From positions 56,381-120,380 of the forward strand of contig JAJCYV010000026.1 in assembly GCA_029262695.1 (NCBI GenBank): a stretch of DNA of 64,000 bases, read 5' to 3'. This document shows, one piece after another, positions 1 to 64,000 of this stretch. Position 1 is the first letter of the stretch; the number at the start of each line of letters is the position of its first letter. Position numbers and translations under genes: made by a program. The notes beneath the pieces are model-generated. The model did not search any database. It saw only the letters and a program-made list of their open reading frames with translations, and was not told where the DNA came from. The DNA comes from Chloroflexota bacterium. Its GTDB lineage: Bacteria > Chloroflexota > Dehalococcoidia > SM23-28-2 > RBG-16-64-32.

Positions 1-23
1 CTACTGCCTGTACTGTCATCCAT
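1..23 (-). CDS. 5' end of a minus-strand CDS running off the left edge (MDDSTGS...)
   Basis: Reverse strand reads AAGGAGGTGATGTGA-ATG GAT GAC AGT ACA GGC AGT; strong SD 7 nt before ATG. Confidence 0.35.
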
Positions 24-100
24 TCACATCACCTCCTTATCTGCGGGCATGGTAACAGATTTGGCGACCGCGTGGGGACGATTCTTGTGAAGGATTCGCG

Positions 101-1618
101 TCAGCCGGCGAGGATCGAGCGCAGGGCGGCGCGGGCGACGGTTGGGTCGTGGCACTCGTAGCTGGTGTCGCCGACGTGGACAGTGCGCTCGTGGCCCTTG
201 CCAGCGAGGAGGACGGCGTCTTCGTCGACAGCCATCGCCAGCGCCTGGGCGATCGCTTCGCGCCGGTCGGGGACGACGGCGAAGTCGTGGCCTTCGCGCT
301 TGCCGGCGGCGCGCATGGCATCGGCGATGTCAGTGATGATCGCGTCGCGGTCCTCGGTGTAGGGGTTGTCGTCGGTGATGATCGAGTAGTCTGCCAGCTC
401 GGCGGCGACGGCCGCCATGCCGGGGCGCCGCTCGCGGTCACGCTCGCCGATGCAGCCGAAGACGGCGATGATGCGGCCACGGACGGTGGCGCGCAGGTGC
501 TCCAGGACAGCGCGGAGGGAGGCCGGGGCGTGCGCGAAGTCGACGAGGGTGGTGAACGGCTGGCCTTCGTCGATCACCTCCATGCGGCCGGGCGCGCCGG
601 GCCAGGTTTCGATCGCGCGCGCGGCCGCTTCGAGGTCGAGACCGGCGGCGAGGGCGGCGGCGAGGGCGGCGAGGGCGCTGTTCACGTTGAAGGCGCCGGG
701 CCGCGGCACGCGAAGGTCCAGCCGGCGGCCCTCGGCCTCGGCGGTCAGGTCCGCCCCGCGCGCGTCGGCGTCGATCCCGGTGGCGCGGATGTCCGCTTCG
801 GCGTCCGTCGCGTAGGTCAGGACACGAGCGTTCGTCTGGGCGCCGAAGAAGGCGGCCGATGGATCGTCGGCGTTGAGGACGGCGGTCTTCGGGAGTCCCT
901 TGTCGGCGGCTTCGTCGAGCATCTGGAAGAGGCGGGCCTTGGCGGCGCGGTAGTCCTCGTCCGTGCCGTGGAAGTCGATGTGGTCGCGGGTGAGGTTGGT
1001 GAGGACGGCGATGTCGTACTCGCACTCGTCGACGCGGTGGAGAGTTAGGCCGTGGGAGGTCGCTTCGACTACGGCCCACTCACAGCCCACATCGGCCATC
1101 TGCGCGAGCATCGCCTGAACAGCGGGCGATTCCGGCGTCGTGAAGCGGCCGGTGTCGGGCAGGAGTTCGTCGCCGATGCGGCATTCGACGGTGCTGATGA
1201 GGCCCGCGCCGTGACCGGTGGCGTTGAGGACGTGCGCGAGGAGGTGGCAGAGGCTGGTCTTGCCGTCCGTGCCGGTGACGCCGATGACGTTGAGACGCTT
1301 CGCCGGATAGCCGTGGAAGGCGGCGGCGATCTGCGCCAGGCCGCGGCGGGTGTCCGGAAGGACGAGGACGTCGGCGCCGCCGCCTTCGATCAGCGGTCGC
1401 CAGAGCGCCTCGCGGTCTTCCTGGACGGCGACGGCCTGTGCGCCGGACTCGACGGTGCGGGCGAGGTAGGCGTGGCCGTCGACGGTGAGGCCGGCGACGG
1501 CGACGAAGAGCGCGCCGGGCCGGGCCAGCCGCGAGTCCTGCTCAATGGCGGTGACCTCGACTTCGCCGTCGCCGATGAGGCGGGCGCCGGTGAGGCGAGC
1601 GAGTTCAGAGAGGCGCAT
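101..1618 (-). CDS. murE: UDP-N-acetylmuramoyl-tripeptide synthetase (MurE-type Mur ligase)
   Basis: 505 aa; GVTGTDGKTS P-loop, Mur ligase motifs (TRDHIDFHGT, DFAHAPASLRAVL, DDNPYTED). Confidence 0.93.
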   Translation of the reverse strand: MRLSELARLTGARLIGDGEVEVTAIEQDSRLARPGALFVAVAGLTVDGHAYLARTVESGAQAVAVQEDREALWRPLIEGGGADVLVLPDTRRGLAQIAAAFHGYPAKRLNVIGVTGTDGKTSLCHLLAHVLNATGHGAGLISTVECRIGDELLPDTGRFTTPESPAVQAMLAQMADVGCEWAVVEATSHGLTLHRVDECEYDIAVLTNLTRDHIDFHGTDEDYRAAKARLFQMLDEAADKGLPKTAVLNADDPSAAFFGAQTNARVLTYATDAEADIRATGIDADARGADLTAEAEGRRLDLRVPRPGAFNVNSALAALAAALAAGLDLEAAARAIETWPGAPGRMEVIDEGQPFTTLVDFAHAPASLRAVLEHLRATVRGRIIAVFGCIGERDRERRPGMAAVAAELADYSIITDDNPYTEDRDAIITDIADAMRAAGKREGHDFAVVPDRREAIAQALAMAVDEDAVLLAGKGHERTVHVGDTSYECHDPTVARAALRSILAG

Positions 1619-1659
1619 GAGTTAACGATAAACGGCGGAGGCCGCCGCCGCGAGTGTCT

Positions 1660-2024
1660 GGAGTAGTCCAGCAGGCCTGTAGGCCGAGTTCTGTATCCGC
1701 CGAGGCGGACGGTGACCATCAATCTAGGACTCCGGTTACCCGAAGCCTCAAGCAGCCAACCCGAGGGTCTGGGTCGAGCACCCTTAGCGCCCTCCTATTT
1801 GGCCTTGCTCCGCGCGGGGTTTGGCCGGCCGCCGGCTCTCACCGGCGCCGGTGGGCTCTTACCCCACCATTTCACCCTTACCCCGACGAGTCGGGGCGGT
1901 ATGTTTCTGTGCCACTTTCCGTCGGGTCGCCCCGCCCGGGAGTTACCCGGCGCGCTACTCGATTGGAGCTCGGACCTTCCTCCCCGACAAGTCGGGGCGG
2001 CCACCCGGCCTACTGGACTACTCC
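1660..2024 (-). ncRNA. rnpB: RNase P RNA, bacterial class A
   Basis: Reverse strand: GGAGTAGTCCAGTAGGCCGG... GGAAGGTCCGAGCTCC... GACGGAAAGTGGCACAGAAACATACCGCC... GGGTAAGGGTGAAATGGTGGGGTAAGAGCCCACCG... ACAGAACTCGGCCTACAGGCC...GGACTACTCC; ends pair as P1. Confidence 0.93.
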
Positions 2025-2119
2025 CCATTCTAGCAGTGATCGCCTAGACCGCACCTTCACCGACGTGCGGGAATGCGGCGGCGGCGGCGAGCGTCCTCTT
2101 ATACGAGGTGGTGGTGGAG

Positions 2120-2335
2120 ATGAGCGGAACAAAATGTCCGTTGTGCGGAGGAAGCGGCTGCTGTCGTGAGTGCGGCGGTCGCGGGGCGCTGGCCTGCTTG
2201 GGCTGCGACGGCCTGGGCTGCCTTGAGTGCGAGGATGGAGGCGTTGATGCGTGCCTGCGCTGCGGACGCGGTGGGATGTGCCAGCGCTGTGGAGGGCGCG
2301 GCAAGATCTCCCTGCCGGCCGGGCGAGGGCGCTAG
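2120..2335 (+). CDS. small Cys-rich protein with six CxxC knuckles (DnaJ central domain-like)
   Basis: MSGTKCPLCGGSGCCRECGGRGALACLGCDGLGCLECEDGGVDACLRCGRGGMCQRCGGRGKI. Confidence 0.7.
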   Translation: MSGTKCPLCGGSGCCRECGGRGALACLGCDGLGCLECEDGGVDACLRCGRGGMCQRCGGRGKISLPAGRGR

Positions 2336-2742
2336 GAAGGGCGGGAGTCCAGCGCCAGGTTGGCAAGCTGATCGGCGCGCTTGTTCTGCTCGCGCGGGAC
2401 GTGAGTGACCTTGAAGCTATCGAACTTGCCCTTCAGCTCCACGACGCGCTCGAAGAAGGGGCGCAGGCGCGCGTTGCGGACGCGGTAGCGGAACTCCAGC
2501 TGGCGGACGATGAGCTGGGAGTCCATGCGCAGGTCGACTGAGCCGCCGCCGAGGCCAAGCGCGGCTTCGAGGCCGGCGATGACGGCCTGGTACTCTGCCT
2601 CGTTGTTGGTGGCACGGCCGAGACGGCGGGAGACGGTGTGCATCTCTTCGCCGGCGGCGTTGTAGACGACCGCGCCGATAGAAGCAGGGCCGGGGTTACC
2701 GCGGGAGGCGCCGTCGGTGTAGACCGTCCAGGTGGCGGTCAC
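2332..2742 (-). CDS. rnhA: ribonuclease HI family protein
   Basis: YTDGASRGNPGPASIGAVV ... NNEAEYQAVIAGLEAAL ... DSQLIVRQL ... HVPREQNKRADQLANLAL. Confidence 0.9.
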   Translation of the reverse strand: MTATWTVYTDGASRGNPGPASIGAVVYNAAGEEMHTVSRRLGRATNNEAEYQAVIAGLEAALGLGGGSVDLRMDSQLIVRQLEFRYRVRNARLRPFFERVVELKGKFDSFKVTHVPREQNKRADQLANLALDSRPS

Positions 2743-2745
2743 AGG

Positions 2746-4131
2746 CTAGGACTTGAACGTCAGTTCGACGCCGTCGTCACGGACGGTGATGCGGTCGACG
2801 ACTTCGCGCAGGTGTTCTTGCTTGACAGTGAACTCCATGGACTGCCACTCGGTGCGCAGGCGGTTGACGACTTCCTCACGGTGGCGGCGGATCTCGCCCT
2901 CGGTCTCGTGTTGCTCGGCGATGCGCTGGGTGGCGACGAGGCGGTCTTCGATCTGGAGCTGCTCGGCCGCGATCGTCTGCGCCATCGACTGCGCCTTCTC
3001 GGCGTTGATCTGGCCGCTCGCAGCGGAGTCCAGGTAGCCCTCGAGGCGCTTGTCCAGGCGCCGGACCTTATCGCGCAGGCGGGTCATCTGGGCCTGCAGG
3101 TCGGCCTTGTTGCCCGTGCCGTTGGCGGCGTCGGCGAGCGAGGCTGCGCGCAGCGCTTCGCTGACCTCTTCTTCCAGCACTTCGGCGCGCCGCGTGTGGT
3201 AGTCGCAGAGGCTGCGGTTGGTACGCGACTCGCACTGGTAGTAGCGGTATTGGGCGGTCTTTTCGGTGCCGTCGGAGCGGCGCCACTTCTGCTTGCGGGT
3301 GACGCCGATCATCTTGTTGCCGCAGTAGCCGCAGAAGGTGACGCCGGAGAGGAGGAACGGCGAAACCTGGCGCTGCGCGCTGCTGGGCCGGCGCTGGTCC
3401 AGCCGCTCCTGCACCAGGCGGAAGTCTTCCTGCGAGATCAGCGGCGCGTGGCTGGCTGGAACGCGTACGCCAAAGCGTGAGTAGGTGCCAACGTAAGCGC
3501 GGTTGCGGAGGATATCGCGGACGGTGACCATGCTCCAGAGGCCGCCGCGGCGGGTGTGGAAGTCGTCTTCGTTGAGGCGACGGGCGATGCGGCGGATGCC
3601 GAGGCCGTCCTTGAGGTAGAGGCGGAAGATGTAGCGGACGACGGAGCCTTCATCCGGCACGACGACGAGGCGGCGCCGCGGGCCGACGCGGTAGCCGTAC
3701 GGCGGACGGCCGAGCGCCTCGCCCTTGACGGCCTTCTTGCGCATTGCTGCTTTGACGCGGTCGCCGAGGCCGCCGTTGGAACGTAGCTTCGTCCAGGCCT
3801 CGAGGAACTCGCCGGCGAGGTCGGCGCCGGTGGCGATGCTGACGATGGGGACGCCGATGGTGGAGAGCTGGAAGTAGCGGCGGGCGGCGTCGTTGTGGCC
3901 GTCGCCCAGTGTGGCGAGGTCGGGCACGACGACGAGGAGGAACCCCTGCGGGCCCTGCTGGCGCGCGAACTCCAGGAGCTGGCGGAAGCCGGGGTTTTCG
4001 CCGTTGCGGTCGGCGTCGAGGAAGGTGGCAGCGGCCTCGAAGCCGTTTTCGCTGCAGAACTGGATGAACGCCTCGCTCTGTTCGGCGAGGGAGCGCCTCT
4101 TCGATTCGCGGAAGTAGCCTATCGCTCTCAT
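2746..4131 (-). CDS. large serine recombinase family protein with apparently degenerate resolvase domain
   Basis: MRAIGYFRES... N-terminal resolvase fold, recombinase domain, zinc ribbon (CGYCGNKM...CESRTNRSLC), coiled coil; ATG at 4131 chosen over the longer ORF. Confidence 0.85.
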   Translation of the reverse strand: MRAIGYFRESKRRSLAEQSEAFIQFCSENGFEAAATFLDADRNGENPGFRQLLEFARQQGPQGFLLVVVPDLATLGDGHNDAARRYFQLSTIGVPIVSIATGADLAGEFLEAWTKLRSNGGLGDRVKAAMRKKAVKGEALGRPPYGYRVGPRRRLVVVPDEGSVVRYIFRLYLKDGLGIRRIARRLNEDDFHTRRGGLWSMVTVRDILRNRAYVGTYSRFGVRVPASHAPLISQEDFRLVQERLDQRRPSSAQRQVSPFLLSGVTFCGYCGNKMIGVTRKQKWRRSDGTEKTAQYRYYQCESRTNRSLCDYHTRRAEVLEEEVSEALRAASLADAANGTGNKADLQAQMTRLRDKVRRLDKRLEGYLDSAASGQINAEKAQSMAQTIAAEQLQIEDRLVATQRIAEQHETEGEIRRHREEVVNRLRTEWQSMEFTVKQEHLREVVDRITVRDDGVELTFKS

Positions 4132-4132
4132 G

Positions 4133-4849
4133 TCAGACGAAGACCAGGATGCGCTCGCAGCTAACGCACTGGACGAGCGCTGCGGGGTTACGGGCCTTCT
4201 GGATGATGTTGCGGGGCAAGGTGATGCGGCAGCCCTGGCACATGCCGCGCTCGACGGTGGCGACGGCGGAACCGTCGCGGCGGTCGCGCAGGAGGTCGTA
4301 GAGGCTGAGCGAGGCGCGGTCGGCGGCGCCGCTCTGCTCCCCACGGATGGCGCGAAGGCGTTCGATCTCCGGCTCAAGACCGGCCTTCTCGGCCACGAGG
4401 TGGGACTGGGCGGCCTGCCAGCGCGCCTCGATCTCGGAGAGGATCGACTGGGCCTGGGAGGCCACGGCCTCGCCTTCTTCGGTCTGCTCGAGGCTGGCGA
4501 GGAAGGCGTCTTCGCGGGTCTGGAGGTTCTTCTTGAGCGACTTGAGGTCGGCGTCGAGGTCGGAGAGTTCTCTGGAGTCGGTGACTTCGCCGCTGTAGAG
4601 CCTGGCCTCGACGGTGCCTACTTTGGCGCGTACATCGTCGGCCTCGAACTCCAGGTCCGACTGTATGGACTTGAGACGGCGGACATTTTCGGAGGCGGCC
4701 TCGAGCCAGTTGCGCGCTGAAGTTAGCTCTTCGCTCTCGCCGAGCTGGCTCTCGACTTCTTCGAGGCGCGCGACAGCCGCATCCAGGGCATGGTCAGTCT
4801 CCTGGAGCGCGAAAAGGTCGGCAGCGACGGTCATTAGTTGCGAGGACAT
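4133..4849 (-). CDS. coiled-coil protein with C-terminal C4 zinc ribbon
   Basis: Long coiled coil then CQGCRITLPRNIIQKARNPAALVQCVSCERILVFV. Confidence 0.85.
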   Translation of the reverse strand: MSSQLMTVAADLFALQETDHALDAAVARLEEVESQLGESEELTSARNWLEAASENVRRLKSIQSDLEFEADDVRAKVGTVEARLYSGEVTDSRELSDLDADLKSLKKNLQTREDAFLASLEQTEEGEAVASQAQSILSEIEARWQAAQSHLVAEKAGLEPEIERLRAIRGEQSGAADRASLSLYDLLRDRRDGSAVATVERGMCQGCRITLPRNIIQKARNPAALVQCVSCERILVFV

Positions 4850-4976
4850 CCGGGTTGGGGCGGGCTGTTATGGACAACCCTGCTGGCGGATTATAGACTC
4901 GCCCTGTGAGCGATTGCAACCGGCGCTGAGCGCCGCGCCGCGCCCTCTTTTCATAAACTTTTTTGAGCTTCATGCC

Positions 4977-5504
4977 ATGCAACTTCACGTCCTCCAAGAC
5001 CTGCGGCGGAAGCTGGGAAGCCTCAGCGAATACGAGCTGAAGGAGGAGCGCGTCGTCGCTGGTGACCTCGTCTTGCGCGACGTGAGCGGGACGGTGAGCC
5101 TGCTGCGAACAGACCGCGGCCTGCTGGCGACAATTGACGCGACCGCGAAGCTGGAGGAGAGCTGTGCGCGCTGCCTCGCCGGCGTCCTGGCCCAGGTGGA
5201 CGTCCGCTTCCAGGAGGAGTACGTACCGCTGATGGAAGCGGACACGAGCGCGCGCATCTACCTGGCCGAGGACGATGAGGCTTTCCGAATCGATACGGAG
5301 TACTGGCTCGATTTGCGGGAGGGCCTCCGGCAATATATCCTCATGAGTGAGCCATCGAAGCCCCTTTGCAGGGACGATTGCGCCGGCCTCTGTCCCGTCT
5401 GCGGGGCGGACCTCAACGCCGGGCCGTGCTCATGCCAGCCCGAAACCGACGAGAGGTGGGACGCGCTGGCGGGACTCAAGCAGGAGATGGACGAAGGGAA
5501 GTAA
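4977..5504 (+). CDS. DUF177 / YceD family protein
   Basis: MQLHVLQDLRRKLGS...CARCLAGVLAQVDVRFQEEY...CRDDCAGLCPVCGADLNAGPCSC; immediately upstream of rpmF as is typical. Confidence 0.88.
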   Translation: MQLHVLQDLRRKLGSLSEYELKEERVVAGDLVLRDVSGTVSLLRTDRGLLATIDATAKLEESCARCLAGVLAQVDVRFQEEYVPLMEADTSARIYLAEDDEAFRIDTEYWLDLREGLRQYILMSEPSKPLCRDDCAGLCPVCGADLNAGPCSCQPETDERWDALAGLKQEMDEGK

Positions 5505-5505
5505 C

Positions 5506-5709
5506 GTGGCACCGCTACCAAAGAAGAAACGATCAGTATCACGCAAGAGGCGTCACCGGACGCACCTCGCGGCGACGGTTCCGCACCTGATTGTGTGCAC
5601 GCAGTGTCGCAGCCCCAAGCGTTCCCACCAGGCCTGCCCCATCTGCGGGACGTACAACGGCCGACAGGTGCTGGACGTGGCCCGCGAGCCGCGGACGCCC
5701 ACGGCATAG
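5506..5709 (+). CDS. rpmF: 50S ribosomal protein L32
   Basis: GTG start; VAPLPKKKRSVSRKRRHRTH...CTQCRSPKRSHQACPICGTYNGRQVL. Confidence 0.93.
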   Translation: MAPLPKKKRSVSRKRRHRTHLAATVPHLIVCTQCRSPKRSHQACPICGTYNGRQVLDVAREPRTPTA

Positions 5710-5742
5710 CTCAGCACCGTTGCGTGCTATACTCGGCTGGCT

Positions 5743-5937
5743 ATGAGACGCGGACTTATCTACGTTCTACCCCCGCTGAGCCTGATGTTGGCTGCCGCCG
5801 CCGCGATCACGTACTTCGTCTGGTGGGACGCCACACACTGCACCTTTTGCCGCACGCGCCTCGATGAGTTCGGCCGCTGCCCCAATTCGGACTGCACCTT
5901 CGGCCGGCTGACCCGCGAGCAAGACGCGAGCGAGTAA
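5743..5937 (+). CDS. small membrane-anchored zinc-ribbon-like protein
   Basis: N-terminal TM segment followed by CTFCRTRLDEFGRCPNSDC. Confidence 0.6.
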   Translation: MRRGLIYVLPPLSLMLAAAAAITYFVWWDATHCTFCRTRLDEFGRCPNSDCTFGRLTREQDASE

Positions 5938-6006
5938 CGCTATCGCCGTATGAACGAGGCGACATCATCTTCACGGCTCACGACCGAGCGCTTGCTCCAG
6001 CTACCC

Positions 6007-6921
6007 ATGGACCCGGAGCTGGTTCTCGTATTCCCCGGACAGGGCTCGCAGAAGGTGGGCATGGGCCGGGCCGCCGCAACGTCTTCGAAGACGGCAGCCG
6101 GCGTCTTCGCTGAGGCGGACGAGGCGCTGGGGTTCGATCTCTCGCGCCTCTGCTTCGAAGGGCCGGAGGAACGACTGAAAGAGACGGCCAACACGCAGCC
6201 GGCGATCCTGGCGGCATCGGTCGCCGTCCTCGCCGCGGCGCTGGACGCCGACACGATTCAGCGGCGGCCGGCGCTTGTTGCGGGGCACAGCCTGGGTGAG
6301 TACTCGGCGCTGGTCGCGGCCGGTGCGCTGGAGTTCGGCGCGGCGATGCGGCTGGTCCGAGAACGCGGGCGGCTGATGGACGAAGCCGGCCAGGCGTCGC
6401 CGGGCACGCTGGCGGCAGTCGTCGGACTGGACGAGGCGACCGTCGAGGAGATCTGTGGCGAGTCCGGCGCTGAAGTGGCGAACTACAACGCGGCGACGCA
6501 GACGGTCGTCGGCGGCGCGCCAGAGGCCGTCGAGCGGGCGTGCACGCTGGCCAAGGAGCGGGGCGGCCGCGGACTGCCGGTGAAGGTTTCGGGCGCGTTC
6601 CACACGTCGCTGATGGCACCGGCAGCCGAGGCTTTCGCGCGCCTGCTGGCGGACGCCGAGATCGCCGAGCCGGTGATCCCGGTCGTCGGCAACGTTAGCG
6701 GCGGGACGCTGAACTCCGCGGCGGACGTCCGCGCGGATCTGGAGCAGCAGATCAGGCGGCCGGTACGCTGGCACCAGTCGGTCGACGCCATGGAGACCGC
6801 CGGTGCGCGGCGAGCGCTCGAAGTGGGCCCGGGCAAGGTGCTGACCGCGCAGCTCAAGCGCAGCCACCCCGGCCTCGAAGCGCGGTCGATCGAGGAGATT
6901 TCGGAGACGGCGAATGTTTGA
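6007..6921 (+). CDS. fabD: malonyl-CoA:ACP transacylase
   Basis: LVFPGQGSQKVGMG, GHSLGEYSALVAAGAL, SGAFHTSLM. Confidence 0.95.
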   Translation: MDPELVLVFPGQGSQKVGMGRAAATSSKTAAGVFAEADEALGFDLSRLCFEGPEERLKETANTQPAILAASVAVLAAALDADTIQRRPALVAGHSLGEYSALVAAGALEFGAAMRLVRERGRLMDEAGQASPGTLAAVVGLDEATVEEICGESGAEVANYNAATQTVVGGAPEAVERACTLAKERGGRGLPVKVSGAFHTSLMAPAAEAFARLLADAEIAEPVIPVVGNVSGGTLNSAADVRADLEQQIRRPVRWHQSVDAMETAGARRALEVGPGKVLTAQLKRSHPGLEARSIEEISETANV

Positions 6922-7660
6922 CCTCTCCGGCAAGGTGGCGCTGGTGACCGGCGGCTCGCGCGGGATCGGACGCTCGATCTGCGCGCAGCTCGCCGAGCAG
7001 GGCGCCGCCGTGGCGATCAACTACAACCAGAGCGCTGAACAGGCGGAAGACCTGCGCCAGAAGATCGAGGCCGCCGGCGGCAAGGCGATCACGGTGCAGG
7101 CGGACGTGCGCAAGCCCGAAGACGTGGAGCGGATGATTGAGGAGGCGGTGGCCGGGCTGGGACGACTGGACGTGCTGGTAAACAACGCTGGCTTCAATCG
7201 CGACACTCTGATCCTGCGCATGTCGCTGGATGACTGGGACGAAGTGATGGAGCTGAACCTGCGCGCGGTCTTCATCTGCACCAAGGCGGTGCTGCGGACG
7301 ATGATGAAGCAGCGCTGGGGCCGGATCATCAACATCGGCAGCGTGTCCGGGCTGGCGGGCAACGCGGGGCAGGCGAACTACGCGGCGGCGAAGGCCGGGC
7401 TCGTGGGCTTCACGCGGGCGGTGGCGCGGGAGATGGGCTCACGCAGCATCACTTCGAACCTGGTGATGCCGGGCCTGGTGATAACGGAGCTGACGAAGGA
7501 CATCCGCCCGGAGATCAAAGAGGCCGTGGGGCAGCGCCTGATTGTGAAGCGAGAGGGCAAGCCGGAGGACATCTCCGCGTGCGTGGTCTACCTGGCGTCG
7601 GACGAGGCGGAGTACGTCACGGGTCAGGTGCTGTCGGTGGACGGCGGTCTGGGGCTCTAG
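6914..7660 (+). CDS. fabG: 3-oxoacyl-ACP reductase
   Basis: SDR: VTGGSRGIG, NNAG, SVSGLAGNAGQANYAAAKAG, YVTGQVLSVDGGLGL; between fabD and acpP. Confidence 0.95.
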   Translation: MFDLSGKVALVTGGSRGIGRSICAQLAEQGAAVAINYNQSAEQAEDLRQKIEAAGGKAITVQADVRKPEDVERMIEEAVAGLGRLDVLVNNAGFNRDTLILRMSLDDWDEVMELNLRAVFICTKAVLRTMMKQRWGRIINIGSVSGLAGNAGQANYAAAKAGLVGFTRAVAREMGSRSITSNLVMPGLVITELTKDIRPEIKEAVGQRLIVKREGKPEDISACVVYLASDEAEYVTGQVLSVDGGLGL

Positions 7661-7662
7661 CG

Positions 7663-8082
7663 ATGGCGGGGAAGAGGCGCAAGGCCCGGATCATTGCCCT
7701 GCAGTCTCTGTTTGAGCTGGACACCGTGGGCCATGAGCCGGCCGATTGCGTATCGCGCATCGCGGAGGAAGAGTCGGCGTCGAAGGAGATCGCGGCGTAC
7801 GCGCACGAGCTTGTAGACGGCGTGACCGAGAACAAGCAACGGATCAACGAGATCATCGAGGAGACGGCGCCGGCCTGGCCGCTGGACCAGATTGCGGCGA
7901 CGGACCGGAATATCCTGCGCCTTGCGATATACGAAATCGTCATCGATAATAAGGTGCCAATGCGAGCCGCCATAAACGAGGCAGTCGAGCTGGCCAAGAA
8001 GTATGGTGGCGACAATTCCCCAAGATTTGTAAACGGCGTCCTCGGTTCAGTGAGCGCGCTAGTCACGGCTGATCGAGGCTAA
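7663..8082 (+). CDS. nusB: transcription antitermination factor NusB
   Basis: RRKARIIALQSLFELD...DRNILRLAIYEI...AINEAVELAKKYGGDNSPRFVNGVLGSV. Confidence 0.93.
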   Translation: MAGKRRKARIIALQSLFELDTVGHEPADCVSRIAEEESASKEIAAYAHELVDGVTENKQRINEIIEETAPAWPLDQIAATDRNILRLAIYEIVIDNKVPMRAAINEAVELAKKYGGDNSPRFVNGVLGSVSALVTADRG

Positions 8083-8094
8083 GGAGGTACCCGC

Positions 8095-8355
8095 GTGGCA
8101 ACCGTATTCGAGAGAGTGCAGAAGATCATCGCCGAACAGCTCGGCGTCGAAGAGTCGGAGATCAAGCCGGAGACGTCGTTCGTCGACGACCTCAATGCTG
8201 ACTCGCTGGACCTGGTCGAGCTGATCATGTCCCTGGAAGAGGAGTTCAGCTCTGAGGGCCAGACGGTGGAGATCTCGGACGAGGACGCTGAGAAGATCGC
8301 CACGGTGCAGGACGCGGTGAGCTACATCGACGAGCGCGCCGGCTCAGGCGGCTGA
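8095..8355 (+). CDS. acpP: acyl carrier protein
   Basis: GTG start; [11 protein letters not shown]...[20 protein letters not shown] phosphopantetheine site. Confidence 0.96.
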
Positions 8356-8436
8356 CGCGGCCCGGCAGCGAACGCGGGAGCTGTGTCCCCCGCCCCGCGG
8401 CGGGGGATTGTCGTATCCTATTGGTGGACGTAGAAG

Positions 8437-8835
8437 ATGAACTTTCTCGGCATCGGCCTGCCCGAAATCGTGCTCATCTGTTTGATCGCGGTCGTTGTGC
8501 TTGGCCCGGAGCGCTTTCCGCAGGCCGCGGTGCAGGTGGCGCGCGCGATCAAGTGGCTGCGCGGTTACGCCACGGAGAACACTCGCGACTTGCGTAGCGA
8601 GTTCGCGGAGCTGACACGCGAATACGAGGAGATAAGGGAGGAGCTGAACGAGGTGCGGCAGGCTGTGGGTAGCGGCGTCTCGGCGGCCACGAAGGAGATC
8701 AGCAAGGTCATCGACGAGACGAAGCCCGCCCTCGAAGAGGCCCGGCCGGACCGCATCGCCGGCGGCAACGAACCGATCATTGAACCCGGCGGTGAGCTGC
8801 CCCCCGAGCCAGACCGCTCCGACAACGGAGCGTAG
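8437..8835 (+). CDS. tatB: Sec-independent translocase TatA/TatB-type protein
   Basis: MNFLGIGLPEIVLICLIAVVVLGPERFPQ plus amphipathic helix; adjacent to tatC. Confidence 0.85.
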   Translation: MNFLGIGLPEIVLICLIAVVVLGPERFPQAAVQVARAIKWLRGYATENTRDLRSEFAELTREYEEIREELNEVRQAVGSGVSAATKEISKVIDETKPALEEARPDRIAGGNEPIIEPGGELPPEPDRSDNGA

Positions 8836-8861
8836 CCGGAGGCCGCCGGCCCAAAGACGCC

Positions 8862-9644
8862 ATGGCGCGCAGCAGTACAGCGGAACCGCCTTCACCCGCC
8901 CCGCGTGAGGAGCGGGACTCCAGGCTCCAGACGATCTTCGAGCACCTGGCGGAGTTGCGCTACCGGGTGATGATGTCGGCGATCGCCGTCGTCCTCGGGC
9001 TGGTGGTCTCGGCGATCTTCGCCGACGACTTCCTCCAACTGCTGATCGACCCGGCAGAGGAGAAACACCCCGGCCTGCGGCTGCAGTTCATCGAGCCGTT
9101 CGAGAACTTCGTAACGTACTTCCGCGTGGCTCTGCTGGGCGGTCTGGTCGTCGGCATGCCGATAATCGTCTACCACGTGCTGCGCTTCGTGACGCCGGCT
9201 CTGCACACGAAGGAGCGCTGGTGGCTGTACGGCACAGTCGTGGGTGCGACGGGGTTGTTCCTGGGCGGCGTGGCGTTCGCCTTCTTCATCGCGCTGCCGC
9301 CGGCGCTGGACTTCCTGCTGAACTTCAACAACGACCTGGCGGAGCCGAACATCCGCATCGGCAGTTATGTCGACTTCGTGACGCGGCTGCTCTTCTGGAC
9401 CGGCGTCTCGTTCCAGACGCCGCTGATCGTCATGTACCTCGCGCGCTTCGGCCTCGTACGGGCGTCCCAGCTTCTGGAGTGGTGGCGCCTGGCGTTCGTG
9501 GGAGCCTTCGTCATCTCCGCGATCGTGACGCCGACGATCGACCCGATTACACAATCGCTCGTGGCGGGGCCAATCATCGTGCTTTATTTCTTTGGGATCG
9601 TACTGGCGGTGATCGTGCAGCCGAGGCGCTCGAAAGAGGGTTAG
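8862..9644 (+). CDS. tatC: twin-arginine translocase subunit TatC
   Basis: HLAELRYRVM, FIEPFENFVTYFRVALLGG, multiple TM segments. Confidence 0.95.
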   Translation: MARSSTAEPPSPAPREERDSRLQTIFEHLAELRYRVMMSAIAVVLGLVVSAIFADDFLQLLIDPAEEKHPGLRLQFIEPFENFVTYFRVALLGGLVVGMPIIVYHVLRFVTPALHTKERWWLYGTVVGATGLFLGGVAFAFFIALPPALDFLLNFNNDLAEPNIRIGSYVDFVTRLLFWTGVSFQTPLIVMYLARFGLVRASQLLEWWRLAFVGAFVISAIVTPTIDPITQSLVAGPIIVLYFFGIVLAVIVQPRRSKEG

Positions 9645-9687
9645 CGCCCGTTGACCGGCTCATAGGCCGCGGGTATCATCGGCGGTA

Positions 9688-10296
9688 GTGACTGAGCTTG
9701 AGGCCCTTTACACGCAAATCATCACGTGTGAGTCCTGCGGCCTCTGCAAGACGCGCACTCAGGCGGTTCCCGGCGAAGGCGCAGAGAACGCTGAGATCAT
9801 GTTCGTCGGCGAAGGGCCGGGGTTCCACGAGGACCAGCAGGGTCGCCCGTTCATCGGCGCGGCCGGCAAGTTCCTGGATGAGCTGCTGGGCTCGATCAGC
9901 CTGACGCGATCAGACGTCTACATCTGCAACGTCGTGAAGTGCCGCCCGCCCGGCAACCGCGACCCGGTCCCGGAAGAGGTGGACGCCTGTCGTCCGTTCC
10001 TGCTGCGCCAGATCGAGCTGGTTGATCCGAAGCTGATCGTGACGCTGGGGCGCTTTTCGCTCTCCTGGTTCTTCCCGCGCGACGCGATTGGCAAGGTGCG
10101 CGGAAGCCTGCGCCAGATGGGCGGCCGTCACTACTATCACGTTTACCATCCGGCGGCGGCGCTGCACAACGGCAACCTGCGGCAGGTGATCAACGACGAC
10201 TTCGCGAACATCCCGCGTGTGCTGGAGACGATCCGCGAGGATACACCGGTCGTGGCGGCGGCGCCCGCTCCGACGGAACAGGGGCGTCTTTTCTAG
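9688..10296 (+). CDS. family 4 uracil-DNA glycosylase (Fe-S)
   Basis: CESCGLCKTRTQAVPGEG, FVGEGPGFHEDQQGRPFIGAAGKFLDELL, VVKCRPPGNRDP, HPAAAL. Confidence 0.94.
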   Translation: MTELEALYTQIITCESCGLCKTRTQAVPGEGAENAEIMFVGEGPGFHEDQQGRPFIGAAGKFLDELLGSISLTRSDVYICNVVKCRPPGNRDPVPEEVDACRPFLLRQIELVDPKLIVTLGRFSLSWFFPRDAIGKVRGSLRQMGGRHYYHVYHPAAALHNGNLRQVINDDFANIPRVLETIREDTPVVAAAPAPTEQGRLF

Positions 10297-10299
10297 CGT

Positions 10300-11967
10300 A
10301 TGGCACAGAAGCTGCGCGTAATCCCGTTCGGGGGCCTGGGTGAGATCGGCAAGAACATGCTCGCCCTGGAGACGAACGAGGACATCATTGTGATCGACTC
10401 CGGGCTGATGTTCCCGGAGGAAGACATGCTGGGCGTGGACCTGGTGATACCGGACGTCACCTACCTGAAGGAGCGTCTGAAGAAGCTGCGCGGCATCCTC
10501 ATCACGCACGGGCACGAGGACCACGTGGGCAGCTTGCCCTACGTCCTGCCGGCGCTGCGTTCTCCCAACGGGCAGCTGCCACCGGTCTACTGCACGCCGC
10601 TGACGCACGGCCTGATCACGGTGAAGCTGGAAGAGCACAAGCTGCTGAAGACGGCGAACCTGAAGATGATTGAGCCGGGAGACACGGTCAAGCTGGGCAA
10701 GATGGAGGCGGAGTGGATCCACATCACGCACAGCATTCCGGACTCGACGTCGATCGCTATCAAGACGCCGTTAGGCACCGTGTTCCACACGGGGGACTTC
10801 AAGTTCGACCACACGCCGGTGATGGGCGGCCCGCCTGACCTGATGCGCATCGCCCAGATCGGGCACGAGGGAGTCCTTCTGCTGCTGTCAGACTCGACCT
10901 ACGCTGACACTGAAGGCTACACGCCGTCGGAGACGCATATCTCGGAGACGCTGGACCGGATCATGGCGAACGCGGACGGGCGCGTGATCGTTGCCACGTT
11001 CGCATCGCTGATCTCGCGCGTGCAGCAGGTGCTCGACGCCGCGGCGCACAACGACCGCCGCGTGTTCGTCACCGGCCGCAGCATGATGAACAACGTACGA
11101 ATGGCGCTGGATCAGGACTATCTGCACACCGCGGACGACCCTCTGCAACCGCTGGAGCGGATGAGGAAGCTGAAGCCGGAGAAGATCGTGCTGCTGACGA
11201 CGGGGGCGCAGGGCGAACCGTCATCGGCGCTGGTGCGGATGGCGAACCGGGACCACCGGCAGATCGATATCGTGCCAGGGGACACGGTCGTGTTCTCATC
11301 TTCGGCGATCCCGGGCAACGAGCAGCTGATAAACCGGACGATCAACAACCTGCACCGGCTGGGCGCTCACGTGCTGTTCAGCCGCATCGCGAACGTGCAC
11401 GTGCGCGGACACGCGGCGCAGGAAGAGCTGAAACTGATGATGAGCCTGACGCAGCCGAAGTACTTCGTGCCGGTGCACGGCGAGTACCGCCACCTGGTGA
11501 TGCACTCGCACCTGGCGCGAGCGATGGGCATTCCGCCGGAGAACGTCTTCACGATGGAGGACGGCGACGTGCTGGAGATCGATCACAACCGGGCGCGCGT
11601 GGCGGAGCAGATTCCGGCGGACTTCGTGTACGTGGACGGTCTGGCGGTAGGCGTCGACAACGTGGTGCTGCGCGACCGCCAGCTGCTGTCAGGAGACGGC
11701 GTGATCATCGCGATCGTATCTATCGACAGACACACGGGTAAACCTATTGGCCGCCCGGACGTTGTATCTAGAGGATTTATAGAAGCTGACATGTCAGACA
11801 GCCTGATGGAAAAGGCCCGCGTTGTCGTCGAAGAGGCACTCGCGGGTCAGGAGCACGTTGCCGACCGGGCGGATTTCAACGCCCGGGTGCATGATGCGTT
11901 GTCCCGCTTTCTCTACAAGCAGACACGGCGCCGACCGATGATCCTGCCGTTCAGCGTGGAGATCTAG
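10300..11967 (+). CDS. rnj: ribonuclease J
   Basis: ITHGHEDHVGSLPY, HTGDFKFD, LLLSDSTYADTEGYTPSE, PVHGEYRHL. Confidence 0.95.
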   Translation: MAQKLRVIPFGGLGEIGKNMLALETNEDIIVIDSGLMFPEEDMLGVDLVIPDVTYLKERLKKLRGILITHGHEDHVGSLPYVLPALRSPNGQLPPVYCTPLTHGLITVKLEEHKLLKTANLKMIEPGDTVKLGKMEAEWIHITHSIPDSTSIAIKTPLGTVFHTGDFKFDHTPVMGGPPDLMRIAQIGHEGVLLLLSDSTYADTEGYTPSETHISETLDRIMANADGRVIVATFASLISRVQQVLDAAAHNDRRVFVTGRSMMNNVRMALDQDYLHTADDPLQPLERMRKLKPEKIVLLTTGAQGEPSSALVRMANRDHRQIDIVPGDTVVFSSSAIPGNEQLINRTINNLHRLGAHVLFSRIANVHVRGHAAQEELKLMMSLTQPKYFVPVHGEYRHLVMHSHLARAMGIPPENVFTMEDGDVLEIDHNRARVAEQIPADFVYVDGLAVGVDNVVLRDRQLLSGDGVIIAIVSIDRHTGKPIGRPDVVSRGFIEADMSDSLMEKARVVVEEALAGQEHVADRADFNARVHDALSRFLYKQTRRRPMILPFSVEI

Positions 11968-11976
11968 CACCCGCCT

Positions 11977-14442
11977 ATGTCTGTTAGAACCAAACGGCGG
12001 CCTTCGCGCCGCACCTCATCGAGCTACCGTCCGCGGTCCAGCCCGGCGCGCAAGCGCACGCGGAAGACGTCCGGGCGTGGGCCTTCGACTCAAACGCGGC
12101 TGCTGGCGGCCGCGGCCGGCGTTGTCATCGGCCTGATTCTCGTCTTCGCCTTCCTCGACCCTCTCGTAAGCGCGGCGGAGACAGTGTTGCGCACGCTGGG
12201 CTTTGGCGTTGCGCTCGTGGTCGCTGCGCTCGCCGCGGACATCTTCGTGGTGAGGCGCCGTCCCGTGCTGACGCTGAGCCTCCTTCGCGTCGCCCTCGGC
12301 GCGCACATGCTCGTGCTGTTCGTCTTCGGCATCGGCGGCTTTCTCAAGCCGGACTGGTCGGTCGGTGATGTGCAGTTTGCGGAGGTGTCGGCCGGCGGCA
12401 ACCTGGGGAAGCTCTTCGCCAGCAGCATCGCCGGCAACGCAGCCTGGGCAGCGGTCGGCGTGGTTGGCGCTTCGCTCGTCTCGCCCACGCGGGCGCGGCA
12501 GGTCGTGGACGGTGTCTTCGCGGCGCTGAAGTGGGTGGTCTCGCTGGAGATACCGCAGCGGACGTGGCGCGGGGTGCGATCGTTCTTCGCGGCTCTTCTG
12601 CCGCAGGGCGAAGACGAGTACGAAAAGCAGATGCTGGACGAGCCCTACGTCCCACAGCTGGACGAAGAGTGGCAGGAGACGCCGCCGGAGGTCGTGGAGG
12701 AGACGGAGGAGCAGGCCGAGGCAGCTCCTGCCGAAGAGCCTGAGCCCGGCTCCGAGATGCTGATAACGGCGGACCCCGAAGAGGAAGAGGCGGGCTACCA
12801 GCGCACGCTGCCGATGGGCCGGCCCACGGGACGCGGCTGGGAACTGCCGCCGCTGGACCAGCTGGCAGAGGCAGCCGACATTGAGGTGCGCCCGGTCGAC
12901 AACGAAGCGCGGTCGCGGCTGATCGTCGAGACGCTGTCGTCCTTCGGGGTCGACTCGCGAGTGGTGTCGATCAGTCAGGGGCCAACAGTGACGCAGTTCG
13001 GCGTCGAGCCGGGATGGGACATCAAGACGCGGCAGGTGGCAGTGCGCGATGAGAACGGCAAGCAGTTGGTGGACAAGGACGGCAGGCTGGCGGCGCGTAC
13101 AGAGGTGGTGTCCAAGACGCGGGTGCGCGTGAACAAGGTGACGAACCTGGCGAACGACCTGGCGCTGGCGCTGGCGGCGCCGACTATCCGCATCGAAGCG
13201 CCGGTCCCGGGGAAGCCGATCATCGGCATCGAGGTGCCTAACCACACGTCGTCGCTGGTTTCGCTGCGCAGCGTGATCGAGAGCACGGCTTTCGTGAAGG
13301 CAAACATGAAGACGAAGATCGCGATCGCGCTGGGCAAGGGCGTCTCCGGCGAGGCCGTTGCCGCGGACCTTTCGAAGATGCCGCACCTCCTGATCGCCGG
13401 CTCGACGGGCAGCGGCAAGAGTGTGTGCATCAACTCGATCATCGCCTGCTTCCTGCTCCACAACACTCCGGAGGAGCTACGGCTGGTCCTCGTCGACCCG
13501 AAGCGGGTGGAGATGACGACGTTCAAGTCGATCCCCCACCTGGCGTTCTCCAAAGTGATTACGGACGTCGAGGAGGTGCCGGGGGTGCTGCAGGCGGTGA
13601 TCCACGAGATGGACAGCCGCTACCGGCGTTTCGCCGAAATCGGCGTGCGCAACGTTGAGGCGTACAACAAGAGCCCGCGCGGGACGCACAAGTTGCCGCA
13701 CTGGGTCATAATCATCGACGAACTTGCCGACTTGATGATGTCCTCGCCGTACGAGGTCGAGCGCCAGATCTGCCGCCTCGCCCAGCTGGCGAGGGCCACC
13801 GGCATCCACCTGATCATCGCGACGCAGCGGCCGTCTGTCGACGTGGTGACGGGGCTGATCAAGGCGAACTTCCCGACGCGGATCGCTTTCGCCGTCTCCT
13901 CGCAGGTGGACTCGCGGACGATTATCGACACGGCCGGCGCCGATAAGCTGCTGGGGCGCGGCGACATGCTCTTCATGCCGACGGACGCCGCCAAGCCGAA
14001 GCGCATCCAGGGATCGTTCGTCTCCGACCAGGAGATCGAGAAGATCGTCAAATGGTGGGCGAACGACCGCTTCCGGCACCTGGCCCCGGACAAGCTGGAC
14101 CATCTGCTGGAGGAGGCCGACGAGGACGACAAGGCCGGTTCGCCGGCGGAGGACGACCCGCTGTTCACGGCGGCGAAGGAGCTGGCGATCCAGCACTCGC
14201 GCGTCTCCACGTCGCTCTTGCAGCGGCGGCTGCACGTGGGCTATCCGCGCGCCGCCCGCCTGATCGACATGCTGGAGGACGAGGGCATCGTCGGCCCGTC
14301 CGAGGCCGGTCAGTCGCGCCAGGTGCTCGTCGCCGCGGAGGAAGACGATGAGCCCGAGGTTGGCGCCGAGAGCGCCGAAGAGACGCCCGGCGAGGACGAC
14401 GATTACACGTCGACTTTCGGCGACGAAGACCGCTTCGAATAG
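11977..14442 (+). CDS. ftsK: FtsK/SpoIIIE DNA translocase
   Basis: N-terminal TMs, LIAGSTGSGKSVCINSII, VDPKRVEMT, IIDELADLMM, C-terminal gamma winged helix. Confidence 0.96.
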   Translation: MSVRTKRRPSRRTSSSYRPRSSPARKRTRKTSGRGPSTQTRLLAAAAGVVIGLILVFAFLDPLVSAAETVLRTLGFGVALVVAALAADIFVVRRRPVLTLSLLRVALGAHMLVLFVFGIGGFLKPDWSVGDVQFAEVSAGGNLGKLFASSIAGNAAWAAVGVVGASLVSPTRARQVVDGVFAALKWVVSLEIPQRTWRGVRSFFAALLPQGEDEYEKQMLDEPYVPQLDEEWQETPPEVVEETEEQAEAAPAEEPEPGSEMLITADPEEEEAGYQRTLPMGRPTGRGWELPPLDQLAEAADIEVRPVDNEARSRLIVETLSSFGVDSRVVSISQGPTVTQFGVEPGWDIKTRQVAVRDENGKQLVDKDGRLAARTEVVSKTRVRVNKVTNLANDLALALAAPTIRIEAPVPGKPIIGIEVPNHTSSLVSLRSVIESTAFVKANMKTKIAIALGKGVSGEAVAADLSKMPHLLIAGSTGSGKSVCINSIIACFLLHNTPEELRLVLVDPKRVEMTTFKSIPHLAFSKVITDVEEVPGVLQAVIHEMDSRYRRFAEIGVRNVEAYNKSPRGTHKLPHWVIIIDELADLMMSSPYEVERQICRLAQLARATGIHLIIATQRPSVDVVTGLIKANFPTRIAFAVSSQVDSRTIIDTAGADKLLGRGDMLFMPTDAAKPKRIQGSFVSDQEIEKIVKWWANDRFRHLAPDKLDHLLEEADEDDKAGSPAEDDPLFTAAKELAIQHSRVSTSLLQRRLHVGYPRAARLIDMLEDEGIVGPSEAGQSRQVLVAAEEDDEPEVGAESAEETPGEDDDYTSTFGDEDRFE

Positions 14443-14735
14443 CCGGCACAAACCTTAACGAATCATCGCCCGGCAGGAGCGCCTGTATCTTGACATCGGT
14501 GTTATCTTGGAAGCGAGCCTAATGAAGTGGAGGTGATGGGTAGCGCTGATGATGAGAATTCACGCGACCTTCAAGCGGCTTCAAGTTGACAAGGAAAGGC
14601 CCTTCGCGCAGGACGCCCGGAAGTAACGGGCGCGCGGAGGAAGGCCACCCCGCGGACCGGCCGACAAACAGAGGCCACGCTGCCTATCGGTGCGAGATGC
14701 GCCGGGAAGTGCCGAAAGCGGGCTAACAAGAGACG

Positions 14736-14765
14736 AAAAGCCCCCCGACATGTCGGGGGGCTTTT
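14736..14765. terminator. bidirectional intrinsic terminator
   Basis: AAAAGCCCCCCGACATGTCGGGGGGCTTTTT; perfect palindrome with T-tract, between convergent units. Confidence 0.9.
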
Positions 14766-14812
14766 TCTTGCACTCCGCCCGTTGGTGTCGAGGAGGAGTT
14801 CTTCAGAGAGCT

Positions 14813-15244
14813 CTAGCCAAGGCCCTTGCGCATGAAGATCTCGCGGGAGTCCTGGCCGAGGTCGCTGAGGGCGCCGATGAGGCGGAAGCCGAGGGCGCGG
14901 TGGAAGCGCAGCGAGCGGTCGTTGGTCTCTTCGGTGGAGCTGAGCCAGAAGTCGCAGCCGCGTGCGGCGAGGTCTGCTTCGGTGTGCGCGTAGAGGGCGC
15001 GGCCGACGCCCGTCCGCTGGTGGGACGGCCGCACGCGGACGAAGACGCAGAGGGGGATGTGGTCCCAGAGCCACTCCCAGCGCACGTAGCCGGTCACATT
15101 GTCGCCGTCGAGCGCTGCGGCGACGCGGCCACCCTCGATGGCGTGCTTTAGGACGTCATCTTCGCTCACCGGTTGTTCAAGAGAGCGATCTACGTCCTGG
15201 ATGACGGGGATGTCGGCGGGAGTCGCGTGGCGGACGTCCGGCAC
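14813..15244 (-). CDS. GNAT family N-acetyltransferase
   Basis: VRVRPSHQRTGVGRALYAHTEADLAARGCDFWLSSTEETNDRSLRFHRALGF. Confidence 0.88.
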   Translation of the reverse strand: MPDVRHATPADIPVIQDVDRSLEQPVSEDDVLKHAIEGGRVAAALDGDNVTGYVRWEWLWDHIPLCVFVRVRPSHQRTGVGRALYAHTEADLAARGCDFWLSSTEETNDRSLRFHRALGFRLIGALSDLGQDSREIFMRKGLG

Positions 15245-15247
15245 GGG

Positions 15248-17344
15248 CTATTTCCGCGGGCGGGTGCGGTTGTGGCCGCGGCGCGGCGCCGGGCTGCCGG
15301 TGTTGCGCATGGCGGAGATGATGCTGAGGCCCTCTTCGTCGCCGACGAGCTCGCGACGCAGCTCGACGACACGGTCGCGGAGTAGCGCCGCCTTCTCGAA
15401 CTCGAGGTTCCTGGCGGCGTCCTTCATCTGCTTCTCGAAGTCCTTGATCAGCCGGGCGAGCTCGTCCTTCGGAATGTCACCGACGTTGTACTCTTCTTGC
15501 GCCTCGGCCACCTGCTTGACGCGGTCGGTGATGTCGCGGATCGCCTTCTGGATACCCTCCGGTTCGATGCCGTGCTCGGCGTTGTAGGCCTCCTGGATCG
15601 TTCGCCGGCGATCGACTTCGGCCATCGCGCGGCGCATCGAGTCGGTGATGGTGTCGGCGTACATGATGACAGCGCCGTTGATGTTGCGGGCGGCGCGGCC
15701 CATCGTCTGGATCAGCGACCACTCGGAGCGCAGGAAGCCCTCTTTGTCGGCGTCGAGGATGGCGACGAGGCCCACCTCCGGCAGGTCGAGCCCTTCCCGG
15801 AGCAGGTTGATGCCGACGATCACGTCGTAAACGCCGAGGCGCAGGTCGCGCAGGATCTCGACGCGCTCGAACGTCTGGATCTCCGAGTGGAGATAGTGGG
15901 TCTTCACGCCCATCTCCATCAGGTAGTCGGCGAGGTCCTCGGCCATCTTCTTCGTGAGCGTAGTCACGAGCACGCGCTCTTTGCGCTCGGCGCGCAGGCG
16001 GATTTCGTTCAGGAGATCGTCGATCTGGCCCTTCGTCTGCCGCACTTCGACCTGCGGGTCGACGAGGCCGGTGGGGCGGATGATCTGCTCGACGGTCTGC
16101 TCGCTCATCTCAGCCTCCCACGGGCCGGGCGTGGCCGAGACGTAGACCGTCTGGTTGAGGTGAGAGAGGAACTCGTGGAAGTTGAGCGGGCGGTTGTCGA
16201 TCGCGGAGGGCAGGCGGAAGCCGAAGTCGACGAGCGTCTGCTTGCGGCGGATGTCGCCGTGGTACATACCGCGGACCTGCGGGATCGTCTGGTGCGACTC
16301 ATCGACGAAGAGGAGGAAGTCGTCCGGGAAGTAGTCCATCAGCGTCCAGGGGATGCTGCCGGCTTCGCGGCGCGCGAGGTGACGGGAGTAGTTCTCGATG
16401 CCGGAGCAATATCCCTGCTCGCGCAGGCACTCGACATCGTAGCGGGTGCGCTCGACGAGGCGCTGGGCTTCGAGGAGCTGGCCCTTGTCGAGGAGCCACT
16501 GGTGACGCTCCGCCAGCTCGGCCTCGATGTCCCCGATCGCCGCCTCCATCTTGTCCTGGGAGGTGACGAAGTGCTTGGCGGGGTAGATGTCGACGGCGTC
16601 CATCTCTGCCAGCACTTCGCCGGTGAGCGGGTCGAGCTGGAGGATGCGCTCCACTTCGTCGCCGAAGTAGTCGATGCGCACGGCCAGCTCTTCGTAGGCC
16701 GGCAGGACTGTCAGGCTATCGCCGCGCAGGCGGAAGCGGCCGCGGACGAGGTTCTGGTCGTTGCGCTCGTACTGCATGTCGACGAGGCGGCGCAGGGCAC
16801 GCTGGCGGTTGCTCGTCTCGCCGACGCGGAACTTGAGGACGAAGTTGTAGTACTCGCTGGGTTCGCCGAGACCGTAGATGCAGGAGACGGAGGCGACGAT
16901 GACGACGTCGCGCCGCTCGAAGAGGGCGCGGGTGGCGGCGTGGCGGAGCTTGTCGATCTCCTCGTTGATGTCGGCATCCTTGGCGATGTAGGTGTCGGTG
17001 CGTGGGATGTAGGCTTCCGGCTGGTAGTAATCGTAGTAGGAGACGAAGTACTCGACGGCGTTCTCGGGAAAGAAGTCGCGGAACTCGGAGTAGAGCTGCG
17101 CGGCGAGCGTCTTGTTGGGCGAGATGACGAGCGTGGGCCGGCTGTAGCGGGCGATGATGTTGGCCATCGTGAACGTCTTGCCGGAGCCGGTGACGCCGAG
17201 CAGCGTCTGGTGCTTCTTGCCGTCGCGCAGGCCGGACTCCAGCGCTTCGACGGCGCCTGGCTGGTCGCCGGTCATCTGGAACTCTGAGCTGAGCACGAAC
17301 GGCTTTTCCGTGGGCGTGACGGTGATGTCGCGGTCGACGGTCAT
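15248..17344 (-). CDS. uvrB: excinuclease ABC subunit B
   Basis: [60 protein letters not shown]-terminal UVR motif. Confidence 0.97.
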
Positions 17345-17409
17345 AGTACGGTCAATTGTAGCAGCGCTCCTGACGACGCCATGTCAGTGGCGTGAGGCGC
17401 AAGGCTGAT

Positions 17410-17916
17410 ATGCTCGACGTCACGATGTCCGCCAGAGTGCCGAGGAAGACGCAAGCCGTGCGCCTGCTCGAGTCGAAGGGGATCGCGCACCGGGTGACGG
17501 TCTACGACGACGCTGGTGAGTTCCACACGGGCGAGGAAGCGGCGGCGCTCGTGGGGGCGGCGGCCGAGGCGGTGTACAAGACGCTGGTGGTGCTGCGCGA
17601 CCCGCCGGGCGGGCTGCCGCTGCTCGTGATCGTGCCGGTGGCAGAGCAGGCTGACTTGAAGGCGCTGGCGGCGGCGCTGGGCGAGAAGCGGCTGCGGATG
17701 GCAGCGCAGAAGGAGGCGGAGAAGCTCACCGGCATGCAGGCCGGCGGGATATCGGCGCTGGCGGTGCCGGCCGGGCGCTTCGAGGTCCTGATCGACGAGG
17801 AGGCGCGTATGATCGAGATGATCCACGTCAGCGCGGGAGCGCGCGGGATGGACGTCGAGCTGTCTGTCGCCGACCTCGTGAGGCTGACGGACGCGAGCTA
17901 CGCGACGGCGACATAG
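17410..17916 (+). CDS. ybaK: YbaK/EbsC-type Cys-tRNA(Pro) deacylase
   Basis: TQAVRLLESKGIAHRVTVYDD...VYKTLVV...LTGMQAGGISAL...AGARGMDVELSVADLVRLT. Confidence 0.88.
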   Translation: MLDVTMSARVPRKTQAVRLLESKGIAHRVTVYDDAGEFHTGEEAAALVGAAAEAVYKTLVVLRDPPGGLPLLVIVPVAEQADLKALAAALGEKRLRMAAQKEAEKLTGMQAGGISALAVPAGRFEVLIDEEARMIEMIHVSAGARGMDVELSVADLVRLTDASYATAT

Positions 17917-17925
17917 GAAGATGCG

Positions 17926-18564
17926 ATGTTCGTGGCGATGAACAACTTCAGGGTGGCGCCCGGCTCTCGTCGGCTCTCGGTTCTTCTCTTGTGGTTCACG
18001 ATTTCCTGGAACGTCATCGAGGGCGTCATCGCCGTCAGCTCGGGCGTGGCTGCGGGAAGCGTTGCGCTCATCGGGTTTGGCCTGGACAGCTTCATCGAGG
18101 TGACCGCCGCGGGCATCCTGCTCTGGCGCCTCGGACTTCCGGACCATGACGTGCGCGCCGAGCGAAGGGAGGCAACCGCGCACCGCGTAGTCGGCATAAC
18201 CTTTCTTCTGCTGGCCACGTACATCGGCGCTCAGGCCGTATACACGCTTACCGTGGGAGACGAGCCTGAGGTATCCGCTATCGGTCTCGCCCTGGCGATT
18301 ATCTCGCTGGCCGTCATGCCGGGACTTGGCTTGACAAAGCGATGGAACGCCCGAAAGCTCCGCTCTCGAGCATTGATCGCGGAATCCACAGAGACGCTGA
18401 TATGCTCCTACCTGTCGTTCACGCTATTCATCGGGCTGGGCGCCAATGCCGCCTTCGGCTGGTGGTGGGCGGATGTCGCTGCAGCGCTGGCGATGGTCCC
18501 GTGGATCGTCAAGGAAGGCCTGGAAGGGCTCCGTGGTGAGGCGTGTGAGGAAGACCGTGCGTAG
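17926..18564 (+). CDS. cation-efflux (CDF)-like integral membrane protein with N-terminus matching downstream monooxygenase
   Basis: SWNVIEGVIAVSSGVAAGSVALIGFGLDSFIEVTAAGILLWRL CDF-like TM core; first residues MFVAMNNFRV equal those of the 18624 ORF. Confidence 0.75.
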   Translation: MFVAMNNFRVAPGSRRLSVLLLWFTISWNVIEGVIAVSSGVAAGSVALIGFGLDSFIEVTAAGILLWRLGLPDHDVRAERREATAHRVVGITFLLLATYIGAQAVYTLTVGDEPEVSAIGLALAIISLAVMPGLGLTKRWNARKLRSRALIAESTETLICSYLSFTLFIGLGANAAFGWWWADVAAALAMVPWIVKEGLEGLRGEACEEDRA

Positions 18565-18623
18565 ACCGCGTCGATGAGATCATGAACTCTCGCCTAGCAG
18601 CAGCTCACTTGTAGGAGGATGTG

Positions 18624-18926
18624 ATGTTTGTAGCGATGAACAACTTCAAGGTGAAGGCGGGCCGCGAGGCCGATTTCGAGACGCAGTGGCGCGAGCGCGA
18701 GACCTACCTCGAGGGCGTCGCCGGCTTCGTGCAGTTCTCGCTGCTGAAGAGTGACCACGGCGGCGACTACATCAGCCACACGACGTGGACGGACCGGCAG
18801 TCGTTCGTCGACTGGACGCAGAGCGAGGAGTTCGGCAAGGGCCACCGTCAGGGGTCGCTGGCGGGCGTGCTGGAGGGGCCGCCGGTGATCGGGCTGTATG
18901 AGGCGGTGCTGGTGGAGACGGCTTAG
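18624..18926 (+). CDS. antibiotic biosynthesis monooxygenase (ABM/IsdG-like ferredoxin fold)
   Basis: MFVAMNNFKVKAGREADFETQWRERETYLEGVAGFVQFSLLKSD...YISHTTWTDRQSFVDW. Confidence 0.85.
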   Translation: MFVAMNNFKVKAGREADFETQWRERETYLEGVAGFVQFSLLKSDHGGDYISHTTWTDRQSFVDWTQSEEFGKGHRQGSLAGVLEGPPVIGLYEAVLVETA

Positions 18927-19741
18927 GGCCGATTGAAGCGGGGCTCGCGCTTCTCGATGAAGGCGCGCACGAACTCCTTGTGCGCCGGACCCTTCTGGAC
19001 CTTGTAGAAGGCGCGGTCCTCTTCGGCAACGACCTTGTCGATGTCCTGCTCCACCATGTGGCGGTGGACCATGAGCTTGCCCTCCATCACGCACTCGAGC
19101 GGGTTGGCGGCGATGAGGTTGGCGACGGTCATCGCCTCGTCCATGAGGCGGTCGGGCGCGACGATGTCGTTGACGAGGCCCATCTGCGCGGCTTCCTCGG
19201 CCTCGATGATGCGCGCGGTGAGGACGAGGTCGAGCGCGTTGGGCAGGCCGACGATCTGCGCGAGGTAAGTCGTGCTGGCGACTTCGGGCGTGATGCCGAC
19301 GCGGATGAAGCGCATCGAGAAGCGGGCCTTCTCTGAGGCGATGCGGATATCCATCGGCAGCGTCATAGTGAGGCCGACGCCGATGGAGGGCCCGTTGACG
19401 GCGGCGATCAGGGGCTTGGAGCGGCGCAGGAAGGCCGCCAGGTGCTCTGCGCGGCGGGGCGGCGGATCGAGGTCGCTGCGCTGGCCGTTGCCGGACTCGC
19501 GGTTCTCGATGCTGCGATTGAAGCCCTTGATGTCGGCGCCCGCACAGAAGCCGCGCCCGGCGCCGGTGACGACGATGGCGCCGACGCCCGCGTCCTGGTT
19601 GCAGGCCTCGATGGCTTCAATGACCTCGTCACCCATGGCGTAGTTCCAGGCGTTGAGCTTGTCGGGCCGGTTTAGCGTGATCAGACCGACGCGGTCCCGC
19701 TGTTCGAAGAGGATGTACTCGTACGTCTTCGCTGTGACCAT
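18923..19741 (-). CDS. enoyl-CoA hydratase/isomerase family protein
   Basis: ITLNRPDKLNAWNYAMGDE, VVTGAGRGFCAGADIKGF, AAVNGPSIGVGLTMTLPMDIRIASEKARFSMRF; ATG 19741. Confidence 0.92.
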   Translation of the reverse strand: MVTAKTYEYILFEQRDRVGLITLNRPDKLNAWNYAMGDEVIEAIEACNQDAGVGAIVVTGAGRGFCAGADIKGFNRSIENRESGNGQRSDLDPPPRRAEHLAAFLRRSKPLIAAVNGPSIGVGLTMTLPMDIRIASEKARFSMRFIRVGITPEVASTTYLAQIVGLPNALDLVLTARIIEAEEAAQMGLVNDIVAPDRLMDEAMTVANLIAANPLECVMEGKLMVHRHMVEQDIDKVVAEEDRAFYKVQKGPAHKEFVRAFIEKREPRFNRP

Positions 19742-19893
19742 TGGGCGACTCCTTCCGCTTGCGGGGCGATGATAGTGCGCGCGGGGTGAGTTTACAAGCG
19801 GGGGCGGGATCGCTTGGTGCCGAACGGCCTCTTGAACGTCTCCCCCGCCGGCGTGGGATAATGCAGCGCGCCTGTTTGTAAGGAGAGATCGAA

Positions 19894-20553
19894 ATGACAA
19901 TCGCTGCAGAACCCCGCATCGTCGAAGCCACACCCGAGCACGTACCGTTCATCGCCTGGGTGACGTTGGAGGCGTTTCGCTCCCACCTTCCGCGCGGGTT
20001 CTGGGACTTCATGTTCTATGAGATGGACGAAGCGGGTAAGCTCAACTACCTGGAAACGCTGGTCGCGACGGAGCAGCGCCACTGGGCGCACTACTCGACG
20101 TTCCTGGTGGCGGAGGTCGAGGGTCAGCCGGTCTCGGCTCTCTGCGCCTACTTCGAAGACGAGCTGGGCGGGCCGACCATACGGCTAGCGGGCATGGAAG
20201 CAAACCAGAAGACAGGGCGGACGGAGGAACAGGCAGCCGCAGGCTTCGAACGCGCGATGACGATCATGAACGTCATCCCGGAGCACGTGGCGCGAGCCTG
20301 GATCGTCGAGAACGTGGCGACGTTGCCCGACTTCCGGCGCAGGGGACTCAGCGACCGCCTCATGGGCGCGATGCTCGATCGGGGCCGCGCGGCCGGAGCG
20401 TCGACGGCGGACATCAGCGTCTTCATCGGCAACGACGGCGCCCAGCGCGCGTACGAGAAGTGCGGGTTCAAGGCCGTCGCCGAGAAGCTCGATGAGGAGT
20501 TCGAAAGCGTGTATAAGACGCCCGGAGTGAGGACGCTTCGGCGAGCGATCTGA
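19894..20553 (+). CDS. GNAT family N-acetyltransferase
   Basis: WIVENVATLPDFRRRGLSDRLMGAMLDRGRAAGASTADISVFIGNDGAQRAYEKCGF. Confidence 0.88.
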   Translation: MTIAAEPRIVEATPEHVPFIAWVTLEAFRSHLPRGFWDFMFYEMDEAGKLNYLETLVATEQRHWAHYSTFLVAEVEGQPVSALCAYFEDELGGPTIRLAGMEANQKTGRTEEQAAAGFERAMTIMNVIPEHVARAWIVENVATLPDFRRRGLSDRLMGAMLDRGRAAGASTADISVFIGNDGAQRAYEKCGFKAVAEKLDEEFESVYKTPGVRTLRRAI

Positions 20554-20664
20554 GCGCGAAAGCGGCGCTTCGAACAGGCCATGTAGCGCTGCCGGCAGCG
20601 GGCTACGCGGGGGCGGGCACGTAGTATAGTGGGTGTTGTACGCATACCTAGCATGGAAGGGTAA

Positions 20665-22032
20665 ATGGTAACGAAGGACTCCGTAAACGACGAACGTGTC
20701 TATTACAACTTCGACGGGAAGATGCCGCCGGTCACCCTCGAAGACGAAGCCGCGCAGCTACCGGTCACAGACCTAGAACCGAAACTGCTCACCGATACCA
20801 CCCTGCGCGACGGTGCGCAGGACGCCCGCTTCGCGTTCTTCCCCAACGAGGCGCGACTCAAGTACGTGGACCTGCTGCACCAGCTGGACAACGGCAGCGG
20901 CCGCATCCACGCGATCGAAACGTTCATCTACCAGAAGCGAGACCTCTGGGTGCTGGAGAAGCTCCTGGAGCGCGGCTACGAGTACCCGAAGATCACGACC
21001 TGGATCCGCGCCAACCCGAAGGACGTTAAGGAGCTTTACGCGGCGACGGAAGGCCGTGTGACGGAAACGGGGATGCTGGCGTCGTCATCGGACCACCACA
21101 TCTTCGACAAGCTGGGTTTCAAATCGAAGGCAGAGGCGATCGAGAAGTACCTGAAGCCGATCATGACGGCGCTGGAGCACGGCATCACGCCGCGCGTTCA
21201 CCTGGAGGACGCGACGCGCGCCGACATCAACGGCTGGGTGATCCCGTTCATCCACACGGTGCTGGAGCAGACCGAGGGCCGCGCGAAGTTCCGGATCTGC
21301 GACACGATCGGCTGGGGGATCCCGGACGCGCACGCGGCGATGCCGCAGGGTGTCCCGAAGCTGATCTCGACGCTCTACCGGGAGACGGGCGCAGAGCTGG
21401 AGTTCCACGGCCACAACGACTTCGGCGTGGCGACGGCGAACTCGATCGCCGCGTGGCGCTACGGCTGCCGCAAGGTCAACGTTGCCTTTGCGGGCCTCGG
21501 TGAGCGCACGGGCAACACGTCGCTGGAGCAGATGCTGGTCAGCTACATCCGCCTTTACGGCGACCCGGGGTTCGACCTGACGATCCTGCCGCAGATGCGG
21601 GCGCTGGTTGAGGAGTCGCTAACGAACGTCGCGCGCAACGCGCCGGTGATCGGTGAGGTGTTCTCGACACAGGCGGGCATCCACCAGGCAGGCATCGAGC
21701 GGCAGGCTGAGGCCCCGGGCGGTCTGATCTACCTGGCGTATGATCCGGCGCTGGTCGGCAGCAAAGGCGCTGAGCGGCACCTGGTGGGCGCGCTGAGCGG
21801 GGCCGAAGGCATCGTTGCGATACTTAACGACGAGGCTGAGAAGCGCGGCGTCGAGGAACGGTTCACGGCGATGAGCCGCATCGTCAAGCAGATTTACGAC
21901 CGCGTGCAGGACGCCTACGATGGCCGTTACGACGAGGCGAGCGACCGCTGGGTCGACTACCGCGACGGGTTCTTCATGCCGGACGAGATCTGGCAGATCG
22001 CAGCCGAATCGCTCGGCATTGACAAGGAGTAG
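20665..22032 (+). CDS. DRE-TIM metallolyase; candidate Re-type citrate synthase / homocitrate synthase-like
   Basis: LTDTTLRDGAQDARFAFFPNE, GYEYPKITTWIRANPKD, TGMLASSSDHHIFDKLGF, EFHGHNDFGVATANSIAAW, FAGLGERTGNTSLEQ. Confidence 0.75.
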   Translation: MVTKDSVNDERVYYNFDGKMPPVTLEDEAAQLPVTDLEPKLLTDTTLRDGAQDARFAFFPNEARLKYVDLLHQLDNGSGRIHAIETFIYQKRDLWVLEKLLERGYEYPKITTWIRANPKDVKELYAATEGRVTETGMLASSSDHHIFDKLGFKSKAEAIEKYLKPIMTALEHGITPRVHLEDATRADINGWVIPFIHTVLEQTEGRAKFRICDTIGWGIPDAHAAMPQGVPKLISTLYRETGAELEFHGHNDFGVATANSIAAWRYGCRKVNVAFAGLGERTGNTSLEQMLVSYIRLYGDPGFDLTILPQMRALVEESLTNVARNAPVIGEVFSTQAGIHQAGIERQAEAPGGLIYLAYDPALVGSKGAERHLVGALSGAEGIVAILNDEAEKRGVEERFTAMSRIVKQIYDRVQDAYDGRYDEASDRWVDYRDGFFMPDEIWQIAAESLGIDKE

Positions 22033-22062
22033 CGCCAGGAGCGGTCCGCTCGAAAGGCCGAG

Positions 22063-23244
22063 ATGAAACGCCGATACGCTGAAATCGCCGGTTGGGGGAT
22101 GTACGTCCCGGAGCGGGTAGTCCCGAACGACACGTTCGTGACGATGGGGCTGGACACCTCCGACGAATGGATCTCCTCGCGCACGGGGATCGAGCGCCGG
22201 CGCGTCGTAGAGGCGGACGAGGCGACGTCGGACATGGCGACGAAGGCGGCGGTGCAGGCGATGGCCGTGGCCGGCCTGCACGCTGGAGACATCGACCTGA
22301 TCGTCGTCGCGACGTGCACGCCGGACCACGTGATGCCGGCGACGGCTTCGATCGTGCAGGACCGCCTGGGGATGCTGAACGCCGGGGCGATGGACCTGAA
22401 CGCGGCCTGCTCCGGGTTCGTTTACGCGCTGGCGACGGGCGCCGCACAGGTGGAATCGGGCCGCGCCAGGAACGTGCTGGTGATCGGCGCGGACGAGCTT
22501 TCGATCTACCTCAACTGGCAGGACCGCAACACATGCGTGCTCTTTGGAGACGGCGCCGGCGCGGTCGTGCTGCGCCAGGCACAGGAACCGGGGATCATGG
22601 GCTCGACGATGGGCTCGGACGGCTCCGGCGCCGGCCTCCTGACGATCAAGGGGGCGTCGCGCGTGCGGGCAAGCCGCAACGGCACCCCGAGCAGCTCCTC
22701 GAACGGCCACGAAGAGGCAGCCAACGGTGCGGCCGCGATGGCCGACGAGAGCTACTTGACGATGAATGGACCGCAGATCTTCCGCTGGGCGACGCAGATC
22801 ATGCCGCGTGCGGCGGAGCAGGTGATGGCGTCCTCCGGACTGACTCCCGAGGATATCTCGCTGTTCATTCCGCACCAGGCCAACCACCGCATCATGGAGG
22901 CGAGCGCCAGACGGCTGGGGCTGCCGCCGGAGAAGGTGTTCTCCAACGTGCGCGAATACGGGAACACGAGCGCGGCGTCGATCCCGATCGCGATGTGTGA
23001 GGCGCTGAGCGCCGGGCGTGTGGACGTCGGCGACTACGTGGTGCTCAGCAGCTTTGGCGCTGGCCTGTCCTGGGCGGCGCTGGCGCTGCGCTGGTCGGTG
23101 CCGATTCCGAGCCATGTTGCGCCGTGGGAGCCCATCCAGCGGCAGGTCGCGTCGCGCATGGCGGCGGTGCGCTCCGTGCTGCGGCGGGGCGAACGCTCCG
23201 TGCGCACGCGGATCGATAGGACGCTCGGTAAGAGCGAAGACTAA
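22063..23244 (+). CDS. fabH: 3-oxoacyl-ACP synthase III family protein
   Basis: TSDEWISSRTGIERRR, LNAACSGFVYAL, FGDGAGAVVL, FIPHQANHRIM, YGNTSAASIPIA; Ser/Asn/Ala-rich insertion near residue 210. Confidence 0.92.
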   Translation: MKRRYAEIAGWGMYVPERVVPNDTFVTMGLDTSDEWISSRTGIERRRVVEADEATSDMATKAAVQAMAVAGLHAGDIDLIVVATCTPDHVMPATASIVQDRLGMLNAGAMDLNAACSGFVYALATGAAQVESGRARNVLVIGADELSIYLNWQDRNTCVLFGDGAGAVVLRQAQEPGIMGSTMGSDGSGAGLLTIKGASRVRASRNGTPSSSSNGHEEAANGAAAMADESYLTMNGPQIFRWATQIMPRAAEQVMASSGLTPEDISLFIPHQANHRIMEASARRLGLPPEKVFSNVREYGNTSAASIPIAMCEALSAGRVDVGDYVVLSSFGAGLSWAALALRWSVPIPSHVAPWEPIQRQVASRMAAVRSVLRRGERSVRTRIDRTLGKSED

Positions 23245-25391
23245 GGCTGCGGCGCCGCGAACTCCTCACGGTCACGCCACTTGCGCAGGAAGCGATAGAA
23301 GTTGCGCTTGCTCAGGCGCTCTCGCTCGTCCGGTGGCGTCGCCAGCCAGTCGACGTGGTCGTGACGCCTGACGGGCAGCGCTGTATCGATGACAGCGCGG
23401 TAGCCGCGGCTGCGGACAGCGTAGCTGAAGTCGAGGTCAAGGTGGCGGTAGAAGCGGAACTTCTCGTCCAGCAGTCCGGCCTCGCTCAGTACGTCGCGGC
23501 GGAAGGCCATGAGGTAGCCCTCGACGGCATCGACATCGCCGGACGACTCCGCTTCTTCGAAGCTGCGCATATCGTCCGTGACGACGCCCCAGCGGCCGGC
23601 GACGCCGACCGTCTCGTCCTCAAGTAGCGGGCGGAGCGCGGCGAAGAGATCGCCGGTGACCTCGACGCTGGTGTCGAGGAGGACGACGCAGCGGCCGCGG
23701 GCCTGGCGAAGCGCGACGTTGCGACCGCCCGCGGTGCCGAGGAAGTGGTCGGCGCGGAAGAAGCGCATCTCCTCGGCGGCCTCGTCAAGCTTGCCGGCCA
23801 CAGGCGCGCACTCTTCCGGGAAGCCGTTGTCGACGACGATCACCTCACCGGCGTCACCGAGCCAGGCCCGGGCCGAAGAGACACAACGCTGCAGCTCCTC
23901 GCAGCCGCGCCGCGCGACGACGCCGACAGTGAAGTCGAGGGCGGGCTTTTCGTCCAGTCGCGAGCTGACGTCCGCGCTGGAGGCGATGTTGCCGGCGTCT
24001 TGCTTCCACGCCGGCACGGGCAGAACGGCGGTCCCGGGGCGGTCGTCGCGCACCTCGAACCCCATGTCGATGATCTGGCCGCGGATGCTGTCGGCGGCGT
24101 CCCAGCGTCTGGCCTTGCGGTGCTGGTGGCGCTCACGTACGAGTTCGGCGACTTCGCCGGTTACCTGCAGCGGGGCGGGCGCCGTCGCCAGATCGAGGCC
24201 GAGGAGGCGGTCGAAGTCCATGAGCAGCTCTCGCTTGATGGGGCCGGGCAGAGATGAGCGGGCGACGCGCCAGGCGACGGCGAGCGCGGCCGGGATGTTG
24301 AGTCCGTCGCGGGCGGCGTCCCAGAAGGCGGCGCGCCGCTTCTCGCCCTCGGCGCGCGCCTTCTTGGTGAGGCGGCCGCTGGCGCTGTGAGTGGCGAGGC
24401 GCAGGCGGTTGAGGCCGCGCTGGGCGGCACGAAGGGAAGCCGGGGTGAAGTTGAGGCGTGAGCCGTGGTGGGCGGTGGCGCAGAGGTAGCGAAAAGCCAG
24501 CGGGTCGAAGCCGCGGCGGTCGAGGTCGGAGACGAGGTATACGTTTCCGGTGGACTTCGCCATCTTAACGCCGTCGACGAGCAGGTGCTGGCCGTGCACC
24601 CAGTGGCGGACGTGCTGGCGGCCGAGTACGGACTCGCTCTGCGCGATCTCATCCTCGTGGTGCGGAAAGATGTTGTCGACGCCGCCGGTGTGGAAGTCGA
24701 TCTCGTCGCCGAGGACGGAGGCGACGATGGCGGAGCATTCGATGTGCCAGCCGGGGAAGCCATCGCCCCAGGGGCTCTCCCACTTGAGTGCGCGGCCGGG
24801 CTCGGCGGCCTTCCAGAGAGCAAAGTCGCGGGGGACGCGCTTGAGGGGGTCGGGCTCGGCGCGGTCGCCCTCCTGCAGGTCTTCGGACTGCTGATGAGAG
24901 AGCTTTCCGTACCCGGGGAAGCTGCTGACGCTGAAGTAGACGTTGCCGCCGGCCTCGTAGGCGCAGGAAGAGTCGACGAGCGACTTGACCATGTCGACCA
25001 TCGCCGGCACGTGGTGCGTCGCCTTCGGGAAGTCGGCGGCGGGCAGGATGTTCAGCTTCGCTTCGTCGGCGAGGAAGGCGTCCGTGTAGAAGCGGGCGAT
25101 CTCCGTGGCCGGCTTGCCTTCGGCGCGCGCGGCGGCGATGATCCGGTCCTCCTCTTGTTCGAGCTGGCCCTCGCGCATATGGCCAACGTCTGTGATGTTC
25201 TTGACGTGGTGCACGGTGTATCCGTCGGCCTCCAGCAGGCGGCGCAGCCAGTCCGCCATGAGGTACGAGCGCAGGTTGCCGATGTGAGAGTAGCGGTAGA
25301 CGGTGGGCCCGCAGGAGTAGAGGCGGACGCGGCCCGACTGAAGCGGAGCGAACTCCTCCTTCTGGCGGGTCAGCGTGTCGTAGATGCGCAT
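23241..25391 (-). CDS. cysS: cysteinyl-tRNA synthetase fused to a C-terminal GT2-type glycosyltransferase
   Basis: CysS: YSCGPTVYRYSHIGNLRSY, HIECSAIVASVLGDEIDFHTGGVDNIFPHHEDEIAQSE, KMAKSTGN. C-terminal ~232 aa: VIVVDNGF, FLGTAGGRNVALRQARGRCVVLLDTSVEV, YRHLDLDFSYAVRSRGYR. Confidence 0.9.
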   Translation of the reverse strand: MRIYDTLTRQKEEFAPLQSGRVRLYSCGPTVYRYSHIGNLRSYLMADWLRRLLEADGYTVHHVKNITDVGHMREGQLEQEEDRIIAAARAEGKPATEIARFYTDAFLADEAKLNILPAADFPKATHHVPAMVDMVKSLVDSSCAYEAGGNVYFSVSSFPGYGKLSHQQSEDLQEGDRAEPDPLKRVPRDFALWKAAEPGRALKWESPWGDGFPGWHIECSAIVASVLGDEIDFHTGGVDNIFPHHEDEIAQSESVLGRQHVRHWVHGQHLLVDGVKMAKSTGNVYLVSDLDRRGFDPLAFRYLCATAHHGSRLNFTPASLRAAQRGLNRLRLATHSASGRLTKKARAEGEKRRAAFWDAARDGLNIPAALAVAWRVARSSLPGPIKRELLMDFDRLLGLDLATAPAPLQVTGEVAELVRERHQHRKARRWDAADSIRGQIIDMGFEVRDDRPGTAVLPVPAWKQDAGNIASSADVSSRLDEKPALDFTVGVVARRGCEELQRCVSSARAWLGDAGEVIVVDNGFPEECAPVAGKLDEAAEEMRFFRADHFLGTAGGRNVALRQARGRCVVLLDTSVEVTGDLFAALRPLLEDETVGVAGRWGVVTDDMRSFEEAESSGDVDAVEGYLMAFRRDVLSEAGLLDEKFRFYRHLDLDFSYAVRSRGYRAVIDTALPVRRHDHVDWLATPPDERERLSKRNFYRFLRKWRDREEFAAPQP

Positions 25392-25434
25392 AGCAGGGCG
25401 GTCGAGACGCTCACGGCGCCCCTCAGGTGATCTC

Positions 25435-25665
25435 TCAGCCGTGTTCGCCTTCCCACCCCAGTTCAACCCGGCCATCCTCCCAGATGATGACGGGGACGGC
25501 CATGGAGTAGTCGAGCGCCTCTTCCCACCAGTCGGCGTTCTCGTCCACGCGGCGCTCTTCGAAGACGACTCCGCGATCACGGAGAGCGGCGACGGCCTTG
25601 TCGCTGACTTCGCAGTTTCGCAGGGTGTAGACGGTGACGGACACGGGCGATTCCTTGTCCGACAA
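25435..25665 (-). CDS. glutaredoxin-like protein (CxxS-type site)
   Basis: VTVYTLRNCEVSDKAVAALRDRGVVFEERRVDEN...AVPVIIWEDGR. Confidence 0.75.
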   Translation of the reverse strand: MSDKESPVSVTVYTLRNCEVSDKAVAALRDRGVVFEERRVDENADWWEEALDYSMAVPVIIWEDGRVELGWEGEHG

Positions 25666-25678
25666 TCTTAGCAGGCCC

Positions 25679-27070
25679 TTAGACTTTCATGTTCTTCCAC
25701 TTCCCGCGCCGGAAGCGGAAGAACATGATCGTCGCGCGAACGCTAATGTCGCTGATCGCAGCCAGCCAGGCACCCGGCACGCCCAGCCCGAAGGTGATCG
25801 CCAGGAGGTATGCAGGGATGAGGCGCACGATCCACGTACAGCCGGCCATGATGTAGAGCACGGCGCGGGTATCGCCGGCGCCACGCAGGCTGCCCGACAG
25901 TGAGAGGCTGACGGCGAGTCCAGGCATGGCGAAAGCGAAGATGAACATCAGCTTGCGACCGATATCGACAACCTCGTCGGCACCCTCGCCGCCGACGAAG
26001 ATCGAGGTGATCTGGCCACCGAGAGTCATGAGGATGACGGCGACCGCCCCCATGAAGACGAGTGAGTAGCGCATCGTCATGTAGGAGGCCTTCTCGGCGA
26101 GGTCCGGGCGCTGAGCGCCCAACGATTGGCCAACGATCGCCGACGTCGCGATGCTGAGCGCGAAGCCGATGTTGAAGGTAAGCGTCTGCATCGCCAGCGT
26201 GACGCCGTGAGCGGCCAGCGCCGTCGTGCCGAGCGAGGCGATGATGCGCGTGTAGATCATGAAGGCGACGTTGAACTGCGCCTGCTCCAGGCCCGCGGGG
26301 ACGCCGACGTTGAGGATGCGCCGGGCATCGGCACCGTTGAAAGCGCCTTGCCGGAAGGGAATCCAGCTGAGAGAGCGCTGGCCGGACATCAGCACACCGG
26401 CGACGAGGAAAGCGCCGACGATGCCGGCGATCGTGAAGCCGAGCCCGGAACCGAGCACATCCAGCTTCGGGAACGGACCGGGGCCGTTGATCAGGGCGTA
26501 GGCAAAGAAGCCGTTGACGACGTTGATGACCAGGCCTACGACCATCGGCGATCTCGTATCGCCGGCGCCCTGCTGAGCGGCGTTGCCGGCGAAGACGAAC
26601 GAGAAGAACGGCAGGCCGAAGGCGAGGCCCCTCAGGTACTCGGTGCCTTCACTCTGCGCCTTGGGTTCGGCGCCGAGCACACCGAGTATCCAGCCGCCGA
26701 ACAACAGCATCGCCACCATCATGAGCACGCCCCAGGCGACGGCCAGCACGAGTATCGTCTGCATGACCTTCGAGGCATCGCGGGATTCGCCGGCGCCGAC
26801 GAGGCGGGCGATGACGGCCGTGGCGCCAACGCCTACGGCCATCATGCCGCTCAAGGAGAACCAGAGCAGAAGGCCACCCAGACGAACGCCGGCGAGCGCG
26901 TCTTCGCCCAGGTGGCCAACGAGCGCGGTGTCTACGAGCTGGACCATGGCGAAGCTGCCCTGCTGGACAATGACCGGCCAAGCCAATCGGATGATCGAAC
27001 CGCGGAGGTCCTTCTCGTCGATTAGCCCGGGTGCAGCGTTGCCTGGGGCGTCGGAAGGTTTGTCAGACAT
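25679..27070 (-). CDS. MATE family efflux transporter
   Basis: 463 aa, ~12 TM; LAWPVIVQQGSFAMVQLVDTALVGHLG, GNAAQQGAGDTRSPM. Confidence 0.93.
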   Translation of the reverse strand: MSDKPSDAPGNAAPGLIDEKDLRGSIIRLAWPVIVQQGSFAMVQLVDTALVGHLGEDALAGVRLGGLLLWFSLSGMMAVGVGATAVIARLVGAGESRDASKVMQTILVLAVAWGVLMMVAMLLFGGWILGVLGAEPKAQSEGTEYLRGLAFGLPFFSFVFAGNAAQQGAGDTRSPMVVGLVINVVNGFFAYALINGPGPFPKLDVLGSGLGFTIAGIVGAFLVAGVLMSGQRSLSWIPFRQGAFNGADARRILNVGVPAGLEQAQFNVAFMIYTRIIASLGTTALAAHGVTLAMQTLTFNIGFALSIATSAIVGQSLGAQRPDLAEKASYMTMRYSLVFMGAVAVILMTLGGQITSIFVGGEGADEVVDIGRKLMFIFAFAMPGLAVSLSLSGSLRGAGDTRAVLYIMAGCTWIVRLIPAYLLAITFGLGVPGAWLAAISDISVRATIMFFRFRRGKWKNMKV

Positions 27071-27210
27071 GGGCCTGGGGGAGCCGAGGGCTCGAAATCT
27101 CAGGTTAGGGCATGGCAGTGTTAGCTGGAACCCGCCGCCTGACGCCTAAATGTGACGCAACTCACGCCCGCCCGGCGCGTCTGTAGTAATGAGGTCAATC
27201 AGACCGGAGG

Positions 27211-28056
27211 ATGACTGTGCGCCTAGTGAAATCGTCAGATGAGATCGCCGCGATCCAATCGCTGTACACGCGCGCCCACTTCCTTGGTGTGCGCCAGGTG
27301 GCCGTGTACTTCGAATCGACGGCGGAGGCGATGCGGGAGATCCTGCCGCCGCCCCTTGAGCCGACGCCCGATCCAACGGGTGTGGTCCGGTTCGCCGAGA
27401 TCGGCAACTCGAACTGTATGGGCAGCTTCAACGGGGGCGGTGTCTACCTCCGCGCGCGCTATCAGGACATCACGGGGTATTACTGCGTCGCCGCGCCGCG
27501 CTCGACGGCCGATGCGGCGACAGTGGGACGCGAGATCTTCGGCGAGCCGACGAAGCTGGCAAGAGTTGTCTTCGACACGACGAACGAGCACGTCTGGGCC
27601 CACGCCGAAAGGCACGAGGTCCGCTACCTGAGTGTCCGTGGCCGCTTCGACGAGGAGGCTGAGACGGGCCGCGACGATTTCTCCAGCTTCCATTTCAAGT
27701 TCCTGCCCCGCAGCGACGGCGCCGGCTTCGACTGCCCGCCGCGTCTCCTGCACGTGACTTCGACGCTCAACGCGACCGCCGCCAAGCGCGGCCGCGGCGA
27801 GCTGGTCTTCCGCGAGTCCGCGCACGACCCGCTGGCCGACATTCCGGTGCGCCAGGTGGTGAAGGCGGTCTACAGCGAGGGGCAATCGTATGCGACCGGG
27901 CACGTCCTCTGTGAGGTCGATCCGGAGGCGTTCCTGCCCTACTCCTTCGCTCGGAACGACGCTCTCGATCTGCTTGCCGAGAACAGCGTCCTCCACGGGC
28001 AGGCGTCACGGACGACGCGGGACGGCCGTGGCCAGTGGCGCAAAATCAGCGACTGA
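27211..28056 (+). CDS. acetoacetate decarboxylase family protein
   Basis: YCVAAPRSTADAATVGREIFGEPTKLARVVFD, FKFLPR context typical of the ADC fold. Confidence 0.7.
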   Translation: MTVRLVKSSDEIAAIQSLYTRAHFLGVRQVAVYFESTAEAMREILPPPLEPTPDPTGVVRFAEIGNSNCMGSFNGGGVYLRARYQDITGYYCVAAPRSTADAATVGREIFGEPTKLARVVFDTTNEHVWAHAERHEVRYLSVRGRFDEEAETGRDDFSSFHFKFLPRSDGAGFDCPPRLLHVTSTLNATAAKRGRGELVFRESAHDPLADIPVRQVVKAVYSEGQSYATGHVLCEVDPEAFLPYSFARNDALDLLAENSVLHGQASRTTRDGRGQWRKISD

Positions 28057-28089
28057 CGCATCGCCGGCGCTTGCCCTCCCGCTCCGCTC

Positions 28090-29376
28090 GTGTATCCTCG
28101 TGCCGGAGTGTCAGCTGATCCCGACTTCGTAACCCTGCCCGAATCGCGCCTGCCGGTGGTCGCGCGGCCTGACGTGCTGGTCGTCGGCGGCGGCTCTGCC
28201 GGCGTGTCGGCGGCCGCGGCGGCAGCACGGGCGGGCGCCGATACGACGCTCATCGAGCGCTTTAGCTACACGGGCGGCCTGGCGACGGGCGGCATGATCG
28301 TCCTTCTGCTGACGCTGGACGACGGCGCGGGCAGGCAGGCGGTGGCCGGTCTCTGCCAGGAGATGGTCGACCGCATGGAGCGACGCGGCGGCGTCTGGTA
28401 TCCGCCGCAAGAGCAGTGGAACGACCCGGACCCGGCGCTGGTCGAACACTGCCGGCGCTGGGGGCTCGTCTGGGGCAGCGGACCGCACCGCGTCCGCTAC
28501 TCGGTGGCGTTCGACCCCAACGCCTTCATCTTCGCCGCCGACGAGATGCTGCGGGAGGCCGGCGTGCACGTGCTCTACCAGACGTGGGCGGCCGAGCCGC
28601 TGCTGGAGGACGGGCGGATCGCGGCGGTGGTGGTGCAGAACAAGTCCGGCAGGCAGGCCATCGTGCCGCGCGTGGTGATCGACACGACCGGCGACGGCGA
28701 CATGTTCGCGGCGGCCGGTGAGCCGTACGAGGCGGAGCGCGTGCACCCGTGGCTCTGGTTCGAGATGGGCGGCGTGCGCGACATGGAGAAGGCGTTCGCG
28801 GCAGGCGGTCTGTTCTTCCGGACGACGGGCCGCGACCGGGCGCTCGTGCCCTGGGGCGGCGAGGCGCGCGTGCGCGAGAAGATCGACGCGACGGACGCGG
28901 CAGAGGTTTCGGCGGCGCTGGCCGAATGCCGGCGGATGGTGGAGGAGGAGGCTTCGCGGTTGTGCGGGAGCGTTCCGGGCTTTGAAGACGCCTATATATC
29001 GCTGATGGCGGACCAGCTGGGGATCACGGAATCGCGGCGGCTGCAGGGGCGCTACGTGATGGGGCGGGACGACATGGACCGCCGCTTCGATGACACGATC
29101 GCGCGCACGGGCCACTGGACGAAGTACGACTGCGTGTACAACGTCCCGTACGGCTCGCTGCTGACGCGGGGAACGGCGAACCTGCTTGCGGCCGGGCGCT
29201 GCATCTCGGTCGATCACCGTGTGCACCATGCGACGAAGGAGATACCAGCGTGCATGGCGACGGGACAGGCGGCGGGGATCGCCGCGGCGCTGGCGGCGGA
29301 GGGGCGTGACGCGGCGGCGGTGGACGTGGCGGCGCTGCAGAAGCGGCTACGGGACGCCGGCGCGATCCTGGAGTGA
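28090..29376 (+). CDS. FAD-dependent oxidoreductase
   Basis: PDVLVVGGGSAGVSAAAAAARAGADTTLIERFSYTGGLATGGM; GRCISVDHRVHHATKEIPACMATGQAAGIAAALA. Confidence 0.92.
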   Translation: MYPRAGVSADPDFVTLPESRLPVVARPDVLVVGGGSAGVSAAAAAARAGADTTLIERFSYTGGLATGGMIVLLLTLDDGAGRQAVAGLCQEMVDRMERRGGVWYPPQEQWNDPDPALVEHCRRWGLVWGSGPHRVRYSVAFDPNAFIFAADEMLREAGVHVLYQTWAAEPLLEDGRIAAVVVQNKSGRQAIVPRVVIDTTGDGDMFAAAGEPYEAERVHPWLWFEMGGVRDMEKAFAAGGLFFRTTGRDRALVPWGGEARVREKIDATDAAEVSAALAECRRMVEEEASRLCGSVPGFEDAYISLMADQLGITESRRLQGRYVMGRDDMDRRFDDTIARTGHWTKYDCVYNVPYGSLLTRGTANLLAAGRCISVDHRVHHATKEIPACMATGQAAGIAAALAAEGRDAAAVDVAALQKRLRDAGAILE

Positions 29377-29401
29377 GCTGAGCGGGGTCGGGGCGCCGGG
29401 C

Positions 29402-29815
29402 CTAGTCGGCGATGCGCTCGTCGGCTTCGCGGAGGCGCCGGACGAGCACCGGCAGCATGCCGACGGCGATCTCCGGGTGGTTCTTCATCTCGGCGGTGAA
29501 GTCCCAGCGGGTCATCGCCAGGCACTCGCTGTCCTCAACCGCACGGACGGTGGCGGAGCGCGGGAAGCCCTCAAAGAGCGCCATCTCGCCGAAGAAGTCG
29601 CCGGGGCCGTAGGTGGCGAGCGTCTGACCGTGGCGCTCGGCCTCAAGCTTGCCGCTGGAGACGACGAAGAAGCCGGCGGCCTGGTCGTTTTCCTCGATCA
29701 CTGCGTCGCCTGACTTGATGGTGCGCGGGACCATCAGCTTGGCGAGCCGCGACAGGTCGCCGCGACCGAGTTCAGAGAAGATCGGAACGCTCTTTAGCAG
29801 GTCCTCGCGGCCCAT
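29402..29815 (-). CDS. cyclic nucleotide-binding domain protein (no HTH)
   Basis: VPIFSELGRGDLSRLAKLM...GDAVIEENDQAAGFFVVSSGKLEAER...YGPGDFFGEMALFEGFPRSATVRA. Confidence 0.88.
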   Translation of the reverse strand: MGREDLLKSVPIFSELGRGDLSRLAKLMVPRTIKSGDAVIEENDQAAGFFVVSSGKLEAERHGQTLATYGPGDFFGEMALFEGFPRSATVRAVEDSECLAMTRWDFTAEMKNHPEIAVGMLPVLVRRLREADERIAD

Positions 29816-29911
29816 ATGACTGTCCTCCGCCTGGTGAATCCGTTGTGAGTGCGCCCACTGTAAGCAGTTTGCGCGAGGCGCGTCAACAGGCGGCGTGTAC
29901 CGTAGCGGGGC

Positions 29912-30352
29912 TCACTCACCGCCAGCGGGCGTCCGGGGGAGGACGACTGTCGCCTCGCCGGGCGTGGCGATGCCCTCGCGCTCGTTCTCGGCCCAGACTT
30001 CGAGGAAGACGAGCGCGTCCGCCTCCTCCTTGCCGGTGACCTTTCCGCGGCAGACCATCGTGTCCCCTGGCCGGTACTGGCGGCGCATCTCGAAGGCGAG
30101 GTGCTTGAGGAAGCCGGCGTCGCCCATCCAGTCCGTGATCAGGCGGACGAGGGCGGCCTGGACGAAGCCGGTGTTCATGAAGACGTCCTCGTGGCCGGCC
30201 TTGCGCGCGAAGGCGGGATCGAAGTGCACGGGGTACCAGTCCTGCGCGCCGCTGGCCTGGAGGAAAAGCCGCTTTACGTTTATGTCGAGTGAGATCTCCG
30301 GCAGTTCGTCGCCGGCGGCCACTGTGTCCCAGTGAACTTGCTCGCGGTTCAT
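29912..30352 (-). CDS. MaoC-like hot-dog dehydratase
   Basis: RLFLQASGAQDWYPVHFDPAFARKAGHEDVFMNTGF. Confidence 0.85.
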   Translation of the reverse strand: MNREQVHWDTVAAGDELPEISLDINVKRLFLQASGAQDWYPVHFDPAFARKAGHEDVFMNTGFVQAALVRLITDWMGDAGFLKHLAFEMRRQYRPGDTMVCRGKVTGKEEADALVFLEVWAENEREGIATPGEATVVLPRTPAGGE

Positions 30353-30427
30353 GCGCGGTGTCCAAGGTCACCAGCGAAGCGGACGTGGGCGCGGCGAGCA
30401 GCGCCCCTACCGGCGGCCTGTTCCCTG

Positions 30428-30928
30428 TCACCTGGCACCTGTCACCTCCTCGGGCGTGCGGTGGGTGAGGAGCGTGTTGCGGACGACGCAGACCTGATCG
30501 TCGCGCTGGTTGGTGATGATCGCCTCGGCGACGATCCAGACGGCCTCAGGGTCGATCGTGATGCCCTTCTGGTAGACGTCGGCGATGCGGCGGACGACGG
30601 AGAGATGATCGCCGACCTTGATGCGGGCCGACCACTCCACTTCCTGGCTCATGTTGACGATGCGCTTGCCGGGCGTCGGCACGACGGGGAAGAGCGGCTC
30701 GAAGACGGCGGGCCAGGGGCCGAGGCTGGCGAAGTAGTGCGCGAGCCAGCCGGACGGCGGGCAATGCGCCCCGCCTTCGCGGTCAGGATCGATGAAGAGC
30801 GGGTTGTTGTCCTCCACCATGTGGCAGTGGCGCCGGATGGGGTCGTGCTCGACGGGGTAGCGGCCGCGGGCCTTCTTCGTCTCGAAGCCGATGTACTTGC
30901 GGCGCACCTCTTCGATGTCGTAGGCCAT
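30428..30928 (-). CDS. FAS1-like/MaoC N-terminal-type dehydratase subunit
   Basis: VRRKYIGFETKKARGRYPVEHDPIRRHCHMVEDNNPLFIDPD...GKRIVNMSQEVEWSARIKVGDHLSVVRRI. Confidence 0.85.
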   Translation of the reverse strand: MAYDIEEVRRKYIGFETKKARGRYPVEHDPIRRHCHMVEDNNPLFIDPDREGGAHCPPSGWLAHYFASLGPWPAVFEPLFPVVPTPGKRIVNMSQEVEWSARIKVGDHLSVVRRIADVYQKGITIDPEAVWIVAEAIITNQRDDQVCVVRNTLLTHRTPEEVTGAR

Positions 30929-30931
30929 CGC

Positions 30932-31729
30932 TCAGACGGGCGCGGCGGCGTGGACGCGATCGAGGAAGCCGGCGAGGGCGCGGTTGAAGTCGGCCGGCTG
31001 CTCCAGTGTCGGGCTGTGCCCTGAGCGGGCGATCCACAGCAGCTCGCTGTCCGGGATCGCTCCGTGCAGGTCGCGCGACGGCTGGGCGAACGGCTCGTCG
31101 TTTTCGCCGCAGACGATGAGCGCCGGAACGGTGAGGGAGGCGAGACGGTGGAGCAGCGGCTCGCGGTCGCGCATCGCCAGGCTGCCGCCGATGTAGGCGT
31201 CGACGGACGTCATCACGAACTGCTCGCGCCAGAGCTGGAGGTCGTCCGGGTTGGCGGCGCGCGGGTCGTCCTTCGCGCGCAGCTCGAACGTCGCCTCGAT
31301 GCCTTCGTCGCGAGCGGTCTGTCGCAGCTTCTCGCCCCACTGCTCGAAGCCGGTGAGTGGCGCCCCGGAAGTGTCGACGAGGGCCAGCCCGCGCACGAGC
31401 TGCGGGTTGTCGAGGATGACGTGCTGCGCGATCATGCCGCCCATCGAGTGACCGACGAGATAGCACTCCTCGATGCCGATCTCGCGGATGGCGGCGCAGG
31501 CGACGGCAGCCATGTTGGGCAGCGCGTAGAAGCCGGTGTCGGCCGGCTTGTCGGACTGGCCGTGACCGGGGTGGTCGATGGAGACGCAGCGGAAGCGGTC
31601 GCGGAGCGAGGGGACGGTGAGAGCCCAGCTGCGGGTGTTGCCGGTGAAGCCGTGAAGGAAGACGATCGGGAACCCCTCTCCGACGTCTCGGTAGTGGATC
31701 TTCAGGCCGTTCGCGGTCACTTCCGGCAT
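30932..31729 (-). CDS. alpha/beta hydrolase
   Basis: FPIVFLHGFTGNTRSW, DHPGHGQSDKP, LVGHSMGGMIAQHV, C-terminal SGHSPTLEQP. Confidence 0.92.
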   Translation of the reverse strand: MPEVTANGLKIHYRDVGEGFPIVFLHGFTGNTRSWALTVPSLRDRFRCVSIDHPGHGQSDKPADTGFYALPNMAAVACAAIREIGIEECYLVGHSMGGMIAQHVILDNPQLVRGLALVDTSGAPLTGFEQWGEKLRQTARDEGIEATFELRAKDDPRAANPDDLQLWREQFVMTSVDAYIGGSLAMRDREPLLHRLASLTVPALIVCGENDEPFAQPSRDLHGAIPDSELLWIARSGHSPTLEQPADFNRALAGFLDRVHAAAPV

Positions 31730-31789
31730 CTCAGCACCTCCTGGCGGGCGAGTATATCACCGGGGGAAGGTGAAGTATCCTCAGATGGC

Positions 31790-32023
31790 ATGAAGATCAC
31801 GGTGGAGCTGCGAGGATACCTGGACCAGTACGCGCCCAGTGAGGATGCTACCTTCCCTTACGAGATGGCGGCCGGCGCGACCGTTCGCGACGTGCTGGAG
31901 CGGCTGCAGATCACGGACGAGCTGGCAGCGGCGGTGATCGTCGGCGGTGAGGCGACGGACACCGGGCGGGCGCTGGCTGAGGGCGACCGGCTGACGCTGA
32001 TACCGCCGCTGGCCGGCGGCTGA
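31790..32023 (+). CDS. MoaD/ThiS family protein
   Basis: MKITVELRGYLDQY...LTLIPPLAGG (C-terminal GG). Confidence 0.85.
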   Translation: MKITVELRGYLDQYAPSEDATFPYEMAAGATVRDVLERLQITDELAAAVIVGGEATDTGRALAEGDRLTLIPPLAGG

Positions 32024-32047
32024 CCGAGCCGCCGCGCCAACTACCGG

Positions 32048-32076
32048 TTGACGCCCGCTGCACGTTTCGGCATGAT
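32048..32076 (+). promoter_or_regulatory. sigma70-type promoter of the Fur-family gene
   Basis: TTGACG - 17 nt - CATGAT. Confidence 0.5.
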
Positions 32077-32101
32077 GCAGATGCAACCACTTGCATTTGC
32101 A
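32076..32101. promoter_or_regulatory. candidate operator: TGCAGATGCAA-CCAC-TTGCATTTGCA
   Basis: 11-bp arms, one mismatch, 4-bp spacer, overlapping promoter -10 and presumed TSS upstream of a Fur-family gene. Confidence 0.6.
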
Positions 32102-32113
32102 CCGGAGGGCACT

Positions 32114-32542
32114 ATGGCCTGCGAAAACGAGACCGCCGTGGTATTGAGGGAAGCGGGACAGAAGGTCACTCCGCAGCGCGTTCACATCCTCTGCGCGATC
32201 CGCCATTCCGGCGTACACATCACCGCCTCGCAGCTCATCGAAGAGCTGCGGACGTCTCACCCGTTCGTCGACGCCTCGACGGTCTACCGGACGCTGGCAT
32301 CGGCCGCCGACCTGGGGCTCGTATACGAGACGGACATGGGCTCGGGCGAGAGCGAGTTCGAGTGGGTGGGCAAGGACCGGCACCACCACCTGATCTGCCG
32401 TACGTGTGGCGACGTGACGTCGCTCGACAACAGTTACCTTGACGGGGTGGCGACGCTGCTCTACGAGGAGGCCGGCTTCCAGGCAGACCTCGGCCACTTC
32501 GCGATCTTCGGCGTCTGCAAGAGCTGCCAGGCGAAAGCCTAG
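32114..32542 (+). CDS. Fur-family metalloregulator
   Basis: LREAGQKVTPQRVHILCAIRHSG, FVDASTVYRTLASAADLGLVYE, HHHLICRTCGDV, CKSCQAKA; SD GGAGGG before ATG 32114. Confidence 0.88.
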   Translation: MACENETAVVLREAGQKVTPQRVHILCAIRHSGVHITASQLIEELRTSHPFVDASTVYRTLASAADLGLVYETDMGSGESEFEWVGKDRHHHLICRTCGDVTSLDNSYLDGVATLLYEEAGFQADLGHFAIFGVCKSCQAKA

Positions 32543-32551
32543 GCGCGAAGG

Positions 32552-33589
32552 ATGGTCCCCGCAGAAGCACTGCCAGTCCTGACGTTCGTCGGCTCAGCGG
32601 GCGTGATCAGCGCGGCGCTGGCGCTCGGTCTGCGCCACGGCATCGACTGGGACCACATCGCGGCGATTACGGACATCACGAGCACGACGGCAGAGCTGCC
32701 CGACGCGGAGAAGTGGCTGACGGGCGAGCCTGGCGTCATGCTGACGGACGAGTCCCATCACGGTATCGGCCACAGCCACGAGGGCGCGGCAACGGCCGTG
32801 ATCTCCGAGACGGCCGTTGCCTCCGGCCACGACCCTGCACACGTCCACGCTGAGGCAGCCGTGCAGGCGAGCGGCGGCAGCGGCAACGGCCAGCCGGGGG
32901 CGATGACGGGATTCGTCAGCAAGCAGCGGACGGCGCTGCTCCTGGGAAGCCTCTATGCGCTTGGCCACGGCAGCGTTGTGTTCGCGCTGGGCGTGCTGGC
33001 GATCGTCGCGCGCGGGTTCCTGCCCGACTGGATCGACCCGGTGATGGAGCGAGTGGTGGGGGTGACGCTGATACTGCTGGCGCTCTACCTCTTCTACGCG
33101 ATCTTCCGCTTCTTCCGGTCCGGCGAGGAGATGCGCCTGCGGAGCCGCTGGATGCTGATCTTCTCGGGCATTCGCAACGCCTACGAAGGCGTTCGCGCCC
33201 GCGTGTTCGGCAAGCCGAGAGAGCACGTGCACGCCGAGCAGCAGTACGGCGCGAGGACGGCGCTGGGGATCGGCGCGATCCACGGCATCGGGGCGGAGAC
33301 CGGGACGCAGGTGCTGGTGATCACGACGGCTGTCGGCGCATCGAGCCAGGTCGGCGGTGTGATCGCGCTGCTGGCGTTCATCGCGGGCCTGCTGATCTCG
33401 AACACGGCGATCACTGTGCTGAGCACGGTGACGGTCGTCTCGAGCGCGCGGCGGCAGTGGATCTACGTCGCGGCAGGCGGTATCGCGGCGGTGCTGAGCC
33501 TCGTGGTGGGCGTACTGTTCCTCGCCCAGGCGGGCGATCTGCTGCCGGACCTGGACCGCTTCGTCAGCTGGATCGGCGGCCCGGAGTAG
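32552..33589 (+). CDS. NiCoT-like nickel/cobalt transporter
   Basis: LGLRHGIDWDHIAAITDIT signature, His-rich loop, SLYALGHGSVVFALG. Confidence 0.82.
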   Translation: MVPAEALPVLTFVGSAGVISAALALGLRHGIDWDHIAAITDITSTTAELPDAEKWLTGEPGVMLTDESHHGIGHSHEGAATAVISETAVASGHDPAHVHAEAAVQASGGSGNGQPGAMTGFVSKQRTALLLGSLYALGHGSVVFALGVLAIVARGFLPDWIDPVMERVVGVTLILLALYLFYAIFRFFRSGEEMRLRSRWMLIFSGIRNAYEGVRARVFGKPREHVHAEQQYGARTALGIGAIHGIGAETGTQVLVITTAVGASSQVGGVIALLAFIAGLLISNTAITVLSTVTVVSSARRQWIYVAAGGIAAVLSLVVGVLFLAQAGDLLPDLDRFVSWIGGPE

Positions 33590-33697
33590 TGGGCTCGCTC
33601 CGGTGCGCGCTATAATCGGGGCGATCTTCAGCGGAGACGCTCCGATGCGCCAGAGCTAGACGGCATTTCAGACACGACACGCCAGGCCCTGCACGGG

Positions 33698-33713
33698 CCA
33701 ATGCCAGCATTGG
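33698..33713. repeat. palindrome CCAATGC-CA-GCATTGG upstream of SDR gene
   Basis: 7-bp perfect arms, right arm adjoining the GGAG SD. Confidence 0.5.
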
Positions 33714-33723
33714 AGTTACCGCA

Positions 33724-34566
33724 ATGATCGAATCACGCCTTAAAGGCCGCACTGCTATCGTCACCGGCGCACAGCACGGCGTCGGCGCCGCCACCGCAAT
33801 CGCTCTCGCCAGAGAGGGCGTCCGCGTCGTCGTTACGTTCAAGCGCCAGTGGCTCGACGGCCCACCCCCGCATGAATGGCCGGATGCGTATGTCGACGCT
33901 CAGAAGCGGGACGCCGAAGAAGTGATGTCAGCGATCCGTGATGAAGATGGGGACGCAGCCGAGGTTGAGGTCGACCTCGCCGAGGAGGACGCGGCGACGA
34001 CGCTGTTCGACCTCGCCGAGGAGCGATTCGGGCAGGTCGACATCCTCATCAACAACGCGGCCCATTGCCGCAGTGACAGCCTGCGAGACGACAGCCGCGT
34101 CATCCCAGCAGGGCCGAGGACGACGGGCTTCACGCCGGAGACGTTCGACCCTCACTTCGCGGTGAATGCGCGCGCTGTTGCGCTGCTGATGAGCGAATTC
34201 GCCCGCCGCCACGCCGCGCGGGGCCTCGACTGGGGGCGCATCGTCAGCATCAGCACCGAAGGAGCCCGCTGCTTCCCCGGCGAGATCTCCTACGGCGCCA
34301 GCAAGGCGGCGATGGAGGCGCTTACGCGCTCGGCGGCGGTCGAACTCGGGCCTCAGGGCGTCACGGCGAACGTCCTGTCGCTGGGCGCGGTGCAGACCGG
34401 GTGGATCACTCCGGAGCTGGATGCAACGATCAGCCGGCGGACGCCGCTCGGACGAGTCGGGATGCCGGAGGACATTGCGGACGTCATCGTCTTTCTTGCG
34501 TCGCACCAGGCGCGCTGGGTGACCGGCCAGACGATCTTCGTCGGCGGGGGCAGCACGCTGTTCTAA
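33724..34566 (+). CDS. SDR family oxidoreductase
   Basis: AIVTGAQHGVGAATAIALAREG, NNAAHC, YGASKAAMEALTRSAAVELGPQGVTAN, WVTGQTIFVGGG. Confidence 0.92.
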   Translation: MIESRLKGRTAIVTGAQHGVGAATAIALAREGVRVVVTFKRQWLDGPPPHEWPDAYVDAQKRDAEEVMSAIRDEDGDAAEVEVDLAEEDAATTLFDLAEERFGQVDILINNAAHCRSDSLRDDSRVIPAGPRTTGFTPETFDPHFAVNARAVALLMSEFARRHAARGLDWGRIVSISTEGARCFPGEISYGASKAAMEALTRSAAVELGPQGVTANVLSLGAVQTGWITPELDATISRRTPLGRVGMPEDIADVIVFLASHQARWVTGQTIFVGGGSTLF

Positions 34567-34877
34567 TCTACAGCGACGCTGACGTCGTCGCCGTCGACCT
34601 GAACCTCGTAGGTCGGGAGCGGCTCGTCCGGCGGCCCGGCGACGACCTCGCCGGTCGTGGCGTTGAACTGGCCAGCGTGGAACGGGCACTCGACGATGCC
34701 GCCTTCGAGGAGCATCCCCTCCCCCATCGGGCCCTGGCGGTGTGTGCAGTCGTTGCTGAAGCAGACGAGCTTGCCGTCGATGTTGGCGATCACGACTTCC
34801 TTGTCGCCGGCCTCGACGATCTTCATCTCGCCGGGCGGCACCTCGCTGGCGCTGGCCACTCGCACGAACTCGGGCAT
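34563..34877 (-). CDS. Rieske [2Fe-2S] ferredoxin-type protein
   Basis: CTHRQGPMGEG...VECPFHAGQFNATTGEVVAGP. Confidence 0.92.
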   Translation of the reverse strand: MPEFVRVASASEVPPGEMKIVEAGDKEVVIANIDGKLVCFSNDCTHRQGPMGEGMLLEGGIVECPFHAGQFNATTGEVVAGPPDEPLPTYEVQVDGDDVSVAVD

Positions 34878-34933
34878 GGGGCATCCTCCTGCAGGCGTCT
34901 GACGTCGGTTAGTGGATAAGATACCATTCGGCG

Positions 34934-34962
34934 TTGCCGGGTTTCGCCTGCGCTGCTAACAT
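34934..34962 (+). promoter_or_regulatory. promoter of pyr operon
   Basis: TTGCCG - 17 nt - TAACAT upstream of the PyrR leader. Confidence 0.5.
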
Positions 34963-35001
34963 TGGTGGAGCGAAACCGTCCTAACAACCGAGACCTTTAA
35001 T

Positions 35002-35019
35002 GCGGTCCTGCGAGGCCGC
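35002..35019 (+). promoter_or_regulatory. PyrR-binding (anti-antiterminator) loop
   Basis: GCGGTCCTGCGAGGCCGC matches the PyrR-binding consensus UCCNGNGAGGY within a stem. Confidence 0.8.
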
Positions 35020-35087
35020 CAAGGGAGATCGAGTTGACGCACGAAGACGTCCCGGCCAACCGCATACAGCATCGCCTGACGCGCGGC

Positions 35088-36662
<1,575 letters not shown>

Positions 36663-36666
<4 letters not shown>

Positions 36667-37964
36667 ACGACATCACCGTCCGCGGCGGGCGCGTTCTGGA
36701 CCCGGCGAACGGCATCGACGCTGTCGCCGACGTGATCGTGCGCGACGGCGTCATCGCCGAGGTCGGCAAAGCGGCGAAGGCACCCGGCGACGTTATCGAC
36801 GCCTCGGGGCTCGTCGTCTGTCCGGGGTTCGTTGACGTGCACGCGCACCTGCGCGAGCCGGGCTTTGAGCACAAGGAGACGGTCGAGACGGGCACGCGGG
36901 CGGCGGCGCGCGGCGGCTTCACTACCGTCTGCGCGATGCCCAACACGGAGCCACCGACGGACTCCGCCGGCGCCGTCGAGTTCGTCCTGCGCACGGCGGC
37001 CGCGAAGGGCGTCGTTCGTGTGCTGCCGATCGGCTGCGTGACGAAGGGCCGCGCGGGCCACGATTTGGCGGAACTGGCCGAGCTGTCGGCGGCCGGCGCG
37101 GTCGCCTTCAGCGACGACGGCGCGCCCGTGGCGGACGCCGCGCTGATGCGGCGTGCGCTCGAGTACGCCGGCATGCTGCAGACGCCCGTGATCGACCACG
37201 CGGAGGAGCCGGCGCTGGCAGCCGGCGGAGTGATGCACGAGGGTTGGGTCTCGACGCGACTCGGTCTGCGCGGAGTACCGGCGGCGGCGGAAGAGTCGTT
37301 TGTCGCGCGCGACATCGCCCTCGCGCAGGCAACCGGATCGCGGGTGCACCTGGCGCACGTCAGCACGGCGGGATCGGTGGAGCTGGTGCGGGCGGCGAAG
37401 GCGCGCGGCGCGCCGGTGACGGCGGAGGTGACGCCGCATCACCTGGCGCTGACGCACGAAGCGGTGCTAACGGGCCCCACCGAGGGCGGCGCGCTGGCCT
37501 ACGACACGAACGCGAAGGTGAACCCGCCGCTGCGCACGCCGGAGGACGTGGCGGCCTGCGTGGCAGGGCTCCTCGACGGGACGATCGACTGCATCGCGAC
37601 GGATCACGCACCGCACGCGACGCAGGACAAGCTCTGCGAGTTCGATGCGGCGGCGATGGGCATCAGCGGCCTGGAGACGGCGCTGGCGCTCAGCCTGACG
37701 GCGATCCCGCTGGAGGCGGCGGTCGAGCGGCTGACGGCGGCCCCGGCGGCGACGCTGGGGCTGGAGCGGCACGTGCCGGGCATCGGCTCGCTCTCGAAGG
37801 GCGCGCCGGGCGACGTCGCGATCATCGACCCGGAGGGGGAGTGGACGGTGGAGCCGGAGACGTTCGCGAGCCTGGGCAAGAACACGCCGCTGACCGGCCG
37901 CACGCTAAAGGGCCGCGTGGTGGCGACGGTCTACGCCGGGAAGGTTGTGCACGATGCCCGCTAG
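36663..37964 (+). CDS. pyrC: dihydroorotase
   Basis: FVDVHAHLREPGFEHKETVETGTRAAARGGFTTVCAMPNT; TDHAPHATQDK. Confidence 0.96.
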
Positions 37965-39069
37965 GCCCGCTCAGCTCGTGCTGGAGGACGGAACTGTGTT
38001 TCGCGGCGAGTCGTTCGGGGCGGACGTGACTTCGGCGGGCGAGGTGGTGTTCTCGACGGCGATGACGGGGTACCAGGAGATGCTCACGGACCCGTCGTTC
38101 GCGGGGCAGGTGCTGGTGCTGACGTATCCGCTGGCCGGCAACTACGGGATCAACGCCGAGGACGTCGAGTCGAAGCGCATCCAGGTCGCCGGGCTCGTCG
38201 TGCACGAGGCCTGCGACGCGCCCTCGCACTGGCGCTCCGAGCGGACGCTGGGCGAGTACCTGGCGTCGGAGAGCATCCCGGGGATCGCCGGCGTCGACAC
38301 TCGCGCGCTGACCCGCAAGCTGCGCAGCGCCGGCGTGATGATGGGCGCGGTGACGAGCGACGAGACGCCGGAGCAGGCGCTCGCCCGTCTGCGCTCAGCG
38401 CCGAGATACGGGGAAGTGGACCTCGTGCGCGGCGTCAGCACGGATGAGCCGTACGAGTGGGATCCCGCCGCTTCGGATGTCAGGCTGAAGCCTGACCCTC
38501 AGAGGAATGTGGTGGTGGTGGACGACGGGGTGAAGTACAACATCATGCGCCTGCTGGCCGAGCGCGGCTGCCGGGTGACGGCGCTGCCGCCGGACGCGAG
38601 CGCGGAGACGATCCTGGCGCTTTCGCCGGACGGGATCCTGTTCTCGCCGGGGCCGGGCGACCCGAAGTTCCTCGACTACCAGGTGGCGACTGTGCGCTCG
38701 CTGATCGGCAAGGCACCGATCCTCGGCATCTGTCTGGGCCACCAGGTGCTGGGCCGGGCGTTCGGCGCGGACACGTTCAAGCTGAAGTTCGGGCACCGCG
38801 GCGCGAACCACCCGGTGCAGGACGTCGAGACCGGCCGCGTGCACATCACGGCGCAGAACCACGGCTACGCGGTCGATCCCGACGGCCTGTCGAGCGATAT
38901 CGAGGTCTCGCAGGTGCACCTGAACGACGGCACGTGCGAGGGGTTACGGCACCGCAGCGAGCCGGTGATGTCGATCCAGTACCACTCGGAGGCCTCGCCG
39001 GGGCCGCTGGACAACGTGTACGTGTTCGACCGCTTCGTGGAGATGATGGACGCAGTGAACAGTGGTTAG
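37954..39069 (+). CDS. carA: carbamoyl-phosphate synthase small subunit
   Basis: LEDGTVFRGESFG, AMTGYQEMLTDPSFAGQ, LGICLGHQVLGRAFGA, EASPGP. Confidence 0.96.
   Translation: MPARPAQLVLEDGTVFRGESFGADVTSAGEVVFSTAMTGYQEMLTDPSFAGQVLVLTYPLAGNYGINAEDVESKRIQVAGLVVHEACDAPSHWRSERTLGEYLASESIPGIAGVDTRALTRKLRSAGVMMGAVTSDETPEQALARLRSAPRYGEVDLVRGVSTDEPYEWDPAASDVRLKPDPQRNVVVVDDGVKYNIMRLLAERGCRVTALPPDASAETILALSPDGILFSPGPGDPKFLDYQVATVRSLIGKAPILGICLGHQVLGRAFGADTFKLKFGHRGANHPVQDVETGRVHITAQNHGYAVDPDGLSSDIEVSQVHLNDGTCEGLRHRSEPVMSIQYHSEASPGPLDNVYVFDRFVEMMDAVNSG
38479..38496. repeat. palindromic repeat GTCAGGCTGAAGCCTGAC inside carA
   Basis: 8-bp arms, 2-nt centre; resembles intergenic palindrome at 39097. Confidence 0.5.
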
Positions 39070-39096
39070 TGGACAGGATTCCGAAGCAACCGGAAG

Positions 39097-39114
39097 GTCG
39101 GGCTTCAGCCCGAC
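39097..39114. repeat. palindromic repeat GTCGGGCTTCAGCCCGAC
   Basis: 8-bp arms between carA and the GNAT gene. Confidence 0.55.
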
Positions 39115-39127
39115 GGGAGGACGCCCG

Positions 39128-39583
39128 ATGAGTGAACCAACCTACAGAGAGGCCACGGCAGACGACGCCGGCGGTATCGCGGCGGTGGGCGGCGCGGTGT
39201 GGGAGGAGCTGGGCGCCGGCAGCGGGCTGCCCGGCCCGCCGACGGCCGAAGGGGTCGTCGCGCGGATGAAGGAGCTGGGCGAGCGCGGCGGCACGTTCGT
39301 CTGCGCGGAGGACGAGACGGTCCGCGGCTTCGCGCTGGTGCAGCCGGACGTGAACCACCCGACGGAGGCGGTGCTCGGCGTGTGGATGGCGCCGGAGGCC
39401 CGCGGCAAGGGGTGCGGCCGCGAGCTGGCGGTGGCTGGCACGGACTGGGCGCGCGAGGCGGGGTACAAGAGCCTGCGCGGGACGATCCCGGAGGGGAACG
39501 AGCCGGCGCTGTCGTTCTTCGGTGACTTCGCGAGCATGGCGCAGATCGTGGGCCAGGGCATGGAGTACGAGCTGCCACTGTGA
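39128..39583 (+). CDS. GNAT family N-acetyltransferase within the pyr operon
   Basis: GVWMAPEARGKGCGRELAVAGTDWAREAGYKSLRGTIPEGNEPALSFF. Confidence 0.85.
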   Translation: MSEPTYREATADDAGGIAAVGGAVWEELGAGSGLPGPPTAEGVVARMKELGERGGTFVCAEDETVRGFALVQPDVNHPTEAVLGVWMAPEARGKGCGRELAVAGTDWAREAGYKSLRGTIPEGNEPALSFFGDFASMAQIVGQGMEYELPL

Positions 39584-40155
39584 GCGAGGATCATCCCAAC
39601 TTTGATGCGAAGCGTGCGGCGATCGACGCCACGCTTGCTGAGTACAACACGCTCAGAGAGGAGATCCTCTTCCGGATGCGCGCCGCAGACTACTTTGCAG
39701 TGCTGGCGCTTGCCGGACTGAGTGCTGCCATTGGAATCGCCTCGGAGGGCTCGGATCTTCTATTCCTCGGCGTCTCGTACCTTGCGTCGATGTCCGGAAT
39801 CCTCTATCTCAACCAGCTCCTCTTGTCTAGGCGGGTTGGCCACTACATAGCGACGAGGATCGAGCCGAGGGTTGCGCGGTACACCGGAATGCCGGATGCC
39901 CTCTCTTGGGAGGGATTCGTCCGCACCGTGCCTCATGTGTGGCCCTGGCCCAGGCCAGTCCTGATGAACACTGTCTTTTTCGTTGCGCTGGCTGGCGTCG
40001 CCCTCGGACTCTCGGCTGCGGAAAGTCTCAACGAGTGGACCACTGGCGCCTTCTGGTTCGCCGCGCTCGGCCTAGTGCCATTCATCTTGTGGGCGTGGTG
40101 GTATGCGGAGATGCGTCCATATGACCCTGATTCTCCGTCGGGCGGGGCCCGATGA
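39580..40155 (+). CDS. hypothetical multi-TM membrane protein within the pyr operon
   Basis: GTG start overlapping upstream stop; N-terminal helix [13 protein letters not shown] then about 4 TM segments. Confidence 0.7.
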
Positions 40156-43100
40156 CGCCTAAGCCCTCCAAGGTCCTGATCATTGGCTCCGGCCCTATCG
40201 TCATTGGGCAGGCAGCGGAGTTTGACTACTCCGGGTCGCAGGCGTGCCGGTCGCTGCGGGAGGAGGGCGTGCACACGGTGCTCGTCAACTCCAACCCGGC
40301 GACGATCATGACCGACGAGGGGATCGCCGACACGATCTACATCGAGCCGCTGACGGTGCCCGTGATCGAGCGCATCATCGAGCGCGAGAAGCCGGACGGC
40401 CTGCTGCCGACGCTGGGCGGGCAGACGGGGCTGAACCTGGCCATCGCGCTGGCCGACGCCGGCGTGCTGGAGAAGTACGACCTGCGCTCGCTGGGGACGC
40501 CGATCGAGACGATCCGCACGGCCGAGGACCGCGGTCTCTTCGGCAAGCTGCTGGAGGAGATCGGCGAGCCGGTGCCGGAGAGCGAGACGGTGACGACGAT
40601 GGAGGAGGCCCGTAGGGCGGCGAAGGAGATCGGCCTGCCGCTGGTGGTGCGCCCGGCGTACACGCTGGGCGGCACGGGCGGCGGCATCGTGCAGACGCCC
40701 GACGAGCTGGAGCACATCGTGCGCGGCGGGCTGGCGGCGTCGCCGATCACGCAGGTGCTGATCGAGCGCTACCTGGCCGGCTGGAAGGAACTGGAGTACG
40801 AGGTGATGCGCGACGGCGCCGACAACTGCATCACGATCTGCAACATGGAGAACATCGACCCGATGGGCGTGCACACGGGCGACTCGATCGTCGTCGCGCC
40901 CAGCCAGACGCTGCCGGACAAGGAATACCAGATGCTGCGCACGGCATCGCTGAAGATCATCCGCGCGCTGGGCATCGAGGGCGGCTGCAACATCCAGTTC
41001 GCGCTGGCGCCGCGCAGGGAGATCGCCGACTGGGAGCCGCGCGGCCGTGGTCTTCCGCCGTACTACGTGATCGAGGTCAACCCGCGCGTGTCGCGCAGCT
41101 CAGCGCTGGCGTCGAAGGCGACGGGCTACCCGATCGCGCGCGTGGCGGCGAAGATCGCCGCCGGCAAGACGCTGGACGAGATCCCGAACCGCGTGACCGG
41201 CAAGACGACAGCCGCGTTCGAGCCGGCGCTGGACTACTGCGTGGTGAAGATACCGCGCTGGCCGTTCGACAAGTTCCCGCTGGGCGAGCGCCGCACCGGC
41301 ACGCAGATGAAGGCGACAGGCGAGGTGATGGCGATCGACCGGACGTTTGAGGCGGCGCTGGGCAAGGCCGTGCGTTCGCTGGAGTTCGGCGGGCGCTCGC
41401 TGCTCTGGGAGAACCCGGCCTGGCGCGACATCGACCCGCGCGACTACGTGGCGATCCCGACGGACGAGCGGCTGTGGGCCGTGCTGGCGTCGTTGCGGCG
41501 CGGCGCGACGGTCGAGGAGCTGTCGGGCCTGTCGGGGATCGACCCGTGGTTCCTGACGAAGATGAACCGCATGGTCGAGGTCGAAAAGCGGCTGCTCAGC
41601 GAAGCGCTGACGCCCGACCTGATGCGCGAGGCGAAGCGCACCGGCCTCTCCGACGGCGTCATCGGCACACTGGCCGACCGCCTGCCGGAGCAGGTGCGCG
41701 GCCTGCGCACGGAGTGGGGCGTCCAGCCGGTCTACAAGACGGTGGACACGTGCGCCGCGGAGTTCGAGGCCGAGACGCCGTACTTCTACTCGACGTATCC
41801 CGCTGCCGCGGCCGGCGATGGCGAAAACGAAGCGCCGGCGCTGCCGGGCGAGAAGGCGCTGGTCATCGGCAGCGGACCGATCCGCATCGGGCAGGGGATC
41901 GAGTTCGACTATTCGGCGGTGCACGCTGCCTGGGCGCTGCGCGAGGCCGGAGTCGGCGCGATCATGGCGAACTCCAACCCGGAGACCGTCTCGACCGACT
42001 TCGACACGAGCGACCGTCTCTACTTCGAGCCGCTGGACGAAGAAGGCGTGCGCGACCTGCTGGAGAACGAGACGGAGAACGGCTCGGCACCGGGCCGCCC
42101 GCCGTCGACGATCGTGCAGTTCGGCGGCCAGACGGCGATCAACCTGGCGACGCCGCTGTCGCGCGCCAACCTGCCGATCCTCGGCTCGAGCGCGGAGGCG
42201 ATCGACCTGGCGGAGGACCGCCGGCGCTTCGAGGACCTGCTGCAGAGGCTCGGCATCCCGCAGCCGCCGGGCGCAGGAGTGTCGACGATCGAGGAGGCGC
42301 TGCAGACGGCGCAGCTCATCGGCTACCCGGTGCTCGTGCGGCCGAGCTACGTGCTCGGCGGGCGGGCGATGGAGATCGTGCAGAACGCGACGGACCTCGT
42401 GCGTTATGTCGCGGAGGCGGCAAAGATTTCGCCGGGCAAGCCGGTGCTGATCGACAAGTACATGGCGGGCATCGAGGCGGAGGTCGACGCGATCTGCGAC
42501 GGCGAGGGCGGCGCGCTGATCCCCGGCATCATGCAGCACGTCGAGCGCGCGGGCGTCCACTCGGGCGATTCGATGGCGGTCTACCCCGCCGTCGGTCTGA
42601 CGGAGGGCGAGAAGACGACGATCGTCGCGCACACGCTGCGGCTGGGCCAGGCGCTGGACGTGCGCGGCCTGATGAACATCCAGTACGTGATCATGCGCCG
42701 GGAGGAGGGGGAATCGGGGGTCTACGTGATTGAAGTGAACCCGCGCGCCAGCCGCACGGTGCCGTTCATCTCGAAAGTGACAGGCGTGCCGATGGTGCGG
42801 CTGGCGGTTCAGGTGATGCTGGGCAAGACGCTGCGCGAGCTGGGCTACGAGCCGGGAATCTGGCCGGAGCAGAAGCTGGTGGCCGTGAAGGCGCCGGTGT
42901 TCTCGATGTCGAAGCTGATCGGCGTGGACACGCACCTGGGCCCGGAGATGAAGTCGACGGGCGAGGTGATGGGCGTCGACCGGACGTTCGAGGCGGCGCT
43001 GGCGAAGGCGCTGATCGCGTCCGATATGTCGCTGGCCGGGCGCAAGTCGGTCCTCCTGAGCCTGGACGACGACACGAAGCCGGAGTCGGTGCCGCTGATC

Positions 43101-43454
43101 CGCACGCTGCAATCGGCGGGCTACCGCATCTACGCGACGGAGGGCACGGCGACGATGATCCAGGCGCTGGGCATCCCCGTGGAGATGGTGCCGAAGCGGC
43201 TGGACGAGGGCTATCCGAACGTCGTCGACGTCATCCGCGAAGGGATCGTCGACGCCGTGATCAACACGCCGGAGGGCCGCGTGACGGAGACGCTGCGGGA
43301 CGGCTTCCACATCCGCCGCGCGGCGGCCGAGAAGCGCATCCCCTGCCTGACCTCGATCGATACGGCAGCGGCGGCGGTCGATGCACTGATGCGCGGGGAG
43401 TCCACCGAAGGCGGGTTCACGGTGCAGCCGCTGCGGGACTACCTGGACACGTGA
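40152..43454 (+). CDS. carB: carbamoyl-phosphate synthase large subunit
   Basis: 1100 aa; [18 protein letters not shown] and second half [17 protein letters not shown]; duplicated ATP-grasp. Confidence 0.97.
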
Positions 43455-44233
43455 GCGGACTAAAGCTGGAACGTGCGCGGGTCGTCTCGCAGGAGGAGCT
43501 GTACGAGGATACGCACCTGATGTGGCTCTCCTGCCCGGCTGTCGCGCGCGGTGCCGCGCCGGGGCGGTTCCTGATGATCCACTGCACGGACGCGCTCGAC
43601 CCGCTGCTGCCGCGCCCGATGTCGTTCCACCGTTTCCGCGAGGCGGGCGGCGAGCGGCAGTTTGCGATCCTCTACGACGTGCGCGGACGCGGCACGGCGT
43701 GGCTCTCGGGGCGCAAGGCTGGCGACGCACTCACGATGTTCGGGCCGCTGGGACGCGGCTTCGAGGTGGACGCCGGGTCGGAGAACATCCTCCTCGTCGC
43801 GGGCGGCCTGGGCGTCGCGGCAGTGGTCTCGCTGGCGGACGAGGCGGTGGCGGCCGGCCGGTCGGTTACGCTGCTGCAGGGTGCGCGCACGGCGGCGAAG
43901 CTCTGCCCGCCGGAGCACCTGCCGGCGGAGGTGGAGGCGATCTCGGCGACGGACGACGGCTCGGAGGGGCACCGGGGCCGCGTGACGGAGCTGCTGGCGG
44001 AGCGCATGCCGTGGGCGGACCAGGTGTTCGCCTGCGGGCCAAACCTGATGTTCGAGTCGATGGCCGCCGTCGTCCGCGAGATGCGCACGCGGAAGCCCGT
44101 GCAGGTACTGCTGGAGGAGCGGATGGGCTGCGGCACGGGCGTCTGCTACGGCTGCGCGGTGTTCACGCGCAAGGGCGTGCGTCTCGTCTGCCGGGACGGG
44201 CCGCGGATGGAGCTTCGCGAGGCGTTCGGATAG
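43451..44233 (+). CDS. pyrK: dihydroorotate dehydrogenase electron-transfer subunit
   Basis: [50 protein letters not shown]. Confidence 0.92.
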
Positions 44234-44245
44234 TCTAGAGACGAG

Positions 44246-44650
44246 ATGACTGCCGAGACGCCCGAGCCACGGGCAAACAGACTGCCGCTCGCTGTATTTG
44301 TCGGCTCTATCGTAGTGCTGGCTGTGGCAGTACTCGCGGGGCTGGCGTTTTCGTCCGGGAGCGGCGACGACGCCGCCGCCACGCCGACTGTGATCGACGA
44401 CCTGGCGGTGACGATCGAGATCAGCGACTTCCGGTTCCAGCCCCCGAACCTGTCCGTTCCCGCGGGCGCGACGGTGACGTGGGTGAACCACGACGAGGCG
44501 CCGCACGACTCCGAAGCCCGAGCCGGGAGGTGGGGAACAGGCCTGCTGAAGCGGGACGAAGAGCACTCCGTCACATTCGATCAGCCGGGGACGTGGGCGT
44601 ACTACTGCACGATCCACCCGTATATGACGGCGACGCTGACGGTGCGCTGA
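44246..44650 (+). CDS. membrane-anchored cupredoxin
   Basis: N-terminal TM; VPAGATVTWVNHDEAPHD...YYCTIHPYM copper ligands H/C/H/M. Confidence 0.88.
   Translation: MTAETPEPRANRLPLAVFVGSIVVLAVAVLAGLAFSSGSGDDAAATPTVIDDLAVTIEISDFRFQPPNLSVPAGATVTWVNHDEAPHDSEARAGRWGTGLLKRDEEHSVTFDQPGTWAYYCTIHPYMTATLTVR
44626..44650. repeat. 25-nt direct repeat, copy 1 (3' end of the cupredoxin gene)
   Basis: GACGGCGACGCTGACGGTGCGCTGA; copy 2 at 44716-44740 with 1 mismatch. Confidence 0.7.
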
Positions 44651-44680
44651 CGGGACCATCGGTGGCCTCGCCCCGCCCGC

Positions 44681-44703
44681 AAGCCTAAAGGCATGCGGCT
44701 ACG
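44681..44703. repeat. REP-like element AAGCCTAAAGGCATGCGGCTACG
   Basis: 22/23 identical to 50084-50106. Confidence 0.65.
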
Positions 44704-44715
44704 GCTTCGGGGAAG

Positions 44716-44740
44716 GACGGCGACGCTGACAGTGCGCTGA
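44716..44740. repeat. 25-nt direct repeat, copy 2
   Basis: GACGGCGACGCTGACAGTGCGCTGA. Confidence 0.7.
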
Positions 44741-44867
44741 GCGCCGCCCCAACGAAGGCGCAACGACCACCCTCCGTCAATCCTTGACCGGCGCGGCCTT
44801 ATTGACAGAGAAGCGGCGGTCGCTTACTACTGGTGCCGCCGTACGAAGCAGAGACAGGAGGCGCCCC

Positions 44868-45692
44868 ATGGCCGGCCCAAGAATCACCGCAGGCAACACA
44901 GAGATCATTTCGCTCACGGACCTCGAGATGCAGTTCCCCTGGGCGGCGTTCTTTCCGAACGTGCCGATGAACGAGCTGGAGGAATACCGGGACCTGTACC
45001 CGGGGAGCTGGGGCGACGTCGGTTTTAAGACCGACGCCGGTTGTTACGCGATCCGCAGCGAGGGCGAGACGATCCTCGTCGACACGGGCCTGGGACCGGG
45101 GCCGCACGAGATGCTGCGCGGCGCCACGGGCGACCTTGTGAACGACATGAAGTCGAAGGGGGTGCCGCCGGACGACGTCGATATCGTCGTGCATACGCAC
45201 CTGCACCCGGACCATGTGGGCTGGAACATGTCCGGCGACGCGCCGACGTTCCCGAACGCACGGTATTACGCGCCACAGGCGGACTGGGACTTCTTCAACG
45301 CAGCGCTGGCCGCCAACCCGCAGATGGAGCAGGTGATCCCGCTGAACGACTTGGGCCGCCTGGAGCTATACGACGGCGAGATCACGATCACGTCGGAGGT
45401 GACGACTCTGGCCACGCCCGGCCACACGCCGGGCCATTGCAGTGTGCTGGTGAACTCAGACGGCGAGAAGGTGCTGATCGCCGGCGACCTGGCGCACCAC
45501 CCGGCGCAGGCCGACCGGCCGGAGTGGTCGGCGGCGTTCGACGCGGACGGCGCCAAGGCTTCGGCGACACGCAAGAAGATGCTGGACCAACTCGTGGAAG
45601 AAGGCAACGTCGCGGCGTTCTGCCACTTCCCGGGTGACGGCTTCGGCCACATCGTCGACGCCAACGGGAAGCGCGTGTTTAGGGCGCTTTAA
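44868..45692 (+). CDS. metallo-beta-lactamase fold hydrolase
   Basis: VHTHLHPDHVGWN, TPGHTPGHCSVL, LIAGDLAHHP. Confidence 0.93.
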   Translation: MAGPRITAGNTEIISLTDLEMQFPWAAFFPNVPMNELEEYRDLYPGSWGDVGFKTDAGCYAIRSEGETILVDTGLGPGPHEMLRGATGDLVNDMKSKGVPPDDVDIVVHTHLHPDHVGWNMSGDAPTFPNARYYAPQADWDFFNAALAANPQMEQVIPLNDLGRLELYDGEITITSEVTTLATPGHTPGHCSVLVNSDGEKVLIAGDLAHHPAQADRPEWSAAFDADGAKASATRKKMLDQLVEEGNVAAFCHFPGDGFGHIVDANGKRVFRAL

Positions 45693-45751
45693 GACGCAGT
45701 CCGGGCGCGGCCTCTCGACCACGCCCGGACCCGGATTCACACCTCTCGCGC

Positions 45752-46111
45752 CTATTTCGCCGCGGACGTATCCATCACGGCGGTCTCGCCGCGTTCCTTC
45801 GTGCGGACGCGGATAACGTCCTCGACAGCCGAGACGAAGATCTTGCCGTCGCCGACTTCGCCGGTGGCGGCGGTGTCGCAGATCGCGTCGATCGCCTTCT
45901 CGGCTTGATCGTCGTTGACGACGATCAAGAGCCAGACCTTGGGCAGGAACTCCACGCGGTACTGGCGCCCGCGCCACTGCTCGACGATGCCCTTCTGGAC
46001 GCCATGGCCCTTGACCTCGGCGACGGTCATCCCGTGGTAGCCCAGCTCTTCGAGAACCGCCTTGACAGCGGTCAGCCGCTCGGGCCGGATTATCGCTTCG
46101 ATTCGCTTCAT
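45752..46111 (-). CDS. glnB: PII nitrogen regulatory protein
   Basis: MKRIEAIIRPERL, GMTVAEVKGHGVQKG, RGRQYRVEFLPKV, GEVGDGKIFV. Confidence 0.95.
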   Translation of the reverse strand: MKRIEAIIRPERLTAVKAVLEELGYHGMTVAEVKGHGVQKGIVEQWRGRQYRVEFLPKVWLLIVVNDDQAEKAIDAICDTAATGEVGDGKIFVSAVEDVIRVRTKERGETAVMDTSAAK

Positions 46112-46194
46112 TGAGTTGATTCCTTTCTCCGCACAGGGCGGCGGAGCAGGTCACGTCGCGGCGCGCGCGGGATGACTCGCTCCGTCATGTTACT

Positions 46195-47691
46195 TCAGTC
46201 TCCGGCCGGGCCACTCTGGGCCGCGGGGCGCGAGGGAGGGGGAGGAGGCGGCGGCGGCGGGACGGGTGCGCCGTCACCGATGCCGCCGAAGATGCCCGAT
46301 CCAGCCGCCGTACTGAAGTCGGGATAAGCGGACATGCCGTGCTCGCCGATATCCAGACCTTCCATCTCTTCCGCTTCGCTGACACGCAGGCCGATGGTGA
46401 AGCGGATCGCCAGGAAGACCGCACCCGCCATAACGGCCGTAAAGGCGACGATGGCGCCGATGCCGACGAGCTGAGCCGCCAGCTGCTCCACACCGCCGCC
46501 CATCAGCAGCCCGTAGTTCTCTTCGCTGCCGTAGGCGTTGAGCAGCAGGTCCTGGCTGCTGAACAGTCCGACGGCTATGACGCCCCAGATCCCGGCGAAC
46601 CCGTGAACGGAGACGGCGCCGACAGGGTCGTCGATGCGCAGTTGTTCGAGCAGCCGGACGCCGCCCATTACGACGAGCGCGCCGATCGAGCCGACGGCGA
46701 CGGCCGCCCACGGCTCGACTGTCGCGGTCCCCGCTGTGATGGCGACGAGGCCACCCAGGGCTCCGTTGACGACGAAGCCCATGTCGTAGTTGTCAGTCAT
46801 GAACTTGGAGATAATTGCGGCGGTGGCCGCGCCGGCGCCGGCGGCCAGCGTCGTGGTCACGGCAACACGGGCTGCGATTTCAGCAAAGCCGCCGGAGAGG
46901 CCAAGCGTGGAGCCGGGGTTGAAGCCGTACCAGCCGAACCAGAGGATGAACATGCCGAGGACGGCGATGCTCATGTTGTGGCCGGGAATAGCGTTGATCG
47001 AGCCGTCCTTACCGAACTTGCCGATGCGCGGCCCGACGATGATCGCGCCCATCAGGCCGGCGATGCCGCCGACGGTGTGCACGACGCCGGAGCCGGCGAA
47101 GTCGATGTAGCCGTTGGCCATGAAGGTGTCTTCACGGAACGCCGTGAGCCAGCCGTTGCCGTCCCACGCCCAGTGGACTACGACCGGATAGATGAGCGCG
47201 GTGATGAACACCGTGTACACGAGGTAGGCGGTGAACTTCGTTCGCTCGGCCATGGCGCCGGAGACGATCGTCGCGGCGGTGGCGGCGAAGGCGAACTGGA
47301 AGATCCAGCTAGCGTAGTCGTCGAACCCCTTCAGGAAGAAGTCGCCGTCTCCGAATAGTCCGGGGGCGCTGTCGCCCGTCACGCCGTAAGCGATGCCCCA
47401 GCCGACGGCCCAGAAGGCGATGGCGCCTACCGAGGCGTCGAGGATGTTCTTCATCAGGATGTTCGTGGTGTTCTTGGCGCGTACGAAGCCGGACTCGACC
47501 ATGGCGAACCCGGCCTGCATGAAGAAGACCAGGAACGCGGCGATCAGAAGCCAGGCGGTATCGACCGCGCCGATGATGTCCTCAAGAGGGTCGGCCTCCT
47601 GGGCGCTGGTGGTGGAGAGGAGCGCCAGCGCGAGCAGCGCTCCTCCAATCACGGCGACCGGCCGCCGCATCCATATCAGGTGTCGAACCAT
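46195..47691 (-). CDS. amtB: ammonium transporter with polyproline C-terminal tail
   Basis: AWLLIAAFLVFFMQAGFAMVESGFVRAKNTTNILMKN, DFAGSGVVHTVGG, VHGFAGIWG; C-terminal VPPPPPPPPPSRP. Confidence 0.96.
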   Translation of the reverse strand: MVRHLIWMRRPVAVIGGALLALALLSTTSAQEADPLEDIIGAVDTAWLLIAAFLVFFMQAGFAMVESGFVRAKNTTNILMKNILDASVGAIAFWAVGWGIAYGVTGDSAPGLFGDGDFFLKGFDDYASWIFQFAFAATAATIVSGAMAERTKFTAYLVYTVFITALIYPVVVHWAWDGNGWLTAFREDTFMANGYIDFAGSGVVHTVGGIAGLMGAIIVGPRIGKFGKDGSINAIPGHNMSIAVLGMFILWFGWYGFNPGSTLGLSGGFAEIAARVAVTTTLAAGAGAATAAIISKFMTDNYDMGFVVNGALGGLVAITAGTATVEPWAAVAVGSIGALVVMGGVRLLEQLRIDDPVGAVSVHGFAGIWGVIAVGLFSSQDLLLNAYGSEENYGLLMGGGVEQLAAQLVGIGAIVAFTAVMAGAVFLAIRFTIGLRVSEAEEMEGLDIGEHGMSAYPDFSTAAGSGIFGGIGDGAPVPPPPPPPPPSRPAAQSGPAGD

Positions 47692-47766
47692 TTCGTCCTC
47701 CCTCTCGTGGAAAGTGTTATATCTCGCCAGGCGTTTGCTGAAGCGGCCGTCGCCGGATCCAGGTAC

Positions 47767-48096
47767 TCAACCTTTGCTGGGCTCCGAAACCGGCGTCAGC
47801 GCGTATCCGCGCCTGGTGACGGTCTCGATGCGCCAGCAGTCGCTGCCCCGCAGCTTCTTGCGCAAACGCGACATGTGGACCGTTAGCTTCTTGTCTTCGC
47901 CTGTCGAGCGCTCGTTCCAGACGGCGAGGAGAAGCCGTGAGCGGGGGACAACCTTGCCCGCATTGCGAGCCAGCACGAAGAGCAGCTCGAACTCAACGAA
48001 TGTAAGCTCGATACGCTCGCCCCGGACCCAGACCTCGAAGCGGTCCCGGTCGATAGTCACGTTGCCAAGAGATATGCGTGACGACGTCATAGGCAC
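47767..48096 (-). CDS. stand-alone OmpR/PhoB-type winged-helix regulator
   Basis: ELTFVEFELLFVLARNAGKVVPRSRLLLAVW...VHMSRLRKKLRGSDCWRIETVTRRGYAL; no receiver domain. Confidence 0.88.
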   Translation of the reverse strand: MPMTSSRISLGNVTIDRDRFEVWVRGERIELTFVEFELLFVLARNAGKVVPRSRLLLAVWNERSTGEDKKLTVHMSRLRKKLRGSDCWRIETVTRRGYALTPVSEPSKG

Positions 48097-48201
48097 GATA
48101 GTAGAGATCTATCGTTGCCCGGTGATTTCGGGGGTGTTTCTTATAGGTTAAGGGGATGTTACGTCCCGGCCTGAGTGAACCGGCGGCGTCGAGCGTTCAG
48201 C

Positions 48202-49296
48202 CTAGGCGCTGGCGGGCGCTTCTTCGGCGAAGAAGTGCTGGACGCTGGTCTTGGCGGCGATCCGCTGAGCGATCGCGCTGAAGGCCTGGGCGACGGGCGA
48301 CTCGGGGTCGCTCTCCACGATCGGGATACCGGAGTCGGCACCAGCGCGGACGTCGCTGTGCAGCGGGATGGAGCCGAGGAAGTCGATTCCCAGCTCGTCG
48401 GCCATCGCCTCTGCGCCGCCCGTGCCGAAGATGTTGGTGCGCTCGCCGCAGTGCGGGCAGGCGAAGTAGCTCATGTTCTCGACGAGGCCGAAGACGGGGA
48501 CGTTCATCTTCTCAAACATCGTCACGGCCTTCGTGGCGTCCTCAACCGAGACGGCGTTCGGTGTCGTAACAACGATCGTTCCGGCGATGGGCGCCTCGGT
48601 GGCGGCGCTCATCGACGCGTCGCTGGTGCCGGGTGGCAGGTCGAGCACGAGGTAGTCCAGGTCGCCGCCCTCTGACCACGGCAGGTCGTGCAGTAGCTGG
48701 CGCACGCCGCTGCCGATCATCGGGCCGCGCCAGACGACGGGCAGGCCGCGCTTGAGAACGAAGCCGAGTGAGACGGCGCGGATGCCGTAGCGCTCGATGA
48801 TCTGGAGGCCAGTGTCAGCCTGACTGCCGACGGGCACGCCGAGCATCGTCGGGACGTTGGGCCCGGTGACGTCGGCGTCCAGCAGGCCGACCGACGCGCC
48901 GAAGCGCCGGAGCGCCAGCGCGAGGTTGACGGCAACGGTGGACTTGCCGACGCCGCCCTTGTTGGAGGCGACGGCGATGATGTTGCGCACGCCCGGGACG
49001 GCCGTCGGGCCCTGGGCGGCGCCTGTCGTGCGCACCGCTGCGTCCATCTCGACGTCGACGCGCTCGATGCCGGGGAGAGCCAGGAGCAGCTCCTCGGCCT
49101 GCGCCTTCATCTCATCGCGGACGGGACAGGCCGGGGTCGTGAGGACGATCTTGACTGCGATCTGCCCGTCGCCGATTTCGATGCTGTCTTCGGGGATGAA
49201 GCCCAGGGCGACGATGTCCTGGTGGAGGTCCGGGTCCTGGATCTGGCTGAGGGCGCTCAGCACTTGTTCCTTGGTTACGCCGTCTGGATCGGCCAT
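48202..49296 (-). CDS. mrp: Mrp/ApbC-type P-loop ATPase (Fe-S carrier) with N-terminal MIP18-like domain
   Basis: VASNKGGVGKSTVAVNLALAL, DADVTGPN, VENMSYFACPHCGE. Confidence 0.95.
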   Translation of the reverse strand: MADPDGVTKEQVLSALSQIQDPDLHQDIVALGFIPEDSIEIGDGQIAVKIVLTTPACPVRDEMKAQAEELLLALPGIERVDVEMDAAVRTTGAAQGPTAVPGVRNIIAVASNKGGVGKSTVAVNLALALRRFGASVGLLDADVTGPNVPTMLGVPVGSQADTGLQIIERYGIRAVSLGFVLKRGLPVVWRGPMIGSGVRQLLHDLPWSEGGDLDYLVLDLPPGTSDASMSAATEAPIAGTIVVTTPNAVSVEDATKAVTMFEKMNVPVFGLVENMSYFACPHCGERTNIFGTGGAEAMADELGIDFLGSIPLHSDVRAGADSGIPIVESDPESPVAQAFSAIAQRIAAKTSVQHFFAEEAPASA

Positions 49297-49471
49297 CGGT
49301 ATCCTTTCGAATCAGCGGTTGCGGGGTACAAATCGCTGAGAAGCGCAGGAAATCTGCGCGTTTGTGTAGTCCGTTGGAGAAACCTTTTGGGGTAGTTGAC
49401 CGTTATAACTATACAACGAAAGCGATGGATGAGAAATTTAAGCAGCCCTTAGCTTGCAAATCATGGTAGTA

Positions 49472-49486
49472 TACCCCCACGGGGTA
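49472..49486. promoter_or_regulatory. candidate CsoR-type operator TACCCC-CAC-GGGGTA
   Basis: 6-bp inverted repeat in an AT-rich intergenic region. Confidence 0.35.
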
Positions 49487-49565
49487 CATCCGGAGCGTCG
49501 GCTGTAACGTAATAGATGCAGACGACATCTTTGATGGAAGCGGAGCATCAGGTAACCCAGGAGAG

Positions 49566-49898
49566 ATGGAAATGCCGAAGACACAGGTAATTGAAAAGAA
49601 GCGCCCGAAGGCCAAGAAGGCGGCGACCGCAACAGTCGAGACGACTACGCTTGAGCAGCCGACCTGCCAGCACCACTGGGTTATCGCCTCGCCACGAGGC
49701 GCGATGAGCGAGGGCCGCTGCAAGCGCTGCGGCGAAGCGCGTGAGTTCCGCAACTCGACTACGGACTACGTCTGGGACGACGACTCGACGAAGGACAAGG
49801 GCTACACGCCGTGGCGTGGGACCCGCTCCTCGCCGAAGATGATCGACGATGTCCAGGCGGCGTCGGCCGGCGCTCCGAACGGCGCTTCGCTCTCCTAA
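49566..49898 (+). CDS. small zinc-binding-like protein (CQHHW...CKRCGEAREF)
   Basis: SD AGGAGA before ATG; Lys-rich N-terminus then conserved Cys/His pattern. Confidence 0.7.
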   Translation: MEMPKTQVIEKKRPKAKKAATATVETTTLEQPTCQHHWVIASPRGAMSEGRCKRCGEAREFRNSTTDYVWDDDSTKDKGYTPWRGTRSSPKMIDDVQAASAGAPNGASLS

Positions 49899-49920
49899 AC
49901 AAGTCAACGCACACCCCCTT

Positions 49921-49951
49921 GAAAGGCCTCCTGCCGCACGGGAGGCCTTTC
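49921..49951 (+). terminator. terminator-like hairpin
   Basis: GAAAGGCCTCC-TGCCGCACG-GGAGGCCTTTC, 11-bp stem. Confidence 0.75.
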
Positions 49952-49979
49952 GCTTGTCCGGCGCGGGAGTTTCTTGGTG

Positions 49980-50015
49980 CCCCGTTCGCCCTTCGATACC
50001 TCAGGGCGAACGGGG
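49980..50015. repeat. 13-bp-stem palindromic repeat
   Basis: CCCCGTTCGCCCT-TCGATACCTC-AGGGCGAACGGGG. Confidence 0.7.
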
Positions 50016-50083
50016 CGGGGCGCCGGTGCTCCGGCTCGGCAAGGCTGCCCTACAAGGCCGCGCGCGCCCCTCCCCACCCGGAC

Positions 50084-50106
50084 AAGCCTGAAGGCATGCG
50101 GCTACG
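50084..50106. repeat. REP-like element AAGCCTGAAGGCATGCGGCTACG
   Basis: 22/23 identical to 44681-44703. Confidence 0.65.
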
Positions 50107-50151
50107 ATGTTCCCTCTCGCCGGGGCATGCGGCTGATATCATGAGACGACG

Positions 50152-51108
50152 ATGGACCTGCACGTTGACCTCGTGAGCGGCGGCAAGCGGCAGCTTTCGC
50201 TGGCGAACCCGGTGATGACAGCGTCCGGCACGTTCGGTAACGGCCTCGAGTACCAGAAGGTCTTCGACATCCAACGGCTGGGCGCGATCGTGAGCAAGGC
50301 GATCACGCGCCGGCCGCGCAAAGGCAACGTGCAGCCGCGCATCGCCGAGACGGCGGCGGGGATGATCAACTCGATCGGCCTCCAGAACATCGGCCTGGCG
50401 GCGATCATCCGCGACGTGGCGCCGGTCTGGGAGACGTGGGCGGTGCCGGTGATCGCCAACATCGCGGGTGAGACGGTGGGCGACTACGCGGAGCTGGCCT
50501 CGCGCCTGGACGGCGTCGCCGGCGTCTCCGCGATCGAGATGAACATCAGCTGCCCGAACGTTGAGAGCGGCCTCGAGTTCGGCGCCGACCCGAACGCCGC
50601 GAACGAGGTGACGAGTGCCGTGCGGCGGCGCACCGACCTGCCGCTGATCGTCAAGCTGACGCCGAACGTCACCGACATCGTGGCCGTCGCCTCGGCCGTC
50701 ACCGACGGCGGCGCGGACGCCCTCACGCTGATCAACACGTACCCGGCGATGAGCATCGACGTGCACACCCGGCAGCCGGCTCTGGGCTGGGGCACGGGCG
50801 GGATGTCCGGGCCCGCGCTGAAGCCGATCGCGGTGCGCCTGGTGTACCTCGTCTCGCAGGCCGTGGAGGTGCCGGTCATCGGCTGCGGCGGGATCACGAC
50901 GGGCGAGGACGCGGTTGAGTTCCTGCTGGCGGGGGCGTCGGCGGTGCAGGTGGGCACGGCGACGTTCCGCAACCCGCGCGCGGCGCTGGACGTGCTCGAA
51001 GGCATCGAAGCGTACATGCGCGACGAAGGCGTCGAGGACGTGGCGTCGCTCGTCGGCGCGGCCCACCCTTCCGCAGCCGAACCGCGACCCGCCCAGGCGT
51101 CCGGTTGA
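50152..51108 (+). CDS. pyrD: dihydroorotate dehydrogenase catalytic subunit
   Basis: LANPVMTASGTFGNGLEY, GLQNIG, MNISCPNV, VIGCGGITTGEDAVEFLLAGASAVQVGTA. Confidence 0.96.
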   Translation: MDLHVDLVSGGKRQLSLANPVMTASGTFGNGLEYQKVFDIQRLGAIVSKAITRRPRKGNVQPRIAETAAGMINSIGLQNIGLAAIIRDVAPVWETWAVPVIANIAGETVGDYAELASRLDGVAGVSAIEMNISCPNVESGLEFGADPNAANEVTSAVRRRTDLPLIVKLTPNVTDIVAVASAVTDGGADALTLINTYPAMSIDVHTRQPALGWGTGGMSGPALKPIAVRLVYLVSQAVEVPVIGCGGITTGEDAVEFLLAGASAVQVGTATFRNPRAALDVLEGIEAYMRDEGVEDVASLVGAAHPSAAEPRPAQASG

Positions 51109-51809
51109 GCGACGCCAGCGGCGACCTGCTCGCCGTCCACACGTCGGACCTGCACATCGACGGCCGCTTCGCCGACGAGTTCCACCCGCTCTGCCGGGTG
51201 CTGGAGACGGCGAAGACGCTGGACGCCAACCTGATCCTGCTGGCCGGCGACATCTTCGACCACAACCGCGTGCCGCTGGCGCAGCTGGACGCGGTGGCGC
51301 GGATGCTGGGCGACGCGGGCGCGCAGATCGTCGTCCTGCCGGGCAACCACGACCCGATCACGGCGGACTCGGTGTACCGCCGCGGCGGGCTGGCGGACGT
51401 TCCGAACGTGCACGTGCTGGGTGTGAGCAGCGAGGAGCGCTTCGTCTGGCGGGAGCGCGACCTGGAGGTCTGGGGCCGCGCGCACTTCGACTACGAGAAC
51501 ATGTCGCCGCTGCAGGACTCGCCGCCGCCCGAGGCGGGGCGCCGGATCGCGGTGGCGCACGGGCACTGGCTGAAGACGGAGGAGGATGCGCACCGGGGCT
51601 GGCTGATCACGGACGAGGACATCGCCTCGACGGGGGCGGCGTACGTGGCGCTGGGCCACTGGCCGCAGGCGCAGCCGGCGGGCGACGGCCGCGTGCCGGC
51701 GTACTACTGCGGTTCGCCGGACCTGGCGGCGACGGTGAACGCGGTGCGAGTGCGCGCAGACGGCAGTGTGGCGGTGGAGCGCGTGCCGCTGGCGGAGCAT
51801 GGCGGCTGA
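51105..51809 (+). CDS. metallophosphoesterase (SbcD/DNA repair exonuclease-like)
   Basis: HTSDLHIDG, LAGDIFDHN, LPGNHDPIT, AHGHW, LGHW. Confidence 0.9.
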   Translation: MSDASGDLLAVHTSDLHIDGRFADEFHPLCRVLETAKTLDANLILLAGDIFDHNRVPLAQLDAVARMLGDAGAQIVVLPGNHDPITADSVYRRGGLADVPNVHVLGVSSEERFVWRERDLEVWGRAHFDYENMSPLQDSPPPEAGRRIAVAHGHWLKTEEDAHRGWLITDEDIASTGAAYVALGHWPQAQPAGDGRVPAYYCGSPDLAATVNAVRVRADGSVAVERVPLAEHGG

Positions 51810-51849
51810 TTGACCGCGTGAGGCGGGCGCGCTTAACCTGAAATCGGTA

Positions 51850-51927
51850 CGGGGTGTAGCTCAGGCAGGTTAGAGCGCCTGGTTTGGGGCCAGGAGGTCC
51901 CCGGTTCGAATCCGGGCACCCCGACCA
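51850..51927 (+). tRNA. tRNA-Pro (anticodon TGG), CCA encoded
   Basis: CGGGGTG acceptor...anticodon stem CCTGG-TTTGGGG-CCAGG, T-arm GGTTCGAATCC, CACCCCG-A-CCA. Confidence 0.95.
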
Positions 51928-51940
51928 AGTCCCAGTTGGG

Positions 51941-53371
51941 TCACGTCTTCGCGAGTTCGCTTCTCGCTGGACCGGGCGATGCCGGGTCTGCATCACTCCC
52001 GGGAGAGTCGTGCGCCACGAGCCCCATCTTTTCGACTCGGCAGAAGGCTCGCACGACTTCCGGATCGAATTGGGTACCCTCGCAACGCAATATCTCTTGC
52101 ATCGCCTCTTCGTGAGACGCCGCCTTGCGATAGACACGATCGGAGGTGATGGCGTCATAGGTATCAACAACCGCGAAGATCCGAGAGCCTATCGGGATGT
52201 TGGTGCCCTTGAGGCCACGCGGGTACCCCGTTCCATCGAATCTTTCATGGTGCGCGAAGACGATCTGCGACGCCTTCTTGAGGACGGGAATCCCTTTCAA
52301 CATCTCGTAGCCCTGGCGGGGGTGCTCACAGATCTTCTTCCATTCGTCGTCCGTAAGGGGCCCCGGCTTCAGGAGGATGGCGTCCGGAAGAGTCATCTTT
52401 CCAATATCGTGCACGATCGCCGCTCGACCGATCTCCTCGACTTCCGTTTCGCCGAGGGCCATCTCGCGGGCGACTGAGATGGCCAGTTCGGAAACGCGAC
52501 GACCGTGGTCGTGGGTAGCGTGGTCGCGTTGGTCCAGCGACCGGGCTAGAGTCGCCAGAGTCTCGTGATAACTACGCTCCAGGTCATCAGCTCTGTCCTT
52601 AAGCTCGACGGCTTGCCCGGCCAGTTGGTCTCTCTGCCGACCCATGATCTCCGCGCCCCAGCGGTGGACGGCAAACAGCGCGATGTAGATCACCGTGAGG
52701 CCCGTTGCGACAACCACGTAGATGGTGCGCGTGGCCTCGTTGACGGGCCCCGCAACTTGCGCGTAATCCTCGTACACCTCGAGCACGCCGGCCACCTCGC
52801 CAGAGTCCCCAATATAGATGGGGGCGTAGATCTCGAGGAGTCGATCGTGACCCAACTCGAACTCGTTCTCCGCTGCATCCAGATCCGACGTCTCTGCCTC
52901 AGAAGCACCCCCCAGGGCCACGGCCAGGCCTCCTTCAACGGGAAAGATCTGACCGACGAGAGACGGCTCGTCGGAGTACACGATCTGTCCCTCTGGGCTC
53001 CAGATCTTCACCCGGATCACGCCCGGACCCGTGACCTGCAACCGCAAGTCTTGGTCGAGGTCCGAATATGCCGGCCCGGTCAGGGGAGCAGCGAGCACAC
53101 CGGGTTCCAAATATGTTCCTAGAGCCCTCGCGTCCCACGCGACACCCTCTCGGTGCTCCTCCAGGATATCCGCTTCGATGGACGACGAAATAAGCTGAGT
53201 GCCGCTGTAGATGGCCACCACTCCAATGCCCAGTAGGAGAAGGGCGCTGGGGACAGTGAAGTACCAGACCATCTTTGAACCAAAGATGGCACGCAAGAGC
53301 CTGCTCAGGGGCCCTCGCCCGGCGGTGGCCGGGGCAAGAAGGTGAACCCGCGACTCATTCTCCACAGTCAT
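51941..53371 (-). CDS. membrane HD-GYP domain protein (putative c-di-GMP phosphodiesterase)
   Basis: TM, extracytoplasmic sensor segment, TM; HDIGK and HHERFDGTGYP motifs; start at MTVENESRV. Confidence 0.92.
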   Translation of the reverse strand: MTVENESRVHLLAPATAGRGPLSRLLRAIFGSKMVWYFTVPSALLLLGIGVVAIYSGTQLISSSIEADILEEHREGVAWDARALGTYLEPGVLAAPLTGPAYSDLDQDLRLQVTGPGVIRVKIWSPEGQIVYSDEPSLVGQIFPVEGGLAVALGGASEAETSDLDAAENEFELGHDRLLEIYAPIYIGDSGEVAGVLEVYEDYAQVAGPVNEATRTIYVVVATGLTVIYIALFAVHRWGAEIMGRQRDQLAGQAVELKDRADDLERSYHETLATLARSLDQRDHATHDHGRRVSELAISVAREMALGETEVEEIGRAAIVHDIGKMTLPDAILLKPGPLTDDEWKKICEHPRQGYEMLKGIPVLKKASQIVFAHHERFDGTGYPRGLKGTNIPIGSRIFAVVDTYDAITSDRVYRKAASHEEAMQEILRCEGTQFDPEVVRAFCRVEKMGLVAHDSPGSDADPASPGPARSELAKT

Positions 53372-53608
53372 CCGCGCTCCTACCAGTCTGCTTGTCACGC
53401 CGCGTTGGATGACCCACCAGTACGTAAGAAGGCGACGACGTGTCAATTGTTGCAGCCGTCACAAAGCCTGCGGCCAACGAAAACACGCCGAGGCAGGGGC
53501 GTCGGGGCCGCCCGACCACGCGGAAAGGCCTTGCCTCGATCGAGGCATCCTGGGTCAGGAGGCCGGAGGTGCGCCCTGAGGGGCCTTCGCGGCCCTCTGG
53601 CCCACTCG

Positions 53609-53628
53609 GAATCCGCCCACCCCGACCA
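53609..53628. repeat. partial copy of the tRNA-Pro 3' end
   Basis: GAATCCGCCCACCCCGACCA vs tRNA GAATCCGGGCACCCCGACCA (51908-51927), 18/20. Confidence 0.7.
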
Positions 53629-53733
53629 GATTCTGATACGGATTGACCAAACGAATACGCGTTATTGACATCTTATTATGCGAGGCGTAGAATCCCTCCA
53701 TCGACAGTACGCGCTGTCAGAAGGAGGCTCCGA

Positions 53734-54051
53734 ATGGCCATCTACGTAGGCACTCAGGTCAGCCCCACCCCCGGGAATCTCCAGGCCCTCTTAGCGGAAG
53801 GTGAGCGCTACAACGAGCTCGTCGAGAAGATCGGCGGAACGCCGGTCGGCGGCTGGACGGTAGCACTGGGAGAAGGACAGGGCACACTGGCGCTTCTCGT
53901 GTCTTACCCCGACCTGGCGGCATATCAGGCGGCGACCGAGAAGGCTCAGACGGACGCGGAGTTCGTCAAGTTCATCGCCGACCTCGGCCCCCTGGTAGCC
54001 GGTATGAGTAGCGCCGTCTACACTCCCGCCCCCACCTCGCGGCTGCAGTAG
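53734..54051 (+). CDS. small dimeric alpha/beta-barrel-like protein (ABM/NIPSNAP-like)
   Basis: MAIYVGTQVSPTPGNLQALLAEGERYNELVEKIGG...YPDLAAYQAATEKAQTDAEFVKF. Confidence 0.6.
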   Translation: MAIYVGTQVSPTPGNLQALLAEGERYNELVEKIGGTPVGGWTVALGEGQGTLALLVSYPDLAAYQAATEKAQTDAEFVKFIADLGPLVAGMSSAVYTPAPTSRLQ

Positions 54052-54312
54052 TTCTGCCGGTCGACCAGGCGGCGTAGCTTCTCAGACCCGGAGAGAGCTT
54101 CGGCTGCTGGCGCGTCCACTGCAACGACCGCACTCGCGGCGCGTCAGCTCGGAGGCTGTTGCTGCGCGCGCGAGGCCCACGCCAGCACGCACGGACGCGG
54201 CGATCCCAAAGTGGTCAGGCTCCCGGCCGAGTTCGGCCCAGGCCCCCCGCTGGTTGACGCGGTTCGCCCTATGGTGTCCGTCATGAAAGGCCTGGCGGCT
54301 ACGGCCCGCGCT

Positions 54313-54546
54313 TTACGGGCTCTTCTGGTCAGCGCGCTCCAGGAGCCAGTCTTTGATCTGCTCGCCGGCCTCGGTGAGCTTCTCGTGGGCGTCCCCGGTG
54401 GCGGCGTTGTCCCCGAGGTACGTGTCCACTTCGGCGGCGCGCGCTTCCCAGGCGTCCGCCGGGCCCGGGCCGGACGGCGTCGTCAGATCCCTTGCGGTAA
54501 GGCCGATGACGAGGGCGGCGACAGCGGCGATGGTCAGCTTGAGCAT
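54313..54546 (-). CDS. small secreted or membrane-anchored hypothetical protein
   Basis: SD GGAGGA before ATG; MLKLTIAAVAALVIGL signal-like. Confidence 0.55.
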   Translation of the reverse strand: MLKLTIAAVAALVIGLTARDLTTPSGPGPADAWEARAAEVDTYLGDNAATGDAHEKLTEAGEQIKDWLLERADQKSP

Positions 54547-54665
54547 GGTGCTCCTCCTTCGACACTGATTATCGGCGACTCCCATCGCCGGGTTCTCGCC
54601 GCGCGCGGGTGAAGGAGTGGTGCGTTAAGGACGCGTTTTGCGCCACGCTCCTGGCGCGCGCTACG

Positions 54666-54950
54666 ATGCCAGTGATGGACGAGAGCGAACGCGAACCGGA
54701 CGAACCCGGCGCCTACGACGACGATCTGGAAGAGGAGGGCGCCGTGATGCTGGTGCGCCAGGTGCCGCTGGGGATCGTGTTCGCGCGCATAGTCGTCGTT
54801 TCAGGGATGGGGATCACGGGCGCGCTGGCGATCTTCTTCTTGATCGGGGCGATCTGGCTGCCGGCGGCGATCTCGCTGGGCCTGACGATCGTTTTCCTGT
54901 TCCTGATGTTCTTCATCGAGCGCGGCGCCGACGCTTCTTCCAGCGGGTAA
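54666..54950 (+). CDS. small two-TM hypothetical membrane protein
   Basis: Acidic N-terminus then two hydrophobic helices. Confidence 0.6.
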   Translation: MPVMDESEREPDEPGAYDDDLEEEGAVMLVRQVPLGIVFARIVVVSGMGITGALAIFFLIGAIWLPAAISLGLTIVFLFLMFFIERGADASSSG

Positions 54951-54998
54951 TGAAGACGCCGGCGAGTTTCGCCGGCGTCTGTACCTGTTGGCTCTGGT

Positions 54999-55247
54999 CT
55001 AGTCGGGTTGTGACGGGGGCTTGGTGTCCTCGCCGGGGGCCTCCGGCGGAGCGGATGTAGAGGCGGCGACGACCTCGGCTTCGGGCTTCTTCTCTTCGCC
55101 TTCTTCCCCGTCCTTGATCTCGCGGCGGAATTCGCGGATGCCGCGGCCGATGCCCTTGCCGATGTCGCCGATGCGTGTCGCGCCGAAGAGCACGACGACG
55201 ATGGCGAGGATGATCAGTAGCTCAGGTGCGCCTAGACTTCCAAACAT
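54999..55247 (-). CDS. tatA: twin-arginine translocase TatA/TatE
   Basis: MFGSLGAPELLIILAIVVVLFGATRIGDIGKGIGRGIREFRREI. Confidence 0.92.
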   Translation of the reverse strand: MFGSLGAPELLIILAIVVVLFGATRIGDIGKGIGRGIREFRREIKDGEEGEEKKPEAEVVAASTSAPPEAPGEDTKPPSQPD

Positions 55248-55302
55248 GAGTCACTCCTCAGTAACAGGATAGCACTGCGTACAGGGCGCCACAAACGGGC
55301 CG

Positions 55303-56097
55303 CTACGAGGCTTCGACAGTGACGTCTTCGATGATCAGGGCCGTCGAGAGGTCTTCCTGGCAGTCTTCGGCGGTACTGACGGAGCAGACGCTGAAGTTGG
55401 CGAGGCCCGTCAGGATGTCCTGGCCCTCGATCACGGTGCCGAAGACGGTCTCCTTGCCGTCCAGCCGCTCGTCTGCGGTGTAGAGGATGCGGAACTGGCT
55501 GCCGTGGACTTCCTCGCCCCCGTCGCTGTTGGCAGCGAGGACGACGGCGAACGGCTCGTGCCCCATTCCGGAGTCTTCAATAGACAGTGTGTAGCCGGGG
55601 CCACCGAGGCCTGAGCAGATGCGTTCGCCTTCGCCGGTGCAGGTGGGGTCGCCGGTCTGCGCGAAGTAGGCCTGGTCGACGTAGAAGAAGGCGGCGCCGT
55701 CGTAGAAGTTCTTGGCGGCGAGGAAGGCGAAGCTGTTGACGGCGAGCGGCGCTTCGGTAGAGAGGTCGATGACGATGTCACCCTCGCTCGTCCTGAGGGT
55801 CGCGATGTGCGCCGTGGTGGCGTCGATGACGGGCAGTGGGCCGCCCTTCCACTGTTGAGCGTCAGAGGTCGGCTGGGGGGTTGTGTCGACGTTGACGATG
55901 GGCGCGCCATCGCCGGACGTGCCGCCGAAGTTGGCACCGAAACCGACGGCGCCCATGGAGGCGATCATCACGACGATGAAGAAGACGTAAAACGCCTTGA
56001 CGTTGAAGATCAGGTTTACGGGAAACGGGGGTTTGGCACGGCGCTTGCCTGCTAGTTCCGCCGGTCCGCGTCGCCTTCGTCTGCGCTGTTTTGCCAC
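55303..56097 (-). CDS. membrane-anchored cyclophilin-type peptidyl-prolyl isomerase
   Basis: TSEGDIVIDLSTEAPLAVNSFAFLAAKNFYDGAAFF...HGSQFRILYTADERLDGKETVFGTVIEGQDIL. Confidence 0.9.
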   Translation of the reverse strand: MAKQRRRRRRGPAELAGKRRAKPPFPVNLIFNVKAFYVFFIVVMIASMGAVGFGANFGGTSGDGAPIVNVDTTPQPTSDAQQWKGGPLPVIDATTAHIATLRTSEGDIVIDLSTEAPLAVNSFAFLAAKNFYDGAAFFYVDQAYFAQTGDPTCTGEGERICSGLGGPGYTLSIEDSGMGHEPFAVVLAANSDGGEEVHGSQFRILYTADERLDGKETVFGTVIEGQDILTGLANFSVCSVSTAEDCQEDLSTALIIEDVTVEAS

Positions 56098-56255
56098 TTA
56101 GTCTGTCACCTCTCGTAGATCAGATGTACGCCAAGTATAACAAAGCGTGTGTTCGTTTCATCACAATGAGGATACGTGCCGCGCTAGTGTAACGGTTCCG
56201 CCGCGACAGGCATCCTTCTTATTGACAAATCTAAGGGAAAGTTGGGTCAAGCGAT

Positions 56256-56519
56256 ATGGCACTCACGCAGCAGATCGGGACGACGGACGCGAGCACCTGG
56301 GCCGACCTGAGCGGACGCTGGTTTTTCGCCTGGCGGATGGCCGCCGCCTGCGAAGGCGCTCTGCGCGAGGTGACCGAGGCGCGAGACGGGCTGGATGACC
56401 CCGGCCGACGGCTGGCACTGGATAAGGTGAGCTCGCTCTTGCACGACGAGATGACGCGCTGGGTCCGCCGCGGCGAGGCGCTGGACATGATCGTCGAGCG
56501 CATGCCGCGCGCCGAGTAA
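56256..56519 (+). CDS. hypothetical small protein
   Basis: 87 aa ORF with coding-like composition. Confidence 0.5.
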   Translation: MALTQQIGTTDASTWADLSGRWFFAWRMAAACEGALREVTEARDGLDDPGRRLALDKVSSLLHDEMTRWVRRGEALDMIVERMPRAE

Positions 56520-56526
56520 GGCGCCG

Positions 56527-57396
56527 CTATTCCGTCGCGGTGGCCGAGCCGACGACGAACTTGGTACCGTCGGCCTTCTCGCACCAGGCGCGCAGTGAGA
56601 GCCGCTTTCGCTCCCCCTCCGCCTTCTCTTCCGTGACGTTGCCGCGAGCCGTCACGCGCTCGCCCTGCCAGAGGACGTTGACCAGGGCGACGTTCATCTT
56701 GCCGCCGCTGAACCAGCCGCCGCCGAAACGCCCCGTCATCATCTCCGAAACAAAGCAGAGTGACATCATGCCCTGGACGACGATGTCCGGAAAGCCGAGA
56801 TTGCGCGCGTGTTCGCGGTCGTTGTGGTAGTTCTTGTGCGGCCCGGAGAACTTCTGGCACATCTCCAGCGTGATCTCCTTTTCGGCGATCGCCAGCTCTT
56901 CGAGGACGTTCTCGTCAGCGGCCTCGAAGCGACGGTCTGATCGCTTCTCGCGGTCTTTGCCGACGACGTCGCCCTCGGTTTCCGCGCTCACGAGGAAGCT
57001 CTGGTGGGTGCGCCCGCGGTTGAGAATGCGACCGTCGGCGCCGTAGATGGCGGTCTCGTTGACGAGGTATTCGCGGTCGCGCCGGGTGTAACGATCGATG
57101 ATCTGGCGGCGGGCGACGACGGTGTCGCCGACCATGATCGGGGCGAACAGCTCCCATTCCTGGCGGGCGTGCAGGTTGCCGAAGATGCTGAGGTACCAGT
57201 CAACCGTGTGGTAGACCTCGGAGTGCAGGATCAGCGCCGGGGCGACGGGGCCACCGAAGGGTGAATCGCCGAAGTACCAGGGGTTGAAGTCCTGAACGGA
57301 CTCGGCGTAGTGCTGCACGAGTTCCGGGGTGATCGCAATCTCGCGCTCGCCATAGTAGCGCCCGACATGGACGTCGTCTGTGTTTGCCGTGGTCAT
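56527..57396 (-). CDS. double hot-dog MaoC-like dehydratase
   Basis: N-terminal YAESVQDFNPWYFGDSPFGG..., C-terminal KFSGPHKNYHNDREHARNLGFPDIVVQGM. Confidence 0.8.
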   Translation of the reverse strand: MTTANTDDVHVGRYYGEREIAITPELVQHYAESVQDFNPWYFGDSPFGGPVAPALILHSEVYHTVDWYLSIFGNLHARQEWELFAPIMVGDTVVARRQIIDRYTRRDREYLVNETAIYGADGRILNRGRTHQSFLVSAETEGDVVGKDREKRSDRRFEAADENVLEELAIAEKEITLEMCQKFSGPHKNYHNDREHARNLGFPDIVVQGMMSLCFVSEMMTGRFGGGWFSGGKMNVALVNVLWQGERVTARGNVTEEKAEGERKRLSLRAWCEKADGTKFVVGSATATE

Positions 57397-57407
57397 CGCC
57401 TACGAGT

Positions 57408-58631
57408 CTACCTTATCGCGGAAACGTCGACGCCGTCGCCGGAGTCGTTGGTGAGCCGGACGAGGCCGCTGCCGTCGGCGTCGATGACGTACACGTCGCG
57501 ACGATCGTCGCGATGGGATAGAAGAGGTGCATCGACATCGCGGCGCCCGCCGCGATGGGATGAGAAGGCGATCTGCGTTCCGTCCGGCGACCAGGCGGGG
57601 AAGGCGTCCCAGCCGTCGTCTTCGGTGACGCGGACCAGCGCGCTGCCGTCCGTGTTCGCGATGTAGAGTTCCCGGTTGAAGTCGCGAGTAGAGATGAAGG
57701 CGATCTGGACGCCGCCGGGCGACCAGGCGACCTGGCGGTCCGGCCGCGCGGCGACGGTAACTCGCGTGAGGTAAGAGAGCACGGTGTCCATTATGTAGAC
57801 TTCCGGGTTCCCGTCGCGCTCGGAGATGAACGCCAGGCGGCGGCTGTCGGCGGCCCAGACGGGATTCGTGTCGTCGAGTGCGGAGAGCGTCATGTTGACG
57901 GTGTTGTCGCCGTTCGCGTCCATCATGAAGAGGTCCATGTCTCCGGTATCGCCCGACTGGTATGCGATACGAGTGCCGTCCGGCGAGCGGGTGGGGGCGA
58001 AGTCGTCCTTGTCGCTCACGGTCAGCCGGTCCTGGTTGGCCCCGCTGGCGTCCATCTCGTAGATGTCAAAGTTGCCGCGGCGGTTGGTACCGAAGAGCAG
58101 GCGAGAGCCGTCCGGCGACCACTCGTAGGGGATGTCGATGCCCCTGGTCGTGGTCAGGCGCTGGACGTTCGAACCGTCCGCGTCCATGACGTAGACGTCG
58201 CCGTCGTGCTCGTCGTTGGCCTCGGAGTAGAAGGCGATGCGCGAGCCGTCCGGCGACCAGACGGGGAAGGCGTCCGGCGAAGGATCGCTGGTCAGGCGCC
58301 GCAGGTCTGAGCCATCGGCGCCCATGACGTAGATGTCGACGTTGTCGTCGCGGTTCGGCAAGTTGAAGACGCGGTCGGCGTAGAAGGCGATGCGCGAGCC
58401 GTCCGGCGACCAGACGGGCGCCGCGTCCCAGGGCAGGACGTCGGTCAGCGACTGCGACGGCTCCCGGCCCGGCCCCGGGACGCGGATGTCATAGCCGCCG
58501 GTGGAGCGGGAGATGAAGGCGAGATGGTTCCGGACACTGTCGCCGTCACCGGAACAGGCGACGGCAAGAAGCGCCAGGCCGCCGAGGGCAACGGCGGCGG
58601 CGAGGATGACAGCGCGCGGACGGAGGGACAT
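57408..58631 (-). CDS. TolB-like beta-propeller lipoprotein
   Basis: Lipobox LAVAC; repeated PVWSPDGSRIAFYS...DIYVMDADGSN. Confidence 0.93.
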   Translation of the reverse strand: MSLRPRAVILAAAVALGGLALLAVACSGDGDSVRNHLAFISRSTGGYDIRVPGPGREPSQSLTDVLPWDAAPVWSPDGSRIAFYADRVFNLPNRDDNVDIYVMGADGSDLRRLTSDPSPDAFPVWSPDGSRIAFYSEANDEHDGDVYVMDADGSNVQRLTTTRGIDIPYEWSPDGSRLLFGTNRRGNFDIYEMDASGANQDRLTVSDKDDFAPTRSPDGTRIAYQSGDTGDMDLFMMDANGDNTVNMTLSALDDTNPVWAADSRRLAFISERDGNPEVYIMDTVLSYLTRVTVAARPDRQVAWSPGGVQIAFISTRDFNRELYIANTDGSALVRVTEDDGWDAFPAWSPDGTQIAFSSHRGGRRDVDAPLLSHRDDRRDVYVIDADGSGLVRLTNDSGDGVDVSAIR

Positions 58632-58737
58632 CTCGTACTTTAGTGACTGATTGGTCGTTTTCTTGCAGGCTACATGTTCTCACGATTAAACTACAACTCG
58701 CTCTGCCATCCGGCGGCGCGTCATCGAGATATCCTCA

Positions 58738-59865
58738 ATGCTACTGGTCGCCCGTAAGAACCTGTTCTCTGAAAAGACACGCCTGGCGATTTCGATCGGT
58801 GGCGTCGCTCTTTCCGTGTTCCTGATCGGCATCCTTCTCTCGCTCTTTCGGGGCTGGAGCGAACGGGTCGGGAGCTTCGTCGAGGACGTGCCGGCGGACC
58901 TCTGGGTGGCCAGCGAAGGAACGACCGACTTCACGGCCGCCGCCTCGATCCTGCCCGGTGCGCTGGGCACCCGCCTGGAGCTGATCCCGGAGACGGACGT
59001 CGTGGCGCCGCTGATTGTGCGGCCCATGGAGATGTCGCATGCCGGCAACGACCCGGACGACACGTTCGACGTCCATTTCGTGGGGTACGATCCGGAGATT
59101 GGCCTGGGCGGACCGCTGGAGGTGACGGCGGGTAAGAGCCCACCGGGGCCGGGCGAGATCATCGTCGACGAGCAGATGCACCGGCGCCACGACGTCGACA
59201 TCGGCGACCGGCTGGTGCGCGGAACGAAGTCGCTGACGGTTGTGGGCTACTCCAGGGGCGGCGACTTCGTCTATACGCAGGTCGCCCACGTGACGATCGA
59301 AACGGCGGTCGACTTCCTGGAGCTTGACCCGCCGTCTCAGCGCACCTTTTTCGTGATGACGCTGGACGACCCGGAGGACCGGAAGGTCTTTGCCCGGCGG
59401 CTGGAGGTGGCGCTCCCCGGCGTGGAATTCACGACGGGCGAGGACTTTGCCGCCGAGACGCGTGACCGCATTCTGGGCCAGATCTTGCCGATCTTGATCG
59501 TTGTGCTCATCGTCGCCTTCATCGTCGGGCTGGCGGTGGCCGGCCTGACGATTTACACGGCGACGATCGAAAAGTCGCGCGAATACGGGATCTTGAAGGC
59601 GGAGGGCTTCACGAACCCGTATCTGTATCGGGTCGTGTTCGAGCAGAGCATGATCACGGGCATCATGGGATTCCTCATCGGCGCCGGCCTCACGATCCTC
59701 ATCGGGCCGGCGGCGCAGGGCCAGGTCCCGCAGTTCGTCGTATTTGTGCGCTGGCAAGATATCCTTGGCATCGCGGGCGCCACCCTGCTCATGGCGCTGA
59801 TCGCTGCCTATATCCCTGTTAGAAGGCTGACGAGTATTGACCCGGTATCCGTCTTCAAAGGCTGA
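58738..59865 (+). CDS. ABC transporter permease (FtsX/MacB-like)
   Basis: N-terminal TM, periplasmic domain, three C-terminal TMs, YIPVRRLTSIDPVSVFKG. Confidence 0.92.
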   Translation: MLLVARKNLFSEKTRLAISIGGVALSVFLIGILLSLFRGWSERVGSFVEDVPADLWVASEGTTDFTAAASILPGALGTRLELIPETDVVAPLIVRPMEMSHAGNDPDDTFDVHFVGYDPEIGLGGPLEVTAGKSPPGPGEIIVDEQMHRRHDVDIGDRLVRGTKSLTVVGYSRGGDFVYTQVAHVTIETAVDFLELDPPSQRTFFVMTLDDPEDRKVFARRLEVALPGVEFTTGEDFAAETRDRILGQILPILIVVLIVAFIVGLAVAGLTIYTATIEKSREYGILKAEGFTNPYLYRVVFEQSMITGIMGFLIGAGLTILIGPAAQGQVPQFVVFVRWQDILGIAGATLLMALIAAYIPVRRLTSIDPVSVFKG

Positions 59866-60580
59866 TCCGCCCGAGCCCGGGCATGAGCGGCGGACGATCC
59901 TGCGGCTGGCCGGCGTCAGCAAGGTTTATCGTTCCGGCGACTTCGAGGTGACGGCGCTCGACGATGTGTCGTTCCACGTCCGCGGGGGCGAGATCGTCGC
60001 CGTCATGGGACCGTCCGGCTCCGGCAAGACGACGCTGCTGACGATCGCCGGGGCGCTGCTGCGGCCCAGCGTTGGGCGGGTGCACGTCTGCGGCATCGAC
60101 GTGAGCGAAATGTCGGAGGGGCAGCTGGCCGGCGTGCGGCGGAACAAGGTCGGGTTCATCTACCAGAGCTTCAACCTGCTGGAGGCGCTGTCGGCGCTGG
60201 AGAACGTCGTCCTTGTCGCGCAGAACCACGGACACGACAAGCAGGCCGCGGGTGAGCGAGCGAGGGACCTGCTGGAGATGTTCGGCCTGGGACACCGCAT
60301 GCACTCGCTGCCGAAGAAGATGAGCGACGGCGAGAAGCAGCGCGTTGCGATCGCGCGGGCGCTGGCCAAGGACCCGGAGTTGCTGCTGGCGGACGAGCCG
60401 ACGGCGAACCTGGACGCCAAGCGTGGGCATGAGGTGATGGAGCTGCTGCGGCAGAAGGCGATGGAGCTGCACAAGGCGGTGGTCGTCGTATCGCACGACA
60501 ACCGCATCCGCCAGTTCGCGGACCGCGTTGTGCTGCTGGAAGACGGCCGCCTGCGCGACGACGATACGCACTCCGTCTGA
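59837..60580 (+). CDS. ABC transporter ATP-binding protein (LolD/MacB-like)
   Basis: VMGPSGSGKTTLL, MSDGEKQRVAIARALAKDPELLLADEPTANLD. Confidence 0.96.
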   Translation: MTRYPSSKADPPEPGHERRTILRLAGVSKVYRSGDFEVTALDDVSFHVRGGEIVAVMGPSGSGKTTLLTIAGALLRPSVGRVHVCGIDVSEMSEGQLAGVRRNKVGFIYQSFNLLEALSALENVVLVAQNHGHDKQAAGERARDLLEMFGLGHRMHSLPKKMSDGEKQRVAIARALAKDPELLLADEPTANLDAKRGHEVMELLRQKAMELHKAVVVVSHDNRIRQFADRVVLLEDGRLRDDDTHSV

Positions 60581-60591
60581 GACGCCGGTCA

Positions 60592-60616
60592 GCCCGAAGA
60601 CGGTCGTTCTTCGGGC
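60592..60616 (+). terminator. hairpin after ABC operon
   Basis: GCCCGAAGA-CGGTCGT-TCTTCGGGC, 9-bp stem, no strong T-tract. Confidence 0.5.
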
Positions 60617-60702
60617 CGATTAGCAGCGAGATCCGGCCCGAACACTGCAACTAATCGGAAGTCGTCAATTTGTAACCGGAGCCGTATCTGGCGGTTAACT
60701 AC

Positions 60703-60731
60703 TTGACAGCTTCTGGCCTCGACCCAATAAT
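60703..60731 (+). promoter_or_regulatory. near-consensus sigma70-type promoter for the adhesin
   Basis: TTGACA - 17 nt - AATAAT in an otherwise GC-rich region. Confidence 0.75.
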
Positions 60732-60880
60732 AGGGCCAAGTTCAAATTGGGGGGTGCGGTGTTATTCCGCGACTGTGTTCGGCGTCCTGACCGACTGGCT
60801 GACTCTATCCGCTGTACTTCCGATGGCGAAGCCATCGGGTTGCTTGCGTTTCCGCTCCCTCTACGAGGGGCAGGTACGGT

Positions 60881-63800
60881 GTGAGTCCAGTTCCCGCGCT
60901 GTCATCACGGCCGGGCAACCTAATACTCGTACTTCTCGTCGGCCTGGTGGCCGCGTTTGCGCTTGTCATCTCCACCGGCGGCCCTTCGTCCTCAATCGCC
61001 GCCACGTGTGGCCCCGAAGGCGGTCCGGGCGTCGTCACCGACCGGGGCGAGTACCTGGGCGGTGAGACGGCAATCATCACCGGCTGCGGCCTGGATGCGT
61101 ACGCCGGCCTGAACCTGACTCTCCGTATCACCCATCCCGACCTGGTCGAGGACACGGATACGGTCGTGCCGGGGCCTGAAGGTGACTTCACGTACAACTA
61201 CGTTGTGCCTGCCAAGGTCGGCCAGTTCACCGTCGACATTCTGAGCGGCATCACCGTACTCGCGACTACCACGTTCCTTGACAACCACCACGTTGAGCCG
61301 GAGCAGCTGACGTTCGTTGTCGAAGCGGGCTCCGACCCGCCGGCCCAGACGTTCGATTTCATCGGCCCTATAACGTGCAGCGACGGCACGGTAACCGACA
61401 ACCGGAGCTGGATCTCGACATCACCGTCCGGCGCCTACACCAACTCAGCGTACGTGCCAGGCCCGGCGTCGAGCACTGAGCAGCCCAAAGCCGACTGGAG
61501 TAACAGTAGTAACAGGCTGGCGATTGTCGGTGCGATCATCAATGACTCGACGTCTGGCTCCGTCGGGATTCTCGACGCCTGGACTACGGGCACGACACAT
61601 TCGGTCTCGGCCGGCACTGATCGCCTCCTACTTGTTGGCGTGTACGGAGAAGACAGCGGCGCCATCAACAGCGTCAACACCGTCACGTGGGGCGGGCAGA
61701 CGCTGACGGAAGTCAACGAGGCGACGGTCGGAAGCGGCTACAGCAACCTGGTCTGGATGGGCTATCTGGACGCGGCCGGCATCGCGGCGGCATCGGGAAG
61801 CACGATCGTCGCGACATGGTCGGGCGCCGCCCCCAACAATACGGTGATGTACGCCGCCGTCACGCTTGAGAACGTCGACCAGACGACGCCGGTCAGCGGC
61901 TCCAGCACGGGCACGGCTACCAGCGCCGGCGCCGTGCAGATAGCGAGTGCGCTTTCGGTTGACAGCGGCGACATGGCCGTCTACGTCACGGTTAGCGGCG
62001 ACGTGAATGAGACCCACACGGCCGACGACAACTACACAGAGGGAACGGAGCAAAGCTCCGGCGGCAACGCACAGGTCGCCTCGAACGCGACGAAGGCGAT
62101 CGTCAGCGACAGCGACAAACTGACGGTGACGGTGAACATCGCCAGCGCAGCGCTAGCCAAGGGTACGTACACGGGAACGGTCACGGTTGACGCGACGGGC
62201 ACCAGCTGCGGTTCGGCGCGGTCAGTGGCCATCACGCTGCACGTCATCGAGCCCAATCCTCCGCTTGCCGCTTCCTGCGGCGTCGACATGGTGCTGGTCA
62301 TCGACAGCTCGGGCAGCATCAGCGGCTCTGAGCTGTCGGTCCTGAAGGCTGCCTTCAACGACTTCGTAGACGCGTTCCTCCCGGGCACCCCCACCGAGAT
62401 AGCGATCGTTGAATTCGACACCAACGCGAGCGTAACGCAGGGCTTCACGACCAACACCACGAGCCTGCACAGCGCAATCAACGGAGCGAGCAGCGGCGGC
62501 TGGACGAACTGGGATGACGCCCTGTACGACGCCCGTAACCTCTTCCCGAACCGATCGAATCCTGACCTGATCATCCTCGCGTCCGACGGCGAACCAACGG
62601 CGCGCTACGGCCACCTGTCTCAGACGACGCAGACCAACCTGACCACAGCGCTGGCGCTGCCGCCGGCCATGGCCGAAGCCGACCTCGCGAAGGCCGCCGG
62701 CATCCACATCAAGACCCTCGGGATCGGTACCAGCGTTGACACCGGAAGTCTCGCCGCGATCTCCAGCGGCAGCGAGGTCATCACCTCGGCCTTCGACCAG
62801 CTGGCTCTGGACATGGCCGCGCTGGCAGAGGATCTCTGCGGCGGCACGATCACCGTTCACAAGGTCATCGACCAGGACGGCAACACCGGCACGACGGGCG
62901 ACCAGAGCGACGGCGTCGCCTGGACGTTCTCCACCAACGTCGACTCGCCTGACTCCTCGACGCCGCCCTCCGGGAACACGGCCGGCGACGGCAAGATTAA
63001 CTTCGACATCGACCTCGGCGTCGACGACAGCGCAACGGTCGACGTCACCGAAACGGTGAAGAGCGGGTTCGCCTTCATCTCTGCCAGCTGTACCGACGGG
63101 TCCCCGATTGGCACGCCGAGCGGCACGGCGGTGAACGACATCGTGCTGGGGCCACAGGACATCGTCAACTGCACCTTCTACAACCAGCCAGCCACCACCT
63201 TCGACGTCCTCAAGGACTTCGTGCCGAATAGCGCCGCCAGCGTCACCGTGGCGCTGAGCTGTGCCAGCGGTTCCGTAACGCCTGCCAGCGCTTCCGCCAC
63301 TGAGGCCTCGCCGGCCACGTTCAGCGTCACCGGCTACACCGGAGACCCGAACTGCACGGCGATTGAGACGCCGATCCCGGCCGGGTACACATCCACGGGG
63401 ACGTGCAACGGGGCGCTCATCGCCGTTGGCCAGTGCACGATTACGAACACGGAACGCACCGGGACGGTCACCGTCAATAAGGACTTCTCCGACAACAACG
63501 TGGCTGACGTCACCATAGGCCTGATCTGCACCAGCGGTTCCATCACGAACGACGACGTGACCGCCTCCGAGGCCGACCCGGCCAACTTCACCGTGACCGG
63601 CTTCAATGCCGGTGCGACTTGCACCGCGACGGAGGGCGTACCCCCGGGGTACACAGCCGATCAGTCGAACTGTCTGAGCGTAGCGGTCGTCGACGCCGGT
63701 AACGCTAGCTGCACGATCACCAACACGCTCAATAGCGCCAACTTCACCGTTAAGAAGGACTTCTCCGACAAGCCCCTTACCGACACCACGACCGTCAGCG

Positions 63801-64000
63801 TTACCCTGAGCTGCGGCAGCGGTACGGTCGCCGCCCCCAACCCGACGACCGCCAGCGAACTCAACCCCGCCTCCTTCACCGTCACCGGCTTCAGCGGCGA
63901 CCCCAACTGCACCGCCACCGAGAGCCCCGTACCCGCCGGCTACACTTCGACCGGCACCTGTGTCGCAGCGCTAGTAGCCGTTGGCCAGTGCACGATCACC
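60881..64000 (+). CDS. large secreted adhesin (partial, runs off the right edge): signal segment, vWA domain, ~85-90 aa Cys-containing repeats
   Basis: GTG start; open for 1040 codons to the window end; NLILVLLVGLVAAFALVI signal; vWA MIDAS DSSGS...T...SDGE; three KDFSD...CTxTE..PPGYT...CTITNT repeats. Missing from the ORF track because no stop lies in the window. Confidence 0.9.
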   Translation, partial: MSPVPALSSRPGNLILVLLVGLVAAFALVISTGGPSSSIAATCGPEGGPGVVTDRGEYLGGETAIITGCGLDAYAGLNLTLRITHPDLVEDTDTVVPGPEGDFTYNYVVPAKVGQFTVDILSGITVLATTTFLDNHHVEPEQLTFVVEAGSDPPAQTFDFIGPITCSDGTVTDNRSWISTSPSGAYTNSAYVPGPASSTEQPKADWSNSSNRLAIVGAIINDSTSGSVGILDAWTTGTTHSVSAGTDRLLLVGVYGEDSGAINSVNTVTWGGQTLTEVNEATVGSGYSNLVWMGYLDAAGIAAASGSTIVATWSGAAPNNTVMYAAVTLENVDQTTPVSGSSTGTATSAGAVQIASALSVDSGDMAVYVTVSGDVNETHTADDNYTEGTEQSSGGNAQVASNATKAIVSDSDKLTVTVNIASAALAKGTYTGTVTVDATGTSCGSARSVAITLHVIEPNPPLAASCGVDMVLVIDSSGSISGSELSVLKAAFNDFVDAFLPGTPTEIAIVEFDTNASVTQGFTTNTTSLHSAINGASSGGWTNWDDALYDARNLFPNRSNPDLIILASDGEPTARYGHLSQTTQTNLTTALALPPAMAEADLAKAAGIHIKTLGIGTSVDTGSLAAISSGSEVITSAFDQLALDMAALAEDLCGGTITVHKVIDQDGNTGTTGDQSDGVAWTFSTNVDSPDSSTPPSGNTAGDGKINFDIDLGVDDSATVDVTETVKSGFAFISASCTDGSPIGTPSGTAVNDIVLGPQDIVNCTFYNQPATTFDVLKDFVPNSAASVTVALSCASGSVTPASASATEASPATFSVTGYTGDPNCTAIETPIPAGYTSTGTCNGALIAVGQCTITNTERTGTVTVNKDFSDNNVADVTIGLICTSGSITNDDVTASEADPANFTVTGFNAGATCTATEGVPPGYTADQSNCLSVAVVDAGNASCTITNTLNSANFTVKKDFSDKPLTDTTTVSVTLSCGSGTVAAPNPTTASELNPASFTVTGFSGDPNCTATESPVPAGYTSTGTCVAALVAVGQCTIT

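Follow-up and report, generated by a model that had tools for sequence, protein, structure and literature searches.

A 64,000-nucleotide stretch of DNA from a Chloroflexota bacterium of the class Dehalococcoidia (hereafter the window) contains a reading frame in which a cysteinyl-tRNA synthetase (CysRS) appears to continue into a GT2-type glycosyltransferase. Is this protein the product of one conserved gene and, if so, what might a glycosyltransferase do when it is attached to the anticodon-binding end of a synthetase? No description of a synthetase-glycosyltransferase fusion was found in the literature that we searched, most subscription papers lying outside that search.

The window encodes a CysRS joined to a GT2 domain

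The gene occupies positions 23241..25391 on the minus strand and encodes 716 aa plus a stop codon; its translation runs from an ATG at 25391 to 23241 with no internal stops, and relatives keep it as a single ORF. Mechanical ORF finding had placed the start at a GTG at 25580, which we rejected: this would overlap a separate small gene, glutaredoxin-like (UXX-star-like), that lies immediately upstream on the same strand (25436..25644), and related proteins begin with MRIYDTL. The CysRS catalytic domain (24420..25352, minus strand; residues 14-324) matches Pfam PF01406 tRNA-synt_1e with an E value of 5e-95, and the curated cysS model TIGR00435 scores 420.2 bits over residues 1-456, compared to a cut-off of 340. 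Homology with E. coli CysRS identifies the zinc ligands as C27, C219, H244, and E248. The signature motifs are HIGN (residues 36-39), comparable to the HLGN of the canonical enzyme 6ujd, and KMAKS (residues 276-280). The anticodon-binding tail, CysS_C (24042..24161, minus strand; residues 411-450), matches Pfam PF23493 over its cut-off (E value of 4e-5), and its residues R421, R425, W430, D434, and D449 correspond to E. coli R423, R427, W432, D436, and D451.

A 27 aa linker (23943..24023, minus strand; residues 457-483), placed by alignment and by lower model confidence, leads from the tail into a GT2 domain of GT-A fold (23244..23942, minus strand; residues 484-716), which matches PF00535 Glycos_transf_2 at residues 490-614 with an E value of 2e-10 and 41.5 bits, vs. 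a gathering score of 23.3. VVDNG and RN motifs are present, as are D573 (the first Asp of the DXD motif), D652 (the Asp of the ED motif), and H677/H679. In an alignment with 6p61, the DXD motif reads D573-T-S, the second Asp being replaced by Ser, and the ED motif reads L-D652, with Leu in place of Glu. A complete DXD metal motif is thus missing from this domain; DXD is not retained by all GT2 enzymes.

An AlphaFold2 model of the fusion had a pLDDT of 85, with values of about 63-68 over residues 451-470. Foldseek matched the first part of the model to the CysRS-tRNA complex 1u0b (E value of 1e-36) and the second part to the GT-A enzymes GalNAc-T2, WrtF, and 6p61. The preliminary description of this DNA had proposed a full-length CysS running without a stop into a GT2 domain beginning near 23939. 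We found the 716-aa ORF intact, with every motif it had named, and the GT2 domain starting at about residue 484 (position 23942).

The fusion is conserved and maintained by selection

The same continuous ORF crosses the junction in dozens of Chloroflexota genomes. Identity to the window fusion is 87% within the genus, 63-69% within the family, and 56-61% within the order, and the protein is also present in other families of the class. A species-wide collection places it in Dehalococcoidia, SAR202, Dormibacterota, and Ktedonobacteria, and it occurs in two Thermogemmatispora records (T. aurantia and T. carboxidivorans). We collected 73 sequences, 51 of which are distinct at 75% identity. Most examples come from metagenome bins, and single-contig genomes are also among them.

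A stop or frameshift near position 23940, or separate genes in all relatives, had been named as observations that would undo the fusion. In the full-length relatives collected, the CysRS-GT2 junction is free of stops and frameshifts, and one ORF is kept in the genus, the family, the order, and other classes, so that separate genes are not universal. Four fusion loci are broken away from the junction, and L053, L048, and L027 are frameshifted copies. In a quick tree (LG+G4), all 42 fused CysRS domains tested formed one clade with 99% SH-aLRT support. The ratio dN/dS relative to the congener L005 was about 0.19 for the CysRS domain and 0.20 for the GT2 domain; for two other pairs it was 0.29-0.40 for both domains, with synonymous sites near saturation. 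Both domains of the fusion are therefore under purifying selection.

Conservation extends to the functional positions. The zinc ligands and cysteine pocket (C27, C219, H244, E248, and W215) are invariant in 39 aligned fusions. In the tail (E. coli numbers), R423 and R427 are each kept in 37 of 39, D436 in all 39, and an aromatic residue at 432 in 38. In the GT2 domain, N558, R649, D652, and H679 are each present in 39/39 and D573 in 38/39, while the third DXD position is Ser in 31/39.

These data dispose of the explanation that the gene is an assembly artefact or a chance fusion of neighboring genes, the latter having been raised in the preliminary description. The predominance of metagenome bins and the few frameshifted copies could be cited in its favor, although none of these frameshifts lies at the junction. 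The same architecture nevertheless recurs in dozens of assemblies, in the Thermogemmatispora records, and in single-contig genomes, with 42 examples in one clade and both halves under purifying selection; we regard the artefact explanation as refuted, with a negligible chance of being right. We conclude that the fusion, within the resolution of the CysRS tree, had a single origin, and that selection keeps it.

The fused enzyme is an additional CysRS

A separate CysRS was present in all 30 fusion genomes checked, although the copy in G077 is just a fragment at the end of a contig. This count led us to reject the idea that the fused protein is the sole housekeeping CysRS, and the invariant zinc ligands of the 39 fusions led us to reject a zinc-free stand-in CysRS. 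The window gene is thus an additional CysRS whose anticodon-binding tail runs on into a GT2 domain. The phylum contains two CysRS types. Type B is the separate enzyme of the window's own genome (L002); type A comprises the fused domain and also unfused enzymes from Patescibacteria, Planctomycetota, DPANN archaea, and the Chloroflexota families f65, f74, f75, and f77. The window's genome has a third CysRS-related gene, MshC-like and without an anticodon tail, and such a separate MshC-like gene is frequent in fusion genomes. Since the active-site, zinc, and anticodon residues are intact in the 39 fusions, we infer that the CysRS part of the fusion probably still makes Cys-tRNA(Cys).

GT2 relatives without a synthetase domain keep the CysRS tail

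A profile of the GT2 part matched proteins in 118 of 400 Chloroflexota genomes, many of them without a synthetase fusion. We collected 56 GT2 relatives that have no synthetase catalytic domain, and 55 of these carry the CysRS tail at their N-terminus; the single tail-less protein (L191) is a distant, long-branched relative. That such relatives still have CysS_C is new here. When the Pfam CysS_C model was run on nine of them, four scored over the cut-off, three fell just under it, and two had no match. An AlphaFold2 model of a CysS_C-GT2 protein had a pLDDT of 91 and a pTM of 0.85.

Position by position, R423, R427, A435, D436, G446, and D451 (E. coli numbers) have near-zero entropy in the standalone tails and position 432 is always aromatic, while the other tail positions mostly vary. 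E. coli CysRS reads G34 of tRNA-Cys through R427, D436, and W432, and through R423 via water (1U0B; PMC12684709). The GT2 catalytic positions of the standalone set are less constant than the tail: D573 is present in 49/56, D652 in 50/56, and H679 in 26/56, and some members from family f77 have no D573 or no D652. The second copy in family f116 (L141) has lost the synthetase motifs and kept the GT2 domain, and is plausibly an intermediate of catalytic-domain loss; the GT2 tree allows either fusion or fission to have come first. These observations show CysS_C-GT2 to be a unit that recurs across Chloroflexota, whereas the synthetase catalytic domain can be part of the same protein, be encoded at another locus, or have decayed.

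The GT2 family is also linked to the CysRS type. Of the 400 genomes, 94 combined the GT2 family with a type-A CysRS, 7 had the type-A CysRS alone, 24 had the GT2 family alone, and 275 had neither (totals of 101 and 118, so that 94 of 101 type-A genomes have both), with a type-A limit of 540 bits that was set after the scores had been seen and with two partial cases added by hand. Fisher's test gave a p value of about 3e-59 for this co-occurrence, counting genomes as independent despite their kinship. Outside f77, 85 of 89 GT2-bearing genomes have a type-A CysRS. At six f77 loci an unfused type-A CysRS is the convergent neighbor of the CysS_C-GT2 gene; about 20 other f77 genomes carry the GT2 family without a type-A CysRS, often with divergent GT2 parts. 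One of 287 Patescibacteria genomes encodes a CysS_C-GT2 protein with the same tail residues, and the type-A CysRS of that bin groups with the Chloroflexota clade; provided that the bin is uncontaminated, this looks like a joint transfer of the two genes. Transfer on plasmids was considered and set aside: among the plasmid matches listed, we saw ordinary GT2s aligning essentially to the GT part alone. Viral spread was likewise set aside, as there was no viral match.

A candidate tRNA-Cys-directed glycosyltransferase

Because the G34-reading residues persist in proteins that have no synthetase domain, the tail probably binds tRNA-Cys, and the GT2 domain would therefore act on, or at least at, that tRNA. 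The explanation that we favor, tentatively and with a little less than even confidence, is a tRNA-Cys-directed GT2 enzyme, fused in the window to a working CysRS paralogue, that would transfer a sugar to this tRNA. CysS_C would grip the anticodon of tRNA(Cys) and bring the GT2 domain to it, and the GT2 domain would transfer a sugar from a nucleotide-sugar donor. Judging by the tethering alone, the acceptor would most likely be a nucleotide within the anticodon arm. In the fusion, charging and modification would be combined in a single protein. Any choice of sugar, exact acceptor, or physiological purpose would be a guess. Most genomes scanned gave a single tRNA-Cys-like match (confirmed with ARAGORN for the window's own genome), which makes the ordinary tRNA-Cys the likely partner. 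G321 had no match, and extra matches in G107 and G153 were dismissed on visual inspection as something other than tRNA-Cys; there was no sign of a dedicated second tRNA-Cys in the genomes scanned.

The altered DXD motif is the strongest argument against sugar transfer. With D-T-S in place of DXD and Leu in place of the ED Glu, the domain might bind its donor or catalyze transfer in another way or not at all, and the main rival explanation starts here: the GT2 part would be a non-catalytic appended domain, its GT-A fold binding the tRNA or a nucleotide sugar and tuning the CysRS paralogue. Other synthetases carry appended domains, and in the standalone family the GT2 catalytic residues are partly lost while the tail residues are invariant; the latter may be kept partly for folding. 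However, the complete retention of D652, N558, R649, and H679 and the near-complete retention of D573 in the fusions is beyond what a scaffold needs, and a standalone CysS_C-GT2 protein has nothing in cis to tune. We consider a purely appended role somewhat unlikely, but it is a serious contender.

Glycosylation directed at tRNA-Cys has also to be weighed against a small-molecule pathway, in which the CysRS part would couple activated cysteine to an amino sugar while the glycoside would be made by the GT2 part, a division of labor like that of MshC and MshA in mycothiol synthesis. MshC is itself a CysRS paralogue that catalyzes such a ligation, and the window has a redox gene upstream of the fusion, the glutaredoxin-like gene (PF00462, 37.5 bits; NF041212, 43.6 bits, under its cut-off of 66). 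Several lines of evidence nonetheless make this pathway improbable: the fusion keeps the tail with its G34 contacts, which MshC lacks and which is absent from the MshC-like proteins of the same genomes; the GT2 relatives lose the cysteine-activating domain and retain the tail; and conserved thiol or sugar neighbors are absent. The preliminary description had suggested that cysteine activation might be coupled to sugar or thiol-cofactor chemistry. Its fusion stands, and its thiol-cofactor idea is on these grounds not supported; tRNA-Cys is favored over a small thiol because the relatives dispense with cysteine activation and keep the anticodon-reading tail and the GT2 domain.

In the window, a FabH-like gene (22063-23244) is convergent with the fusion gene and overlaps it by 4 bases, and a MATE transporter gene lies beyond the glutaredoxin-like gene on the upstream side. 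The glutaredoxin-like neighbor is at most a candidate component of the fusion system. Across the fusion loci compared, neighbors are clade-specific (e.g., MATE transporter, pyruvate kinase, GlyRS, and RecO); no sugar- or thiol-metabolism operon was conserved at these loci, nor was any neighbor that would supply a sugar or modify tRNA.

The sugar might instead go to the cysteine of Cys-tRNA (S- or N-linked) or to a Cys-tRNA-bound protein such as EF-Tu. Peptide O-GalNAc transferases are among the closest solved folds, and SunS is a GT2 enzyme that S-glycosylates cysteine. Yet the tether would sit at the anticodon-binding tail, a long way from the CCA end, and a product entering translation would be toxic unless removed, with no dedicated second tRNA-Cys seen in the genomes scanned. 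We judge either target, the cysteine or a bound protein, to be quite improbable.

Relation to known systems and implications

With bacterial CysRS (NF011108/PRK14536-like; 6ujd, 3sp1; E. coli 1U0B) the fusion shares the catalytic core, the zinc ligands, a KMSKS-like loop, and the tail; it differs in its C-terminal GT2 domain and in coexisting with a separate housekeeping CysRS. With the GT2 family (PF00535; 6p61, WrtF, GalNAc-T2) it shares the fold, VVDNG, RN, the first DXD Asp, the ED Asp, and the C-terminal His, whereas the second DXD Asp is Ser in most fusions, ED reads LD, a CysRS tail is carried, and there is no membrane or polysaccharide gene context. Its likeness to MshC, also a CysRS paralogue, is limited: TIGR03447 scores 217.8 bits, far from the cut-off of 485.1, and the fusion keeps the tail and has a GT2 domain.

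In LysX (MprF-LysRS) and in IleRS with a GNAT domain (NF040702), a synthetase is likewise coupled to a second enzyme; in both, synthetase and partner differ from those of the fusion, and neither involves a glycosyltransferase. QTGAL is a GT2 member, and we know of no synthetase-derived tail in it or in QTMAN. These two animal queuosine-tRNA glycosyltransferases modify the tRNA anticodon loop (PMC12518689), acting on Q34 of tRNA-Tyr and tRNA-Asp, and they set a precedent for the function proposed for the fusion.

Extended to the whole family, our proposal is that bacteria possess tRNA-Cys glycosyltransferases guided by a borrowed CysRS anticodon module, which in one large clade would be fused to a functional CysRS; in this broad form it is possible, though on the doubtful side. 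To our knowledge, no tRNA modification of this kind is known from bacteria. Automatic annotation likely labels such proteins merely as CysRS or as glycosyltransferase. Even if the GT2 domain had no glycosyltransferase activity, the fact that CysS_C is kept with GT2 time and again, that the fusions form one clade, and that a housekeeping CysRS is encoded separately would clearly mark the fused enzyme as a synthetase paralogue taken up for a task outside ordinary protein synthesis. If the proposal is true, bacteria would glycosylate a tRNA under the guidance of a synthetase's anticodon-reading tail, a large and mostly uncultured phylum would have a second CysRS dedicated to tRNA glycosylation, and bacterial tRNA glycosylation would open as a field.

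Several copies of the fusion are interrupted or degraded. Frameshifts split the copies at L024/L053, L023/L048, L027 and L097 at varied positions, none of which falls at the junction between the CysRS and GT2 parts, and these represent either sequencing errors or decay. Genome G360 carries, besides an intact fusion at another site, a second, decayed copy (L141:6303-7907) in which the CysRS motifs are gone and the GT2 part is retained. We also observed tandem CysRS genes in genome G039 (L028), one of type B, like the separate CysRS of the window's genome, and one of type A, the type that includes the fused domain. Both are unfused, and no close GT2 relative was found in this genome in the search for relatives of the fusion.

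The sole fusion labelled outside Chloroflexota and Dormibacterota is L054, in genome G071 (record title Desulfarculaceae JdFR-97). This bin, which is probably a chimera, contains several CysRS genes, two of which occupy long frames of fused size. A CysS_C-GT2 gene, which keeps the CysRS tail without the synthetase catalytic domain, is located at L235:1147-2154 in a Patescibacteria bin (G479) whose type-A CysRS clusters with the Chloroflexota clade; joint transfer of the two genes or a binning error is possible.

In the window, a 69-aa glutaredoxin-like gene (25436-25644, minus strand), kin to the UXX-star (seleno)protein family, is masked when the fusion ORF is spuriously extended at its 5' end. 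A peptidase S51/cyanophycinase-like gene adjoins the fusion in groups that include Ktedonobacteria and Dormibacterota; we located it adjoining or near the fusion at L026, L060, L062, L063, L068, L074, L077 and L078; in four or five cases, this gene lies immediately downstream, overlapping or abutting the fusion.

The window's fusion protein has no His-rich C-terminal tail. Such tails, for example HSHEHKHWPDHSHTHTHVHR, end the proteins of several fusion lineages (L060, L061, L063, L066, L022/L081, L056 and L058) and possibly serve in metal binding.
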